Below are positions 1 through 64,000 of a DNA stretch of 64,000 nucleotides, in pieces; the first letter of the stretch is position 1; each line of letters opens with the position of its first letter. Source of the DNA: Corynebacterium coyleae (GTDB taxonomy: Bacteria > Actinomycetota > Actinomycetes > Mycobacteriales > Mycobacteriaceae); contig NZ_CP047198.1 of assembly GCF_030408635.1 (NCBI RefSeq), forward strand, positions 1,116,001 to 1,180,000, written 5' to 3'. Both the position numbers and the translations under genes were made by a program. The notes beneath the pieces are model-generated. The model saw only the letters and a list, made by a program, of their open reading frames with translations, did no database searches and was not told where the DNA came from.

Positions 1-2
1 CG

Positions 3-359
3 GTGGCGCGCTGGGTGGGGGTGTCCGAAAGCGGCAATTGGTTTGACACGTTTACCTTTGTCGCCGCTAATCCGGAGGGCCAAGAGCCGGATTCGGATAC
101 GTGGGAGGCAGACGACGCGAACTGGTTCCCGCCACAGTTGATCCTCGACGGCTGGCGGCATGGATTGGTGCGCCTTGCCCCTTCGACGTGGGCCCAGTTG
201 AACGAATTGCGCCGCTTCGACACTGTCGACGACGTCCTGCACACCGCCGAAGGCGCAAGCCTGGCACCCGTGATCGGCGACCCGGTCGACGACGAGCGTT
301 ATGAGGAATTCTTTACGTTCCAACCAGTCGACAGGATCGGAAAACGCTATGACATTTAG
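3..359 (+). CDS. NUDIX hydrolase, C-terminal part (5' end outside the window)
   Basis: The reading frame is open at the left edge, so the GTG at position 3 is probably an internal valine and not the start. The visible 118 residues resemble the C-terminal half of NUDT19-type NUDIX hydrolases: an ARW...FDTFTFVAA..P.GQEP strand region, an acidic turn (DTWEADDANWFPP), then LxPSTWAQLNEL. The Nudix box itself would lie upstream, outside the window. The stop overlaps the start of the methyltransferase gene by 11 bp, so the two are probably co-transcribed. The substrate cannot be judged from this fragment. Confidence 0.6.
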   Translation: MARWVGVSESGNWFDTFTFVAANPEGQEPDSDTWEADDANWFPPQLILDGWRHGLVRLAPSTWAQLNELRRFDTVDDVLHTAEGASLAPVIGDPVDDERYEEFFTFQPVDRIGKRYDI

Positions 360-1488
360 CGTCGCAGAGGCACGGTTCCTCGCAGCGAACACTGAGGCCA
401 TTGCTGCAGTCGAACCCGAGATCACCCTGACCAAGTCGAGTGTGTTTGCCGACCGTGCCGTATTGGATAAGCACTTTGGCGACTACGCCCGAGCCGTCAG
501 TGCACTCATCGCCGCCCGGCGCGCCGCGGCAGGCAAGTTTCCCGCTGACTGGCTCACTGATGCCGATGCCGCGCAGCAGGCCACCCCGGCGCGCGTGGCG
601 GGGGTACGTGCCACGCGACTCGCCGAGGCGGGGGCGCAGATGGTGCACGATGTGACGTGCTCTGTCGGCTCGGAGGCGCCTGCGTTTCGTCAACGTGGCA
701 TCGCGTGGATGGGCAGCGACCTGGATATGTCTCGGCTGATCATGGCGCGGCACAACCTGGGGCAGGAGGCGTGGCTGGCGCAGGCGGATGCGCTCAGGCC
801 GGTGACGTCTGACGGGGTGGTCGTCGCTGATCCCGCGCGCCGCGCCGGAGGACGTCGCATTACCGACCCGGCGCAGTTGCTTCCGCCGCTGCCGGATCTG
901 CTCGACGCGCATGCTGGCCGCGAGATGGCGGTGAAGTGCGCGCCGGGCATTGACTATTCCGGGTGGGACGGGCTGGTCAGTGTGGTGTCTGTCGACGGCG
1001 GCGTCAAGGAGGCGTGTTTGTATACGCCGGGGTTGGCGGGAGGGGTTCGTCGAGAGGCAGTGGTGTTGCGCGAGGTGGAGGAGCGTGTCACAGATCTTGA
1101 CGACGACACCGTGGAGACCACCGCACCACAGCGCTACATCATCGACCCGGACGGGGCAGTGGTGCGCGCGGGGCTGGTGCGCGGGTGGGCAGCGCGTCAC
1201 GGGCTGAGCATGCTCGATGAGCACATCGCGTATCTGACTGGCGAGCAGATCCCGGCGGGCTACAGTGGTTTTCCGTTTGTGGAGGCGGTGCCGCTGCGCA
1301 GCCTGAAGAAGGTGCTCGCCTCGCACGGTGCGGGCAGCGTGGAGATCCTTGTGCGTGGTGTGGATGTCGATCCGGACCAGTTGCGCAAGAAACTCAAGCT
1401 GCGCGGCAAGGCGCAGATGGCGGTGGTGATCGCGCGGATTGGGGATCAGGCGGTGGCGCATGTGTGCGGGTCGCGCGTGCACGCCTAA
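349..1488 (+). CDS. Class I SAM-dependent methyltransferase with THUMP-like C-terminal domain
   Basis: This is a predicted methyltransferase of 379 residues. A helical N-terminal part is followed by a Rossmann SAM-binding core with the glycine motif DVTCSVGSEA, the acidic end of strand 2 (GSDLDMSR) and a catalytic-type motif VVADPARRAGGRR. The C-terminal ~80 residues (VEILVRGVDVDPDQLRKKL ... ARIG) match the THUMP-like domain found in this actinobacterial family. I chose the ATG at 349 because the longer frame from 301 lies inside the upstream NUDIX gene and because the family starts near MTFSVAEARFLAAN. The THUMP-like domain suggests an RNA substrate, but this is inference. Confidence 0.8.
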   Translation: MTFSVAEARFLAANTEAIAAVEPEITLTKSSVFADRAVLDKHFGDYARAVSALIAARRAAAGKFPADWLTDADAAQQATPARVAGVRATRLAEAGAQMVHDVTCSVGSEAPAFRQRGIAWMGSDLDMSRLIMARHNLGQEAWLAQADALRPVTSDGVVVADPARRAGGRRITDPAQLLPPLPDLLDAHAGREMAVKCAPGIDYSGWDGLVSVVSVDGGVKEACLYTPGLAGGVRREAVVLREVEERVTDLDDDTVETTAPQRYIIDPDGAVVRAGLVRGWAARHGLSMLDEHIAYLTGEQIPAGYSGFPFVEAVPLRSLKKVLASHGAGSVEILVRGVDVDPDQLRKKLKLRGKAQMAVVIARIGDQAVAHVCGSRVHA

Positions 1489-1498
1489 CCTTGGGCGC

Positions 1499-2608
1499 AT
1501 GGTCTATTTCGATCACGCTGCTACAACTCCGATGCGCCAAAGTGCGATCGACGCGTGGGTGGAACACGCAGGCGCCCTCAACGCGGGAAGCCAACACGCT
1601 GCGGGGCGCAAGGCGAATGCCGTGCTTGCCGACGCCCGCGAGCGCATCGCGGGCGCCCTCGGCGCCGACCCTGTCGAGGTGGTGTTTACCGGCTCAGGCA
1701 CGGAAGCTAACAACATTGGGGTACGCGGGCTGTTTGATGCATCCGAGCTGGATCGGGTGGTTGCTACGCCTATCGAGCACCCCGCCGTCCTCGAAGTAGT
1801 CAAGTCTCTCGGCCAGACTGGGGCGGATGTGGAGTGGCTGCCGGTTGGTCGCGACGGGCACGCTAAGGACTTGAGCGCGCTGGATACGCCGGCGGCGGTT
1901 GCGACGATGATGTGGGCGAACAACGAAACTGGCGCGATCCAGCCGGTGGGTGAGGCGATCGAGCGCGCCACCGCCGTCGGCACGCCGGTGCACGTCGATG
2001 CGGTGCAAGCGGTCGGCCACGTGCCGGTGGATTTTCACGCGCTTGGCGCGACCACGCTTGCGGCCAGCGCTCACAAGTTTGGCGGCCCGCGCGGCACCGG
2101 CATTCTGCTAGCGAAACGCTCGCCCGCGCCGAAGCCGGTGATTCTGGGCGGGGGTCAGGAGCGCGGGATCCGCTCCGGCACGGTCGACGTCGCATCGGCC
2201 GCCGCCACGGCGGTGGCGCTCGAGGAGGCGATCGCAGAACATACCGAGATTGAGCGCCTGCGGGATGCGCTCATTGAGGGGGTGAGGCAACGTGTGGATG
2301 GGGTGGTCGTCGCAACGCAAGAGCCCGCGCTGCCGGGGCACGCGCACTTCATGTTCCCCGGCGCGAACGCGGACGCGTTGATCATGTTGCTGGACGTGCA
2401 GGGTATTTCGGTGTCGGCGGGCTCGGCGTGCGCCAGTGGCGTGCTGCGCATGAGCCACGTGCTTGAGGCGATGGGGTACAGCGAGCGTGAGGCGATGGGG
2501 GCGTTGCGTGTGACGGTCGGACGTACGAACACTGCGCAGGACGTGGAGGCGTTCCTCAACGCGATCCCGGACGTGGTGGAAAGGGCGCGGGCAGCTGGCG
2601 CGCTCTAA
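1499..2608 (+). CDS. Cysteine desulfurase (NifS/IscS class, PLP-dependent)
   Basis: It removes sulfur from cysteine, giving alanine and an enzyme persulfide, for thiolation or Fe-S assembly. The 369-residue protein shows the class V aminotransferase pattern: YFDHAATTP at the N-terminus, His94 in PIEHPAV, the PLP lysine Lys193 in SAHKFGGP, and the persulfide cysteine Cys311 in SAGSACASG. The ATG at 1499 is preferred over the in-frame ATG at 1439 because a -10-like TAACCT at 1486-1491 lies exactly 7 nt upstream, which implies a leaderless mRNA, and because family members start at this point. It may supply sulfur to MnmA, encoded about 14 kb downstream, but other partners are equally possible. 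Confidence 0.9.
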   Translation: MVYFDHAATTPMRQSAIDAWVEHAGALNAGSQHAAGRKANAVLADARERIAGALGADPVEVVFTGSGTEANNIGVRGLFDASELDRVVATPIEHPAVLEVVKSLGQTGADVEWLPVGRDGHAKDLSALDTPAAVATMMWANNETGAIQPVGEAIERATAVGTPVHVDAVQAVGHVPVDFHALGATTLAASAHKFGGPRGTGILLAKRSPAPKPVILGGGQERGIRSGTVDVASAAATAVALEEAIAEHTEIERLRDALIEGVRQRVDGVVVATQEPALPGHAHFMFPGANADALIMLLDVQGISVSAGSACASGVLRMSHVLEAMGYSEREAMGALRVTVGRTNTAQDVEAFLNAIPDVVERARAAGAL

Positions 2609-2666
2609 CCGGCAACGCGCGTGTCGCGTGTGATGTGTGTGATTTGGGTGCACTAGTGTTGCCCGC

Positions 2667-3713
2667 ATGCAGATGTCTCGCCGAATCCGTTCCGCAGCGG
2701 CCGCAGCAGCCGCCCTGCTTCTTGCTACGACCGTCACCCCGCTTGGTCAGGCCGACGCTCAGTCGATCCCGGGCGTGGTCTCTGGCGTCGACGTCGCGGG
2801 CCATCAGCGTCCGGGCGGTGCTGCCATCGACTGGCGCTCGGTGGGCACGATCGGCGGCCAGGACTTCGCCTTTGTCAAGGCATCTGAGGGGGAGGGCTGG
2901 AAGAACGAGTTTTACGACGAAGACGCCAAAGCGGCCGCCGACGCCGGCCTGAAGGTCGGCGCCTACCACTACGCGCGCCCCGCCGAGGACCCTGTTACGC
3001 AGGCGCGTTACTTCGCCTCCGTGATCAACCAGGGCCCGGCAACGCAGTTGCCGCCGGTGCTCGACCTTGAGGTCGACGAGGGCCTCGGCCCGGTCCAGCT
3101 TGCGGCGTGGACGCAGCGCTTCCTGTCTGAGGTGCAGGCGCAGACGGGCAAAAAGCCGATGATCTACACGTACCGCTACTTCTGGTACGAGCACATGAAC
3201 GACACCTCTGCGTTCACGTCCTACCCGCTGTGGCTTGCCGCGTACCAGAATCAGCCCCCGGCGCCGGTTGGTGGTTGGGACAAGTTGTCGTTTTGGCAGC
3301 GCAGCGACTCCGGCCGTGTCGTCGGCATCAACACCCCGGTGGACATGAACCTGTTTAACGGCACGTCGGGTCAGTTGAACCAGTTCGCCGCGGGCAACTT
3401 GAACGCTGCTGGTGGCGTGTTGGAGCGTTTCCAGGCGCCTGATTCCGGCGAGTTGAAGGTGCTTGAGCAGGACAGCACCAAGCTGGTTATCGCGGTTCTT
3501 GCGCTGGCTGCCGGTGGTCTTGGTGTGCAGCAGTTCATCGACGCCGCACGTCTGGCGGGCTTCGACCTGACGGATGCGAACAACATCGCACGTCTGGTCC
3601 AGCAGCTCGCGGGCCAGGGCGAGCTGCCTATCGACGACCTGCGCACCATGATGGTCGGCAACTACCAGATCGGCGATCTGCTGATCTTGCTGGATAACGC
3701 GCTGAAGCACTAA
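2667..3713 (+). CDS. Secreted glycoside hydrolase family 25 (lysozyme-like) protein
   Basis: This is a predicted peptidoglycan muramidase. Residues 1-31 are a Sec signal peptide (MSRRIR, a long Ala/Leu stretch, ADAQS). The GH25 domain spans about 36-235, with the catalytic-type acidic residues in SGVDVAGHQ and PPVLDLEVDEG, plus FVKASEG and GAYHYARP. About 110 residues follow that I do not recognise; they are helical with a hydrophobic stretch (LVIAVLALAAGGLGVQQF) and could help localisation. TAGTGT at 2654-2659 sits 7 nt before the ATG, suggesting a leaderless transcript. The 3' end overlaps the convergent hydrolase gene by 4 bp. Confidence 0.85.
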   Translation: MQMSRRIRSAAAAAAALLLATTVTPLGQADAQSIPGVVSGVDVAGHQRPGGAAIDWRSVGTIGGQDFAFVKASEGEGWKNEFYDEDAKAAADAGLKVGAYHYARPAEDPVTQARYFASVINQGPATQLPPVLDLEVDEGLGPVQLAAWTQRFLSEVQAQTGKKPMIYTYRYFWYEHMNDTSAFTSYPLWLAAYQNQPPAPVGGWDKLSFWQRSDSGRVVGINTPVDMNLFNGTSGQLNQFAAGNLNAAGGVLERFQAPDSGELKVLEQDSTKLVIAVLALAAGGLGVQQFIDAARLAGFDLTDANNIARLVQQLAGQGELPIDDLRTMMVGNYQIGDLLILLDNALKH

Positions 3714-4324
3714 CAGCCCAGGGCGCGCATGATCGGCCCTATTTGGGCCGGAAGCCTGTTGTGCGCAACCCCGTGGAGGTGCACCACGCGCCCCAAGCTT
3801 GACGACGACGCCGGCACCACCCGGTCCGCATCCGAGACAATCGAGACGACCTCAACGTTCGGGGGAACTACCGGCTGCGTGTCGTGCTCCTCGAGCCCGA
3901 CGAAAGATTCCCCGATCACCCGGCGCACCAGCCACCTGGGCCACCATCCGCTGTCAGTGCCGCGCCAACACGCGCCGAGACCGACCAACGTGTGGACGCG
4001 CTTACGAACCTCCGGCACAGCCAGCGCCCGAAGGCCGACGAGCCCGCCGTAGGAGTGCCCGACGATATCGACGCGTCTGGCCGTTTCGGGCAACGATGTG
4101 ATGGTGTGGGCGATTTCGGCGGCGCAGTCGTCGAGAAGCAATGTGCCCCTTCGGCCAAAAGCAGGCGCGAGGAGACCAACCCCTCTGCGCTCCAACTCAC
4201 GTGCAAGTTTGCGGAACGCAAAAGGTTCTCCGAGCGTGCCGTGCAACGCGACAACGACGTGTGGCTGGGAAGATACTGTGGATGGATCCGGAAGGAACCT
4301 CGGGATATAGGACGCAAGCGCCAT
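3710..4324 (-). CDS. Alpha/beta hydrolase (lipase-like fold)
   Basis: This is a small hydrolase of 204 residues. It has VVALHGTLGEPFAFRKLARELERRG (oxyanion region), the nucleophile elbow GHSYGG, an acid in IVSDADRVVP and a C-terminal histidine in GVAHNRLP, so the full Ser-Asp-His triad is present. No signal peptide is evident. On the minus strand TATGTT (4333-4338) lies 8 nt before the ATG, and it overlaps the promoter region of the divergent esterase gene starting at 4345. The substrate is unknown. Confidence 0.75.
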   Translation of the reverse strand: MALASYIPRFLPDPSTVSSQPHVVVALHGTLGEPFAFRKLARELERRGVGLLAPAFGRRGTLLLDDCAAEIAHTITSLPETARRVDIVGHSYGGLVGLRALAVPEVRKRVHTLVGLGACWRGTDSGWWPRWLVRRVIGESFVGLEEHDTQPVVPPNVEVVSIVSDADRVVPASSSSLGRVVHLHGVAHNRLPAQIGPIMRALGC

Positions 4325-4344
4325 AGGGAGTAAACATACTCACC

Positions 4345-5562
4345 GTGGAAACACTTCGATCGATCCCGGTGGTTGGCGGCACAGCTGCTGTCGTCATCTA
4401 CGTCGCGCTGGCGGTATGCGTAATTTTTGTCGCCGTGCTCGTTGGCCGTCGCCGCTTGAGGTGGGCAGTGCTCGGGGCTGCTGCGCTCATGGGCGTTGTG
4501 GTATTTGCGCTGACCGTGTGGCCGAAACCGTTCCCCGATAGCATTCCGCTGCGCGTCTACGCGTCGTGGGCGGTGGGCGTCTTCGCAGTAGTTGCGGCGA
4601 TAGTCGGTCGGCGGCGGCTGCTCTTGGCCGTTGTTGCGGTGCCAGCGGTAGTTTTCGCATTCTTGGGCACCAACTTGCAGTACCAGCAGTACCCAACGCT
4701 TGGATCGTTCCACCCCGTGCGCGTGACCGTAGCGATGAGCCTAGAGCAGTTCGAACGCACAGACACCGCCCCACAACTGCACGGCCGGGAAGTAGGAGCC
4801 CTTGTCACGGTGCCCGCCCCACCTGAACGGGATGCAGTCGTCTACGTGCCGCCCGCGTATTGGCACGGCGCCACACTACCGGTGCTGGTGCTGATGTCGG
4901 GAAGTCCAGGATCCCCAATGGGGTGGTTCACGGACGGGCAGGCGGCAGAAACCGCCGATGCGTACCAGCAGGAGCACGGAGGGGTTTCTCCGATCGTCGT
5001 CAGTGTTGATGCGACAGGCTCCGCGACGGGCAACCCCGCATGCGTCGACGGGCCGGACGTTGCCATGCACACCTACCTTTCCAGCGATATTCCTGCGCTA
5101 TTGAAAGACACGTTCCGCGTCAATCCTGACCAGTCGACGTGGACGATCGGGGGACTGAGTTACGGCGGGACCTGCTCGCTACAAGTCGTGACTAACAGCC
5201 CTGAGGCGTACGGGTCGTTTCTGGATTTCTCCGGGGAGCCCGAACCATCCCTTGGCAACCACGACAAGACGGTGAACGAGCTCTTCGGCGGCGATGAAGA
5301 CGCCTTCAAAGCGATCAACCCCGCCGACCTGCTCGCAAACGCGAAGGGGACCGATACTTACCGCGGCATTGCGGGACGGTTCGTCGCAGGAGAGAGTGAC
5401 AAGATGGCAAGCACCGCGCTGCCTCACCTGAACGATCTTGCCCGCGCGGCGGGGATGGACACCACCTACACCGAACTACCCGGAGCGCATAGTTACCAAG
5501 TGTGGCGGGTAGCGCTGCGCGAAAACTTCGAATTCGTCGCCCACCGGGGAGGACTGAAATGA
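4345..5562 (+). CDS. Membrane-anchored esterase (esterase D/antigen-85-like fold) paired with aminoacyl-PG synthase
   Basis: The 405-residue protein has about four transmembrane segments in residues 1-115, then an extracytoplasmic alpha/beta hydrolase domain. Visible motifs are PVLVLMSGSPGSPMGWF, the nucleophile elbow GGLSYGGTCS and a late histidine in ELPGAHSYQVW. Its stop overlaps the ATG of the aminoacyl-PG synthase in an ATGA junction, so translation is coupled. In actinobacteria and pseudomonads such esterases next to aminoacyl-PG synthases are known or proposed to hydrolyse the aminoacylated lipid, so a role in turnover of that lipid is the best guess. The GTG start at 4345 sits 20 bp from the divergent hydrolase start. 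Confidence 0.75.
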   Translation: METLRSIPVVGGTAAVVIYVALAVCVIFVAVLVGRRRLRWAVLGAAALMGVVVFALTVWPKPFPDSIPLRVYASWAVGVFAVVAAIVGRRRLLLAVVAVPAVVFAFLGTNLQYQQYPTLGSFHPVRVTVAMSLEQFERTDTAPQLHGREVGALVTVPAPPERDAVVYVPPAYWHGATLPVLVLMSGSPGSPMGWFTDGQAAETADAYQQEHGGVSPIVVSVDATGSATGNPACVDGPDVAMHTYLSSDIPALLKDTFRVNPDQSTWTIGGLSYGGTCSLQVVTNSPEAYGSFLDFSGEPEPSLGNHDKTVNELFGGDEDAFKAINPADLLANAKGTDTYRGIAGRFVAGESDKMASTALPHLNDLARAAGMDTTYTELPGAHSYQVWRVALRENFEFVAHRGGLK

Positions 5563-7943
5563 AACACGTCCCAGTGACGCTGATCCTTGTCGCCTTCATA
5601 TGGGCGCTGTTTCCGTGGCGGGCGCATCTGGGTTACGACCTTCCCGCCGATGTGCATTTGTGGCACCTGATCACGGCGGGCTTGTCAACGCCAAATGTCG
5701 CCCAGGCAATCTATGCCACGCTCGCCGCGGTGTGCTTCGCCGTTCCCGCAGAGCGTGCCTTGGGTTCACGCAGGTTCGTTGTCGCCGCAGCCGCATCGCA
5801 TGCGCTGGTGTTTCCGTTGGCGTGTGTGCTCGGCGCGATGGTTGAGCAGGCAGGGTTTAACAGGTGGGGCGCCGACTTGGTTAACGAGACTTACCTCACC
5901 CCGTTGCCGTGGATGATTGGGCCGCTTGCGTTCGCCTCTGCGTCGATGGGTGTGTTGTGGCGTCGCAGGGTCCGTCTCGTGCTTGTGGCGCTGACCGGCA
6001 CGCTTGTGTTGTATTCGGGAACGCTGACCTCTGTTGCTGCGTTTACAGCAGTTGTGGTGGGCCTTGTCTGTGGCGTGCTCGCCGGAGCGCGTCAGTTCAC
6101 GGCGGCGCGACCGACGCTGCGGGAGTCGCGTGTCCTCGTCGCAGTGTTACTCCTTGCTGTATCGGTCGGGCCCGTGCTGACTGCGCTCAACCCTGCGGCG
6201 CAGGGTCCTTTTGCGGCGGAAAGCCTCTTGATGTGGGAGCCTGCGGTGGCCGCGCGCGAGGTTCAGGAGCGTTGTGTGGATTCTTCCTCGCTTGCCTGCC
6301 GGGAGGCGATGGCCATTAACCAGCAAAGTGGGTTGGGGCCGCTGTTGCTCAATTTGGTGCCGGTGGTGCTTGCGGTGGTGCTTGCGCTTGGGCTGCGTCG
6401 CGGCCGGCGGCTGGCGTGGTGGGGTGCGACGGTGTTGTGTGCGGCGTCGTTGGTGGTTGTGGTGGCGCAGGTGCTCGACGTGCGCAGCGACGCGCTGACC
6501 ACCGTGAACGCCGGTTTGGTGGTGTTGCCGTGGGTGCTCATGCTGGCGGTGTTGATTGCTCAGCGGGCGAAGTTCCGCGTTGGGTCGAACCTGCGTCCGA
6601 TGCTTGTTCCAGGTATCGCAGTGCTCTTATCGACGACAACCGCGTGGGTGACCGGCGCCCTTATCTTGCGCGACGGATTCATCGGGGATGTCACCCTAAG
6701 CAGTGTCGTTGCGGAGCTTCCTGCACGTTTTATGCCCCCTGCAGTGGCCGTGCAGTTGGGACATCAGATTGTGCCGAATGCTCCGGCGGCGTGGGTGCTC
6801 TCCGAATGGGTTGGCGTGGTGTTCTGGGGTGCGTTGCTGTGGATGCTGTTTCGTGTGCTTTCTTCAGCGCCGTCTGCACCGATGCAGGAGGAGCGCGAGA
6901 GGGCACGGCGCATGCTCGAATCCGGGACAGGTGATCATCTTGCGTGGATGGGGCTGTGGGATGGCAACCGTTACTTTTTCGCAGGCGACAGCGGATACGT
7001 CGCGTACCGTGTGTCGCACAATGTTGCCGTGACGGTGGGTTCGCCTGTCGTGGCTGAGGGGGCGGACGAGACGACAGTCGCCGACGCATTTGAGCATTTC
7101 GCTGCGGATCAAGGGTGGCGCGTGGCGTGGTATTCGGTGCCGGAGACGTTCCACCGGCCTGGCTTCCGGACGGTCCACGTCGCAGAAGAATCGTTGTTGC
7201 ACACCGATAATCTCGAGTTCAAGGGCAAGAAGTTTCAAAACATCCGCACCGCGCGCAACAGGGCGGCTAAGGAAGGCGTTCGCCCGGTATGGACGACCTG
7301 GCGCGAGTGCACGCTTGAGATGCGCGAGCGCATTGCCGCGCTGTCGGAGCAGTGGGTGGCAGACAAGGCGTTGCCGGAGATGGGGTTTACGCTCGGCGGG
7401 CTCGATGAACTTGACGACGACGCCACCAAACTGCTCCTCGCCGTTGATGAAGAAGGTCGCCTCCACGGTGTGACGAGCTGGCTGCCGGTGTACGAGCACG
7501 GCAAGCTTGCGGGCTATACGCTCGACTTCATGCGCCGCGACGCCGAGGGATTCAGGCCGGTGATCGAATTCCTGCTTGCCGAGGCGGCCGTCATCGCCGG
7601 GAGCGAGGGGCTCGAGTGGGTGTCGCTTTCGGGGGCGCCGCTTGCACGCACGGATGCGCCAACCTCGTTCTTGGAGATCGTGCTGGATAAGACCGGAGCG
7701 CAGATCGAGCCGCTGTACGGGTTTCGCTCGCTGGCTGCGTCGAAGCACAAGTTCCACCCGACGCACACCAGTTGGAATTTGGCGTACGACGACGAGATGG
7801 CGCTCGCGTCGATTGGTTTGGCCGTGGTGGACTGCTATCTGCCCGATATGAAGGCGACCGACATGGTGGCGGTGGTGAAGGAGTTTATGGCTCGTCGTGG
7901 CGTGGGGTCGTCGCAAAGCGGCGCGCCCACCCAAGCCCTTTGA
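5559..7943 (+). CDS. Aminoacyl-phosphatidylglycerol synthase/flippase, MprF-like (DUF2156 C-terminal domain)
   Basis: It transfers an aminoacyl group from tRNA to a membrane lipid and presumably flips the product. The 794-residue protein has a long polytopic N-terminal region (about residues 1-450) and a cytosolic GNAT-like DUF2156 domain (about 470-785), with blocks such as FFAGDSGYVAYRV, FKGKKFQNIRTARNRAAKEGV and GFRSLAASKHKFHP. I start it at 5559 because the ATGA overlap with the esterase stop and the GGGGAGGA site just upstream fit; the frame from 5502 lies inside the esterase. Family work in C. glutamicum points to alanylation, but the amino acid cannot be read from sequence. The last 59 bp overlap the convergent spermidine-synthase-like gene. 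Confidence 0.85.
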   Translation: MKHVPVTLILVAFIWALFPWRAHLGYDLPADVHLWHLITAGLSTPNVAQAIYATLAAVCFAVPAERALGSRRFVVAAAASHALVFPLACVLGAMVEQAGFNRWGADLVNETYLTPLPWMIGPLAFASASMGVLWRRRVRLVLVALTGTLVLYSGTLTSVAAFTAVVVGLVCGVLAGARQFTAARPTLRESRVLVAVLLLAVSVGPVLTALNPAAQGPFAAESLLMWEPAVAAREVQERCVDSSSLACREAMAINQQSGLGPLLLNLVPVVLAVVLALGLRRGRRLAWWGATVLCAASLVVVVAQVLDVRSDALTTVNAGLVVLPWVLMLAVLIAQRAKFRVGSNLRPMLVPGIAVLLSTTTAWVTGALILRDGFIGDVTLSSVVAELPARFMPPAVAVQLGHQIVPNAPAAWVLSEWVGVVFWGALLWMLFRVLSSAPSAPMQEERERARRMLESGTGDHLAWMGLWDGNRYFFAGDSGYVAYRVSHNVAVTVGSPVVAEGADETTVADAFEHFAADQGWRVAWYSVPETFHRPGFRTVHVAEESLLHTDNLEFKGKKFQNIRTARNRAAKEGVRPVWTTWRECTLEMRERIAALSEQWVADKALPEMGFTLGGLDELDDDATKLLLAVDEEGRLHGVTSWLPVYEHGKLAGYTLDFMRRDAEGFRPVIEFLLAEAAVIAGSEGLEWVSLSGAPLARTDAPTSFLEIVLDKTGAQIEPLYGFRSLAASKHKFHPTHTSWNLAYDDEMALASIGLAVVDCYLPDMKATDMVAVVKEFMARRGVGSSQSGAPTQAL

Positions 7944-8679
7944 ACTGCGCTGGCACCCCGCCTTTGAGCAGCTCGCGGGTGAGCACGTCGCCGGCTTCGA
8001 TCGGGTGGTTGGCGCCGATGAGCACGATGTTGCCGTAGCGGCGCCCCTTGAACATCGGCGGGTCGGCGATCGCCGCAACGTGCGGGAATACTTCCAGCAT
8101 GCCGGCGAGTTCCTCTTTCGCCTCCTTCAGGTCGGCGTGGGAGCCGCAGTTGGCGAGGTAGAAGCCGCGATCACTTATCGACGACTGCACCGCCGCATAG
8201 AACTCCACCGTCGTCAGATTCCGCGGCGTGGTGGCCGACGAGAACACGTCTCGGATGATCACGTCGCGGGTGGCAGGCTTGAACGAGTCGGTGACGTCGC
8301 GGGCGTCTCCGACGCGGATCTTCACGGCTGGGGCGCGCGGGATGTCGAAAAGCTCGCGGGCGAGCACCGCCAACTCGGAATCGATCTCCACCACCGTGTT
8401 GCGCGAGCCCTTCCACGCGCTGGCAAAGTAGCGCGCCAGCGTGCAAGCGCCGCCGCCCAGGTGCGTCAGCCGCGACTTCGGCTTCGCCTCGTCGGGGTAG
8501 TGGGTATCCAAAAAGTCCGCCATCCAGCGCATGTACTCAAAGTCGAGGCGCTGCGGATCACCCGGCACGATATGGGAACTGGGCACCCCGTTGACCAGCA
8601 ACACCATCGACCCGTCGGGCTCGTGGAGCACCTCTGCGACACCGGTATCGATTTCATAAAACTCACTTTTGGCGGCCAT
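7885..8679 (-). CDS. Spermidine synthase-like class I SAM-fold protein
   Basis: The 264-residue protein has the spermidine-synthase-type Rossmann core: THLGGGACTLARYF (nucleotide-binding loop), VVEIDSELAVLARELF (acidic strand-2 end), RVGDARD and a DVIIRDVFSS region. The D-A-F/Y-D polyamine motif is not clearly conserved, so it may act on something other than polyamines. A minus-strand TACGCT (8688-8693) is 8 nt before the ATG, so it can be transcribed separately from the ABC genes that end 22 bp upstream. Its 3' end overlaps the aminoacyl-PG synthase by 59 bp in antisense. Confidence 0.75.
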   Translation of the reverse strand: MAAKSEFYEIDTGVAEVLHEPDGSMVLLVNGVPSSHIVPGDPQRLDFEYMRWMADFLDTHYPDEAKPKSRLTHLGGGACTLARYFASAWKGSRNTVVEIDSELAVLARELFDIPRAPAVKIRVGDARDVTDSFKPATRDVIIRDVFSSATTPRNLTTVEFYAAVQSSISDRGFYLANCGSHADLKEAKEELAGMLEVFPHVAAIADPPMFKGRRYGNIVLIGANHPIEAGDVLTRELLKGGVPAQFKGLGWARRFATTPRHDEP

Positions 8680-8701
8680 GGCTGGTGAGCGTACCCGGTG
8701 C

Positions 8702-9451
8702 CTAGATCCGCGCGTCGGTGCGCCGTAGGTAGGCCACAGCAGCCGCCCAGCCAGCCACGGTCAACGCCGTGGAGGCGGCGAGAACGCCTGTAACGGTGCC
8801 AGTGCCGAGCGCTCCAGCAGCAGCGACGGCGGAACTGCCCAGCCACAGCGTGTGCGACAACAACGCAGGCGCCACGATGAACCGCACGCCAGGCACCCCA
8901 GCCGCGAGTGCGCCAAACGATACGAGACTTACCACCACCGCAATGCCGATGGGTGCTGCAAAACTACGGATGACCATAGACAGCAGTGACTGCCATGACG
9001 CCACCGCAACGGCTGGTGCCAGGGCCAATAATGCTGCGACGAGGAGCTCGCCTGGCACTGCACCGGGAATCCCCAACGCCCAACCGACGAACAACGTGAG
9101 GGCGATGAGAACAGCGTGCATCGCTGCGACAGTAACCGCGATCGCGGCGATTTTCGACGCCACCAGGTTGCTCACCGAACGCGTCGAGGTGAGCATGGTG
9201 AGCCAGTTGTGCCCGCGGTGCTCGACACGCCAGGCGGCTGCGGCGAGGATCGCGATGCCAGCAGTGCAGAACAGCAACCCATAAAACAGCATGACTTGCG
9301 AGAAGTAGCTGCCCCAACCGGCGGTCAGGGTGCCGGTGTTCGCGGCGTAGTTGCCGGCGCCGATCGCGACGGCAACTACGGGGACGAGGAACGCGACCGC
9401 CCAGACGTGGGAGCGTCGAAACTTGAGCAGGTCGTTAAGGATTAGGTCCAT
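8702..9451 (-). CDS. ABC-2 type transporter permease
   Basis: This is an integral membrane protein of 249 residues with about six hydrophobic segments. It has the layout of ABC-2 exporter permeases: a short cytosolic start (MDLILNDLLKFRRS), TM1, then a long loop ending RVEHRGHNWLTMLTS...NLVASKI. An AAGGAGA site lies 8 nt before the ATG. It follows the other permease by 3 bp, so the ATPase and two permeases form one operon and probably one heterodimeric exporter. Confidence 0.85.
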   Translation of the reverse strand: MDLILNDLLKFRRSHVWAVAFLVPVVAVAIGAGNYAANTGTLTAGWGSYFSQVMLFYGLLFCTAGIAILAAAAWRVEHRGHNWLTMLTSTRSVSNLVASKIAAIAVTVAAMHAVLIALTLFVGWALGIPGAVPGELLVAALLALAPAVAVASWQSLLSMVIRSFAAPIGIAVVVSLVSFGALAAGVPGVRFIVAPALLSHTLWLGSSAVAAAGALGTGTVTGVLAASTALTVAGWAAAVAYLRRTDARI

Positions 9452-9454
9452 GGT

Positions 9455-10201
9455 CTAGATCTCCTTTCGATCCAGGGCTTTGGTACCGGCGACCAAGACC
9501 GCTACGGCGAGGACGAGGTAGCCGCTCCACAGCACCCAGCCGGGCTGCGACGGGGTGACCCCTGCTTCAGTGAATCCGAACGGGAGGATCACTGCGACGT
9601 ACCCGAAAGGATTGACTGCAGCCAGCCACGGTGGGGACAGCAGTGATGCGATGCCAAAGAACCCGCCGACGACCCCGACGGCGAGCACGACAAGTTGCGA
9701 CTCGACAAGCGCGGCGAGCAGCAGCATCACAGCGAGGAGCGCAAGCGTGGTGCCCGCGACACCGAGACCGAAGCGCAGCCATGTCTCCAGCATCGCTCCG
9801 CGCGGTGCAGGCGCGCCCATCGCGACAGGCAGCGCTATGGCCCCAGCGAACTCAATACACTTTGCGACGACAACTACCACCGTCGCAACACCAAACTTTC
9901 GAAGGAGCAGCGCCCCAGGCCGAGTTCCTGCGATGGCGTTGAGCCGCCACCCGCCGTTGACGTGCTCCGTATCCACGATGCGGCTGGCCACCAGCGCCAA
10001 CTGCAACGGGGTCAGAAACGCCAGCGCCATGGCGATTCCGATGAGATGTCCCGCCCATGCGGTATCTGGGTTGGCCTGGAATGCGGCGGCGTTGTCGCCT
10101 GCGAAGAGACTCATGTTGGCGAATAGGACGATCCCCACCGTCATGAGCAGGCTCAGCCACACGATTTTGGTGCGTTTCAGTTTGGCGAATTCCACCATCA
10201 T
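9455..10201 (-). CDS. ABC-2 type transporter permease
   Basis: The second permease of the exporter has 248 residues and about six membrane segments. It contains the typical VNGGWRLNAIAGTRPGALLLRKF coupling-helix region after TM2. The first codons overlap the end of the ATPase gene by 4 bp, indicating translational coupling. An in-frame second ATG directly follows the first. Such ATPase-permease-permease sets next to a two-component system often export antimicrobial peptides or lipids; that function is inference here. Confidence 0.85.
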   Translation of the reverse strand: MMVEFAKLKRTKIVWLSLLMTVGIVLFANMSLFAGDNAAAFQANPDTAWAGHLIGIAMALAFLTPLQLALVASRIVDTEHVNGGWRLNAIAGTRPGALLLRKFGVATVVVVVAKCIEFAGAIALPVAMGAPAPRGAMLETWLRFGLGVAGTTLALLAVMLLLAALVESQLVVLAVGVVGGFFGIASLLSPPWLAAVNPFGYVAVILPFGFTEAGVTPSQPGWVLWSGYLVLAVAVLVAGTKALDRKEI

Positions 10202-11112
10202 GCGCCTGCCACCTCGTCGTTGGTCAAGCCGATGAAGATGTCCTCGAGGCTGCGGCGCTTGCGCAGGACCTGGTGGAGTGGCACGCCGTGTGCAACCAAA
10301 AGGGCGATGGTATCGGCGAGGTGGTCGTCGTCAAGCCCGGAAAGCTCCACACCACCCTCGACCCGTTTCGGTTGCAATGCGCGAAGGACCGAGACCGCAG
10401 TCGCAGCATCCGGCGTCTGGATGAACACATCCGGCAACTGCGCGCTGTACAGCTCGTCTTGGGAGCCCTGGAACACGAGCTTGCCGTGATTGATGATGGT
10501 CAGATCGGTCGCCATCTTCTCGATCTCTGACAACAGGTGGCTCGACACCAGCACGGTGCGGCCCTGGTCGCGGGCGAGGCTGATGATGAGTTCGCGGATC
10601 TCCTCAATGCCGGCGGGGTCGAGGCCGTTGGTGGGCTCGTCGAGAATAAGTAATTGTGGGTCGCGTGCGAGTGCCATCGCGATGCCGAGGCGCTGCTTCA
10701 TGCCCAGCGAATAGTTTTTCACCAGTTTGTCCATCTGACCCTCGAGGCGCACTAGCGACACGGCGCGGCGCACCGCTTCGGGATCGGCGCCGAGCAGACG
10801 CGCGACAATACGCATGTTTTCACCACCTGTGAGGTGTGGGTAAGCGGCGGGGGCTTCGATGAGCGAGCCGACACCGGCAAGGACATGCGCGCGGTTCGCT
10901 CGCGTCATGGGGTGTCCGAGCACGCTGATGTCGCCGTGCGTGGGGGTGATGAGGCCGAGCAGCATCTTCATCGTGGTGGATTTGCCGGAGCCGTTCGGGC
11001 CGAGCAGGCCGTGCACCACGCCGGGGGCGACCTTGAGGTCGAGGTTGTGGACGACGTCTGTGTGTCCATAGGTTTTGGTCAGACCGTGGGTCTGAATAAT
11101 CGGTGTTTCCAT
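10198..11112 (-). CDS. ABC transporter ATP-binding protein
   Basis: This is the nucleotide-binding subunit, with 304 residues. It has Walker A GPNGSGKST, the Q-loop region, the signature-type NYSLGMKQRLGIAMAL, Walker B LLILDEPTNGLDP and a switch His in VLVSSHLLSEI. The C-terminal ~80 residues are the extra domain common in ABC-2 drug/lantibiotic-type exporters (BcrA/DrrA-like). I prefer the ATG at 11112 (METPIIQTHGLTKTYG) because a TGAGGA site lies just upstream; an ATG eight codons earlier at 11136 is possible. It starts 83 bp after the response regulator. Confidence 0.88.
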   Translation of the reverse strand: METPIIQTHGLTKTYGHTDVVHNLDLKVAPGVVHGLLGPNGSGKSTTMKMLLGLITPTHGDISVLGHPMTRANRAHVLAGVGSLIEAPAAYPHLTGGENMRIVARLLGADPEAVRRAVSLVRLEGQMDKLVKNYSLGMKQRLGIAMALARDPQLLILDEPTNGLDPAGIEEIRELIISLARDQGRTVLVSSHLLSEIEKMATDLTIINHGKLVFQGSQDELYSAQLPDVFIQTPDAATAVSVLRALQPKRVEGGVELSGLDDDHLADTIALLVAHGVPLHQVLRKRRSLEDIFIGLTNDEVAGA

Positions 11113-11195
11113 GTCCTCAAGGCTCGCGCATGACACGGGCCTTCCGCGTCGGCACAGGGCACGATTTTGGGCGTGATACCCAGGTATGACGCGGC

Positions 11196-11876
11196 TTAGG
11201 AATCCAACAGATCCGCGCGCGAGACCAACCCGGTCCGGTACGCGAAAAGGGCCGCGTGCACCCGGTCGCGCGACTGCGTCTTCGCCAGCACCCGGCCCAC
11301 GTGCGTTTTCACCGTGGGCATGGAGATGAACATCCGCTCCGCGATCTCGCCGTTGCTCCAGCCCCGGGCAATCGCGATGAGTACTTCGCGCTCGCGTTCG
11401 GTGAGCTCACCCAGCGCGAGGCGGTCGGCGGCGGACAGGGCCACAGCCTTCTCTGTCGGAGCAGCAAGCGTTGCGACGATCCGGTTCGTCGCCCGCGGCG
11501 AAATCACCGCGTCACCGCCTGCAACCGTGCGGATCGCGTCCAGCAGCGCCTCCGGTTCCGCGTCCTTGAGCAGGAACCCGCTCGCGCCCGCGCCAATCCC
11601 GCCGAGCACGTAGGCCTCGTCGTCGAACGTGGTCAGCACGATCACCTTGGTGTCCGGATGGTGCTGGGTGATACGCCGGGTGGCCGCGATGCCGTCGAGG
11701 ACGGGCATTTGCACGTCCATAAGCACAATGCCCACCGGATCGCTGTCGCACGCCTGCACTGCCTCCTCGCCGTTCGCGGCAAGCCAGCGGACCTCCATGT
11801 CCGGCTGGGAGTCCAGCACGTTGCGGATGCCGTGGAGAAACAACGCTTGGTCGTCTGCGAGTCCGAGAGTGATCAT
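11196..11876 (-). CDS. Response regulator, NarL/LuxR family
   Basis: The 226-residue protein has a receiver domain at about 1-120, with the phosphorylation Asp in IVLMDVQMPVLDG and the switch Thr and Lys in VIVLTTFDD and GFLLKDAEPE. A LuxR-type helix-turn-helix follows at about 155-215 (LTEREREVLIAIARGWSNGEIA ... TVKTHVGRVL). It overlaps the kinase gene by 4 bp. The ABC exporter 83 bp downstream on the same strand is the likely target of this pair. Confidence 0.93.
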   Translation of the reverse strand: MITLGLADDQALFLHGIRNVLDSQPDMEVRWLAANGEEAVQACDSDPVGIVLMDVQMPVLDGIAATRRITQHHPDTKVIVLTTFDDEAYVLGGIGAGASGFLLKDAEPEALLDAIRTVAGGDAVISPRATNRIVATLAAPTEKAVALSAADRLALGELTEREREVLIAIARGWSNGEIAERMFISMPTVKTHVGRVLAKTQSRDRVHAALFAYRTGLVSRADLLDS

Positions 11877-12985
11877 GAGTTCAGCGGGATCCTTGCCATT
11901 GTGGTACAGGTGCCGGCGGGGGTGGCGGACGCGGTCACCGTGCCACCGGAAAGCGCCGCGCGCTGCCGCATGCCCTCCACTCCGTGGCCCGGACGAGTGG
12001 TCGCGCCGGGAGCGACCGGGTTCGTCATTTCAACCACGACGTTATCTGCGCCCCAGCGCACCGCGAGCTCGGCGTGGCCGGTGCCGTGCTTCATGGCGTT
12101 GGTCAGGGACTCCTGCACGATGCGCTGGACGGTAAGCGCGGTGGCCGGGGCCAGGTGCTCGGGAGGGGTGCCCTCGGCGGTGTATGCGACGTTAAGCCCG
12201 CCCGCGCGGCTGGTGGCGACCAGGCCGTCGATGTCCAGTTGCGTTGTTGGTTCAACGGGGCGCTGTTCAGGGGCGCGGAGCAGCTCCACCACGCCGCGCA
12301 TCTGGCGCAGCGAGTCGCGGCCGACGTTGCCGATGGTGCGCAGCGCCTCGTCCTTCGCCTCCGGGGTGGCGGCAAAGCGCGCGCCGTCGGCCTGTGCGAC
12401 GATGACGGTCAGCGAGTGGGTGACAATGTCATGGATCTCTCGCGCGAGGTGGGCGCGCTGCTCCTGGGCATCGCGCTCGAACTGCTCACGCTGTCGGGCC
12501 AGATCCTTCTCCGCGGTCTCCTCGGCACGGCGGCGCAGCTCGCCGAACAGCAGCGCCACGGTCAGCAGAATGATGCTCCAGAAGACGTAGGGGAGTCGCT
12601 CGGCAGGCTCGAGCGCGGTGAGCGCGGGGATGACGAACGCGGTGGCTGCGGCGTCGCCAAGCAGCAGTGCACCCGTGGCGAAGTCGCGGTGCGGGGCGGG
12701 CAGGTGGCGCCTGGCGATGTAGGCGGCGAGCGGCGCCACGGCGATTGTGCCGACGGGGAGCGATGCGCAGAACGCCGCGGGAATGAGCACCGTAAGGATC
12801 GCAGCGAACGTTTCCAGTGGCCAGCGCCAGCGGGTAAACGGGGCCGCAACGGCGCAGGCCAGCAGTGCGAGCCCGACGACCAACTGCCGCGAATCCGGCA
12901 GCAGCCCAACTAGGCAGGGGACCAGCATGAATGCTGCCATGTTCGCATTGCGGATCCGCACTGCGCGGGTAGTGGAAAAGTTCAT
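11873..12985 (-). CDS. Two-component sensor histidine kinase (HPK7/NarX-like)
   Basis: The 370-residue kinase has about five transmembrane segments in residues 1-150 and almost no extracellular loop, typical of intramembrane-sensing kinases such as LiaS or DesK types. A HisKA_3 dimerisation domain follows, with the phospho-acceptor His in LAREIHDIVTHSL, and then a HATPase domain (N-box QESLTNAMKHG, G-box GHGVEGMRQRAA). Minus-strand TAGCGT (12994-12999) is 8 nt before the ATG, so this is probably the leaderless first gene of the kinase-regulator-exporter block. Confidence 0.9.
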   Translation of the reverse strand: MNFSTTRAVRIRNANMAAFMLVPCLVGLLPDSRQLVVGLALLACAVAAPFTRWRWPLETFAAILTVLIPAAFCASLPVGTIAVAPLAAYIARRHLPAPHRDFATGALLLGDAAATAFVIPALTALEPAERLPYVFWSIILLTVALLFGELRRRAEETAEKDLARQREQFERDAQEQRAHLAREIHDIVTHSLTVIVAQADGARFAATPEAKDEALRTIGNVGRDSLRQMRGVVELLRAPEQRPVEPTTQLDIDGLVATSRAGGLNVAYTAEGTPPEHLAPATALTVQRIVQESLTNAMKHGTGHAELAVRWGADNVVVEMTNPVAPGATTRPGHGVEGMRQRAALSGGTVTASATPAGTCTTMARIPLNS

Positions 12986-13040
12986 GGCCGTCCACGCTAC
13001 TTAGCGCCGCGGGCTGTCGCGTCGTACCGCAGTATGACGT

Positions 13041-13325
13041 TTAGGACTTCACCAGCCGCGCGATAGCGGCAGACGCCTCTTTGATCTTGTCCTCGGCTTC
13101 TTGCCCGCCTTTGATGGCATTGGCGACGCAGTGCTCCAAGTGATCGTCCAGCAAGCCCAGTGCTACGCCCTTCAGCGCTGCGTTGACGGCGCTGATCTGG
13201 GTGAGGATGTCGATGCAGTAGGCGTTTTCGTCGATCATGCGGTGAATACCGCGGGTCTGCCCCTCGATACGTTTGAGCCGAGCGAGGTAGCGGTCTTTAT
13301 CGCTGATGTAGCCGTGGTCGTTCAT
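13041..13325 (-). CDS. csoR: CsoR-family copper-sensing repressor
   Basis: The 94-residue, all-helical DUF156 protein has the Cu(I) ligand set Cys37 (AYCIDIL), His62 and Cys66 (DDHLEHCV). It also has the conserved RLKRIEGQTRGI DNA-binding helix start. It follows the P-type ATPase gene by 35 bp, with an AAGGAG site before its ATG, so it is autoregulated as part of the copB-csoR operon. Its likely operator lies at 15549-15570. Confidence 0.9.
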   Translation of the reverse strand: MNDHGYISDKDRYLARLKRIEGQTRGIHRMIDENAYCIDILTQISAVNAALKGVALGLLDDHLEHCVANAIKGGQEAEDKIKEASAAIARLVKS

Positions 13326-13360
13326 TATGGGTCTCCTTGTTTGGTGTGGACGGTACCGGG

Positions 13361-15469
13361 CTACTTGGACCGGTTAAGTATCCGGTCGGTGCTGCTCTGT
13401 GGGGTGAGGTCGAGTCGGCGGAGCAGTTGCGCGTTGAGGGCGACGACGACGGTCGAGGCAGACATCAGGATCGCACCGACGCTCATCGGCATCACGAAGC
13501 CGATTGGAGCGAGGATACCGGCGGCCAGCGGCACGGACAGCAAGTTGTAGCCGGCCGCCCACCACAGGTTCTGCTTCATCTTCCGGTAGGTCTCTCGCGA
13601 GAGCTCAATGACCGAGAGCACAGATCGCGGATCAGAGCTTGCCAGGATGACCTCCGCCGAGCCGATGGCCACGTCGGTGCCCGCACCGATCGCGATACCG
13701 ACATCGGCCTGGGCCAGCGCCGGTGCGTCGTTGACACCGTCGCCGACCATGGCGACCTTGTGGCCCTCGGCTTGCAGTTCCTTGACCTTTGCGGCCTTGT
13801 CCTCCGGCCGCACACCGGCGAAGACCCGATCGATGCCCAATTCGCCCGCTACGGTGTTCGCCACGGCCTGCGCGTCGCCGGTGATCATGACGACTTGAGC
13901 ACCCGATGCGTGCAGTGCGTCGACGGCGTCGCGGGATTCGGGGCGGATCTCGTCGGCAAGCCGGAGTGCTCCGATCACCTCGCCGTCGGCGAGAACGTGG
14001 AGAATGATCGCGCCCTCCTTTCGCCACTCGTCGGCGACCGGAAGCTCCGCGGCGGAATGCTGCTCAAGCAGGTAGGGGCCACCGACCTCGATTACCTCAC
14101 CGTCGACAGTTGCTTTCACACCCACGGCTGGCGATGAAGAGAAGTCGGTGGCCTGCGGCACGGCCACATCGCGAGCTTGAGCGGCCCCAGTGATGGCACG
14201 GGCGAGCGGGTGCTCGCTGTCTGCTTCAGCGGCCGCTGCCAGGGCCAGCACGTTCGTTTCCTCGTACCCGCGCACGGGTTCGATCGCGGTGACGGTGGGC
14301 TCACCCTTGGTCAACGTGCCGGTCTTGTCGAACAACACAGCGTCGACTGAGCGCATCGATTCGAGCGCGAGCCGATCCTTGATCAATACCCCGCCGCGTG
14401 CCGCGCGCTCAGTCGCGATTGAGACGACCAGCGGGATGGCAAGGCCGAGGGCGTGGGGGCAGGCGATGACGAGCACCGTGATAGTGCGCACTACCGCGTC
14501 ATTTGGCACACCGACGACGGTCCAGACCACAGCGGTCAGAATGGCGGCGCCGAGGGTGAACCAGAACAGCAAGGCAGCAGCCTTGTCCGCGAGACGTTGC
14601 GCGCGTGACGACGATTCCTGCGCATCGGTGACGAGCTTTTGAATGCCGGCCAGCGCGGTGTCGCCACCCGTGGCCGTTACTTCGATGCGCAGGCCCGAGT
14701 CTGTCGCGATGGTGCCAGCGACCACGTGCTCGCCTTCACCGCGGCGCACCGTTTTCGATTCACCGGTGACCATCGACTCGTCCATGCTGGCGCTGCCGTC
14801 GACAATTGTGCCGTCGGCAGGCACGGACGCGCCGGGCCGCACGATCACGACATCGCCGACCTCAAGATCCGCCGGAGTGACCTTCACCACTTCGTCGCCG
14901 TCGATCTTTTCGGCCTCGTCGGGCAGAAGAGCGGCGAGCGAATCCAGGGCCGAGGTGGTTTGGGCGAGGGAGCGCATCTCGATCCAGTGCCCCAGCAGCA
15001 TGATGACCACCAGCAGCGCCAGTTCCCACCAGAAATTCAGCCCACGGTCCAGCAAGTTCAGGCTCGCACCCCAAGACGAGACGAAGGCGACCGTGATCGC
15101 GAGCGCGATCAGCAGCATCATGCCGGGTTTGCGGGAGCGGATCTCTGAGACCGCCCCGGTCAAGAACGGCCGGCCTCCCCAGAGGTAAATGACTGTGCCC
15201 AAAAGTGGTGAGATCCACCGGGCCCATTCCGTGTCTGGCAGCTGATAGCTGATGAGATGGGCGAAAGTGCTGTTGAACCCGACGACCGGGATCGCGAGAA
15301 CCAGCATGATCCAGAAGAGTCTGCGGAACTGGGCAACGTGATCACCGTGTCCTGCGTGTCCTGCGTGGTCGTGACCACCGTGTCCTGCATGGGCCTCGTG
15401 AGCGTCATGCTCATGATGGCTGGCGTGCCCACCGGGTTCGGTGCCGGAGTGGGCGTGCCTGTCGTTCAT
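13361..15469 (-). CDS. Copper-translocating P-type ATPase, CopB type
   Basis: It exports copper from the cytoplasm. The 702-residue pump has a His-rich N-terminus (about 17 His in the first 50 residues) in place of the HMA domain. Eight transmembrane segments are expected, with the phosphorylation site [11 protein letters not shown], the E1-E2 motif VTGESK, HPLARAI in the nucleotide domain and [10 protein letters not shown]. The ion-binding motif in TM6 is CPH ([14 protein letters not shown]) and not CPC, the mark of CopB-type pumps. An AAGGAC site precedes the ATG. csoR follows in the same operon. Confidence 0.9.
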
Positions 15470-15548
15470 GGTTCTGTCCTTTCGTTGCTATTCGTGGTTG
15501 TGATCGGTTCGGCCGCGCCGGGGGCTAGTGCGGCGACCGTCTCCCACG

Positions 15549-15570
15549 TTAATACCCCATGGGGGTATAA
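15549..15570. promoter_or_regulatory. CsoR operator upstream of the copper operon
   Basis: The 7-bp arms ATACCCC (15552-15558) and GGGGTAT (15562-15568) form an inverted repeat with a 3-nt spacer inside TTAATACCCCATGGGGGTAT. This matches the known CsoR-box style of G/C tracts flanked by TAT. It lies 80 bp upstream of the ATPase start in the divergent region with mnmA, where it would cover a minus-strand promoter. Confidence 0.75.
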
Positions 15571-15643
15571 GTCCAGGGGGTGGTCTCGATGCATGCAGCC
15601 GGACGTTTCACCTTTCGTGGGCGCGGGACTACACTGCGCCGAC

Positions 15644-16729
15644 ATGCGAGTATTAGCGGCGATGAGCGGGGGAGTCGACTCTTCAGTTGCGGCGGCGCGT
15701 CTTGTGGAGGCCGGCCACGATGTTGTCGGCGTGCACCTTGCATTGAGCAAAGATGCGCAGCAGACGCGAGAGTCTGCCCGCGGGTGCTGCTCGCTCGAGG
15801 ACTCTGCCGATGCGCGTCGCGTGTGCGACAAGCTGGGCATCCCGTTTTACGTGTGGGATTTCTCTGACCGGTTTAAAGAAGAGGTCATTGACAACTTCGT
15901 GTGGTCGTATGAGAACGGCGAGACCCCAAACCCGTGCCTGCGTTGCAACGAGAAGATCAAGTTCGCGGCTCTGCTGGACCGTGCGGTCACGCTCGGCTTC
16001 GATGCGATTGCCACAGGGCACTACGCAATTATCGACGACACCGGCAACCTGCGTCGCTCGACCGACCCGAACAAAGACCAGTCGTATGTGCTCGGCGTGC
16101 TGACCCGCGACGAGTTGGACCGCTGCATCTTCCCGGTCGGTGATACGGAAAAACCCCAGATCCGCGAGGAGGCCGCCCGCCACGGGTTTGCTACTGCCTC
16201 CAAACCGGATTCTTACGACATCTGCTTCATCCCCGATGGCAACACCCAGGCGTTTCTGGGGCGCTCCATCGGCATGCGCCCCGGCATGATTCGGGACACC
16301 GAAGGCAACGAACTCGCCGAGCACGACGGCGCGTTCCAGTACACGATCGGCCAGCGCAAGGGCTTGAACCTCCGCGTGCCTGCCGCTGACGGCAAGCCGC
16401 GCTACGTCACCGATGTGGACACGGCCACCGGCACCGTGACCGTCGGCCCGCGCGACGCGCTGCGCGTCACGGAGATCACCGCCGACCGCCTGAAAGTGCT
16501 GCACCCGGCGATGGCCGACGCAGCCGAGTTCGAGGCAAACGTGCAGATCCGCGCCCACGGTGGCGTTGTGCCGTGCACTGCGCGTATCGCGGGCGACCAG
16601 ATGACGCTTACCCTCCACCAGCCACTCGAGGGCGTGGCCCGCGGCCAGGCAGCGGTGTTGTACCTGCCTGACCCGGATGGCCTGGGCGACATCGTGCTCG
16701 GCTCAGGCACGATCTGCGCGACAGCATGA
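15644..16729 (+). CDS. mnmA: tRNA 2-thiouridylase MnmA
   Basis: It inserts sulfur at U34 of Glu, Gln and Lys tRNAs using ATP and a persulfide donor. The 361-residue protein shows the PP-loop [12 protein letters not shown] at its N-terminus, the catalytic cysteine in [15 protein letters not shown], the partner cysteine in [10 protein letters not shown], and IGQRKGL in the central domain. The ATG at 15644 is set by this PP-loop and by TACACT (15630-15635) 8 nt upstream; the longer frame from 15257 would run through the copB promoter. Its stop overlaps the next start (ATGA). Confidence 0.93.
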
Positions 16730-17577
16730 TCGCACCAACCGCGTTCGGCATCGGGCCCCTGCCCGGGACAGATCTGGCAAAGGCTGCCGATGTCGTGCTC
16801 TCCGAGTCACCGCTGCCGCACGTCCCGCAACTGCCGGACCGCGGCGTCGGCTCCGATCTCATTGGGCGCACCGCAGCGCTGCTCGAGATCCCAATCGCGC
16901 CGGGCCCGCGCGGGTGGCGCGTTGCCGCCCGTAAGCGCGCAGACGCCGACCGCATGGTGCGTGACCTCGACCACCTCGAGGAGCTCTGGCACGGCAAAGT
17001 AGACACGGTCAAGGTGCAGCTTGCTGGCCCGTTCACGCTCGCCGCCGAGGTAGAGATGGCCAACGGCCACCGCATGATCACCGACCCCGGCGCGCTGCGC
17101 GACCTCACCGACGCGCTGCTCGAAGCCTGCAACCAGCACCGCAGCGATGTCGCCGGCCGCTTCGGCGCCACGGTGCTCCAACTCGACGAGCCACGCCTCG
17201 GCGACGTCATGGCCGGCACGCTCAAAGGCGCGACTGACTACGAAACCATCGCGGCGATCCCGGAGCCACAGGAGACCCTGCAACGCTTCGGCGAGCATCT
17301 GTTGCACACGCCTGTGCTTATCGACGACACCCCGTGGCAGACCACCGACCCCCGCACCTGCAACCGCGACGCGCTGGCGCGTCTGCTCGATACGGGGACG
17401 CGCATCGCGATCCCGACCATGCAGCCGCGCGAACTGTATCGCGTGTTCGACGAGTTACAGATCGACCCGGCACAGACCCAGATCGATGTGTACGCCGAGC
17501 CGGCAGACACGCTGCTTGCAAGCGCGCGCAGTTACGCTGCCGCTCGCGAAATGCACGAAGAACTGGCAAGCCAGTAA
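16726..17577 (+). CDS. MetE-like (B12-independent methionine synthase family) protein
   Basis: The 283-residue protein has the UROD/MetE-like barrel layout ([11 protein letters not shown] at the start, [25 protein letters not shown]). It is much shorter than real MetE (about 750 residues), and the complete zinc-binding His/Cys set of MetE is not apparent. Actinobacteria carry this short homologue beside mnmA and ligA. Translation is coupled to mnmA by an ATGA overlap, which hints at a role linked to thiolation or methyl metabolism. The actual reaction is unknown. Confidence 0.7.
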
Positions 17578-17584
17578 AAGTGAG

Positions 17585-18259
17585 TTAGCCCTGCATTGGC
17601 CAGGCGGTGAGCACACCTGAGGCGTCGCGCCCGTTGGCCTCAAAGTACTTCTTGCGATCGGTCTGCATGCGGAAGTACTCCACGGCCTGCCACTCCATGA
17701 GGTCGCCAGACTCCATCTGGGCGAGGTCTGGGTAGGCCTTGCGCACCTGCATCCAGGCGACACGGGCGGCAGCGAACGCGTCGGCGGTTGCCTCGTGTGC
17801 GTTGTCGATGCGCACCCCGTAGTGCTCGCACATCGCGGTCAGGTTGCGTGGGCCCTTGCGGTAGCGGTCCTTCGCGCGGTCGACCACCAGCGGGTCGAAC
17901 ACGGGGCCGGTGACGGTGAAATCACCGGTGAGGTTGCGCAGCACCGTTAAGTCGTAGGGGGCGTTAAACACCACGAGCGTCAGGCCGTCTTCCCAGCCCT
18001 TCTTGATCGCCTCGACGGTCTCGCGCACCACCTCGTCGTGGTCGCGCCCCTCCGCGCGCGCCTTCTCCGTCGTAATACCGTGCACCTTGGCGGCTTCTTC
18101 GGGGATTTCAATCCCGGGATCGGCGAGGGTTTCGTTGGCGTCGACCACGCCGTCGTCGATACGCACAAGCGCAGACGTGACCACGCGAGCCTCGCGCGGG
18201 TTAGCGGAGGTGGTCTCCAGGTCGAAGGAGAGCATGCGGGAGGCATCGAATGTGGCCAT
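17585..18259 (-). CDS. DEDDh 3'-5' exonuclease, DNA polymerase III epsilon-like
   Basis: The 224-residue protein has the Exo I motif SFDLETTSANP (Asp, Glu), an Exo II region around VVFNAPYDLTVL and Exo III HEATADAFAAARV (His, Asp). I start it at 18259: minus-strand TACAAT (18267-18272) overlaps the upstream ATG at 18268 and lies exactly 7 nt before 18259, which fits a leaderless start. A proofreading or repair role is inferred from family. It ends 7 bp from the convergent MetE-like gene. Confidence 0.85.
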   Translation of the reverse strand: MATFDASRMLSFDLETTSANPREARVVTSALVRIDDGVVDANETLADPGIEIPEEAAKVHGITTEKARAEGRDHDEVVRETVEAIKKGWEDGLTLVVFNAPYDLTVLRNLTGDFTVTGPVFDPLVVDRAKDRYRKGPRNLTAMCEHYGVRIDNAHEATADAFAAARVAWMQVRKAYPDLAQMESGDLMEWQAVEYFRMQTDRKKYFEANGRDASGVLTAWPMQG

Positions 18260-18304
18260 GCCGGTCATTGTAACGAGCGCGCCGACACGAGTGATCCAAA
18301 GTCG

Positions 18305-18925
18305 TTAACCGAGCTTCCGGACTCCGATAAAGCTGGAGAGCGGAGTTGGATCTCGATTGAGGTCATAAGTGCGCAACAGGTCGATGTACACGCTCTTATC
18401 CAGGTCCCAGTCGTATTCATAAGTATGGGGAAGACCCTGTGACGCAGCAAATACGAGATCAGCCATGAGACGGGTGACTCGGCCGTTACCGTCGGTGAAC
18501 GGATGGATACGAACTAGCTCAGCGTGGGTAGCAATACCCAACTGTCTGGCGGTGAGTAACGAAGCCTCTGCTTGATAACCAAGATTGCCAAAGGAAGCAT
18601 GTAACTCAGTGGAAATGAATTGCGGATCCACACCGATATTGAGCCCAGTGCGACGGAACGCTCCAGACCAGGTCCAGATGCCGTCGAATAACCACCGGTG
18701 AAGCTCGACAAGGAACGATGTTGTCAGTATCTCGTCGAGATGAAGTTCCGAATTGTCGATGTCCTCGAGAACCCTCGCACGAGTAACTGCAAGGGTCTGC
18801 TGTTCGAGGCTATGAATTGTGAGCTTGTCAGGGATACGGTCAAAATGTTCGAGCAGCGCCGGTTCGAGCGCACTCATCTCATCTCCGTCGAGCGGGGTTT
18901 CGCCGTAGCCGGGGTCTAACCCCAT
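18305..18925 (-). CDS. Fic-domain protein (AMP-transferase toxin)
   Basis: The 206-residue Fic protein has the complete active-site motif HPFTDGNGRVTR at residues 141-152, so the catalytic His and the phosphate-binding loop are intact. Upstream, the flap region (residues 85-110) contains WSGAFRRTGLNIGV. It likely adenylylates a target such as a topoisomerase, as in VbhT and FicT toxins. No secretion signal or BID domain is seen, so it acts inside the cell. GAGGAA precedes the ATG, and the start overlaps the antitoxin gene by 10 bp. A later ATG (codon 17) is possible. The locus appears less GC-rich than neighbouring ligA. Confidence 0.85.
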   Translation of the reverse strand: MGLDPGYGETPLDGDEMSALEPALLEHFDRIPDKLTIHSLEQQTLAVTRARVLEDIDNSELHLDEILTTSFLVELHRWLFDGIWTWSGAFRRTGLNIGVDPQFISTELHASFGNLGYQAEASLLTARQLGIATHAELVRIHPFTDGNGRVTRLMADLVFAASQGLPHTYEYDWDLDKSVYIDLLRTYDLNRDPTPLSSFIGVRKLG

Positions 18926-19080
18926 CCGCGTTCCTCGAAAAGCCGTGAGAGGATTTGCTGTTCAAGCTCGGACGGTTCGTAGGTCTCAGGAACGGCACGG
19001 CTCTCAAGAGCCATCGAGGCACGTGCAGCGCGGATCGATGCCCCGGATGCTTCAAAGCATTGCGCGTGTGTTGCTGTCAT
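18916..19080 (-). CDS. VbhA-like small antitoxin of the Fic module
   Basis: The 54-residue protein is encoded directly before the Fic gene with a 10-bp overlap, the usual class I Fic antitoxin arrangement. A perfect GGGAGG site lies before the ATG at 19080, which decides this start over the ATG at 19140. The inhibitory helix motif of such antitoxins is (S/T)xxxE(G/N); here I read SMALES in the matching place, so Ser and Glu are kept but Gly/Asn is Ser. Helical residues before it (SIRAARA) and the C-terminal helix (LEQQILSRLFEE) align with VbhA by eye. Confidence 0.75.
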   Translation of the reverse strand: MTATHAQCFEASGASIRAARASMALESRAVPETYEPSELEQQILSRLFEERGWG

Positions 19081-19189
19081 GTTGTGCCTCCCTTCTTCTA
19101 GCGCATTGTAGTAGCAGATCGAGTGCCTTGCGGAATACAACCTGGTGAACTTGGGAGGCCTGCTGCAAGCGACAGGATGATTGTTTTAA

Positions 19190-21454
<2,265 letters not shown>

Positions 21455-21458
<4 letters not shown>

Positions 21459-22468
21459 CGGGTTTCCTCCATCAGGTCGATGCCGAGCGCGTCTACCCAG
21501 GCTTCGGTGTCGCCCGCGACGAACGCGGCGCGACTGTGGTCGGCGCGTTCCGGGTCCCAGACCAGCATGGTGCGGAAACCGCCGGTGCCGCCGTTGTGGA
21601 ACGTGATTTCTTCACCGCCTCCGTCGAGGCTTGCCCAGCCATAGTCGGGCACACCGTGCGAGGACACCCATTCCACGTATTTGGCCATGTCGGCAGCAGT
21701 GGAGCGGATCGCGCCAGCCGGGGCCCAGCCGTCCATGTCCCACGGGCCGGCGGGGTGCCCGTTGGCGGCCAGGCCTGTCGGTGCTTCGTCGACGGTGCCA
21801 GGTAGCGCCACGTAGGTCGACGTCATGCCAGCGGGCTCGAAGATTCGGGTGCACAGCAGTTCGTCGTAGGGCACGCCGGCGTGTATGGCCAGCAGCTGGC
21901 CGAGCAGCGCGTGGCCGTAGTTTGAGTATTGTTCCTCGCCGCGGTTGTTCAGCTCGGCGGAACCGGCGGCGTCGAGTATGTCCTGCGGTGTGTCGCGCCG
22001 GTAGGGATTGCCGCCGTCGCGGATGTTCGCCACGAACATGTCCGCGAGGCTCAGACTTTCGGTGGGGGCGAGCCCGGAGGTGTGGTTGAGCAGCTCCTCG
22101 ATGGTCACATCGGCGACGGGGGCGGAGGGGACGTCGATAAGCTCCTGCACCTGAGTATCCAGGCTGAGCTCGCCGGCGTCGATGAACTGGCGGACAAGCT
22201 CCGCGTTGAATGTTTTGGTGATCGAGCCGATTTCGAAGTCATTGTGCTCGTCGGCGCCGAGGCCGCCGAAGCGGACTTCGCCGTCGTCGTAGGTGAAGGC
22301 GGCGAGGTTGCGGTGGCCGTCTTCCGCGAGGTGTTCGAGGGCGGAGGAGATCTCGGCATCGCCAGTGTGCTCAGAGGCCACGGAAATGTCGCGGGGGCCG
22401 GTGGAGAGCATCAACGCGGCGGCGATGGCGGCGGCGATTACGCCGGCAGCAATGTTGGTAGCGCGCAT
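21455..22468 (-). CDS. Serine hydrolase of the beta-lactamase/D-Ala-D-Ala peptidase family, membrane-anchored or secreted
   Basis: The 337-residue protein starts with a hydrophobic signal/anchor (residues 5-24). It has all three class C motifs: SxxK as SITK (Ser82, Lys85), YxN as YSN (Tyr181) and a KTG-equivalent HNGG near the C-terminus. The HxG form is usual for esterase/peptidase relatives such as EstB and PBP4*-type proteins. Its start overlaps the regulator stop by 1 nt, and the membrane protein follows with a 4-bp overlap. It probably acts on peptidoglycan peptides or esters outside the membrane. Confidence 0.85.
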
Positions 22469-22932
22469 CAGTGGTCCTCTCCGGCGATCACGATCGCCAT
22501 GAGCGGGATAACGCGGGCCGGGGGAATCTCGAACATCCCGCCCTGCTTGCGCACCCAGCCGGCGGCCTGCAGTTCCTTCAGGTGGTGGTACGCGGTGCCG
22601 GTGGAGGAAACCAGCTCAGATTCGACCAGCTCCGTCACGCTCGCCGGTGCAGCTAAAAGGTGGCGCAAGATGGCGCCGCGGACGGGGTGCGCGAGCGCGG
22701 CGATGCGGTCCATTGCGTCGTCCCACGGTTGGTCCGTGATCCACGCTGTTGGGCGGATCCATTCGTAGGAGTAGGTGCCGGTCGGCAGTGTGATGTCGCC
22801 GGCGAAGGACACTCTGCCTTGCTCTGTTTCTTTGCTGGAACCGGGGAGTGGGGAGGGCTCGGGTGGTGATGCGTGTTCGAGCGCGGCGACGCGTGCTTCG
22901 AGGTCAGAGAGGCGTGCTTCAATCGGTTGCAT
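22468..22932 (-). CDS. ArsR-like winged-helix transcriptional regulator
   Basis: The 154-residue protein has an N-terminal coiled-coil segment (IEARLSDLEARVAALEHA), a linker, and a winged helix at about 75-145 (ALAHPVRGAILRHLLAAPASVTELVE ... AYHHLKELQAAGWV). No metal-binding cysteines are visible, so the signal is probably not a metal. The start codon lies inside a perfect 44-bp palindrome, and TAATTC (22941-22946, minus strand) sits 8 nt before it, also inside. The simplest reading is autoregulation of the regulator-hydrolase-membrane-protein operon. Confidence 0.82.
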   Translation of the reverse strand: MQPIEARLSDLEARVAALEHASPPEPSPLPGSSKETEQGRVSFAGDITLPTGTYSYEWIRPTAWITDQPWDDAMDRIAALAHPVRGAILRHLLAAPASVTELVESELVSSTGTAYHHLKELQAAGWVRKQGGMFEIPPARVIPLMAIVIAGEDH

Positions 22933-22969
22933 GCTTTCTAGAATTACAGAATTCTAGAAAGCATGCAAC
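22926..22969. promoter_or_regulatory. Perfect 44-bp palindrome covering promoter and start codon of the HTH gene
   Basis: The left arm GTTGCATGCTTTCTAGAATT (22926-22945) and its exact reverse complement (22950-22969) are separated by ACAG. Each arm also contains smaller palindromes (GCATGC, TTCTAGAA). The minus-strand -10 candidate and the ATG of the regulator lie within it. No T-run follows on either strand, so it looks like an operator and not a terminator. Confidence 0.8.
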
Positions 22970-22983
22970 GGCTGAGGTCTGCG

Positions 22984-23649
22984 CTAGCGCAGGATCGCGC
23001 CGATGATGTAGCCCAAATCGCCGACCTCGCGCACCTCGGAGGCCAAGAAATCGGGACCGCCCACACGGCCGACGACGAGCACGAGGTCGGTGCCGTGCAG
23101 GGGTGCCACGGTCAGGGCGGTGTCCAACTGGAACCAAGACTCTGGCACCCATTCGTCGAAATCGGGCTGCAAGATGCGCGCGCCCTCGATTGCGGGCATC
23201 TGCGGGGTGGAACCGTCATCCTCGGGCGCGGCGGAGGAGGCAGCGACGCGCTCCAAACCGGCGTCGGTGTTGCTCAGCACCACCGCCCAGGAGGAGGTGA
23301 CGGCCTTCGGCATGACGTTGACCAACTCTTCGAGCGTGTCGGCCTGTTTGCCCGAATGTGCCGCGATCTGGGCGAGCATTTGGATCTGTCCGCGGCGGTC
23401 GACGCGCCCGGTGAAGGGGCGGATCGAGTCCACTTCGGCGCCGTCGACGGATGCGACGGCGGTGATCAGGGTGTCCACCATGACTCCGGTGGGCAGGGTG
23501 ACCACGATGTCGTCGGTCACGGTGCCGTCGAGTGAGGACTCGACGATGTCCACGGAGTTGATGTCGGCCTCCACGATGCCGAACGCCTCAGCGAGCTGGC
23601 CGAGGCTGCCCGGCACATCGGGGAGTGAAACGCGGATGAGGTACGACAT
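22984..23649 (-). CDS. ACT-domain amino-acid-binding protein
   Basis: The 221-residue protein starts with an ACT domain (YLIRVSLPDVPGSLGQLAEAFG, about residues 1-75), followed by about 145 residues with a second alpha/beta part of unclear family. I start it at 23649: minus-strand TATAAA (23657-23662) lies 7 nt before this ATG, and the longer frame to 23790 runs into gatC. This gene stands between ligA and gatC in related corynebacteria. Ligand and function are unknown; an amino-acid-responsive regulator is the usual guess. Confidence 0.8.
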   Translation of the reverse strand: MSYLIRVSLPDVPGSLGQLAEAFGIVEADINSVDIVESSLDGTVTDDIVVTLPTGVMVDTLITAVASVDGAEVDSIRPFTGRVDRRGQIQMLAQIAAHSGKQADTLEELVNVMPKAVTSSWAVVLSNTDAGLERVAASSAAPEDDGSTPQMPAIEGARILQPDFDEWVPESWFQLDTALTVAPLHGTDLVLVVGRVGGPDFLASEVREVGDLGYIIGAILR

Positions 23650-23750
23650 GGCCTTATTTATAGCAACTGGGGGAGAAGAAGCGGTGGCGCGACGTGACGT
23701 AAGATAAGGCGCGTTAATCGCAACCCACGTTATGCCGAAGGGATGGGACT

Positions 23751-24050
23751 GTGGCTGAGATTTCACGCGACGAGGTGTCGCGCATCGCACGCCTGGCGCG
23801 AATTGCGCTGAAAGACGAGGAGCTGGACACGATTGCCCAGCAGCTGGACACGATTGTGGAAGCAGTGTCGAAGGTGCAAAGCGTGGACACCGAGGGCGTG
23901 ACCCCGATGAGCCACCCGCACTCCATCGACGCCGGTATGCGCGCCGATGTGGAAAAGAAGGTGCTGACGCAGGAGCAGGCGCTGGATCAGGCGCCGGCTG
24001 TGGAGGACGACCGCTTTATGGTGCCGCAGATTCTCGGAGAGGGAGACTAA
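23751..24050 (+). CDS. gatC: Asp/Glu-tRNA amidotransferase subunit C
   Basis: The 99-residue small subunit stabilises GatA and links it to GatB. It has the family pattern ISRDEVSRIARLARIALKDEEL near the start and PMSHPHS in the middle. The start is GTG at 23751, with a GAAGGGATGG site upstream. gatA follows after 3 bp. It shares a divergent promoter region of about 100 bp with the ACT-domain gene. Confidence 0.95.
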   Translation: MAEISRDEVSRIARLARIALKDEELDTIAQQLDTIVEAVSKVQSVDTEGVTPMSHPHSIDAGMRADVEKKVLTQEQALDQAPAVEDDRFMVPQILGEGD

Positions 24051-24053
24051 ACG

Positions 24054-25535
24054 ATGACGCAGTACACGATTCCGGCAGAGGGGCTCGTCGCAAAGCCAGC
24101 GCACGAACTTGCGGCGATGATTCAGGCTGGCGAGGTCACCTCGCGCGAAGTTACCCAGGCGTTTTTGGACCGCATCGCGGAGATTGACGACGAATTGGGG
24201 GCCTTCCTGCACGTTGGTGCCGAAGAGGCCCTGGCTGCGGCTGACAAGGTCGACGAGCAGGTAAAGAACGGCGAGGAGCCAGCGTCTGCGCTCGCTGGTG
24301 TGCCGCTGGCACTGAAGGACTTGCTGGTCACCACGGACGCGCCGACGACGGCTGCGTCGAAGATGCTTGAGGGCTACATGAGCCCGTACGACGCTACTGT
24401 GGTCAAGAAGCTGCGCGCCGCTGGCATCCCGATTCTGGGCAAGACCAACCTGGATGAGTTTGCCATGGGCTCTTCCACGGAGAACTCCGCGTACAAGCAG
24501 ACGAAGAACCCGCACGATTTGGAGCGCGTCCCGGGTGGTTCCGGTGGCGGCACCGCTGCGGCGCTTGCATCTGGTGAGGCCCCGCTGGGCATCGGTACCG
24601 ACACGGGCGGCTCGATCCGCCAGCCGGCATCGCTCACCGGCACCGTTGGCGTGAAGCCGACCTACGGTGGCGTGTCGCGCTATGGCGTGATCGCCTGTGC
24701 GTCCTCGCTCGACCAGGTTGGCCCGTGCGCGAACAATGTGCTTGATACTGCGCTGCTGCACGAGATCATCGCTGGCCACGACGAGTTCGACGCTACCTCC
24801 GTGGACCGCGAGGTTCCGGCGTGTGCCGACGCAGCTCGTGAGGGCGTTTCGGGTGACCTCAAGGGCGTCAAGATCGGACGCGTCAAGCAGTTCGAGCGCC
24901 CCGGCACCCAGGAAGGTGTCAAGGAGGCCATCGACGCCGCCTACGCTCAGCTCGAGCGCCAGGGGGCTGAGATTGTCGAGGTCGACTGCCCGAGCTTCGA
25001 CGACGTCATGGGTGCGTACTACATCATCCAGATGTCCGAGGTGAGCTCGAACCTCGCGCGTTTCGACGGCATGCGTTACGGCCTGCGCGTCGGCGACGAC
25101 GGCTCCCGCTCCGCAGAAGAGGTGATGGCCGCAACTCGTGGTGAGGGCTTCGGTGCTGAGGTCAAGCGCCGCATCATCTTGGGCACTTACGCGCTGTCGG
25201 TGGGTTATTACGACGCCTACTACCTGCAGGCGCAGCGTGTGCGCACCCTGATCGCCCAGGACTTTGCCAAGGCGTTCGAGGGCTGCGATGTCATTGCAGC
25301 ACCGTCTGTGCCGTCGACCGCCTTCAAGTTGGGTGAAAAGGTCGACGACCCGTTGGCGATGTACAACTTCGACCTGTTCACGCTGCCGCTGAACCTGGCT
25401 GGTTTGCCGGGCATGTCGGTTCCGGCGGGCAACGCCTCCGATACCGACCTTCCGGTTGGTCTGCAGTTGATCGCCCCGGCGTTCGAGGACGCACGCCTCT
25501 ACCGCGTGGGTGCCGCATTTGAAGCCGGCCGTTAA
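24054..25535 (+). CDS. gatA: Asp/Glu-tRNA amidotransferase subunit A
   Basis: It is the amidase subunit, releasing ammonia from glutamine for transamidation of Glu-tRNA(Gln). The 493-residue protein has the amidase-signature Ser-Ser-Lys triad: Lys in [10 protein letters not shown], cis-Ser in [13 protein letters not shown] and Ser in [13 protein letters not shown]. It follows gatC by 3 bp. The last 26 bp overlap the GTG start of the MFS gene, and a strong hairpin follows the stop at 25543. Confidence 0.97.
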
Positions 25536-26844
25536 TCCCTGGAATACCCTCGCAGCCTTGGCTGCGGGGTATTTTCTTGTCCTGATCGACCAGGGCTTCA
25601 TGCCCGTGATCACCCCGCTTCTGCCGTACGAGGTCGGCGGCGCGGTGTGGCTGACCAGTGTGTACTTGCTGTGCACGGTCGCGCCCATGCCGGCCACGGG
25701 ACGGCTTGGCGACGCCTTCGGGCAGCGCCGCATGTTCCTCACCGGCCTGACCGTCTACGTGGCGGCGCTGGCACTAGCGGGCGCGTCGTGGTCGTTCGGT
25801 TCCCTGATCGTCGCGCGTGCGCTCCAGGGCTTCGGCGCGGCGGTGTTCCTGCCGCAAGCCTTCGGTCTGATCCCGCGCGTGTTTGCCGCCGACAAGCAGG
25901 GCCGCGCGTTCGCCGTGTGGGGCGTGATCGGCTCGGTGGCCTCGCTCATCGGGCCTGTCGCCGGCGGCGCGATCGCGCAGTCCCAGGGTTGGCGTGCGGC
26001 GTTCTACGCCCAGGCGGGGCTCGGGGCGGTTGCGCTGGTCGCCGGTGTCATTGCGCTGCCGCGATTAACGACGACAGGGGAGCGGGTCACCTTATTACCG
26101 ATCGTGCTGTCCTTCGGCGGGCTTGGGCTGTTGGTCTACGGCATCCAGTTCGGCTATTGGCCCTCGATCCTGTTCGGTGTGTTGCTGCTGGGCGTGCTCG
26201 TTCTGTCAGCACGCAACGGCACCGATGACGGGTTCCTACCAATCGAGCTCCTTTCGGACCGCGCTTTTGCACTAGGCACACTCGGCGTGGCCTCCATGGG
26301 GTTCACCGTCGCCTCGATGTTTATCCCGCTGATGTACTGGCTGCAGACGGTCGCAGGGGCCTCGCCCTCGGCGGCGGGCCTGATCACAGCACCGATGTCG
26401 GTGCTCGCGCTGGTGCTCACGCCGGTGGCCGGCTACCTGACGGATCGGCGCAACCCCGGCAAGCTCTGCGCGATCGGGTTCACGCTCAGCGCTGTGGCGC
26501 TGGTGCTGGCGATCGCGCTCATCAACGCCGGCGCTAACCTGTGGTGGTTCACCGCAGTCACGGCGCTGCTCGGTATCGGTGGCGCGTTTGTGTGGGCGCC
26601 GAACGCGGCAGTCACCATGCGCGGCATCACCGAGGGACAGACCGGCGCTGCGTCCGGGTTGTACAACACCGCGCGCCAGGTTGGCAGCGTGCTCGGCGTG
26701 GCACTCGTGGGGGCAGTGCTCGCCTCCGGAGAGATCGATGTGACGGCGTCGAAGGCGCTGGTGTTGCCGGTTGTGGCGATGGTGGTGGGCGTGGTGTCGT
26801 CGATACGCATTGCGCCGCGGGCAGGGGCAGGCGCAGCGCGCTAG
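25510..26844 (+). CDS. MFS transporter, DHA2-type drug exporter family
   Basis: The 444-residue protein has about 12-14 transmembrane segments. It has motif [14 protein letters not shown] after TM2 and a motif C-like [19 protein letters not shown], typical of proton-driven multidrug exporters. The only start that keeps TM1 ([19 protein letters not shown]) is the GTG at 25510, inside the end of gatA. As a result the codons for TM1 also form the gatA terminator hairpin (25543-25573). Translation coupled to gatA may stop the hairpin from forming. An ATG at 25600 would lose TM1. Confidence 0.82.
25543..25578 (+). terminator. Intrinsic terminator hairpin after gatA, inside the MFS coding sequence
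   Basis: AATACCCTCGCAGCC (25543-25557) pairs with GGCTGCGGGGTATT (25560-25573), 14 bp with a single bulged T, and TTCTT follows. It starts 8 bp after the gatA stop but lies in codons 12-23 of the MFS gene. Confidence 0.75.
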
Positions 26845-26854
26845 GCTGGCGTGC

Positions 26855-27886
26855 ATGCGACTTGCCACGTTGACCTCTGGAGGAGATTGCCCCGGACTAA
26901 ACGCCGTTATCCGCGGCGTGGTCCGTACCGCGAACACCGAATACGGCTCCACCGTCGTTGGATACCGCGACGGTTGGGTCGGTTTGATGGAGGACCGCAG
27001 GGTCGATCTTTACGACGACGCCTACATGGACTCCCTGCTTCTACGCGGCGGCACGATTCTGGGCACGGGGCGACTGCACCCGGACAAGTTCAAGGCTGGA
27101 ATCGACACGATTAAGGCCAACTTGGACGATGCTGGCATCGACGCACTGATCGCCATCGGTGGTGAGGGCACGCTCAAGGGTGCGAAGTGGCTCTCCGACA
27201 ATGGCATCCCGGTTGTGGGCGTGCCGAAGACGATTGACAACGACGTTGCCGCGACCGACTACACCTTCGGGTTCGACACCGCAGTGTCCGTGGCCACCGA
27301 CGCGATCGACCGCCTGCACACCACAGCAGAATCCCACAACCGCATCCTGATCGTGGAGGTCATGGGCCGCCACGTCGGCTGGATCGCCCTGCATGCCGGC
27401 ATGGCGGGTGGTGCGCACTACACCGTGATCCCCGAGGAGCCGTTCGATATTGCGGAGATCTGCAAAGCCATGGAACGCCGCTTCCAGATGGGGGAGAAGT
27501 ACGGCATCATCGTCGTTGCCGAAGGCGCGGTGCCCAAGGAGGGCACGATGGATGCTGGCCTCGGCGAAGAAGACGAGTTTGGCCACAAGACCTTCAATGG
27601 CATGGGCCAGATCATTGGCGACGAAGTGAAGAAGCGCCTCGGCTACGACGTGCGCACCACCGTTCTTGGACATATTCAACGCGGAGGCACGCCGACCGCC
27701 TACGACCGCGTGTTGGCCACCCGCTACGGTGTGCACGCCACCCGCGCGGCACACGACGGCAACTTTGGCAGCTGTGTGGCCTTGCACGGCGAGGACATCG
27801 AACTTGTTGCGCTCGAGGATGCAGTGGCGCAACTCAAGACCGTCCCGGAGCGCCGCTACGCCACCGCGAAGGCGATGTTCACCTAG
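26855..27886 (+). CDS. pfkA: 6-phosphofructokinase
   Basis: It phosphorylates fructose 6-phosphate in glycolysis. The 343-residue protein has [15 protein letters not shown] at the N-terminus, [17 protein letters not shown] and the substrate loop MGRHVGWIA. The residue equivalent to position 104 is Gly (GGEGT), which favours ATP, while the position-124 equivalent is Lys (VPKTIDND), as in PPi enzymes. This Gly/Lys mix is known in actinobacterial ATP-PFKs, so ATP is the likely donor. The ATG at 26855 lies 7 nt after TAGGCT (26842-26847); the frame from 26771 belongs to the end of the MFS gene. Confidence 0.94.
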
Positions 27887-27961
27887 GACAGCGCAGGGGT
27901 TTCCTAACAGAATCTCCAAAACGGCCCGCGAGTCCATATTGTGAGAGTAGAATCTCACGCT

Positions 27962-28966
27962 ATGAGTCAATCGCGTCGTGGGGCGACCACCGCCGAAGAT
28001 CGTTCGGCCCTGATCGCCTCTGTTGTCTTCCCGATCCTCGTCGTTGTCGGCGGCTGCATCGGATACTTCACCCCGTCTGTCGTCGCGCCGATTACCGGGG
28101 GGACAACCTGGCTTCTGGGCGTGGTCATGTTTGGCATGGGCCTGACGTTGAAAGTCGCCGACTTTGCGATCATCGCGAAGCGTCCGACGCCTGTGCTGAT
28201 CGGAGTGATCGCGCAGTTTGTCATCATGCCGGTACTGGCGGTGCTCATTACGTGGATGCTGAATCTGCCACCGGAAATCGCAGCTGGTGTCATCCTCGTC
28301 GGCTGCGCCCCGGGCGGCACGACCTCCAACGTGGTGACCTACTTGTCACGCGGTGATGTGGCGCTGTCGGTGGCGATGACCACGGTGTCCACGCTGCTCG
28401 CGCCGATCTTCACGCCACTGCTCACCCTGTGGTTGGCGGGGCAGTACCTGCCAGTAAGTGCTGGTTCGATGGCGATCTCCACGGTCAAGATGGTGCTGCT
28501 TCCGGTCCTGCTCGGCCTCGCGATTACGTTCTTTCTACCGAAGATCGCCCAAGCGATCTTGCCAGCGCTTCCGTGGATTTCTGTCGTCGCCATTGGGGCG
28601 ATCGTCGCGATCATCGTCTCGGGTTCACGGGACAAGATCGTCGAAGCGGGTCTGCTTGTCTTGGTAGCTGTGATGATCCACAACCTGCTCGGCTACGCGC
28701 TTGGCTACTTCACCGGCAAGGGGACGAAGCAAACCGAATCGGCCTCGCGCACCATCGCGGTGGAAGTCGGCATGCAAAATTCTGGCCTCGCCGCCACGCT
28801 CGCTGTGCAGTACATGACCCCGCTTGCCGCGCTGCCGGGTGTCATCTTCTCGGTCTGGCACACCCTGTCCGGCGGGATCTTCGCCATGGTCATGCGTCTT
28901 CGCGATGACCGCGCGAAGCGTGCCGAGAACCCAGCAGCGCCTGCCGCAGAACCCATGGTGGTCTAG
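27962..28966 (+). CDS. Bile acid:sodium symporter (BASS) family transporter
   Basis: The 334-residue protein has about ten transmembrane segments. The BASS hallmark GCAPGGTTSNVVTYLSRGDVALSV (broken helix with substrate and Na+ sites) and the later EVGMQNSGLAATLA are both present. Bacterial members carry organic anions, keto acids or pantoate rather than bile acids; the substrate here is unknown. TAGAAT (27948-27953) lies 8 nt before the ATG at 27962, which decides this start over 27941. Confidence 0.88.
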   Translation: MSQSRRGATTAEDRSALIASVVFPILVVVGGCIGYFTPSVVAPITGGTTWLLGVVMFGMGLTLKVADFAIIAKRPTPVLIGVIAQFVIMPVLAVLITWMLNLPPEIAAGVILVGCAPGGTTSNVVTYLSRGDVALSVAMTTVSTLLAPIFTPLLTLWLAGQYLPVSAGSMAISTVKMVLLPVLLGLAITFFLPKIAQAILPALPWISVVAIGAIVAIIVSGSRDKIVEAGLLVLVAVMIHNLLGYALGYFTGKGTKQTESASRTIAVEVGMQNSGLAATLAVQYMTPLAALPGVIFSVWHTLSGGIFAMVMRLRDDRAKRAENPAAPAAEPMVV

Positions 28967-28975
28967 GGCCATCCA

Positions 28976-29929
28976 CTACAAGTCGCCGCGACGTGCCACC
29001 CACACGAACGCGGCGATCTTTTTACGCCCGACAGCGAGCGCATTGCCTAGCGACGGCCCATTGCCCGCATGAATCGTTCCCCACAACGTGTCGCCGGGGT
29101 GCGCGGGAAGAACGTCGCACAGGTGCTGCATGGCGGCGGGGGCGAGGCCGCGGCCGCGCGCGTGGTCGTCGAGAAGAAACTCGTAGACCTGAAACCCGCG
29201 CATCCCGTTGGCGTCGTCGCGCGCTGCGGCGATAACGCCGGCGCGTTGGCCTCCAACTTCCACTGCGTACAGTGCGCCTGTTTCTGCGCAACTTTGCAAC
29301 TGCGGCAATGTCGCTGCTTCGGTCCAGGTCGCCACGTCGGGCGTTTGCTTCACGACGTTGCCGAGCACCTCATCTGCGTACCCCGTCATCTCCTCGGGGG
29401 CTGCTGGAACGAGACGCACCCGGTGGCTCTGCGGGCGGCGTGGTGCAGCGCGCAGTTCGGAGACGAGGCCAGCAACGATCCACTGATCCACATCGGCGCT
29501 CTCCGGCGGGTTGGGCAATTCGAACCGGATTGCAACCGGCACAAAATCAGCGAACTCGCGGTGCAACTGTGCTGCATACGGTGCTAACCCGTCGTACTGC
29601 GGTGATACGGACGTAGCGACGACATGCACAAACGGCTTCTTGGGATCCAGCCCCAAAAAGCGGATGCCGGCGACGCACCAGTGACCATCAGTGAACTCAA
29701 CGTGCCGGTTCGCCCACGCAAGCGGGTCCTCTACGGTCGGCCCGCCGATGCTGTTGAGGTGATCGCGGAATCCGGCGCCGAACTCGTCGTTAGCCACATG
29801 CTCTGCTTGCGGGCGCATCTCCTCCGTCGCGAGGTAGAAACGTTCTTCCTCCGAGTACCAGTCGCGCAGCTGGCTGGGCATCCAGGCCGCATAAGCACTC
29901 GCCATTTGGGCAAGCAATGCGTTCGTCAT
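28976..29929 (-). CDS. GNAT-family N-acetyltransferase
   Basis: The 317-residue protein has an N-terminal ~170 residues of unknown family. The C-terminal GNAT fold (about 175-310) has the acetyl-CoA motif DDHARGRGLAPAAMQHL and a late IHAGNGPSLGNALAVG strand-helix. It is convergent with the BASS gene, 9 bp apart, with no terminator space. Target unknown. Confidence 0.75.
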   Translation of the reverse strand: MTNALLAQMASAYAAWMPSQLRDWYSEEERFYLATEEMRPQAEHVANDEFGAGFRDHLNSIGGPTVEDPLAWANRHVEFTDGHWCVAGIRFLGLDPKKPFVHVVATSVSPQYDGLAPYAAQLHREFADFVPVAIRFELPNPPESADVDQWIVAGLVSELRAAPRRPQSHRVRLVPAAPEEMTGYADEVLGNVVKQTPDVATWTEAATLPQLQSCAETGALYAVEVGGQRAGVIAAARDDANGMRGFQVYEFLLDDHARGRGLAPAAMQHLCDVLPAHPGDTLWGTIHAGNGPSLGNALAVGRKKIAAFVWVARRGDL

Positions 29930-30030
29930 CGTTAGTGCCTTTCCGTCTGAGGGAAGTTTTTATTTTAGGTACGTGTCGCCACGGCGAGCTGTAGCGCGAG
30001 CGAATCGGGTAGGGCAGTAGAATGGCCGGC

Positions 30031-31533
30031 ATGACTGCCTACGATCTGATGGATTACGACGAGGTACTGGAAAAGTACGACCCGGTTATGGGGCTTGAGG
30101 TGCACGTCGAGCTCGCTACTGAGACGAAGATGTTCTCCACGGCCTCTGCCCACTTCGGTGCGGAGCCGAACTCCAACGTTGACCCGGTTTCGCTCGGCCT
30201 GCCGGGCGCACTGCCGGTGGTCAACGCCAAGGGTGTGGAGTGGGCAATCAAGATCGGCCTGGCGCTGAATTGCAAGATTGCGGAGTCATCCCGCTTCGCG
30301 CGTAAGAACTACTTCTACCCGGACCAGCCGAAGAACTACCAGATCTCCCAGTATGACGAGCCGATTGCGTACGACGGCTACCTGGACGTCGTGCTCGAGG
30401 ACGGCACCGAGTGGCGTGTGGAAATCGAACGCGCACACATGGAGGAGGACACCGGCAAGCTCACCCACCTGGGCTCCGCGTCCGGTCGTATTACTGGCGC
30501 GACCGCTTCGCTCGTGGACTGCAACCGTGCCGGCGTGCCCCTGATTGAGATCGTGACCAAGCCGATCATCGGCGCTGGCGAGCGCGCCCCGGAGGTGGCG
30601 AAGGCATACGTCGGTGCTCTGCGCGAACTGGTCAAGGCGCTCGGTGTTTCCGACGCTCGTATGGACCAGGGCAGCATGCGTTGTGACGCCAACGTGTCGC
30701 TTCGCCCAGTCGGCCAGGAAGAGTTCGGTACCCGCACCGAGACCAAGAACATCAACTCCCTGAAGTCGGTCGAGCAGGCCGTGCGCTTTGAGATGCAGCG
30801 CCAGGCTGCCGCGTTGGAAAACGGCGAGGAGATCGTCCAGGAGACCCGCCACTACCAGGAGAAGGACGGCTCCACCTCGAAGGGACGTCCGAAGGAAGAG
30901 GCATCCGACTACCGCTACTTCAACGACCCGGACCTGCCGCCGGTGATCGCGAAGCCGGAGTGGGTTGAGGAAATCCGTGCGACCCTGCCCGAGTTGCCGT
31001 GGGTGCGCCGCGCTCGCATCCAGGAGGAGTGGCAGCTGCCGGAGAAGGAGTTCCGTGACCTGGTCAACGCTGGTGCGCTGGATCTCATCGTGGACACAGT
31101 GGAAGCTGGCACGACCCCGGACGAGGCTCGTTCCTGGTGGGTGTCCTACATCGCGGGCAAGGCCAATGAAGCAGGCAAAGACCTGGACGCGCTTGGCGTT
31201 ACCCCGAACGACGTCGCACGCGTGGTTGCGTTGGTCAAGGAGGGCAAGCTGACCACCAAGCTCGGCCGCCAGGCGATCGACGGTGTGATTGAGGGGGACG
31301 GCAACGTTGATGAGGTCGTCGCAAAGCGTGGGCTTGAGGTCGTGCGCGACGACGGCGCTATCGAGAAGGCTGTCGACGACGCACTTGCCGCCAACCCAGA
31401 CATCGTGGAGAAGTACCGCGCAGGCAACAAGAAGGTCACCGGCGCAATCGTCGGCGCCGTAATGAAGGCCACCCAGGGTAAGGCAGACCCGGGCCAGGTC
31501 AACCAGCTCATCGCGAAGAAACTCGCGGAGTAA
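30031..31533 (+). CDS. gatB: Asp/Glu-tRNA amidotransferase subunit B
   Basis: It is the kinase/tRNA-binding subunit of GatCAB. The 500-residue protein has [10 protein letters not shown], the [16 protein letters not shown] block, GAERAPE-like and [12 protein letters not shown] motifs, and a YqeY-like C-terminal tail domain. An ATG at 30022 overlaps TAGAAT (30018-30023); this box is exactly 7 nt before the second ATG at 30031, so 30031 is the more likely leaderless start. A strong terminator follows. Confidence 0.95.
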
Positions 31534-31552
31534 CCTTCAGCGAAGCACCACA

Positions 31553-31595
31553 CAGCCGGCCCCGACTGATGTACGGGGCCGGCTGGTTCTTCTTT
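31553..31595 (+). terminator. Intrinsic terminator after gatB
   Basis: A 12-bp perfect stem CAGCCGGCCCCG (31553-31564) / CGGGGCCGGCTG (31574-31585) with a 9-nt loop, followed by the T-rich GTTCTTCTTT. Confidence 0.85.
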
Positions 31596-31629
31596 GGTGA
31601 GTTGTAGGTAATGGTAACAATGCATATCC

Positions 31630-31647
31630 TGTAGGTACGTACCTGCA
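31630..31647. promoter_or_regulatory. Palindromic operator of the toxin-antitoxin operon
   Basis: TGTAGGTACGTACCTGCA is an 18-bp palindrome with one mismatched pair, with a perfect 12-bp core AGGTACGTACCT (31633-31644). It lies between a TATCCT -10 candidate (31625-31630) and the GGGAGG ribosome site, as expected for Phd-type autorepression. Confidence 0.65.
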
Positions 31648-31659
31648 GGGAGGTGTGTT

Positions 31660-31902
31660 ATGACCGCTATTTCCGCCAGAGAATTCAATCGGGATGTCAG
31701 TGCCGCGAAGCGCGCCGCGCTCGATCACCCTGTGATCATTACTGATCGTGGGGAGCCGTCACACGTTCTGCTGTCGATCGACGACTATCGTCGGCTCTCA
31801 TCGTCAGAAACTGGGTGGGTAAAAGCAGTTCAAATGAAGGATGAAGATATAGAATTCGACCCTCCACGAGCTGAATTTAAAGTGCGGAGTCTCGACCTGT
31901 GA
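31660..31902 (+). CDS. Phd/YefM-family antitoxin
   Basis: The 80-residue antitoxin has the Phd DNA-binding fold: TAISAREFNRDVSAAKRAA, then PVIITDRGEPSHVLLSIDDYRRL. The C-terminal acidic tail would bind the toxin. A GGGAGG site lies upstream. Its TGA stop overlaps the toxin GTG start (GTGA), giving coupled translation. Confidence 0.88.
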   Translation: MTAISAREFNRDVSAAKRAALDHPVIITDRGEPSHVLLSIDDYRRLSSSETGWVKAVQMKDEDIEFDPPRAEFKVRSLDL

Positions 31903-32318
31903 GGTATTTATTCGATACCAACGTTATTAGTGAGCTGCGGAAGCCGCCCGGCCGAGTGAATCCTCGAGTGGCGAGTTGGGCCGACAACCTGGCAGAGGGA
32001 AACGTATACATCTCTTCCATCTCAGTTTTTGAGATCGAAAGAGGAATTCTGCTCAAGCAACGTACGGATCCAGTGCAGGCTGAAAGGTTGCGCGACTGGT
32101 TCAATGGTCAAGTTAAAGTTCAATTCAAAGGGCGCATTCTTCCTTTTGATGAGGACGTAGCCTCTGTGGCGGCTGCGATGCACGTCCCAGACCCGAAAGT
32201 GACTGCGGATTCTTTTATCGCTGCTACCGCTCAAGTACATAGCCTTATCGTTGCGACACGGAATACCCCTGGCTTTGAGTCGATGGGCGTTGAGCTAGTT
32301 AATCCCTGGGAGATGTAA
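31899..32318 (+). CDS. PIN-domain toxin (VapC-like ribonuclease)
   Basis: The 139-residue PIN protein has the acidic metal-binding residues Asp6 (LFDTNVISEL), Glu45 (ISVFEIERG) and Asp104 (TADSFIAATA), plus the RNTPGF end motif. It should cut RNA, often tRNA, unless bound by the Phd-type antitoxin. A GTG start at 31899 overlaps the antitoxin stop. The codon use looks less GC-rich than that of the neighbouring gatB, which is consistent with acquisition. Confidence 0.88.
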   Translation: MRYLFDTNVISELRKPPGRVNPRVASWADNLAEGNVYISSISVFEIERGILLKQRTDPVQAERLRDWFNGQVKVQFKGRILPFDEDVASVAAAMHVPDPKVTADSFIAATAQVHSLIVATRNTPGFESMGVELVNPWEM

Positions 32319-32333
32319 CCACGAAACGCGAAA

Positions 32334-32363
32334 GCCCCGGCCAGTGTGGTGGATGGCCGGGGC
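32334..32363 (-). terminator. Intrinsic terminator between the toxin gene and the YkvI-like gene
   Basis: A 10-bp stem GCCCCGGCCA (32334-32343) / TGGCCGGGGC (32354-32363). Read on the minus strand it is followed by TTTCGCGTTT, so it mainly terminates the YkvI-like gene; it may also stop toxin transcripts. Confidence 0.75.
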
Positions 32364-32386
32364 GGGGGAGTCGTCGTCAAGCAGTG

Positions 32387-33790
32387 CTACTTGTTTTGAG
32401 GCTTGACGGCCGGGAACTCGCCAGTCTTGTACATCTCCTCGTAGGACTTCCAGTGGATTTCGTCGCCCGGGGTATCGGGTGCGCCCTCGTAGGACTCAGA
32501 CTCCGGATCGAGCGCAGGCACGTCCGCGATATCGAATTCGCTGGAAGAGTCCGCGTGCAGATCCGCAGCAACCTCTTCCTGGACGGACTGCCACAGGTCT
32601 TGGCCGCCCATGTGGGAATCGCCGGTGAGCTCGTCGACTTCGTTGCGCTCGGCGCGGGTCAGCGGCTCGCCTTCCGGATCGAGCGCGGTCTCGGCAAGCT
32701 CTGCAAGACGCTCGCGGCGTCCCGTCTCCTCCTGGATGTTCTTGCGGTCGCGGAACCAAGCCACACCCATAGCAATGCCAAGGGCAAGACCGAGGTAGCC
32801 CAGAACTGGGTAAACCCAACCGAGCAGGTCAGCGAAGCCAATGAAGGACAGGGCGTAGCCGACGAGAACCGCCGCGAAGTAGTACGGGCGGAACTTGCCC
32901 GGCTTGTCGTGGCTGAGGCGACGACCGCTGGCGTAGAACATGCCGACGGCGGTGTTGTAAATCATCAGGTAGATGACAATGGAGACGAACACGCCCACTG
33001 CCGGGTGCATGTTGTCGAAGACCATCAGCAGCGGCATGTCTGCGTCCATCACGTCTGCCATGTTGCAGAACAGAATGAACGTGAGGATCAGCAGCAAAAC
33101 AGCGAACATAATGCCGCCCAGCAGGCCACCCTTACCGGCCTGTGCAGGGTTCATGTGGGAGCCAGCAAAGACGAGCATCATGGAAACGTCCATGATCATG
33201 ACCAGGGTTGCGTAGTTCAACGCGGTGATCAGCCAGTTACCAAACGTGCCTGATGCGCTTTGGTTCTGCTGTGCAATCTCGTTGATGTATCCGAAGTCGG
33301 ACGGGATGTTCGTCAGTGTGATCACAAACGCGGCGAGCAGGCAGATGATCAGCAGCGGCGTGATGAAGGAGAAAACGTTCGTGAGCCTGTCGATGTCAAG
33401 AAGACCGGACAGGAGCAGCAGCACAACCATGATGGTCGATCCGGCCCAAGTTGGCAGGCCGAATTGTTGCTCGAGGTTCGCGCCAGCACCGGCGACCATG
33501 ACGAAGCCGATGCAGAACAGCGTGAACACGGTGGTGATGTCCATGTATTTAGCAATCCACGGACGCGAGACACTCTTGAACACGGCACTGTGGTCATCGG
33601 CCATGTAGTAGGAGCCGAGCTGGTAGACCCAGCCACTGAAGATTGCGATCGCGGCACCTGCGATGGCGGCGCCGATGATGCCCTTGTAGCCGAAGGCGAG
33701 GAAGTACTGGATGACTTCCTGCCCGGAGGCAAAACCGGCGCCGACAGTCAGGCCCACGAGCGCGAGGGCGACTTTGAGCGTCTTACACAT
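32387..33790 (-). CDS. YkvI-like membrane protein (LeuT-fold transporter relative)
   Basis: The 467-residue protein has about ten transmembrane helices followed by a ~110-residue acidic cytoplasmic tail. The N-terminal LTVGAGFASGQEVIQYF is the unwound-helix signature of the YkvI family, which is distantly related to amino acid transporters. I start it at the ATG at 33790 with AAGGAA upstream; a TTG directly before it (33793) is possible. Substrate unknown. Confidence 0.8.
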   Translation of the reverse strand: MCKTLKVALALVGLTVGAGFASGQEVIQYFLAFGYKGIIGAAIAGAAIAIFSGWVYQLGSYYMADDHSAVFKSVSRPWIAKYMDITTVFTLFCIGFVMVAGAGANLEQQFGLPTWAGSTIMVVLLLLSGLLDIDRLTNVFSFITPLLIICLLAAFVITLTNIPSDFGYINEIAQQNQSASGTFGNWLITALNYATLVMIMDVSMMLVFAGSHMNPAQAGKGGLLGGIMFAVLLLILTFILFCNMADVMDADMPLLMVFDNMHPAVGVFVSIVIYLMIYNTAVGMFYASGRRLSHDKPGKFRPYYFAAVLVGYALSFIGFADLLGWVYPVLGYLGLALGIAMGVAWFRDRKNIQEETGRRERLAELAETALDPEGEPLTRAERNEVDELTGDSHMGGQDLWQSVQEEVAADLHADSSSEFDIADVPALDPESESYEGAPDTPGDEIHWKSYEEMYKTGEFPAVKPQNK

Positions 33791-33948
33791 CAATAAACAT
33801 TCCTTATATAAATCTGCGTAAAAAGTTTAGAACGGGTTGTAGGGTAACACCATTACACGGGCTTGGCTAACTAGGTTTGTTGACATCGGTGCAGCGCACC
33901 CCGGCGAGTTGACAAATCACAGCGAAGTTTTCGCCTAAGTTGTAGGCC

Positions 33949-34818
33949 ATGGCTAAAAATCCACGCGATCTCACACCCGACGATCTGAACAACCTGGAAA
34001 ACGTCGCTGACGTGCCCGAATACAAGGGGGATGCTGCGACGGAGATTTTTCCGCAGACTTCCCAGACGGGCGACGAGGTGCGCCTGAGTGCCGATAAGGC
34101 AGCACAAGCCTCTGCGCCGTCCGCAGGCTCTACTGCGGTCCCCTCGGCGTCTGCATACTCATCCGACCCGGCACCGGTGACATCCGCGTTCATCCGTGAA
34201 TCTGAAACCATCGCACCGGCAGCCCCCGCAACCTATGCGGAGGAGCCGGTCGAGCCGGTTGCGGTGGATCCGGCACCGGTTGCAGTAGAGGAGGAAGACG
34301 CCCGCCGTGGCACGACTGATTTCGGCTTGCTGCTGCTGCGTCTGTTCCTCGGCGCGTACCTGATTATTGATTCCGTCGCAGTGTTCTTCCGACTCGGCGG
34401 CAACGACGGTATCGCCGGCCTAGAAAATGCATTCGCCAACTACCCGTACGGCAACGGCCTGGCTGTTGTTGTTCCCACCCTCGAACTCACGGCCGGCGTG
34501 TTCTTGGTCCTTGGTCTGCTCGGACCGATTGCGGCAGCTGTGGCGATCGCCGTCACCGGTTTTTTGGCGCTGCACGCATTCAACGGTCAGACGGACGGCT
34601 TCAACGTCTTCGCCTGGACGCCGGAAACGTGGGTGCCGGTCATGCTGCTGGCAGTGTCGCTCGCAGTGCAGTTCACCGGTCCGGGCCGCTACGGTATCGA
34701 CGCCTCGCGCGGTTGGGCGAAGCGTCCGCTGGCATCGTCCTGGATCTGCGCCATTGTGGGTCTTGCCGCAGCAGGTGCGGCGTGGTGGTTCGGCACCGGG
34801 ATTAACCCGTTTGCCTAA
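33949..34818 (+). CDS. DoxX-family membrane protein with long disordered N-terminus
   Basis: Residues 1-120 are acidic, Ala/Pro/Glu-rich and probably disordered. A DoxX domain with four transmembrane helices follows (LLLLRLFLGAYLIIDSV ... LELTAGVFLVLGLLGP), then a fifth helix near the C-terminus. DoxX proteins are linked to redox and thiol-stress membrane complexes; the role here is unknown. TAAGTT (33936-33941) is 7 nt before the ATG, and TTGACA occurs at 33880 and 33909. It is convergent with ilvD. Confidence 0.8.
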   Translation: MAKNPRDLTPDDLNNLENVADVPEYKGDAATEIFPQTSQTGDEVRLSADKAAQASAPSAGSTAVPSASAYSSDPAPVTSAFIRESETIAPAAPATYAEEPVEPVAVDPAPVAVEEEDARRGTTDFGLLLLRLFLGAYLIIDSVAVFFRLGGNDGIAGLENAFANYPYGNGLAVVVPTLELTAGVFLVLGLLGPIAAAVAIAVTGFLALHAFNGQTDGFNVFAWTPETWVPVMLLAVSLAVQFTGPGRYGIDASRGWAKRPLASSWICAIVGLAAAGAAWWFGTGINPFA

Positions 34819-34836
34819 ACCACACGCACGCTGCGT

Positions 34837-36675
34837 TTAGTCCACTTGGCGGACGGCGCCCTTGTCGGCGCTGGTTGCCATCTTGGCGTATGCACGCAAA
34901 GCCTTCGAAACCTCACGGACACGGTTCGGTGTCCAGGGGTTGTCGGAGGCTTCCATAGCTTCACGGCGCTTTTCCAACTCTGCTTCCGGCACATCCAGCT
35001 TCAGTTCGCGGTTGGACACGGAGATGGCGATGGTGTCGCCGTTTTCGATGAGGCCGATCAGGCCGCCTGCGGCAGCTTCGGGGGAGATGTGGCCAATGGA
35101 CAGACCGGAGGTGCCTCCGGAGAAGCGACCGTCGGTGATCAGTGCGCACTTCTTGCCCAGGCCAGCGCCTTTGAGGAATGACGTCGGGTGGAGCATTTCC
35201 TGCATGCCCGGTCCACCTGCTGGACCCTCGTAGCGGATGACCACAACCTCGCCTTCGAGCACCTCGCGGTTGAGGATCATGGACACAGCTTGCTCTTGCG
35301 AATCGACGACGCGTGCTGGACCGGTGAACTCCCACAAGCCTTCTTCGACGCCTGCGGTTTTCAGGATGGCGCCGTCCGGGGCTAGGTTGCCGCGCAAGAC
35401 GACAAGGCCGCCGTCGGAGGTAAACGGGTGCTCGACGTCGTGGATGACGCCATTTTTCGCATCCGTATCCAGGCTTTCCCAGCGCGCGCTTTGTGAGAAT
35501 GCCTTCGTGGTGCGCTCACCGCCCGGTGCGGCGTGGAAGAGCTCGAGCGCTTCCTCGGTAGCGCTTCCGCCGCGGATGTCCCAGTCTGCGAGCCATTGGC
35601 TTAGCGACGAGTACGTGATCGAATGCACATCATCATGCAGCAATCCAGCGCGGTGGAGCTCACCCAGGATGGCTGGGATGCCACCTGCGCGATGGACATC
35701 CTCGACGTGTGCCTCACCGTTCGGGGCAACCTTGGACAGGCAGGGGATCTTGTGTGACAGATCGTCGATATCTGCCAGGTCGAAGTCGATTTCACCTTCT
35801 TGGGCTGCGGCCAGGATGTGCAGGATGGTGTTGGTGGAACCACCCATTGCCATGTCGAGCGCCATGGCGTTGCGGAATGCATGGACGTTGGCCACGTTGC
35901 GGGGCAGGACGGATTCGTCGCCCTGGCCGTAGTAGCGCTCGCAAAGGTCCATGATGGTCTGGCCAGCGCGCTCGAAGAGTTCGCGGCGTGCGGTGTGGGT
36001 TGCCAGGGTGGTGCCGTTGCCCGGCAGTGACAAGCCAAGTGCTTCGGTGAGGCAGTTCATGGAATTAGCGGTGAACATGCCGGAGCAGGAACCACAGGTG
36101 GGGCAGGCGTTGTTGGCGATACTGTCGAGCTCGTCGTCGCTGACGTCGTTGTTAGCGGAAAGCGCGATGGCGTCGATGAGGTCGGACTTCGGCTTAGTCA
36201 CACCGCCGACAGAAAACGCCTTGCCGGCCTCCATCGGGCCACCGGAGACAAAGACGGCGGGGATGTTCAGACGCATTGCGGCGTTGAGCATGCCTGGTGT
36301 GATCTTGTCGCAGTTGGAGATACACACCATGGCATCCACGGTGTGGGCGTTGACCATGTACTCCACCGAGTCGGTGATGATCTCGCGCGAGGGCAACGAA
36401 TACAGCATGCCGGAGTGGCCCATGGCGATGCCGTCGTCGACCGCGATGGTGTTGAACTCCTTGGGTACGCCGCCTGCGGCGCGGACAGCGTCGGCCACGA
36501 TGTCACCAACAAGTTTCAGGTGAACGTGGCCAGGCACGAACTGCGTGTAGGAGTTCACGATGGCAACGATGGGTTTGCCAAACTCGTGCTCGCCGGTGCC
36601 TGTAGCGCGCCACAGGGCGCGGGCTCCGGCTGCTTGGCGGCCAACGGTGGTGACACGTGAGCGAAGGGGGATCAC
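34837..36675 (-). CDS. ilvD: Dihydroxy-acid dehydratase
   Basis: It makes the 2-keto acids of valine and isoleucine from the dihydroxy acids and needs an Fe-S cluster. The 612-residue protein has the cluster cysteines in [11 protein letters not shown] and [11 protein letters not shown] and the Mg-binding DDG in [10 protein letters not shown]. The GTG start at 36675 has AAGGAG 8 nt upstream, overlapping the end of the PH-domain gene, so the two are one operon. It lies next to ilvBNC but on the other strand. Confidence 0.96.
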
Positions 36676-36678
36676 GGT

Positions 36679-37224
36679 TTACTCCTTAGGTTCGTTCGCG
36701 GACGGGCGAGGTCCCGGCAGATCGGGGTGTTCTGCGAGGTAGGCATCGTATTCCTCGCGGGTAAGCAGGATGCGGTCGCCGTCTTTATCAATGATTTCGT
36801 ACTTGCCGTCTGCTGCTTGCTCGGCGGATGCAATGACGTCTGTAATTCGTCCTCCGGATGCCTCGGCGAGCGCGGGCAATGAGTTGAACGTTACGCCAGG
36901 CAGGGGATACTCGGTGCCGTTTTTTGCAGCGACGCGTGCGGAAGTTCCCTTGAAAGCGATGCCGGCCAGGTCTTCCCAAGGAAGAAAGGTATTTTTGCGA
37001 ACGAGGTAACGGGTTTTAATTCCTTTGTTATCCACTGTGGTGGAGGAGCAGAGTACCCATGCGAGCCACACAATGGGGATAAGAAGGAGCCAAATGAGAT
37101 ATTTCGGCGCCCACATGATGCCCATGAGTGCGATGCCGGTTGCGAGCACGATGGCGAGGATGTGCTCACGGGTTGGTTTAAACACTTTTTGGGTGGTCGG
37201 GGGCGTTCCCTGTGTGGCTGTCAT
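36679..37224 (-). CDS. PH-domain (bacterial PH-like) membrane protein
   Basis: The 181-residue protein has two close transmembrane helices (about residues 22-62), then a bacterial PH-like beta-rich domain (TTVDNKGIKTRYLVRKNTFLPWEDLAGI) and a charged tail rich in Asp/Glu. It is upstream of and coupled to ilvD, as in C. glutamicum as far as I recall. Function unknown. Minus-strand TAGCAT (37233-37238) lies 8 nt before the ATG and inside an inverted repeat. Confidence 0.75.
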   Translation of the reverse strand: MTATQGTPPTTQKVFKPTREHILAIVLATGIALMGIMWAPKYLIWLLLIPIVWLAWVLCSSTTVDNKGIKTRYLVRKNTFLPWEDLAGIAFKGTSARVAAKNGTEYPLPGVTFNSLPALAEASGGRITDVIASAEQAADGKYEIIDKDGDRILLTREEYDAYLAEHPDLPGPRPSANEPKE

Positions 37225-37225
37225 A

Positions 37226-37256
37226 CCCCGGCATGCTAGTCATGTTGATGCCGGGG
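37226..37256. promoter_or_regulatory. Inverted repeat over the promoter of the PH-domain/ilvD operon
   Basis: CCCCGGCAT (37226-37234) and ATGCCGGGG (37248-37256) are 9-bp perfect arms with a 13-nt spacer. One arm lies 1 bp from the start codon, and the -10 candidate is between and across the arms. It looks like an operator; the regulator is unknown. Confidence 0.55.
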
Positions 37257-37343
37257 GAAGTAACGGGATGCGCCGGGGTGTCGTCGATACGCGTGATTTC
37301 TGTGAATAAAAATGCGCGAGGGGTGGGCTGGCTCACTATTGTC

Positions 37344-37400
37344 ATGTACGTGATCAATCAGCGACTTGTAATTATTGTACCCACGCGGCGCTTGCCGTAG
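37344..37400 (+). CDS. ilvB leader peptide (attenuator, 18 aa)
   Basis: The [21 protein letters not shown] has 8 of 18 codons for Val, Ile or Leu, including the cluster LVIIV. It stands 31 nt before a terminator hairpin that precedes ilvB. The ilvBNC operon of C. glutamicum is known to be controlled by such a leader, with a similar C-terminus as I recall it. Stalling at these codons when branched-chain amino acids run short would prevent the terminator. Confidence 0.85.
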
Positions 37401-37430
37401 CGGGTTCGTTTTACACGCCGCAGACACAAG

Positions 37431-37470
37431 CGCCCTCGAGAGCAAACGCTCACCGGGGGCTTTTATTTTT
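37431..37470 (+). terminator. Attenuator terminator before ilvB
   Basis: An imperfect hairpin: outer arms GCCC/GGGC and inner arms GAGC/GCTC around an AAAC loop (37431-37460), followed by TTTTATTTTT. With the leader peptide it forms the ilvBNC attenuator. Confidence 0.8.
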
Positions 37471-37498
37471 AGGTAATTCGAACACAAGGAGTGCAACG

Positions 37499-39349
37499 GT
37501 GGCAGGTTCACAACCATCCCCGTCGACGGAGAGCAATGGACCGGAGCGGATGAAAGGCGCGGACGCGGTCGTTCGCAGCCTGGAGGAGCTTGGCACGGAA
37601 ATTGTGTTCGGCCTTCCGGGTGGCGCGGTGCTTCCGCTTTACGACGCCCTGTATCGGGCAACGAAACTACGCCACGTGTTGGTGCGCCACGAGCAAGGTG
37701 CGGGCCATGCAGCAGAGGGATACGCGGTGGCCTCGGGAAGGGTCGGCGTTTGCATTGCTACGTCTGGTCCCGGTGCGACGAACTTGGTAACACCGATCGC
37801 GGACGCTTACCTGGACTCGGTGCCGATGGTGGCGATCACGGGCCAGGTTGGCTCGTCGCTTTTGGGTACCGATGCGTTCCAGGAGGCGGACATCCGCGGC
37901 ATCACGATGCCGATTACAAAGCACAACTTCATGGTGACCGACCCGGAGCAGATCCCGTTCGCGCTTGCGGCGGCGTTTCATATTGCCTCGACCGGCCGTC
38001 CAGGCCCAGTGCTCGTGGACATCCCGAAGGATGTGCAGAACGCGGAGATTGAGTTTAAGTGGCCGCCGAAGATCGATTTGGCTGGCTACAAGCCGAACAC
38101 GAAGCCGCACAACCGTCAGATTGCCCAGGCAGCGAAGCTGATTTCTCAGGCGAAGCGTCCGGTGCTTTACATCGGTGGCGGTGTTGTGAAGGCGAATGCG
38201 AACAAGCAGCTGCTCGAGTTTGTTGAGGCGACCGGGATCCCTGTGGCTACGACTTTGATGGCGCTCGGAGCGTTCCCGCAGTCGCACCCGCTGTACCTGG
38301 GTATGCCGGGTATGCACGGTTCGGTACCGGCAGTGGGTTCCTTCCAGGAATCCGACTTGCTCATCGCTGTTGGCACGCGTTTCGACGACCGCGTGACCGG
38401 CGATACCGATACGTTTGCGCCGCACGCCAAGGTCATTCACGCTGACATCGACCCTGCAGAGGTGGGCAAGATCCGCGCGGTGGACGTCCCAATCGTTGGC
38501 GATGCTAAGCGTGTGCTGTCGGAACTGACCGATTACTTTGAGGAATCCGGAAAGACCAAGGCGCCGTCAATCGAGCCGTGGATTGAGCGTCTGCAGGATC
38601 TGAAGCGTCGTTTCCCGCGCGGTTATGACAAGAACGAGGACGGCACGCTCGCTCCGCAGTTTGTGATCGAGACGCTGTCCAAGGCCGCTGGGCCGGACGC
38701 GATTTACTGCTCTGGTGTGGGTCAGCACCAGATGTGGTCTGCGCAGTTTGTGGACTTTGAAACGCCGCGCCACTGGATCAACTCTGGTGGTGCTGGCACG
38801 ATGGGCTTTTCCATTCCGGCTGCGCTCGGTGCGAAGGCAGCGCACCCGGATGCAGAGGTGTGGGCGATCGACGGCGATGGTTGTTTCCAGATGACCAACC
38901 AGGAGATCACCACCGCTGCGCTCGAAGGCTTTCCGATCAAGGTTGCACTGATTAATAACGGCAACCTGGGCATGGTGCGTCAGTGGCAGACGTTGTTCTA
39001 CGACGGCAATTACTCTCACACGAAGTTGGGTGGGGAAACATACGTTCCGGACTTTGTGCAGTTGTCGGAGGCGCTCGGCGCGGTTGCGTTCCGGGTGTCG
39101 AAGGAAGAAGACGTGCTGCCGACGATCCAACGTGCGCGTGAGATCAACGATCGCCCGGTGGTCATTGAGTTCATCGTGGGCGAGGACGCGCAGGTGTGGC
39201 CGATGATCTCTGCGGGCTCGTCGAATAGTGACATTGAGTATGCGCGCGGAATGCGCCCGTTCTTCGATGATGAGGAGTCGGCTGCGGAGTCGCCGCAGGC
39301 AATCAGCGAGGCCATCGAGACCGCTGCGGCGGAGCAGGAAGGGAACTAA
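37499..39349 (+). CDS. ilvB: Acetohydroxyacid synthase large subunit
   Basis: It condenses pyruvate with pyruvate or 2-ketobutyrate using ThDP and FAD. The 616-residue protein has the ThDP glutamate in [18 protein letters not shown]-region RFDDRVTGD and the Mg-ThDP motif [11 protein letters not shown] ... [16 protein letters not shown] start at 37499 has AAGGAG (37486-37491) upstream. ilvN follows after 2 bp. Expression depends on the leader-peptide attenuator. Confidence 0.96.
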
Positions 39350-39351
39350 CA

Positions 39352-40963
<1,612 letters not shown>

Positions 40964-40979
40964 TTCGGTAGGTAAACGT

Positions 40980-41012
40980 AGCCCTCGGATCAATGTGATT
41001 CGAGGGCTTTGT
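40980..41012 (+). terminator. Intrinsic terminator after ilvC
   Basis: AGCCCTCG (40980-40987) and CGAGGGCT (41001-41008) form an 8-bp stem with extra weak pairs in the loop, followed by TTGTC. Confidence 0.75.
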
Positions 41013-41097
41013 CGTGTTGCTCCCGCACAAGCCCGCACGGCAGAGCAAACCCCGCGCCCGGAGAGTGGGTGCGGGGTAGTCGGATCGCGCCGAATAA

Positions 41098-41583
41098 TTA
41101 GTTGGTGGCCGGTGCGTCAGCCGGAGCCTCCTCCTGGGCGCCTTCCGGTGCGATGGAGTCGATGACCTCCTCGACGACGTTTGTCGTTTCGGACGCGGTA
41201 GCGTCGGCCTCGTTGGCGTCAGTGTTGGCGTCCTCAGCGGCGTCCTCGGCCGGTGCGGTTTCGGTAACGGTGCCGTCTTCGACCGTGGTGGTCTCGTTAA
41301 CAACCTCGGTGGCTGCAGTCGTGGTGGAGGTGTCTACGGTGGCGTCGCCCTCGGTGTCGTCGCCGGTAAACAGGTTCCACAGCAAGGCCAAAAGCAGGAG
41401 TGCTGCCAGAATGCCCAGGAGCCACTTCCACCATCCGCCGCCACCGTTATCGTCGTCAGTCACTGCAGTGGAGCCAGCAGCCGGACGCGCCGGTGCGGTG
41501 GTCGAAGCCTCAGGGGTAGTGCGCTCGACGCGAACATCCTCGGTCGGGTCGTTCGGGTTTTGATTCGGGTTCGGGGTAGTCAT
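41098..41583 (-). CDS. Single-span membrane protein with acidic Thr/Glu/Ala-rich tail
   Basis: The 161-residue protein has a polar, Asn/Pro-rich N-terminus, one transmembrane helix after GGGGWWK (about residues 51-72), and a ~90-residue low-complexity acidic tail rich in Thr, Glu and Ala. The basic residues at the helix border suggest that the tail faces outward, but this is not certain. No family recognised. AAAGGAA lies before the ATG. The 234 bp between this gene and the divergent CDF gene show no ORF I trust, only promoter-like A/T-rich patches. Confidence 0.7.
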   Translation of the reverse strand: MTTPNPNQNPNDPTEDVRVERTTPEASTTAPARPAAGSTAVTDDDNGGGGWWKWLLGILAALLLLALLWNLFTGDDTEGDATVDTSTTTAATEVVNETTTVEDGTVTETAPAEDAAEDANTDANEADATASETTNVVEEVIDSIAPEGAQEEAPADAPATN

Positions 41584-41817
41584 TTGCTAATTCCTTTCGT
41601 TATTACTTATCCGCGCCGCTCGGGGCGGATTCATGGTGAACCGCCCGTGACGTGCTCGGATATGCGAACGGTCGCCCACTGTAACAAAGTATGACGATTT
41701 GGCTCGGCAGGATTTCGCCCCGGGGAGGCGCGAAGGATTCGTTTCTCCTCGTGAGCGCTGCGGAAAGCATCCCGGCAGCGATTTTCAATAAATTGTCATT
41801 AACGTGTTGGTGTTCCT

Positions 41818-42741
41818 ATGGTTGTCGTTATGCACAACCATTCAGATCACGCTCATCATGATCATGCTCATGGCGCACGTGTTGACGCGCCGACGAAAGC
41901 GATCGGCGCCGCACTTGCCGTTACCGCAACGGTCTTCGTCGCGGAGTTGGTCGGAGGTGTGATTTCGGGATCGGTCGCGCTGCTTGCGGATGCGATGCAC
42001 ATGTTGTCGGACGCGGCCGGGCTGATCATTGCGATGGCGGCGGTGCTCGTCGGTAAGCGTGCAGCCACGTCATACGCGACCTACGGCTACCGCCGTGTCG
42101 AGGTGCTCGCGGCGATGATTAATGCCGCGACAGTGCTGGCAGTCTCCGTCTGGATTGCAATCGAGGCCCTGCGCAGGCTGCGTGATCCAGCCCCGATTGA
42201 TACGGGTCCGATGATGATCATCGCCGCGATCGGCCTTGCGGCGAACGCGTTGTCGGCGTGGATTTTGTACTCCCAGCAAAAGGAGTCGATCAACGTACGC
42301 GGTGCATACCTCCACGTGTTGGTGGATATGTTCGGGTCTATCGCCGTGCTGGGGGCCGGCGCAATTGTCGCGTTGACCGGCTTTACTGCGGCTGACCCCA
42401 TTGCGTCGTTGCTGATCGCGGGCCTGATTGTTCCTCGTGCGTGGAAACTCATGGCGGAGTCGGTGGGTGTGATGCTGGAGCGTGTGCCCGAAGGGTTTGA
42501 CGCCGAGGAAGTCGAGGCTGAGTTACGTGCACTGCCTGGGGTGAGGGATTTGCATGACCTGCACTTGTGGTCGCTTGACGGGGTGTCGGTGATTGCAACG
42601 GTTCACATTGTGGCGGCGGAAGGAGAAGACCGCGATCAGTTGCTGGATCGGGTTCAGGCGGAGTTGCACCGGCTGGGTGTGGAGCATGCGACAGTGCAAA
42701 TTGAGCTGCCAGAGCACATCGAGCACGAGACGGTGTGCTGA
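41818..42741 (+). CDS. Cation diffusion facilitator (Zn/Co/Cd exporter, CzcD-like)
   Basis: The 307-residue protein has a His-rich N-terminus (HNHSDHAHHDHAHG), six transmembrane helices with the two HxxxD zinc sites (ADAMHMLSD in TM2, LHVLVDMFG in TM5) and a C-terminal cytosolic domain with DLHDLHLWSLDG. It exports zinc or similar metals. The ATG at 41818 or the one at 41830 could be the start; no clear ribosome site separates them. Confidence 0.9.
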   Translation: MVVVMHNHSDHAHHDHAHGARVDAPTKAIGAALAVTATVFVAELVGGVISGSVALLADAMHMLSDAAGLIIAMAAVLVGKRAATSYATYGYRRVEVLAAMINAATVLAVSVWIAIEALRRLRDPAPIDTGPMMIIAAIGLAANALSAWILYSQQKESINVRGAYLHVLVDMFGSIAVLGAGAIVALTGFTAADPIASLLIAGLIVPRAWKLMAESVGVMLERVPEGFDAEEVEAELRALPGVRDLHDLHLWSLDGVSVIATVHIVAAEGEDRDQLLDRVQAELHRLGVEHATVQIELPEHIEHETVC

Positions 42742-42762
42742 TTCTGTCCTACGCTAAGGCAT

Positions 42763-44529
42763 ATGGGCTTTACTACGCCGAGCTATTCGCTCAAGGATCT
42801 ATTTTCCCGCGCTGAGCGCGGCGAGCTGCAGCTGCCTGATTTTCAGCGCTCATACCTGTGGGACGTGGATCGGGTGCGCACGTTGGTCACCTCCGTGCTG
42901 CGTGGCTACCCGGTCGGTTCTTTCCTCGCGCTCGATACTCGCAACGCGGAGCAGCGTTTTAAACCACGCCCGCTTGAGGGGGTGAATGTTGCTGGAGTGG
43001 AACCGGGCCTGTTGCTTCTCGACGGCCAACAGCGCCTCACGTCGCTCTTTCACGCATTTAAGGGTGATGGGGAGGTGAGCACGGTGGACTATCTTGGGCG
43101 ACCGATTTCCCGGAAGTTCATGGTGGACGTACGAGCGGCGGTGGCACACACGCCGATGCCGGTGGAAGCCGTGTTTGCTGTCGATGGGGAAGGGAATGTC
43201 CGATCCCACTTTGGGCCGGACATTCCAGGTGGCATCCGAAATCGCGATGACATGATCGAGCACGCTGTGATGCCGGTTTCGATGTTGCTCTGGAAAGAGG
43301 GCAACGATCTCCTCGTCGATATGGCGGCACATGCACAACACGACGAGGTGCGTATTGCCGTGAAGCGATTTATCAATGCGGTGATGCGTGAGCTGCCTGC
43401 GTACGACATTCCAATGATCCGCCTGGACCGCGATACTGCACAAGAGGGAGTGGGGCAGATCTTTGCGTTTGCTAACTCGGCAGGTGTGCAGATGGATGTG
43501 TTCGAGCTCCTTACCGCGACATATGCAACCCAAGACCCGACGTTCGACTTGGCTAGCCACTGGGAAGAACTCGCAGCCCAGTTTGATTGCTATGACGTGC
43601 TCAAGGGCATCGGCCGTGTGGAATTCCTGCGTGCACTGTCACTGTTGCTGACCAGTCGGCAGGGGCCTGCTTTGGGCCACCGTGGTGACATCCTCAACAT
43701 CACGATCGAGGATTACCGTGCACATGCCGATGAGATGGCCCGCGGGTTCGTTGCGGTCGCCCAGTTCCTGCAGGAGCGACGTATCGTCGCTGCGGATCAA
43801 GTCCCTTACCCTGCGCAACTCATCCCGCTCGCGGTTATGCTTGCGCGCCTGGCCGAACGTCCCGAACTTGCAGGAAAGAAGGAAGTCGGTGACAGGCTCA
43901 ACCGTTGGTTCTGGTGCGGCGTGTTCGGTGAGCTTTATGCCGCGCACGCGCCGACAATCCGCATCGGCGTAGACGTCTCTGAAGTCATCCCGTGGGTCTG
44001 CGGAGAGACCGACGCCGAGCCACGTACGGTCGCCGATGCACGTTTCCACGAATCCCGTCTCTATACCGCAACCGCGGACAGTGGGATCTACCGTGGGCTG
44101 TATTCGTTACTGATGGCACGCGGCGCGCGTGACTGGCGCACTGGAGAGCACTTCGACAAATCCACAGTGGCCGAACTGAAACCTCGCTTCGGCCAGATCT
44201 TCCCGTGGGAGTACCTGCGCGAATTCGGTGTCGACGAGCAGCTGGCCGACAGCGTGCTCAACCGCACGCCGATGGGCCGTCGTACCGAGGTCGTCATTGA
44301 GCAAAACGAGCCGAAACGCTACCTGCCCAGGCTGCAGTCCAAGTCGCTGCTTGACGACGATGACTTTGACGCCCTGCTCGAAAGCCACGAAGTCGACCCA
44401 GAAGCACTGCTGACATCTAACTGGGAGCGATTTATCGCTGATCGTCGTGAACGGTTCATCGGCATGATTGAATACGCGATGGACCGCAACGTTCTCAGCG
44501 ACGAAGGATTGTGCGACGACGCAGAATAG
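42763..44529 (+). CDS. DUF262 protein with degenerate DUF1524/HNH-like C-terminus (GmrSD relative)
   Basis: The 588-residue protein has the DUF262 N-terminal domain: PDFQRSYLWD (25-34) and the hallmark DGQQR (87-91), which in GmrS-like proteins is part of an NTPase/DNA-sensing domain. The C-terminal region (about 470-520) reads GQIFPWEYL ... NRTPMGRR ... EPKRYL. Relatives have HHIFPxxYL ... NRT ... PSxYL as an HNH nuclease, so here the two catalytic histidines appear to be Gly-Gln. It is a single protein, not a GmrS/GmrD pair. TACGCT (42750-42755) is 7 nt before the ATG. Function unknown; defence-related ancestry is inference. Confidence 0.75.
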   Translation: MGFTTPSYSLKDLFSRAERGELQLPDFQRSYLWDVDRVRTLVTSVLRGYPVGSFLALDTRNAEQRFKPRPLEGVNVAGVEPGLLLLDGQQRLTSLFHAFKGDGEVSTVDYLGRPISRKFMVDVRAAVAHTPMPVEAVFAVDGEGNVRSHFGPDIPGGIRNRDDMIEHAVMPVSMLLWKEGNDLLVDMAAHAQHDEVRIAVKRFINAVMRELPAYDIPMIRLDRDTAQEGVGQIFAFANSAGVQMDVFELLTATYATQDPTFDLASHWEELAAQFDCYDVLKGIGRVEFLRALSLLLTSRQGPALGHRGDILNITIEDYRAHADEMARGFVAVAQFLQERRIVAADQVPYPAQLIPLAVMLARLAERPELAGKKEVGDRLNRWFWCGVFGELYAAHAPTIRIGVDVSEVIPWVCGETDAEPRTVADARFHESRLYTATADSGIYRGLYSLLMARGARDWRTGEHFDKSTVAELKPRFGQIFPWEYLREFGVDEQLADSVLNRTPMGRRTEVVIEQNEPKRYLPRLQSKSLLDDDDFDALLESHEVDPEALLTSNWERFIADRRERFIGMIEYAMDRNVLSDEGLCDDAE

Positions 44530-44563
44530 GAACAGCACAGGGGAGAGACACGAAGGAGGACCG

Positions 44564-45415
44564 GTGAAGCATTCCGGGTACGCATCGCTTGCCGTGCTAT
44601 CGGCGGGCGTACTGCTCGCCGCATGCACTCCGGATGTCCAACTTGGCCCTTACGATCGCGCCCGTAGCGTCAACGTCGCAGGGCATGTCTCCAAAACGTT
44701 TGAGCCTCACCCGGTGGTGCTCGACGACCCACTTGGCATGGAAACCGCGAAGTTGTTCTTCCCGCGCTCCGAAACGCTCGTGCTTTCCGACGACACCCCG
44801 GAGGCGCAACTTCGCGCAGCCTCCATCGCAGTGACCGCACATGCCCCGATGATGGTCTACGACGGAGCACGCCACGCCGAATACGTCTCCATGATCGCCG
44901 ACATGCACACGGTGACCGTCTTAACTGTCGGTGATGTCGCTATGGCTCCCGCATCTGGTGCAGTACGTATCCGACGCGACCCCGGTGGGATGCGCGCGCT
45001 CGGCGAGATGACTTCGCTGCGCTTCGTTGAACGCACTATCGATGACCCTGCTGACAGTGCCCGCGCAGTCGCCGAACTCAACGGTAGCGATCCCACTTGG
45101 CTACGTGCTACCTGGGCAGATCCCGTGGCTAAACCCGGCGCCCAAGCGCAACCGTTTCCCGTCCAATCGCGCCGGGATGCGCATATGTCGCCGAAGGTGG
45201 TGGCCACGTGGCAGTCGTCGATACCCGCGATTGCGAATGCGAGGAGTTACGGTGCCGCGGTGGAGATCGTGCCGCTGCCGGACCCGCGGAAAGCGGAAGC
45301 GACGTTGTTCGCCATGGCGGGGCTTTCTGATAAGTCGCTTATTGCGCTGGGGGCGCAATTCGGCTCGAGTGAGGAGTTGGCGTTTCGTATCCGTCAGTCG
45401 GAGCGGAATCGTTAA
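44564..45415 (+). CDS. Lipoprotein related to cell-wall-binding repeat 2 proteins (short paralogue)
   Basis: The 283-residue protein starts at GTG 44564 after GGAGGA and has a lipoprotein signal ending LLAAC (Cys19). The mature part resembles CW_binding_2-type modules (LFFPRSETLVLSDDTPEAQLRAASIAV...APMMVYDG). It aligns by eye with the protein encoded at 46509, which flanks leuB on the other side and has an extra C-terminal domain. It is probably attached to the outer face of the cell membrane. Function unknown. Confidence 0.72.
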   Translation: MKHSGYASLAVLSAGVLLAACTPDVQLGPYDRARSVNVAGHVSKTFEPHPVVLDDPLGMETAKLFFPRSETLVLSDDTPEAQLRAASIAVTAHAPMMVYDGARHAEYVSMIADMHTVTVLTVGDVAMAPASGAVRIRRDPGGMRALGEMTSLRFVERTIDDPADSARAVAELNGSDPTWLRATWADPVAKPGAQAQPFPVQSRRDAHMSPKVVATWQSSIPAIANARSYGAAVEIVPLPDPRKAEATLFAMAGLSDKSLIALGAQFGSSEELAFRIRQSERNR

Positions 45416-45481
45416 ACCCAAGCGCTAAGGAGTGCTAATGTGGGCGCCAGAGTCTACACAGTGAGAAAGGTGTCCCAGAAT

Positions 45482-46498
45482 ATGAAAATCGCGGTGATTG
45501 CTGGCGACGGTATCGGCCAAGAAGTTATGGCGGAGGGGCTCAAGGTCCTCAATGCTGTGCGCGATGACGTCGAGACCACCGAATATGACCTCGGAGCGCG
45601 CCGCTACCTGCGCAACGGCGAGCTGCTGACGGACGAGGACTTGGAAAGCCTCGCCGAACACGATGCGATTCTGCTCGGCGCGATCGGCGACCCGGCGCGC
45701 GTGCCTGCGGGTGTGCTCGAGCGCGGCCTGCTGCTGCCGCTGCGTTTCAAGTTGGACCATTACGTTAATCTGCGGCCGTCGAAGCTCTACCCATCGTCGA
45801 CGAGCCCGCTCGCAAACCCTGGTGAGATCGACTTTGTTGTGGTCCGTGAAGGTACCGAGGGGCTCTATGCTGGTAACGGCGGTACCTTGCGTCAGGGCAC
45901 TCCGCACGAAGTTGCTTCCGAGGTTTCTCAGAACACGTATTTCGGCGCTGAGCGTGTTGCTCGGTACGCGTTTGAGTTGGCAATGACGCGCCGCAAGAAG
46001 GTCACGCTCGGGCACAAGACCAACGTGCTGGTCAACGCAGGTGGCTTGTGGCAGCGCGTGGTCGACGAGTTGTCGCAGGAGTTCCCGGAGGTCGAGGTGG
46101 ACTACAACCACATCGATGCTGCAACGATTTACATGGTGCAGGACCCGTCGCGCTACGACGTGATTGTCACCGACAACCTTTTCGGCGACATCCTGACTGA
46201 CCTGGCAGGTGCGGTTGCGGGCGGTGTGGGGCTGGCGTGCTCCGGCAACATCAATGCTGCTCGTGAGTTCCCATCCATGTTCGAACCGGTGCACGGCTCT
46301 GCACCGGATATCGCGGGCCAGGGGATTGCTGATCCCACGGCAATGATTCTGTCTGTGGCGATGATGCTGCGCTTCCTTGGCGACGACACCAACGCCGCCC
46401 GCATCGAAGAAGCAGTCGAGCGCGACGTGACCCAACGTGGAGACACGCCGGTGCGTACCACCGAGGTAGGTGAGCGCATCGTCGACGCCCTCGCGTAG
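45482..46498 (+). CDS. leuB: 3-isopropylmalate dehydrogenase
   Basis: It oxidises and decarboxylates 3-isopropylmalate in leucine synthesis. The 338-residue protein has [10 protein letters not shown] at the start, the substrate arginines in LRPSKLYP and [10 protein letters not shown], and the metal/NAD blocks [14 protein letters not shown] and [13 protein letters not shown]. The ATG at 45482 matches the family start; AAAGG is upstream. Confidence 0.95.
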
Positions 46499-46508
46499 GG
46501 TCGAGCGC

Positions 46509-48002
46509 ATGGTTTCTTCCCGGAAGATCACACGTGCGTCCCTTGCCATTTTCTGTGCTTCTGCGCTTGCCCTGACTGGCTGCGGCGCAGGCGACGGAGG
46601 ACTCGGTGGGGGCTCTCAGTCCGATGCTGGCGCCAAGAACGCCCTTGCCACCGATGGTGACGAGGTGGTTCAGGACGCCGACGGCACGGGTGTGGAAGTC
46701 TCGCAGCGCTTCTTCGAGTCGTCGGACACGGTGGTGGTCTCCGCGAAGGATCGCGATCAGCAGCTTCGGGCTGCCGCGATTGCAGTGGAACTAGGTGCGC
46801 CGCTTCTGGTGCGCCTCGATGGCACCGACGCCGCGATTGATGCTGAGGTTGAACGCCTTGGCGCGTCCCGGGTAATTGAGGTTCCGGGCGATGACGACGC
46901 GGTAGCAGCGACTGAACCGGTCGTAGCCGAGCGTGCCGAAGAAGATGTGGCGGCGATTACGGCACTCGAGGCAAAGAACCCGCGTGACTTGCAGATGCCG
47001 CCAGTGTTTGCCACGGCGGTTTCCTCGCGTGCGTCGGTGGCCACAGCTCGCGCAGCAGGTGCGGATGTGCAGGTGTTGGCGGCTGCGGACCCGCGGGCGT
47101 CGTCGCAAAGCATGCGCGATGTTATGGAACAGGACGTGCTCGCGCTTGGCCGCCAGTGGGGCTCGAACGAGAACTTCCGTGCGCGTGCAGCACTCGCCGC
47201 CAATGGTGAACTGCCTGGTGGCGGCGGACTGGTGTTCCCAGGCCGGCGCATGATTGCGCTCTACGGCCATCCGTACGGCCCAGAGCTCGGAGTGATGGGG
47301 GAGCAGGACCCTGCCGCAGCAGTTGAACTGGCGAAGCAATACGCCTCCTGGTACGAGCCGCTGGAGAATCAGCCGATCATTCCTGCCTTCGAGGTCATTG
47401 CATCGGTGGCATCGGAATTCCCGGGCGATGACGGTAACTACTCCAACGAGACGCCGATGGAAGATATCGCCCCGTATGTGGATGCCATCGTGGACGCAGG
47501 TGGTTACGCCGTAATCGACCTGCAGCCGGGCCAAGGCAACTTCTTGGAGCAGGCGAAAATCTACGAGGAGCTGCTCAAGCAGCCGAACGTTGGCTTGGCA
47601 CTTGATGCGGAATGGAAGCTAAACCCTGGTGAGCAGCCGCTTTCGCGTATCGGTAGCGCAACCGCAGCCGAAATCAATGAGGTCGCCGACTGGCTTGCAG
47701 CGCTTGTCCGCGACAACAACCTGCCACAGAAGGCATTGATTCTGCACCAGTTCCAGGTTGGAATGTACCCGGACCGCGAAAACATTGTCACCGGGCAGCC
47801 GGAACTGGCATGGATCCTTCACGCGGACGGTCATGGGCTGCCGGAGCAGAAGTTCGACACGTGGAACATCCTGCGTCAGGGGTTGGACCCGAATTACTTC
47901 ATGGCGTGGAAGAACTTTATCGACGAGGATTCTCCCATGTTTACTCCGGAGCAGACCTATGCCGACGTGAATCCTCGCCCGTGGTTTGTGAGCTACCAGT
48001 AG
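46509..48002 (+). CDS. Lipoprotein with CW_binding_2-like domain and C-terminal catalytic-like domain
   Basis: The 497-residue protein has a lipoprotein signal ending LALTGC (Cys21). Residues about 55-245 match the leuB-flanking paralogue (RFFESSDTVVVSAKDRDQQLRAAAIAVELGAP). The C-terminal ~250 residues look like an alpha/beta barrel (MIALYGHPYGPELGVMG, YAVIDLQPGQGNFLEQA, VGLALDAEWKL), which may be a glycoside-hydrolase-like domain; I cannot name the family. TAGGGT (46496-46501) lies 7 nt before the ATG, so the start at 46509 is likely leaderless. Confidence 0.75.
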   Translation: MVSSRKITRASLAIFCASALALTGCGAGDGGLGGGSQSDAGAKNALATDGDEVVQDADGTGVEVSQRFFESSDTVVVSAKDRDQQLRAAAIAVELGAPLLVRLDGTDAAIDAEVERLGASRVIEVPGDDDAVAATEPVVAERAEEDVAAITALEAKNPRDLQMPPVFATAVSSRASVATARAAGADVQVLAAADPRASSQSMRDVMEQDVLALGRQWGSNENFRARAALAANGELPGGGGLVFPGRRMIALYGHPYGPELGVMGEQDPAAAVELAKQYASWYEPLENQPIIPAFEVIASVASEFPGDDGNYSNETPMEDIAPYVDAIVDAGGYAVIDLQPGQGNFLEQAKIYEELLKQPNVGLALDAEWKLNPGEQPLSRIGSATAAEINEVADWLAALVRDNNLPQKALILHQFQVGMYPDRENIVTGQPELAWILHADGHGLPEQKFDTWNILRQGLDPNYFMAWKNFIDEDSPMFTPEQTYADVNPRPWFVSYQ

Positions 48003-48052
48003 TTTTCCAAAAATTCGCCGTGTGGGGGTCGTGCTCACGCTAGGCTTCGGGC

Positions 48053-49915
48053 ATGAGCGTGGAATTGGACGAGGTCTACGGCTTCCTGGCCCAGCACGAG
48101 CCGTTTTCAAGCCTCCCTGAAGAGAAGATCCGGGCCCTGCCCGCACAGATGGGGATCACCTATGTGCGCCGCGGTCAAGTCGTTGTGGATCTCGGCCAGC
48201 CCAACGACACGCTGTACATCATTCGCTCGGGTGCGATTGACATCGTCAGCGATGACAACTTGCTGCTGGACCGTCGAGATACAGGCCTGAACTTCGGCTA
48301 CTCCACGCTGGTAGGTCCGCGGGAATCGCAGTATGTGATGGAAGCGGTGGAAGACAGCGTGTTGCTCATGCTGCCGCGCGAGGTGTTCACAGGCCTGCTT
48401 GATGCGCATCCTGAGCTGCACAGGTTCTTTGAGTTGGCGTCTCGTCGTCTCAAAGTAGCAGCGGAGGAGGTGCGTGATGGGGGGACGGCGAGTGTGCTGC
48501 GTACGCCCATTGCGCATATTGTCGACGGCCGCCCTGCCGTCACCTGTGACGCAACTGCATCAATCGCGCACGCTGCCGCTGTGATGAACGAGCACGATGC
48601 GAGTTGCCTCGTCGTCGTCGGAGGTGAGCAGATCGGCATCCTCACAGACAAGGACATGCGTTCTCGCGTTGTCGCAGCGCAAGTGGACCCGTCACGGCCT
48701 ATTGCACATGTGATGTCCTCACCAGTGCGCACCATCCCGGAAACAGCGTTGGTGTTCGAGGCGATGCTCGCGATGAGCGAGTTGGGGATCCACCACCTGC
48801 CGGTTGAAGGCGCCGGAGGTGTGTGCGGTGTGCTGACCTCATTCGACATCATGCGCCTGCTGCAAGCAGACCCGATCTACTTGGCAGCAGATGTGCAGCA
48901 GAGTACGTATGAGGAACTTGAGGGAGCCTATGACGCGGCGGCAAACGTGGCTGTGCGGTTCTTTGAGCGAGGCGCGTCCGCTGCTGAGACACAGCGCCTG
49001 CTGACATCGATTGCGGATTCCATCGCTCGCCGCCTGGGAGAGCTAGCGGAGGAGAAGCTGGGGCCAGCACCGGTGCCGTACGCCTTTGTCGCGGTAGGCA
49101 GTCAGGCTCGCGCGGAGATGGGGCCAGCCTCCGACCAAGACAACGCGTTGGTCCTCGCGGACAGTTACGACGAAGAACCCCATGGGGAGTACTTCGCCGC
49201 GCTGACACAGTTTGTCTGCGAGGGTCTCGCGCATGCCGGTCAGGCGTTATGCCCGGGGGAGATGATGGCGTCGAACCCAAAGTGGCGCATGACGCAGTCG
49301 CAGTGGTCGCGCATGTTCCACACTTGGGTCACTGCACCTGATCCGAACGCGTTGCTGCACGCGCAGGTATTTTTCGATTTCCGCGCGATCTTCGGCTCAG
49401 GCGAGGGGTGGCGCTCGCTGGCTGATGAGGTGCATGAGGCGGCGTTGTCGTCGGCGCGCGGGTCGCGCCGTCTACATACACACTTGGCAGCTCTGGCTAC
49501 GTTCCGAGAGCCTCCAGTGGGCTTTTTCCGTGGCTTCGTGCTTGAGCGCGACGGCGAGTATGCGAACACGCTAGACATCAAACGCGGTGGTACTGCCGCT
49601 GTGGTGCAGATGGCTCGGTTGTACTCCATCGTGGCCGGTGTCAGTGCGGTGGATACGCCTACACGCCTGCGTGCCTCTGCCGGCGAGGCGGTATCGACGA
49701 AGGGAGCGTCGGATCTGGCAGACGCTTACGAGTACCTTTCGGACCTTGTCATGAAACACCAGTCGCAGCAGGTGCGCGCCGGGGAGGAGCCGAACTACCG
49801 CATTGATCCGAAGCAGTTGCAATCCCTGGATCGGGCCGCGTTGCGCGATGCGTTCGGTGTGATCAAGTCGCTGCAGAACGCGCTGGCGTCGAAGTACCCG
49901 ACGCGGGCGGTGTGA
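48053..49915 (+). CDS. cNMP-binding/CBS/DUF294 nucleotidyltransferase-like signalling protein
   Basis: The 620-residue protein has an N-terminal cyclic-nucleotide-binding-like domain (about 1-135), two CBS motifs (about 150-275, LTDKDMRSRVV and GVLTSFDIMRLL), a DUF294 nucleotidyltransferase-like domain (about 300-440, VAVGSQARAEMGPASDQDNALVL) and DUF294_C. The GSxAR...DxDN pattern resembles GlnD-type transferases, so it may modify or sense a nucleotide-linked signal. TAGGCT (48041-48046) lies 6 nt before the ATG. The exonuclease gene follows after 1 bp. Confidence 0.85.
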   Translation: MSVELDEVYGFLAQHEPFSSLPEEKIRALPAQMGITYVRRGQVVVDLGQPNDTLYIIRSGAIDIVSDDNLLLDRRDTGLNFGYSTLVGPRESQYVMEAVEDSVLLMLPREVFTGLLDAHPELHRFFELASRRLKVAAEEVRDGGTASVLRTPIAHIVDGRPAVTCDATASIAHAAAVMNEHDASCLVVVGGEQIGILTDKDMRSRVVAAQVDPSRPIAHVMSSPVRTIPETALVFEAMLAMSELGIHHLPVEGAGGVCGVLTSFDIMRLLQADPIYLAADVQQSTYEELEGAYDAAANVAVRFFERGASAAETQRLLTSIADSIARRLGELAEEKLGPAPVPYAFVAVGSQARAEMGPASDQDNALVLADSYDEEPHGEYFAALTQFVCEGLAHAGQALCPGEMMASNPKWRMTQSQWSRMFHTWVTAPDPNALLHAQVFFDFRAIFGSGEGWRSLADEVHEAALSSARGSRRLHTHLAALATFREPPVGFFRGFVLERDGEYANTLDIKRGGTAAVVQMARLYSIVAGVSAVDTPTRLRASAGEAVSTKGASDLADAYEYLSDLVMKHQSQQVRAGEEPNYRIDPKQLQSLDRAALRDAFGVIKSLQNALASKYPTRAV

Positions 49916-49916
49916 G

Positions 49917-50480
49917 ATGTTCTTTCGACCGAAAGCGCGGGTGCTTAACGACGACGCCCTGCTGGCCGTCGACGTCGAAACCACCGGACTCAAGCCGGAG
50001 AAGCATGAGATGGTCTCCATCGGTTGGGTTCCCGTCGACGGGCGTGTGATCGATCTATCACAGGCACAGTACTTTGTGCTAGCAGGCGCCCAAGTTGGCG
50101 ATACTGTGACGCTTCACGGGGTGACTGACGACGATATTGCGAACAAAGGCGTCGCCGCTGCCGAAGTACTCGACGCGTTTGATCGTGCCCTTGAAGGACG
50201 CAAGTTGTTGGCCCACTTTGCGCAGATGGAGCTAGGTTTTGTCGCAAAGCTGCAAAAAGATGTCAGGGGCAAGCGATGGGGCCTGCGCGAGAGCGAGGTA
50301 GTGGATACCTTCGCGATGGAGCGGCGACACATGGAGCGCATGGGTACGTATCCACGTGGCGAGGACCTCAGGCTTGCGCGCGTGCGACAGCGCTACAATT
50401 TGCCCGACTACGCGAACCACAACGCGCTTACCGACGCGATTGCGTGCGCGGAGTTGTACCTGGCGCTGAGCGCGCAGTAG
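49917..50480 (+). CDS. DEDDh 3'-5' exonuclease
   Basis: The 187-residue protein has Exo I AVDVETTGLKP, Exo II around LAHFAQMELGFV and Exo III HNALTDAIACAEL. It begins 1 bp after the CBS/DUF294 gene stop. In many bacteria a DnaQ-like exonuclease follows this CBS/DUF294 protein, so the two probably act together. Substrate unknown. Confidence 0.85.
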   Translation: MFFRPKARVLNDDALLAVDVETTGLKPEKHEMVSIGWVPVDGRVIDLSQAQYFVLAGAQVGDTVTLHGVTDDDIANKGVAAAEVLDAFDRALEGRKLLAHFAQMELGFVAKLQKDVRGKRWGLRESEVVDTFAMERRHMERMGTYPRGEDLRLARVRQRYNLPDYANHNALTDAIACAELYLALSAQ

Positions 50481-50535
50481 ACGTCAGTGAATCCCAAATG
50501 CGCCACAATGGCAGTGGGGTTGTATGCTCGATCAC

Positions 50536-51327
50536 ATGCGTTTTGGACGAATTGCAACACCTGAAGGAATGACGTTCGCCGTTATCGACGATGCGGGAAC
50601 GACCGCGAAGGCGATCAAGGGCACGCCGTTTAGTGCGCCGGAGTACACCGGCAAAGAATACGACCTTGACCAGGTGAGGTTGCTTGCACCGACGCTACCG
50701 TCGAAGATCGTCGCTGTGGGACGCAACTACGCGGACCACGTAGCTGAGGTGTTCAAGCAATCCGCCGAGCACCTGCCGCCGACAATCTTTATCAAGCCGT
50801 CGACCGCCGTGATTGGCCCTGGTGCCGCTATTAAGATCCCGGAGTTCGCCACAGGCGTCGAGTTTGAGGGCGAGCTGGCGCTCGTCGTTGGCGTTCCATG
50901 CAAAAACGTCAAGGCTGAGGACTGGAAGTCTGTGATCCGTGGCGTGACCATCATCAACGATGTCTCCTCGCGTGACCTCCAGTTCGCGGACGGTCAGTGG
51001 GCGCGCGCCAAGGGCATGGACACCTTCGGTCCGCTCGGTCCTTGGATTGAGACGGACCTGGATAAGTTCGACTTTGCCAACCTGCCGATCAAGGCGCACC
51101 ACACCCACGACGGTAAAACGGAGACCAAGCAGGACTCCAACTCGAACCAGATGATCAAGTCGGTTGGAGAGATGGTGGAGTGGGTCTCCCAGTCCTTTAC
51201 TCTGCTGCCGGGCGATGTCATTGCAACCGGTTCGCCGGCGGGTACCGCAGAGATGGTTCCGGGCGACTACATCGAGGTTGAGATCCCAGGTATCGGCAAA
51301 CTGGGCAACCCCGTCGAGCGCGCCTAG
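50536..51327 (+). CDS. Fumarylacetoacetate hydrolase family protein, likely oxaloacetate decarboxylase (Odx-like)
   Basis: The 263-residue FAH-fold protein has IVAVGRNYADHVAEV, the metal-binding EGELALVVG and NDVSSRDLQF ... GMDTFGPLGPW. I recall the orthologue between leuB and gltX in C. glutamicum as the oxaloacetate decarboxylase Odx, so position supports that role; other FAH activities remain possible. The ATG at 50524 overlaps TATGCT (50523-50528), which is 7 nt before the second ATG at 50536, so I choose 50536. Confidence 0.82.
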   Translation: MRFGRIATPEGMTFAVIDDAGTTAKAIKGTPFSAPEYTGKEYDLDQVRLLAPTLPSKIVAVGRNYADHVAEVFKQSAEHLPPTIFIKPSTAVIGPGAAIKIPEFATGVEFEGELALVVGVPCKNVKAEDWKSVIRGVTIINDVSSRDLQFADGQWARAKGMDTFGPLGPWIETDLDKFDFANLPIKAHHTHDGKTETKQDSNSNQMIKSVGEMVEWVSQSFTLLPGDVIATGSPAGTAEMVPGDYIEVEIPGIGKLGNPVERA

Positions 51328-51353
51328 AACGCAGGCTCGCTTTTGGGCCGTGT

Positions 51354-52493
51354 TTACAGGCCCAGCGCGCGCATGATCGTGCGCAGTTTGGCTGAAGTCT
51401 CGTCGAGTTCGGCCTGTGGGTCGGAGTCTGCGGTGAGCCCGCCACCGGCCCAGGCGCGGGCGTGTGTGCCGTCGCCGTTGACCTCCGCACAACGGATGGC
51501 AACCATGTATTCGCCATCACCTGCGGCATCGGTATATCCGACCGCGCCGGCGTAGAAACCGCGATCCGATTCGGCGGTGGTAATCAGGGCTTCTGCGGCG
51601 GCGGGTGGGGTGCCGCACACAGCAGGGGTGGGGTAGAGACGCATTGCCAGATCCAGCGCTGTTGGTGCCGGTTCCTTCAACGTGCCGCTAATCGGTGTGG
51701 CAAGGTGCCACATCTCGCTGGTCTTTTCTAGGATTGGGCGCTCTGAAATCTGCAGGTCAGAGCAAAGTGGCTCGAGGACCTCGCGGATGTGCTCGACAAC
51801 GAAGCGGTGTTCGTCGAAATCCTTTTGCGACGACGCCAGTGCCTCCGCTGCGGCGCGGTCCGCCGCCGGATCGTGCGGTACACGTGCTGCCGAACCTGCA
51901 AGGGGATAGGAGGTCACCTTGTTGCCACGGCGGCGCACCAGGACTTCGGGGGAGGAGCCGACTAGGAAATGTCCCGTGCGGCCAGATGGGGTGAGGTCCG
52001 CGATGAAACCGTCGTGCGTGTAGGACAGATCGATCAGCCTGGCCGCGACGAGGCGTGGATCAACGGGCGGGTCGAAGGCGATGTCTACCGCACGGGCAAG
52101 CACAACCTTGTCCAACAGGGAGTTGCGGATAGTACCCACTGCGGCCTCAACGCGTCGAAGATGTTCCTCGGGGGAAGGGTCGACGTCGATAAGCGTTGCG
52201 TGAAGGCGAGAACCTGCGCCAATCCGGTAATACGGGTGCGGCTCTAGCGGGCCTGGCTCCCGAATGATGTGCTCTGGCACAGTGAGCGCCGCTGGGCAGT
52301 CCTGGTCAAAGGGGAGCGCACCTACAACCATTTCCACCTCGCCGCGCTCTAGCGCGTTGTTCGCTTCCCAGGCGTCGCTAAACGTGCGGGTGGCGCCTTG
52401 AGTGCGGACCGATCCTTCTGCGCGCGAAAGGAGAAAATCGGGCGCAGTGTCGGGGCGGCCGGATGGAGGGCCGGCAAGCGGGTTGACGGACAT
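51354..52493 (-). CDS. Isochorismate synthase (MenF/EntC family)
   Basis: It converts chorismate to isochorismate for menaquinone or a siderophore. The 379-residue protein has the chorismate-binding core: LLDKVVLARAVDIAF, VGSSPEVLVRRRGNKVTSYPLAGSA, EHRFVVEHIREVLEPL and YPTPAVCGTPP. No other men or ent gene is in the window, so MenF versus EntC stays open. Minus-strand TAGAGT (52502-52507) lies 8 nt before the ATG at 52493. Confidence 0.9.
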   Translation of the reverse strand: MSVNPLAGPPSGRPDTAPDFLLSRAEGSVRTQGATRTFSDAWEANNALERGEVEMVVGALPFDQDCPAALTVPEHIIREPGPLEPHPYYRIGAGSRLHATLIDVDPSPEEHLRRVEAAVGTIRNSLLDKVVLARAVDIAFDPPVDPRLVAARLIDLSYTHDGFIADLTPSGRTGHFLVGSSPEVLVRRRGNKVTSYPLAGSAARVPHDPAADRAAAEALASSQKDFDEHRFVVEHIREVLEPLCSDLQISERPILEKTSEMWHLATPISGTLKEPAPTALDLAMRLYPTPAVCGTPPAAAEALITTAESDRGFYAGAVGYTDAAGDGEYMVAIRCAEVNGDGTHARAWAGGGLTADSDPQAELDETSAKLRTIMRALGL

Positions 52494-52577
52494 GGGCAAA
52501 CACTCTAACCGGCGGCGTGCAAAAAGGTGCGGTCGGATCAGTTGCTTCGGATATACCCCAGATTTATTGTTGCCTGT

Positions 52578-53654
52578 GTGAAAAATGGTAACAATGTGGC
52601 AGTTGGTGCGAAACGGGTTGGGCGGATCCGTAAAGCACTGGCAGGAAGCGTGGCAACGCTCATGATCGCCGCTGGGGTGGTCACTCCTGTCCCTGCACAG
52701 GCGCAAGACTTGTCTTCGCAGGCGAATCAGGCAGTTACAAACGCGGTCAACCAGGCAAATGCTGAGTGGAACAAGTTTGTCCAGATGGCCAACGACTCCC
52801 TGCCGCAAGGCTCATCGTTGCCGATCAACCCAGTTCCCGCCCCGCAAATTCCCGCGCCGAATCTCCCCGGTGCGTGGGCGCCCCAAGCGCCGGCGCCGGT
52901 GGCGAACGGGGCCAACGGCGAGGTCCGTGTAGCGGGACGAAGCTACCTCGTCTGGGTGCCGCGAGGGTACAACCCTGCACGTCCCACCCCGGTGATGGTG
53001 GGGTACTCCGCATATCAGGATTCCACGGAGAATTTTCGTAACTATTCACGCCTGCGTGAATCATCTGTCGGCCGCGACGCGATCATCGTTTACCCGCGCG
53101 CGATCGGAGCATCGTGGGAGGGATCCGCAACCGCAGCGACACGTCCAGGCCAAGACATCGCCTTTGTCCGCGCAATGATCAACGACGTCCAGCGCTACTA
53201 CAACATCGATCGACGCCGGATCTACGCCACCGGCATGTCCACCGGTGGCGGCATGGCCGCAGTCTCCGCCTGCCACATGGCGGACTTGTTTGCTGGCGTT
53301 GCTGGCGTGTCCGGCGCGTACTACGCCCCGGTGAACCGTGGCTGCCAGAACCTGCCGGTCGCGTTCATGGCCATTCACGGCACCAACGACACACTCACCC
53401 CGTACCACGGCACTACTCGACGAGGCCAGCAAGTGCTGCCGGTGCCGGAGCTGTTTAAATCCTACGAGCGCCGCAACGGGTGCTTCGGGGGAGTCGATTC
53501 GCGCCCGGCAGGCAACAATGCGACTCGGGTGTCGTCGCGAAACTGCCGCAAGGGCGTGGAAGTGATCAAGGTGCATGGCTTGAACCACTTCTGGTGGTAC
53601 TCGCCGTCTGCAGCAGACGAAATGTGGCGCTTCCTCATGCGCAACCCGAAGTAA
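52578..53654 (+). CDS. Secreted PHB-depolymerase-like esterase (LpqC-type)
   Basis: The 358-residue protein has a Sec signal (RRIRKA-like basic start, [24 protein letters not shown]), a Pro/Ala-rich linker (about 60-105) and an esterase domain with VWVPRGYNP, the nucleophile elbow [19 protein letters not shown] and a final HGLNHFWW. I choose the GTG at 52578 because TATTGT (52565-52570) lies 7 nt upstream; the frame from 52527 would add 17 unlikely residues. Natural substrate unknown. Confidence 0.8.
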
Positions 53655-53743
53655 CGCGATATGTTGCTGGATCCTGGGCGGTGAGCGCCGGGGGTGGTTG
53701 GGCGTCGACAAGCGCAATGCATATGGCGCGCTACGATTGCCCC

Positions 53744-55240
53744 ATGACTGAAAACCCCAATATGCGCGTTCGCTTTTGCCCGTCGCCGACCGGAACCCCA
53801 CACGTGGGCATGGTCCGCACCGCCCTGTTCAACTGGGCGCAAGCCAAGCACTCCGGAGGCAAGTTCGTGTTCCGTATCGAGGACACGGATGCCGCCCGTG
53901 ACTCCGAGGAGAGCTACCAGGCGATTATTGAGTCGCTCGAGTGGCTCGGCCTTGGCTGGGATGAAGGTATCAACGTCGGTGGCCCGCACGAGCCGTACCG
54001 TCAGTCGCAGCGCTCTGACATCTACGCCGATGTGCTGAACAAGCTCATCGAGGCCGGCGAGGTCTACCCGGCGTACTCCACCAACGAAGAGGTCCAGGAG
54101 CGTCACAAGGCCGCAGGCCGCGACCCGCAGCTGGGCTACGACAACTTTGACCGTGACCTCACCCAGGAACAGATTGACGCCTTTGAGGCCGAAGGCCGCA
54201 AGCCGGTCTGGCGCCTTCGCATGCCGGACCAGGATTGGACCTGGAACGACCTTGTGCGCGGTGAGGTCACCTTCAAGTCCGAAACCCAGCCAGACTACGT
54301 TGTCGCCCGCTCGAACGGCGCACCGCTGTACACGCTGGTCAACCCTGTTGACGACGCACTCATGGGTATTACCCACGTCCTGCGCGGTGAGGACCTGCTG
54401 TCCTCCACGCCACGTCAGCTCGCGCTTTACGAGGCGCTGAAGCGTATCGGTATTACGGATTTCACCCCCGAGTTCGGCCACCTGCCGTTCGTGATGGGCC
54501 AGGGCAACAAGAAGCTTTCCAAGCGTGACCCGGAATCCAACCTGTTTAACCACCGCGACAACGGCATCATCCCAGAAGGCATGATCAACTACCTCGCGCT
54601 GCTGGGCTGGTCGCTTTCTGCGGATCAGGACATCTTCTCTGTCGACGAGTTTGTCAAGGCCTTCGACGTCTCGGACGTGCTGGGTAACCCGGCCCGCTTC
54701 GACCAGAAGAAGCTTGAAGCAATCAACGCCGACCACATTCGCCTGCTTGAGCCGGAAGACTTCCGAAACCGCCTGCGCGAGTACTTCACCGAGTACACCG
54801 ACTTCCCAGCGGATTACCCGGAAGACAAGTTCACCATTGCGGCGGATCTCGTGCAGACCCGTATCAAGGTGCTCTCCGATGCGTACGACCTGCTGAAGTT
54901 CCTTGTCATCGCGGACGATGACTTGGTGCTGGACGAGAAGAGTGCAAAGAAGAACCTCAAAGACACCGCCGTCGAGCCTTTGGATGCCGGTATTGCAGCG
55001 CTTGAGGCGATCGGTGAGGGGGAGTGGACCACCGAGAACATCGAAGCAGCGCTGAACAAGGCGCTGATCGAGGACCTCGAGCTCAAGCCGCGTGTCGCAT
55101 TCGGTGCCCTGCGCGTGGGCACCACTGGTGCCGCGGTGTCCCCGCCGCTGTTCGAGTCCATGGACCTGCTTGGCCGTGAGTCCACGCTGAAGCGTCTCAA
55201 GGCTGCCCGCGCCGTTACGCCGTACCAGGCTGCAGAGTAG
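53744..55240 (+). CDS. gltX: Glutamyl-tRNA synthetase
   Basis: The 498-residue class I synthetase has [17 protein letters not shown] (HIGH motif as HVGM) and [11 protein letters not shown] (KMSKR motif). With GatCAB in the same window it is probably non-discriminating and also charges tRNA-Gln with Glu. TACGAT (53732-53737) lies 6 nt before the ATG at 53744; the longer frame from 53480 is an artefact over the esterase gene. tRNA-Gln and tRNA-Glu genes follow. Confidence 0.96.
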
Positions 55241-55287
55241 GAGCGCTACGGAGTAGGAACTACAACGCTGTTGTTTTCGTACGTTTA

Positions 55288-55313
55288 GGCCACCGCGTTT
55301 CTATGCGGTGGCC
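55288..55313 (+). terminator. Hairpin after gltX
   Basis: A perfect 9-bp stem GGCCACCGC (55288-55296) / GCGGTGGCC (55305-55313) with an 8-nt loop. A T-run is absent directly after it, so efficiency is uncertain. Confidence 0.6.
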
Positions 55314-55320
55314 TGCGGAT

Positions 55321-55350
55321 TTGGTACACATAGCGATTCATGGTTATAGT
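55321..55350 (+). promoter_or_regulatory. Candidate promoter for tRNA-Gln
   Basis: TTGGTA (55321-55326) and TATAGT (55345-55350), spacer 18 bp, lie 67 bp before the tRNA gene. Confidence 0.5.
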
Positions 55351-55417
55351 ACTCCATGTTGTTCAGGCAGACAGCGCGGAACGGAAACGGAAAGCGCAGG
55401 TCAGGACTGAAAAACAA

Positions 55418-55489
55418 TGGCCTATGGTGTAATTGGCAACACTACGGTTTCTGGTACCGTCATTCTAGGTTCGAGTCCTGGTAGGCCAG
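55418..55489 (+). tRNA. tRNA-Gln (CTG)
   Basis: The 72-nt cloverleaf has acceptor arms TGGCCTA (55418-55424) and TAGGCCA (55482-55488) with discriminator G. The anticodon stem ACGGT/ACCGT encloses loop TTCTGGT, anticodon CTG (55451-55453). T-arm TTCGAGT is present. No CCA is encoded. Confidence 0.93.
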
Positions 55490-55519
55490 CTGCAGAGCAA
55501 TTGCGTTCTGTGTCCTAAT

Positions 55520-55592
55520 GCCCCGTTCGTCTAGCGGCCTAGGACGTCGCCCTCTCACGGCGGTAACACGGGTTCAAATCCCGTACGGGGTA
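55520..55592 (+). tRNA. tRNA-Glu (CTC), copy 1
   Basis: The 73-nt cloverleaf has acceptor arms GCCCCGT/ACGGGGT (first pair G-T) with discriminator A. The anticodon loop CTCTCAC gives anticodon CTC, and the T-loop is TTCAAAT. CCA is not encoded. It is identical to the copy at 58257-58329. Confidence 0.93.
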
Positions 55593-55599
55593 CAAGAAG

Positions 55600-55635
55600 A
55601 AAACCTCCGATCTGGTTCGCCAGGTCGGAGGTTTT
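55600..55635 (+). terminator. Terminator of tRNA-Glu copy 1
   Basis: AAAACCTCCGA (55600-55610) pairs with TCGGAGGTTTT (55625-55635), an 11-bp stem ending in Ts. Confidence 0.85.
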
Positions 55636-55670
55636 CGCGTTCGAGTCTTCCCGGCAGGTACCTTGTGTCT

Positions 55671-56927
55671 ATGTTGTGGTTGTTGCCGTCGTTTTTAAGT
55701 GGCAGAGCGCGTCAAACTGGCTCAAGCGTGATCGACGCGCTCAGCGTTCCAGTAGCGGCGTCTAGCTTGTTTTCCACGATTCCGTTGCTTGCGGTGCCGG
55801 CACTGTTTCTCACGACGCTCGGCGGGGGAGTATTCGGCTCGTCCATGTACGAAGGCTCCAGCGTCGGCGGCTCATCCGGAGGGTCCAGTTCGTACCAGCT
55901 GAGCGATACGTTCCCAGACCCGGACGCGCGTCCGGCCGAGTTGAAGTCCCTAACGCACATCGAAAACGACGTCTACGAGGTCGTCGTCTATTCGCACGCC
56001 ATGGGCAAAGAAGTGAAAAACGAGGTGATTCTTCCCGGCGGTCCTGACAACGACACCCCGCGCCCGACCTTTTACCTTCTTATGGGGGCCGACGGTGCCG
56101 CGAACGGATGGTCGTGGCGTAATTCTTCGGACTACCAGGAGTTTTTCCAGGACAAGTTGGTCAACGTGGTTACACCGATTGGGTCGGTGTCCTCGATGCA
56201 GGCTGACTGGTATCGCGAAGATAAAGCAACAGGGCGAAACAAGTGGCTGACATACCTGACCAAAGAGCTGCCGCCGCTTATCGACGAGCACTTCCACGGC
56301 ACCGGCCACGACGCCATCGCCGGCATTTCCATGTCCGGAGGGCCCGCGCTGAACATCGCGTCCATCGCGCCGGAGCGCTTTGCCGCCGCGGCCTCCTACT
56401 CGGGGTGCCCGGCCACAACCGGGATGCTGGGGGACACCTACGTGCGTGAAGCGCTGAAGATGAATGGCGCTGATCCGAAGAAGATGTGGGGCATGTCGAG
56501 CGACCCGGCCTGGCGGGCGCATTCGCCGGTGTTGAACCTGGATGCATTGCGGGACACTGCGCTGTTTATCGCCGCTGCCCAGGGGGTACCTGGCGCGATC
56601 GATGCGTCGAAGACATCATCGGAGCGCATTGGCCCGCCTGTGACCATTGAGGCGGCATCCTATGCGTGCTCTGCCTATTTCGCCGACAAAGCCAAGCGGG
56701 CAGGCTTGGATGTGGAGTGGTACCCACAGGTGGAGGGCACACATAGTTGGGGGCTTTTTGAAAAGTCCATGCGTGAGAGCTGGCGCGTTATCGGTCCGGC
56801 GTTGAATGTGGAGCCGTTTGAGCGCGAAACACCGGTGACAAAGTCGCCGCTGCCAAGCGAAGCGCCACAACCTTTGGGGCAGCGCGGCTCGTCAGGCTCG
56901 TCAGAATCGTCAGGGTCGAGTTCGTGA
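55671..56927 (+). CDS. Mycolyltransferase-like esterase (antigen-85 superfamily), tandem copy 1
   Basis: The 418-residue protein has an N-terminal signal/anchor region, a Gly/Ser-rich linker, and an alpha/beta hydrolase domain with nucleophile elbow GISMSGGPA and final EGTHSWGLFE, matching the GxSM and GTHSW motifs of antigen-85/Cmt mycolyltransferases. A Ser-rich tail ends it. It probably moves mycolates or related acyl chains in the cell envelope. The frame from 55518 begins inside tRNA-Glu and is wrong; TACCTT (55659-55664) lies 6 nt before the ATG at 55671. A paralogue follows. Confidence 0.78.
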   Translation: MLWLLPSFLSGRARQTGSSVIDALSVPVAASSLFSTIPLLAVPALFLTTLGGGVFGSSMYEGSSVGGSSGGSSSYQLSDTFPDPDARPAELKSLTHIENDVYEVVVYSHAMGKEVKNEVILPGGPDNDTPRPTFYLLMGADGAANGWSWRNSSDYQEFFQDKLVNVVTPIGSVSSMQADWYREDKATGRNKWLTYLTKELPPLIDEHFHGTGHDAIAGISMSGGPALNIASIAPERFAAAASYSGCPATTGMLGDTYVREALKMNGADPKKMWGMSSDPAWRAHSPVLNLDALRDTALFIAAAQGVPGAIDASKTSSERIGPPVTIEAASYACSAYFADKAKRAGLDVEWYPQVEGTHSWGLFEKSMRESWRVIGPALNVEPFERETPVTKSPLPSEAPQPLGQRGSSGSSESSGSSS

Positions 56928-56952
56928 CAGCTGTTGGGCTACAGTTTGGCGT

Positions 56953-58179
56953 GTGAAACCAATGATTCGTCGCGGTGTGGCCCTGTGTGCAGCCACTACG
57001 TCAGTGAGCTTGCTCGTCGCCACGCCAGCACCGGCGGTGGAATCACGTGAGAGCCTTGGGCTCGTCGAAAAGCAAGAAGCACCTGGATGGACGGGATCAT
57101 CGCTGATCAACGGCTTCCGTCAGATTGGGCCGGATACTCCGCCGCTAGCAATACCGATCATCCTGATCGGCGCGATGATGAGCGGTATTTTCGGCCACCT
57201 GCTGTTCGGACGCTTTGTGTTCGAGGGCAGCTCCCGGGCGGCACAGTCACTTGGCTCGAGCACGGTGGTGGACCAAACGTTCCCGGATTCGGACGCGCCG
57301 CCTGCGCAGTTCCGCAAACTGGAGCACTTGCAGGACAACGTGTGGGTGCTCACTGTCTACTCGCCATCGATGCGCCGGGAGATTGAAAACGAACTCATCT
57401 TGCCGGAAGGCGGTCCTGAGAACACCGATCCGCGCCCGACGTTCTACCTTCTGGGCGGCGCAGGTGGTGGAATGGTGACCCCGTGGTGGAAAGATGGTCG
57501 CGCTTCTGAGTTCTTCGCAGACAAGCACATCAATGTGGTCACTCCGCGCGGCTCTATCGGCTCGCAGCAGGCCGACTGGGCTGGAACGCACGACAAGCAC
57601 GGCAGTTACAAGTGGACGACGTATCTGACCAAGGAGCTGCCGCCGCTTATCGACGAGCACTTCCACGGCACCGGCCGCGACGCCATCGCAGGCCTTTCGA
57701 TGTCCGGTGGGCCAGCCCTGCACATCGCCACCTTGGAAGACAGGTTTGTCGCTGCGGGAACATATTCCTCCTGCCCGTCGACAACTGGGCTTGTCGGACA
57801 GGCCTTCGCCAGCGGCACCGTGCGCATTAATAAGGGCGACCCAGCACAGATGTGGGGCAGCTCCTGGGATCCGGCGTGGGCCGCCCACTCGCCCGTGCGC
57901 AATGTTCAGGGGCTCAAGGGGAAGAAGATTTTTCTGTCGGCCTCACGTGGTTTGCCGTCGGAGCTTGACGTTGAGGTCGTCGATTCGCCCGAGCCACTTC
58001 TTGTGCCTGATGAGCAACTCGCGTATGCGTGTTCGCTGCACTTCATCGCAGAGGCACGACGCAATGGCATCGACCCGGATTGGTACGAGTTCAAGGAAGG
58101 GACGCACAACTTCGGCTTGTTCCGACGTGAGTTAGTGGCAAGTTGGGACACGCTCGGACCAGCGCTTGGTGTGGAGTAG
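56953..58179 (+). CDS. Mycolyltransferase-like esterase (antigen-85 superfamily), tandem copy 2
   Basis: The 408-residue protein has a signal peptide (residues 1-29, ending APAVES) and a second hydrophobic segment (about 70-95). The hydrolase domain has elbow GLSMSGGPA and final EGTHNFGLF; the usual HSW is HNF. It is a clear paralogue of the gene just upstream, with 43 bp of identical DNA (56265-56307 and 57634-57676) around the YLTKELPPLIDEHFHGTG coding region. The GTG start has TACAGT (56940-56945) 7 nt upstream. Confidence 0.78.
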   Translation: MKPMIRRGVALCAATTSVSLLVATPAPAVESRESLGLVEKQEAPGWTGSSLINGFRQIGPDTPPLAIPIILIGAMMSGIFGHLLFGRFVFEGSSRAAQSLGSSTVVDQTFPDSDAPPAQFRKLEHLQDNVWVLTVYSPSMRREIENELILPEGGPENTDPRPTFYLLGGAGGGMVTPWWKDGRASEFFADKHINVVTPRGSIGSQQADWAGTHDKHGSYKWTTYLTKELPPLIDEHFHGTGRDAIAGLSMSGGPALHIATLEDRFVAAGTYSSCPSTTGLVGQAFASGTVRINKGDPAQMWGSSWDPAWAAHSPVRNVQGLKGKKIFLSASRGLPSELDVEVVDSPEPLLVPDEQLAYACSLHFIAEARRNGIDPDWYEFKEGTHNFGLFRRELVASWDTLGPALGVE

Positions 58180-58256
58180 TTTTTAGCGTCTGACGTGCTG
58201 ATTTGTTGATATTGGGAAGTTTCCTTTATTGTTAGCAAGTCGCAAAAAGCGAGCGC

Positions 58257-58329
58257 GCCCCGTTCGTCTAGCGGCCTAGGACGTCGCCCTCTCACGGCGG
58301 TAACACGGGTTCAAATCCCGTACGGGGTA
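58257..58329 (+). tRNA. tRNA-Glu (CTC), copy 2
   Basis: The 73-nt sequence is identical to the tRNA at 55520-55592, with anticodon CTC, acceptor GCCCCGT/ACGGGGT and no encoded CCA. It is followed by a terminator of the same stem sequence. Confidence 0.93.
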
Positions 58330-58336
58330 CAAGGAG

Positions 58337-58371
58337 AAAACCTCCGATCCGGATTCCGGGTCGGAGGTTTT
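58337..58371 (+). terminator. Terminator of tRNA-Glu copy 2
   Basis: AAAACCTCCGA (58337-58347) pairs with TCGGAGGTTTT (58361-58371). The stem is the same as in copy 1; the loop differs. Confidence 0.85.
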
Positions 58372-58392
58372 CGCATTGGTAGCGTAGGTTCA

Positions 58393-59214
58393 GTGACTTC
58401 CCTTAGTTTCTTCGAACTCGACGTGTTCTCAACCGGTGCCTACACGGGAAACCCTCTCGCGGTGATCTGCGGGGCGGACCATCTGACCACTGAGCAGATG
58501 CAGCGGATCGCAGCTTGGACGAACTTCTCGGAGACGACGTTTCTGCTCGAACCCACTAACGACGAGGCCGACTACCGGGTCCGAATCTTCACCCCAACCG
58601 AGGAATACGCCTTCGCAGGGCACCCGACCTTGGGCACGGCGCGTGCGTGGCTGGAGTTGGGTAACACGCCGAAGGCCTCAGACGGCGTCGTCCAAGAGTG
58701 CGGTGTTGGCAATGTGCAGGTGCGTATCAGCGACTCGATGCTCGCGTTCGCAACCCCACCGCTGAAGAATTCTGCACCTCTTACGGCATGCGAACGTGCA
58801 GAGATCTGCGACGTGTTCGGGGTGGGGGAGAGTTCGCTCGTTGACGCCGCGTGGGGCGACAACGGGCCGGGCTGGCGGTTGGCACTGCTGGATAGCGTAG
58901 AAACCCTTCTCGCGTTACAACGACCGGCATCGAGCGATCTCAAGGTTGCATTTGCCGCACTCACGGGTGGGACGGATCCGGCGTATGTGTTACGCGCTTT
59001 TACTCCGACGTTTGAAGACCCGGTGACGGGTAGCGCGAACGGTGCGATGGCGCAGTGGCTGCGATCGCGCGGGGACGTGCCGGCAACTTACTCGGTCTCC
59101 CAAGGTACTGCGCTCGGCCGGGACGGCCGTGTGACCATCAGTGACGACGGCTCTGACATCTGGGTTGGTGGAGCGGTGACGGTACGGGTGCGGGGACAGA
59201 TTGTCGTCGATTAG
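58393..59214 (+). CDS. PhzF-family isomerase/epimerase-like protein
   Basis: The 273-residue protein has the PhzF fold: FELDVFSTGAYTGNPLAV, the catalytic Glu in NFSETTFLLEP, FAGHPTLGTA and, in the second half, FEDPVTGSANGAMAQWL. No phenazine genes are nearby, so the substrate is unknown. A GTG start has TAGCGT (58380-58385) 7 nt upstream, directly after the tRNA terminator. Confidence 0.88.
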   Translation: MTSLSFFELDVFSTGAYTGNPLAVICGADHLTTEQMQRIAAWTNFSETTFLLEPTNDEADYRVRIFTPTEEYAFAGHPTLGTARAWLELGNTPKASDGVVQECGVGNVQVRISDSMLAFATPPLKNSAPLTACERAEICDVFGVGESSLVDAAWGDNGPGWRLALLDSVETLLALQRPASSDLKVAFAALTGGTDPAYVLRAFTPTFEDPVTGSANGAMAQWLRSRGDVPATYSVSQGTALGRDGRVTISDDGSDIWVGGAVTVRVRGQIVVD

Positions 59215-59295
59215 CAGCAGTGTTCGAATGTTCCGTCTTTCGTGTCGGCGGCATCTTTACAGTGGGACGTGTTTCCCGACAGAAAGGAGCCGTAC

Positions 59296-59874
59296 ATGGC
59301 AGAACACATTCCGGTTGTATCACCGCGAATCATTCGGGCTATCAACGTCGCCGCATTTGCGCACCGCAATGACGTGCGCAAAGGCACCGACATTCCCTAC
59401 GTATCGCACGTGTTTGGCGTGATGCACTTCGTTTCTCAAGTCACCGACGACGAGGACGTTCTCATCGGTGCACTATTCCACGACATTTTCGAAGATGTCC
59501 CCGAGGAATACAGCGCAGAGCAGATGGCTGCGGATTTCGGCGAACGCGTCGTCGAGCTCGTCCGAGGCGTGACCAAAGAGGACAGCATCGGCAGCTGGCA
59601 GGGGCGCGCCGACGCATACCTTGCGCATCTTCGCGAAGCCGAGGAAGGCAGTGTTTTCATCGCAGCGGCAGACAAACTGCACAACCTGCTCTCCATTCAT
59701 GCCGACCTCGACACAATCGGGGATGACCTCTGGGGACGCTTCAATTCGCCTGTAGAGCGGCAGGTGTGGTGGTACCGCTCAGTGTGCGATGTGGTTCAGG
59801 AACGCTTGCCGGGCAATCAGTTAGGTGCGGAGCTTCGTCGCCAAGTCGAGCGATTGGAAGCCCGCACCGCCTAA
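59296..59874 (+). CDS. HD-domain hydrolase, candidate small alarmone hydrolase (MESH1-like)
   Basis: The 192-residue single-domain protein has the RelA/SpoT-type hydrolase pattern: HRNDVRKGTDIPYVSH (His38), LFHDIFEDV (His62, Asp63, Glu66, Asp67), VRGVTKEDS and IAAADKLHNLLS. No synthetase, TGS or ACT domain follows. It may hydrolyse (p)ppGpp or a similar nucleotide; this is inference. AGAAAGGAG precedes the ATG at 59296, which rules out the frame from 59242. Confidence 0.8.
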   Translation: MAEHIPVVSPRIIRAINVAAFAHRNDVRKGTDIPYVSHVFGVMHFVSQVTDDEDVLIGALFHDIFEDVPEEYSAEQMAADFGERVVELVRGVTKEDSIGSWQGRADAYLAHLREAEEGSVFIAAADKLHNLLSIHADLDTIGDDLWGRFNSPVERQVWWYRSVCDVVQERLPGNQLGAELRRQVERLEARTA

Positions 59875-59884
59875 GGTGGGGCAC

Positions 59885-59998
59885 ATGTCCGGCGTACCTT
59901 TTGGCGAATGCGACGCGCGTCGCGGCATACGCCGTGCCGATTTCGAGTGGGCAGCAGCAACGCTCGACGAGTACTCCGCAAAGGGGCGTAGGAAATGA
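59885..59998 (+). CDS. Small ORF (37 aa) coupled to the FAD/NAD(P)-binding protein
   Basis: An ATG at 59885 with TAAGGT (59873-59878) 6 nt upstream opens a 37-codon frame that starts MSGVPFGECDARRGIRRADF and ends in KGRRK. Its TGA overlaps the next ATG in an ATGA junction. It is basic, has one Cys, and has no membrane segment. It could be a real small protein or a leader that delivers ribosomes to the downstream gene. No homologue known to me. Confidence 0.5.
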   Translation: MSGVPFGECDARRGIRRADFEWAAATLDEYSAKGRRK

Positions 59999-61419
59999 AA
60001 GTTGCCATCATCGGAGCAGGCCCCCGTGGGCTGTGGGCTGCAGAAGAGCTCATTGATCGTGCGGGGCAGCGTGGAGCAGCCATCGAACTTACGGTGTTTA
60101 ACGAGACACCGATGGAAGAAATTTCAGCACCAGGAGCGTTTGGTGCCTCGGTTCCGGAGCAGTGGATCCTCAACGCCCCAAAATCCATTGTGGAGACCCA
60201 CCTGGGGCCCTTAGATCCAAACGACGAGTTAGAAGGGCAGTTCCCTCCACGACGACGCGTAGGCGAGCACTTGGATGCTTCGTGGGAAGCGTTGCGGACG
60301 AACTTGCCAGCAAAGTGCACGCTTGATTTCCGCATCACTCGAGTACAGGACGTAACCCCTGTGGGAAATGGCGTTGAAGTGGACGGCGAGCAGTTCGACG
60401 AAGTACTCATGGTGACAGGGCACGCGCATGATTGGCCAGGCTCGCTTGCTCATCAGGATCTCGGGGATCTTCGTGTAATCGCCCCGGCGTATCCGGCAAG
60501 CAATCTGGATTCGGTCACATCCGATGACATCGCGCTCGTGCGCGGAGCAGCGCTGACCTTTATCGATGTCGTGCGCTACGCAAAGGCGAAAGTGTTTTAC
60601 CCAGTGACCCGATCGGGCCGTTTTATGGAGGTCAAGGCCTACCTCGACGAGGAGCAATCGCGCCAGGCCCAACCCGTTATTGCGGAAGCTGACCGGGCGA
60701 TTCTGCAGTGCCAGTCGCTTGAAGAGCTCAAGGAAATTCTGACGGAGTCAGCAGAAGCCATCCTCGCGATCGTCGGTGGCGAAGGTGCGCGTGAGGATAT
60801 TCAAGCGGTGATCAACGGTGAGGACTTCACAGGGGATCCAGTGACGGAACTTCGCACATCGGTCGCTGCTGCAAAAGGGGAGAGACCATGGACGTCGGCG
60901 CTTGCTGTGGCGCTGGCGTTTCGCGACACCGAGGATGCGCTCATCCAGCGCGCGTCCTTCGGCGGCCGAGAATCGCTTGGCGGCTCCGAGTTCGACGATT
61001 TCATGAGCACACTCGGGCGCGTTGCTACCGGCCCACCTGTTGAATCGGCGGTGGAGATGCTCGCGCTTATCGACGACAACCGGATCCGCACCGACGTCTT
61101 CAACCGTGGCGAAGACGATTTGACCGAAGTGGCCAAGGAGGTCGGCGCAACAGTCGTGATTGACGCCGTGAACGCACCTGCCGGAGTCGTCGACGGAACT
61201 CTCATTGGGGATCTCGTCGAGCGTGGTGTCGGGATGCGTTATGCAGACACTAGCGCCCTGCACATCCACCCAGACGGCACATTGGTGGGGCAGAAGCACC
61301 TTGCTGCTGCAGGGCGGATGAACGAGGGGTTGGTCCTCGGCCACGACACGCTGCGCCGAGATAAACAGAACATTATCTATCGGTGGGCTGAGCGTGTCAG
61401 TGCCCGTGCAGCGGAGTAG
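59995..61419 (+). CDS. FAD/NAD(P)-binding protein
   Basis: The 474-residue protein begins with the dinucleotide motif VAIIGAGPRGLWAAEEL and matches the FAD-NAD(P)-binding family (NAD_binding_9 type). QWILNAPKSIVETHLGP and DEVLMVTGHAHDWPG follow. The acceptor and substrate are unknown. Translation is coupled to the 37-aa ORF. It is convergent with the phosphatase gene, 3 bp apart. Confidence 0.8.
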   Translation: MKVAIIGAGPRGLWAAEELIDRAGQRGAAIELTVFNETPMEEISAPGAFGASVPEQWILNAPKSIVETHLGPLDPNDELEGQFPPRRRVGEHLDASWEALRTNLPAKCTLDFRITRVQDVTPVGNGVEVDGEQFDEVLMVTGHAHDWPGSLAHQDLGDLRVIAPAYPASNLDSVTSDDIALVRGAALTFIDVVRYAKAKVFYPVTRSGRFMEVKAYLDEEQSRQAQPVIAEADRAILQCQSLEELKEILTESAEAILAIVGGEGAREDIQAVINGEDFTGDPVTELRTSVAAAKGERPWTSALAVALAFRDTEDALIQRASFGGRESLGGSEFDDFMSTLGRVATGPPVESAVEMLALIDDNRIRTDVFNRGEDDLTEVAKEVGATVVIDAVNAPAGVVDGTLIGDLVERGVGMRYADTSALHIHPDGTLVGQKHLAAAGRMNEGLVLGHDTLRRDKQNIIYRWAERVSARAAE

Positions 61420-61422
61420 CCC

Positions 61423-63201
61423 TTAGATCCCGTACTTGTGGCGGATGTCTTGGACGAACTGAGGGTTCAGGTTGACCAGCACCGCAACAATGGCAGCGAT
61501 GAGGCCGAACAGGATGCCCAACACCGTCAGGACGATGCCGGTCGTGCTGGAGCCGGATGCGTCGGTTTCAGTGGTCTCGTGAGAGCCGTTGTTGGCGTCG
61601 TTCTCAGACGGAGTGTTCCCGGTGTCGGCGCCGGATTTCTCTGTGGTGGGCGTGACGGTTTGCTTCACCGTCGTGGGGACAACCTTGGTGGTTTCCACAA
61701 CGGTGGGAGATGGGGACGTAATCGTCGAGGTTTCCGTCAACGTCACCGTGGACACCGAAGTGAGCGTGGTCGGCTTCGCGGCGCTCGTCGTGGTCGCGCT
61801 TGGTTTTTCAGTCGTCGTCGGTGCTTCCTCCTGCGGCGGTTCCTCCTGTGTGGCGTCCTTCTTCAGCAGGGTGACCTGATCCACCACGTACGGGGTGTTG
61901 ATGTTGTACGTCGTCAGTTTTAGCGACTCAGACGAGACGTCAATGCTGGTGTAGTCCGGGTTGTAGTCTTGGCGCCAACGTGCGGTGGACTTGTGTGCCA
62001 GGTCAGTAACGTTTTCTTCGCGGACATTCGGGTGGGTTGTGCCGTTTTCGTCCTGGAAGTCGTAGTACTTGCCACCTGTTGCCGTGGTGGAGGTGACGTA
62101 GAGGACCTCGTTGTCTTCCGGAATAAGAATGTCGCCGGACTTCGATGCGCCAGCGGGAATGACAGGGTCGACACCGTTCATCAGATGCGTGCGAGTGTAA
62201 ATGTGGTCGTGGCCGCTAAGCACCAGGTCCACACCGGCTTCGGACAACTTTGGGGTCAAGGAGTTGCGTAGTTCGACGACATCCTTGTCGGTGTAGTGCG
62301 TGCCCTGGGAGAACGGTGCGTGGTGGATACCGACGATCACCCAGTCAGCGTCGGCACCATGTGCGGCGATCGTTTCGTTGACAAACTTCGCGTGGACGTC
62401 GATGTCGGCCTTGGATGCGCGGTTGCCGTCCAACCCGATGAACAAGACGTTGTTGTAGTTGAAGAAGTAGTTCGCGGTGTCATCAACTTCGTTGGGCAGG
62501 AAGTACGTGTCCTGGAAGTGACGGTCGAGCGTGTATGTCTCGTGATTGCCCTTCAGTACGGCAAGGCGGTACTCCTGGAGTTTTTCTGGCGCGGTGAACT
62601 CCTCAAGCTGCTTGACCGGGGCACCCCAGCCCTCAACCTGGTCGCCCAGGTGCATGATGAACGCGGAGTCGGGGTGTTCACCGGTTGCGGTATTGACCGC
62701 TTTGTTCCATGCGGCGGACTGCTCGGCGATTTTCGTATCTACACCGATTTGCGCATCGGCCATGGCGAGGAAGCTCCAGGAATCTCCGTCGGTGCCGGTG
62801 GTAAAGGTGCGCTGCTCGCTATAGCCACGACGATCGCTTCCAACCCGGTAGGCGTACTCCGTGTCAGGCTCGAGGCCGGTCATCGTCGCTTCGTGCGGGT
62901 AGAAGACAGCCGAGTTGTACGGGCCGTGGGGCGATTCCACGCGCGTGATGTTGGCTGGATCAGCAGTCGGCCAGTACTCCAGGAACTGTGTCTCGTTGGT
63001 CTTCGACTGCCAGGCCAAGTTCGCTTCCGTCGCGTCGGATCCGATGCCGAGGACGATGCGGCTGATGCGGGTGTTGATTGCACCTGCAGGGGCATCCGCA
63101 GCGACGGCCGTCGTGGCAGAGCCGAACAGGGACACGACGACAGCCGTAGAAATTGCGGTGCGACGAATGGAACGAGGGGCACGGGAAAGCGAAACAGTCA
63201 T
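61423..63201 (-). CDS. Surface-anchored purple-acid-phosphatase-like metallophosphoesterase
   Basis: The 592-residue protein has a Sec signal (about 1-34, ending AVAAD), an N-terminal fibronectin-like PAP domain (about 40-140), and a calcineurin-like domain with all metal motifs (MADAQIG, MHLGDQ, LKGNHET, GIHHAPF, SGHDHIYTR). A ~100-residue Thr/Ser/Pro-rich stalk and a C-terminal transmembrane helix with a short basic tail follow. It probably frees phosphate from organic esters at the cell surface. I start it at ATG 63201; a GTG at 63213 is in frame. It is divergent from a PhoD-type gene. Confidence 0.85.
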   Translation of the reverse strand: MTVSLSRAPRSIRRTAISTAVVVSLFGSATTAVAADAPAGAINTRISRIVLGIGSDATEANLAWQSKTNETQFLEYWPTADPANITRVESPHGPYNSAVFYPHEATMTGLEPDTEYAYRVGSDRRGYSEQRTFTTGTDGDSWSFLAMADAQIGVDTKIAEQSAAWNKAVNTATGEHPDSAFIMHLGDQVEGWGAPVKQLEEFTAPEKLQEYRLAVLKGNHETYTLDRHFQDTYFLPNEVDDTANYFFNYNNVLFIGLDGNRASKADIDVHAKFVNETIAAHGADADWVIVGIHHAPFSQGTHYTDKDVVELRNSLTPKLSEAGVDLVLSGHDHIYTRTHLMNGVDPVIPAGASKSGDILIPEDNEVLYVTSTTATGGKYYDFQDENGTTHPNVREENVTDLAHKSTARWRQDYNPDYTSIDVSSESLKLTTYNINTPYVVDQVTLLKKDATQEEPPQEEAPTTTEKPSATTTSAAKPTTLTSVSTVTLTETSTITSPSPTVVETTKVVPTTVKQTVTPTTEKSGADTGNTPSENDANNGSHETTETDASGSSTTGIVLTVLGILFGLIAAIVAVLVNLNPQFVQDIRHKYGI

Positions 63202-63337
63202 GTCCACCCACACAAGTCACGTTGTTTTAACAGTGGGTTACTAGCGGATCGTCACCTCAGTGAAGTGTGGGTGAATTTTTGGAAACTTGGCGGTTTCCTC
63301 GTTGCGCGCGCCTGTGAGCTGGTTGAAAGTGGGCGTC
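63202..63337. promoter_or_regulatory. Divergent promoter region of two phosphatase genes with possible Pho-type direct repeats
   Basis: CAGTGAA (63258-63264) and GGGTGAA (63269-63275) are repeats 11 bp apart, the spacing of PhoB/PhoR-type boxes. The region is A/T-richer than the coding flanks. A phosphate-starvation regulator is a guess only. Confidence 0.35.
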
Positions 63338-64000
63338 ATGAGCTCGAAACCCCGTGTCAATCGTCGTATATTTCTCCAAACCGTTGCCGCGTCTGTCGCA
63401 GCCGTAGCACTGGGTACTGGCGGTGCTGTTGCTGCGCGCCGCAGCACTGTCTCAACTCCTGAGGTGCCAACGCCAGCGGATCAGTGGGACTTGCCATTTT
63501 TGCACGGGGTTGCGTCGGGAGACCCGTTGCCGGATCGCGTGGTGTTGTGGACCCGTGTGACACCCTCGCGCGAGGCGTTGCCAGGCTCAGGTCTTGGCGA
63601 CGATGTCGAGCTGGAATGGCAGATCGACACCACTGAAGACTTCACTCACCCAAAGACAGGAAGCGCGATTGCGCGTGCGGAATCCGACCACACGGTGCAC
63701 GTCGATCCGGACGGGCTCGATCCAGATACGGAGTACTTCTACCGTTTCATCGTGAAATCGGGTGAGCACGCAGGTTCTTTCTCCCCGGTGGGGCGTACGT
63801 TGACTGCGCCAGCCGTAGACGCTGACCTGGATACGCTCAATCTCGCAATCGCATCATGTGCGAACTGGGAGTCCGGATTCTTTAGCGCCTACGCTGACAT
63901 GGCTCAGCGCGCGCGTGCGGGCGAAATCGACCACGTGGTGTTCCTCGGCGATTACATCTATGAGTATCCAACCGGCGAGTACGTAGGCAAAAGTGGTGTG
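63338..64000 (+). CDS. PhoD-type alkaline phosphatase with Tat signal (3' end outside the window)
   Basis: The open frame runs from ATG 63338 to the window edge, 221 codons. A twin-arginine signal stands at the start (RVNRRIFLQTVAASVAAVALG). The PhoD N-terminal domain (FLHGVASGDPLPDRVVLWTRV ... GLDPDTEYFYRF) is followed by the metallophosphatase start (IASCANWESGFF, HVVFLGDYIYEYPTGEY). It is a Ca/Fe-dependent secreted phosphodi/monoesterase by family. It is divergent from the purple-acid-phosphatase-like gene. Confidence 0.85.
   Translation, partial: MSSKPRVNRRIFLQTVAASVAAVALGTGGAVAARRSTVSTPEVPTPADQWDLPFLHGVASGDPLPDRVVLWTRVTPSREALPGSGLGDDVELEWQIDTTEDFTHPKTGSAIARAESDHTVHVDPDGLDPDTEYFYRFIVKSGEHAGSFSPVGRTLTAPAVDADLDTLNLAIASCANWESGFFSAYADMAQRARAGEIDHVVFLGDYIYEYPTGEYVGKSGV

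What the first reader, a model, noticed from the sequence alone, without database searches (positions are those of the whole stretch)
22926..22969. Perfect 44-bp palindrome that swallows the promoter and start codon of an HTH regulator operon
Seen: 20-bp arms match without error around a 4-nt ACAG spacer, and each arm holds smaller palindromes (GCATGC, TTCTAGAA). The -10 candidate, predicted leaderless start and ATG of the ArsR-like regulator all lie inside. The operon downstream is a regulator, a class-C-type serine hydrolase and a 3-TM protein, joined by 1- and 4-bp overlaps. Inference: an autoregulated envelope-stress or cell-wall-antibiotic response cassette, where bound regulator also blocks translation start. 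I know of no description of this trio.
Basis: partly seen in the sequence, partly recalled or inferred. Interest (0 to 1): 0.7.

Follow-up and report, generated by a model that had tools for sequence, protein, structure and literature searches.

The report
Self-controlling switch for cell-wall hydrolase operon
The perfect DNA palindrome is probably the built-in on/off switch of a small bacterial operon: the regulator gene's own start site lies inside the regulator's likely binding site, and the same switch, made of repeated 8-letter units, recurs in related bacteria in front of genes for enzymes that may act on the cell envelope.

Summary
In detail: a 20+4+20 perfect inverted repeat at 22926-22969 holds a predicted promoter and the regulator's ATG. 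It is most likely the operon's promoter-operator. The same kind of site sits 0-4 nt before the regulator's start codon in 75 of 111 Corynebacterium loci fetched. A matrix made from them gives 183 hits of at least 18 bits in 1.19 million positions, all at operon starts, in 79 of 111 loci. In five loci not used for training a hydrolase gene comes first and the site lies before it; four other hydrolase-first loci show none. Regulators with a TTGQ recognition helix mostly carry another site (TTACGTAA type, 10 of 14). Not found in print in my searches: in both classes the site is a tandem array of 8-bp units (TTCTAGAA|TTCTGTAA|TTCTAGAA here). The outer 7 bp per arm look like overlap of the -35 box TTGCAT with codons ATGCAA. 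The regulator is an ArsR-fold protein with an extra N-terminal helix and hairpin. Neighbours are mostly hydrolases: PF00144 plus a small membrane protein in most corynebacterial loci, elsewhere class-A-type, M23 or aspartyl-protease proteins. Autorepression of transcription is well supported by comparison; a translation block is not; the signal is unknown.

The parts
22926..22969 (.). perfect inverted repeat, 20+4+20
22936..22959 (-). operator core: three 8-bp units, 22959-22952 TTCTAGAA, 22951-22944 TTCTGTAA, 22943-22936 TTCTAGAA
   Evidence: conserved in 75 of 111 loci; 8-bp period
22963..22968 (-). -35 box TTGCAT, 17 bp before the -10
   Evidence: TTGC at this position in 40 of 75 sites, 0 to 7 at nine other offsets tried
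22940..22948 (-). extended -10: TGT + AATTCT; transcription predicted to start at 22933 or 22932
   Evidence: conserved T12, G13, A16, T20 of the core; no measured start
22930..22932 (-). ATG of the regulator, 3 nt after the core, inside the palindrome
22468..22932 (-). regulator, 154 aa: N-terminal helix, beta-hairpin, ArsR-fold winged helix (HTH_20); no cysteine
22564..22602 (-). recognition helix, residues 111-123 of the regulator
   Evidence: predicted helix, position in the ArsR fold; helix class goes with operator class
21455..22468 (-). PF00144 serine hydrolase, 337 aa, motifs SITK / YSN / HNG; N-terminal hydrophobic segment by reading
21180..21458 (-). small membrane protein, 92 aa, three hydrophobic segments, no Pfam or NCBIfam match
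22984..23649 (-). gene just upstream on the same strand (221 aa, no Pfam match; ACT-like by my own reading), not part of the module
   Evidence: a homologue ends within 300 bp upstream at only 11 of 75 sites

Best explanation
The palindrome is the autoregulated, leaderless promoter of the operon. The regulator, an ArsR-fold dimer (or larger assembly through its N-terminal helix), binds a 24-bp array of three 8-bp units, TTCTAGAA-TTCTGTAA-TTCTAGAA, that covers most of the spacer between the -35 and -10 boxes, the -10 itself and the stretch up to the transcript start. Bound regulator shuts RNA polymerase out, so regulator, hydrolase and membrane protein are repressed together until an unknown, probably envelope-related, signal releases it. 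Shown by comparison: conserved site, promoter geometry, specificity to this operon, position before the first gene in rearranged operons, link with the recognition helix, 8-bp period. Inferred: binding itself, repression rather than activation, oligomeric state, signal, and the action of the hydrolase on the cell wall.
Against: No binding, transcript-start or expression data. The 75 sites were chosen by the matrix they built. 4 of 11 hydrolase-first loci (L123, L125, L144, L145) have no hit, and in L065 and L113 the site lies some 60-70 nt before the hydrolase ORF instead of abutting it, in L113 scoring best in reverse orientation. After correction for relatedness by 37 disjoint sister pairs only the 3 bp beside the core keep symmetry more than chance (8 of 22 double changes, null 3.1, fraction 0.0055); the core does not (5 of 25, null 4.8, 0.535), and core plus flanks is borderline (13 of 47, null 8.0, 0.054). 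32 of 111 loci lack a strong TTCTAGA-type site. 5 of 14 TTGQ loci also pass the TTC-unit test. Partners include aspartyl-protease and transglutaminase-like proteins, so the cell wall is not the only common denominator.
Confidence: 0.87

Rival explanations
1. RNA element: in read-through transcripts from the upstream gene the palindrome folds into a 20-bp hairpin that hides the AUG or ends transcription.
For: The RNA strand folds at -35.6 kcal/mol, z -5.3.
Against: No terminator with a T-run at the site; no Rfam family at its gathering score (two weak miRNA matches only). A homologue of the upstream gene is next to only 11 of 75 sites. The conserved asymmetry (TG, -35, -10) is that of a promoter; a leaderless transcript cannot hold the hairpin. 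Arms are imperfect in most orthologues.
Confidence: 0.05
2. One dimer on one 24-bp dyad with half-sites TTCYAnnnTT; the 8-bp repetition in the corynebacterial sites is a by-product of self-complementary half-sites and of the TG/-10 promoter bases in the middle unit.
For: Strongest conserved bases are the outer TTCYA/TRGAA and the inner TT/AA; the 3 bp next to the core keep symmetry about the central dyad.
Against: The ACGT-type sites show the same 8-bp period with two or three direct units: distances between HCGT motifs are 8 (24 times) and 16 (10 times), every other distance at most twice.
Confidence: 0.3
3. The regulator is an activator or a two-way switch of the operon rather than a repressor.
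For: No expression data exclude it; the C. glutamicum orthologue cg2648 is listed among genes changed on altering mprA (PMC12113857, passages only; table header not seen), cause unclear.
Against: The site covers the spacer, the -10 and the start, where a bound protein normally blocks polymerase (established knowledge, recalled).
Confidence: 0.08

Closest known systems
ArsR/SmtB-type repressors (CzrA, SmtB, CadC, NolR)
   Same: Winged-helix fold, aligned over about residues 61-154; an autoregulated operon with the site over the promoter is typical of the group (recalled).
   Different: N-terminal helix and beta-hairpin in front of the fold; no cysteine; below the NCBIfam cut-off for metalloregulators (31.4 against 55); 8-bp tandem units.
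C. glutamicum cg2648 ('putative transcriptional regulator, ArsR-family')
   Same: Orthologue: a published deletion primer for cg2648 holds the operator sequence found in L118. Operon: regulator - PF00144 hydrolase - RDD membrane protein.
   Different: Function unassigned. It was deleted in a screen of oxygen-linked regulators; [quoted passage not shown]
MetJ met boxes and tandem TrpR sites (recalled; library searches gave nothing)
   Same: Tandem operators with 8-bp spacing of self-complementary units.
   Different: Other protein folds (ribbon-helix-helix, TrpR helix bundle); this one is a winged helix.
Class C beta-lactamases and R61-type DD-peptidases
   Same: PF00144 domain, SxxK and YxN motifs.
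   Different: HNG instead of KTG (KTG as the class C motif, and HTG in R61, are recalled); far below the class C cut-off (57.8 against 415).
BlaI/BlaR1 and AmpR control of beta-lactamase genes (recalled)
   Same: A regulator gene beside a beta-lactamase-fold gene.
   Different: Different regulator family; no sensor like BlaR1 among the three genes.

Membership tests
ArsR/SmtB winged-helix superfamily | ArsR-type winged-helix fold | tested here: met
ArsR/SmtB metalloregulators | score above the curated family cut-off (NF033788) | tested here: not met
   31.4 bits against 55
ArsR/SmtB metalloregulators | cysteine metal or thiol site | tested here: not met
   No cysteine in the 154 residues (translation)
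ArsR/SmtB metalloregulators | metal site without cysteine (Asp/His on the last helix) | not tested
   Only looked at by eye; no call made for it
Class C beta-lactamase | PF00144 domain with SxxK and YxN | tested here: met
   127.8 bits against 27; SITK and YSN
Class C beta-lactamase | curated class C score and KTG motif | tested here: not met
   57.8 against 415; HNG at the third motif
BlaI/MecI repressors | Penicillinase repressor Pfam domain | tested here: not met
   Only HTH_20, HVO_A0261_N and DUF7347 listed at E up to 0.001
Intrinsic terminator | stem followed by a T-run | tested here: not met
   The single terminator-like site in 22700-23900 lies at 23070-23055, not here
Leaderless promoter | transcript start at the A of ATG | not testable with these tools
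   Spacing of -10 to ATG predicts it; no RNA data
MetJ-type tandem operators | 8-bp tandem units | tested here: met
MetJ-type tandem operators | ribbon-helix-helix protein | tested here: not met
   winged-helix model

The most novel reading that the evidence does not exclude
A family of ArsR-fold repressors has a common design, seen here in Actinomycetota and in Meiothermus: the protein assembles through its N-terminal helix on tandem 8-bp self-complementary units, as MetJ does on met boxes, and each member governs one neighbouring operon for an exported hydrolase of the cell envelope. In part of Corynebacterium a fourth unit is formed by the start codon and second codon (TTATGGAA), so that the operator constrains the protein's first residues.
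Probability: 0.4. Interest if true: 0.65.

Novelty: new variant of a known kind. Interest (0 to 1): 0.52.

Why it matters
It gives an unnamed regulator family a defined likely binding site, two operator classes matched to two kinds of recognition helix, and a recurring set of partner genes, so specificity and signal can be tested directly in the non-pathogenic C. glutamicum (cg2648). If the 8-bp array is confirmed, it adds an operator architecture that, as far as I recall, is not usual for ArsR-fold proteins. Corynebacteria make mycolic-acid envelopes, and how their serine hydrolases are controlled is, to my knowledge, little studied.

Tried and rejected
RNA hairpin or terminator: see rivals. 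Promoter scan with the E. coli consensus: nothing; the promoter was seen only by comparison. Further targets in the own genome: none with up to 3 mismatches. The one extra site in another genome (G094) lies inside an ORF that I read as cytochrome oxidase subunit II, so probably chance. Inner palindromes as such: the inner bases 6-8 of each arm vary, the repetition by 8 does not.

Literature: searches for the regulator type, trio or operator listed no paper whose title or abstract start describes it; of those I saw the listings only. The search for cg2648 listed 20 papers; I opened passages of three corynebacterial ones (PMC6027265, PMC12113857, PMC4046766), most of the rest being human methylation studies by title. 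One search (guessed neighbouring tags) found 120 papers and showed 12, none on Corynebacterium; (guessed tags) found 2, and NCgl2328 proved to be clpP. MetJ searches gave nothing, so MetJ and TrpR are recalled. Foldseek against PDB could not be run; only the VIA second look was collected; it tests about residues 61-154 and says nothing on the N-terminal part.

Rows dropped and choices made: of 116 match rows, 111 were fetched; left out were G068 (in-frame stop), two G137 pieces, G118 and the weak second G207 match. Distinct windows only were counted (71; 70 and 18; 73; 73 and 23). 'Operon start' means 330 bp before to 20 bp after the regulator match, or, for 11 loci listed by hand as hydrolase-first, 130 bp before to 60 bp after the first ORF. 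Starts of the distant ACGT-type loci were set by hand, and helix classes and unit thresholds were hand-chosen; its 22 'other' helices had TTC-type units in 9 and ACGT-type in 3. The period nulls are single-base shuffles; in the 18 ACGT-type windows period 4 is also raised (13.6 against 11.5), and among 400 control ORF starts period 6 reaches 16 or more in 42.

Full report
What is there. On the minus strand of the window lie, in order, a 221-aa gene ending at 22984, the palindrome 22969-22926, a 154-aa regulator starting at 22932, a PF00144 serine hydrolase and a 92-aa membrane protein. Closest named relatives of the regulator are Corynebacterium species (87% identity at best). The perfect 20+4+20 repeat is confirmed and is the only 100% pair listed in the window; about 4e-6 are expected by chance.

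Conserved promoter-operator. The regulator has a relative in 112 of 242 genus genomes. I fetched 111 of the 116 match rows. A 24-bp matrix refined from strong sites finds a site 0-4 nt before the regulator start codon in 75 of 111 loci; the consensus is TTCYAnnnTT-NTGN-AAnnnTRGAA. The gap to the start codon is 2 nt in 46 and 3 nt in 25 of 75; the start is ATG in 72 of 75. TTGC sits 17 bp before the AATTCT-like -10 in 40 of 75, against 0 to 7 at nine other offsets. Position T20 of the core would be -7, so transcription should start on or next to the A of ATG: leaderless by prediction. In the window this gives -35 TTGCAT 22968-22963, TGT-AATTCT 22948-22940, ATG 22932.

Specificity. Scanning both strands of all 111 loci with the matrix gave 183 hits of 18 bits or more in 1,191,540 positions, all at operon starts, in 79 loci. 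The matrix was trained on 75 of these loci, but five others (L065, L113, L117, L141, L146) have hits although the regulator is not the first gene: there the site lies at or before the hydrolase that comes first. In L141 and L146 it abuts the ORF with a 2-nt gap; in L065 and L113 it lies some 60-70 nt upstream, in L113 scoring best on the other strand. L052 and L064 also have the strong site before the hydrolase, and weaker sites before the regulator. Of 11 hydrolase-first loci 7 have a hit; L123, L125, L144 and L145 do not. In the own genome there is one place with up to 3 mismatches. A looser pattern in 151 genus genomes gave 41 rows in 37 genomes; by coordinates I place 39 at the regulator locus (three of them the second strand of a counted site), one before the first-placed hydrolase of G143, and one inside a coding region of G094. 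The reversed control pattern gave one match.

Why the palindrome is so long. Compared across 71 distinct sites, symmetric pairs exceed shuffles at core 4/21 and 6/19 and at the three positions beside the core, not at the outer positions -4 to -12. With 37 disjoint sister pairs, which lessens the effect of relatedness, the excess remains for the three flanking positions (8 compensatory of 22 double changes, null 3.1, fraction 0.0055), not for the core (5 of 25, null 4.8, 0.535) nor the outer part (5 of 43, null 5.8, 0.69); core plus flanks is borderline (13 of 47, null 8.0, 0.054). So the outer 7 bp per arm in the window are best read as a meeting of two fixed sequences: the -35 TTGCAT and the codons ATGCAA (Met-Gln), which are reverse complements.

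An 8-bp array. Matrix side hits shifted by exactly 8 bp led to a period test. Over 70 distinct upstream windows the best three-unit score is 17.0 at period 8 (shuffle null 10.1, sd 1.8) and at most 12.6 at any other period from 4 to 16. Mean match to TTCYRGAA is 6.3, 6.7 and 7.0 of 8 at offsets 0, 8 and 16, and 2.34 on average at offsets out of the 8-bp register. 53 of 73 sites score 16 or more at period 8, against 19 of 400 control ORF starts. In the 44 sites with a 2-nt gap, a fourth unit made of the start codon and codon 2 scores 5.8; codon 2 is GAA in 24 of 44 there, and in 8 of 25 with a 3-nt gap; relatedness is not corrected for.

A second operator class. Regulators with a GTTGQ recognition helix, in some corynebacteria, in other actinobacteria and in Meiothermus, mostly have TTACGTAA-type units. 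Over 18 windows of this and similar loci the period-8 score is 15.5 (null 10.3); in 23 windows HCGT motifs lie 8 bp apart 24 times and 16 bp apart 10 times, every other distance at most twice, with an 8-bp pair in 18 of 23 loci. Helix and operator class go together: TGTA-type helices have two or more TTC units in 82 of 89 and ACGT units in 0 of 89; TTGQ helices have ACGT units in 10 of 14, with 5 of 14 also passing the looser TTC test; 22 helices are of other types, with 9 and 3. This is the best sequence evidence that the neighbouring regulator itself reads the site.

Other partners. L141, L144, L145 and L146 have a class-A-type hydrolase before the regulator (PF13354 confirmed for L146), as has Meiothermus after it (PF13354 in L036). 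L138, L147 and L165 have M23 peptidases, L040 and L041 aspartyl-protease domains, L039 a transglutaminase domain, L167 and L168 PF00144. Three loci (L071, L108, L132) show no such partner in what I saw. In a phylum sample 10 of 296 genomes, the own one included, had a relative at E 1e-12, with at most 12 candidates scored per genome; in the family of G348, 7 of 101, two of them already known, at E 1e-20, five of the seven with an M23-like motif in the fetched stretch. The common feature is a hydrolase, mostly of exported or membrane-bound kind, most often of a cell-wall type; that is guilt by association.

What is known. The C. glutamicum orthologue is cg2648: a deletion primer printed in PMC6027265 contains the operator of L118. 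[quoted passage not shown] passages read). PMC12113857 lists cg2648 among genes changed on altering mprA (passages read, table header not seen). PMC4046766 lists a small RNA on the opposite strand between cg2647 and cg2648 (passage read). The searches named under Tried and rejected found no account of the operator, the trio or the array.

Verdict.

Noticed in passing
window 55599-55636 and 58330-58378: Two near-identical inverted repeats (AAACCTCCGA..CGG / CCGG..TCGGAGGTTT) lie at the borders of a pair of related genes that I read as mycolyltransferases; possible terminators or duplication borders.
   Followed up: partly
L056 and L063 (G096:C1:431847 and 437230): One genome carries two copies of the regulator operon, convergent, about 5 kb apart with ligA between, each with its own operator (TTCTA- and TTCCA-type).
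   Followed up: partly
L140 1315-3790: Regulator, an M23-like gene and a PF00144-like hydrolase follow one another on one strand, joining two partner types in one locus.
   Followed up: partly
L036-L038 (Meiothermus): The same regulator type with TTACGTAA-type units before its start is followed by a class-A-type hydrolase (PF13354 tested for L036 only).
   Followed up: partly
L164, L165, L174-L178: In genomes that I take to be Streptomyces or near it, the regulator with TTACGTAATTACGTAA-type sites is followed by an M23-like gene; in L164 and L165 it lies downstream of a gene I read as purL.
   Followed up: partly
L118 (C. glutamicum), upstream of the regulator: A published small RNA, cgb_26475, is listed on the opposite strand between cg2647 and cg2648 (PMC4046766); whether it touches the operator was not worked out.
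   Followed up: no
window 22984-23649: The 221-aa protein upstream has no Pfam or NCBIfam match although it reads like a two-ACT-domain protein; it is near gatC in several relatives.
   Followed up: no
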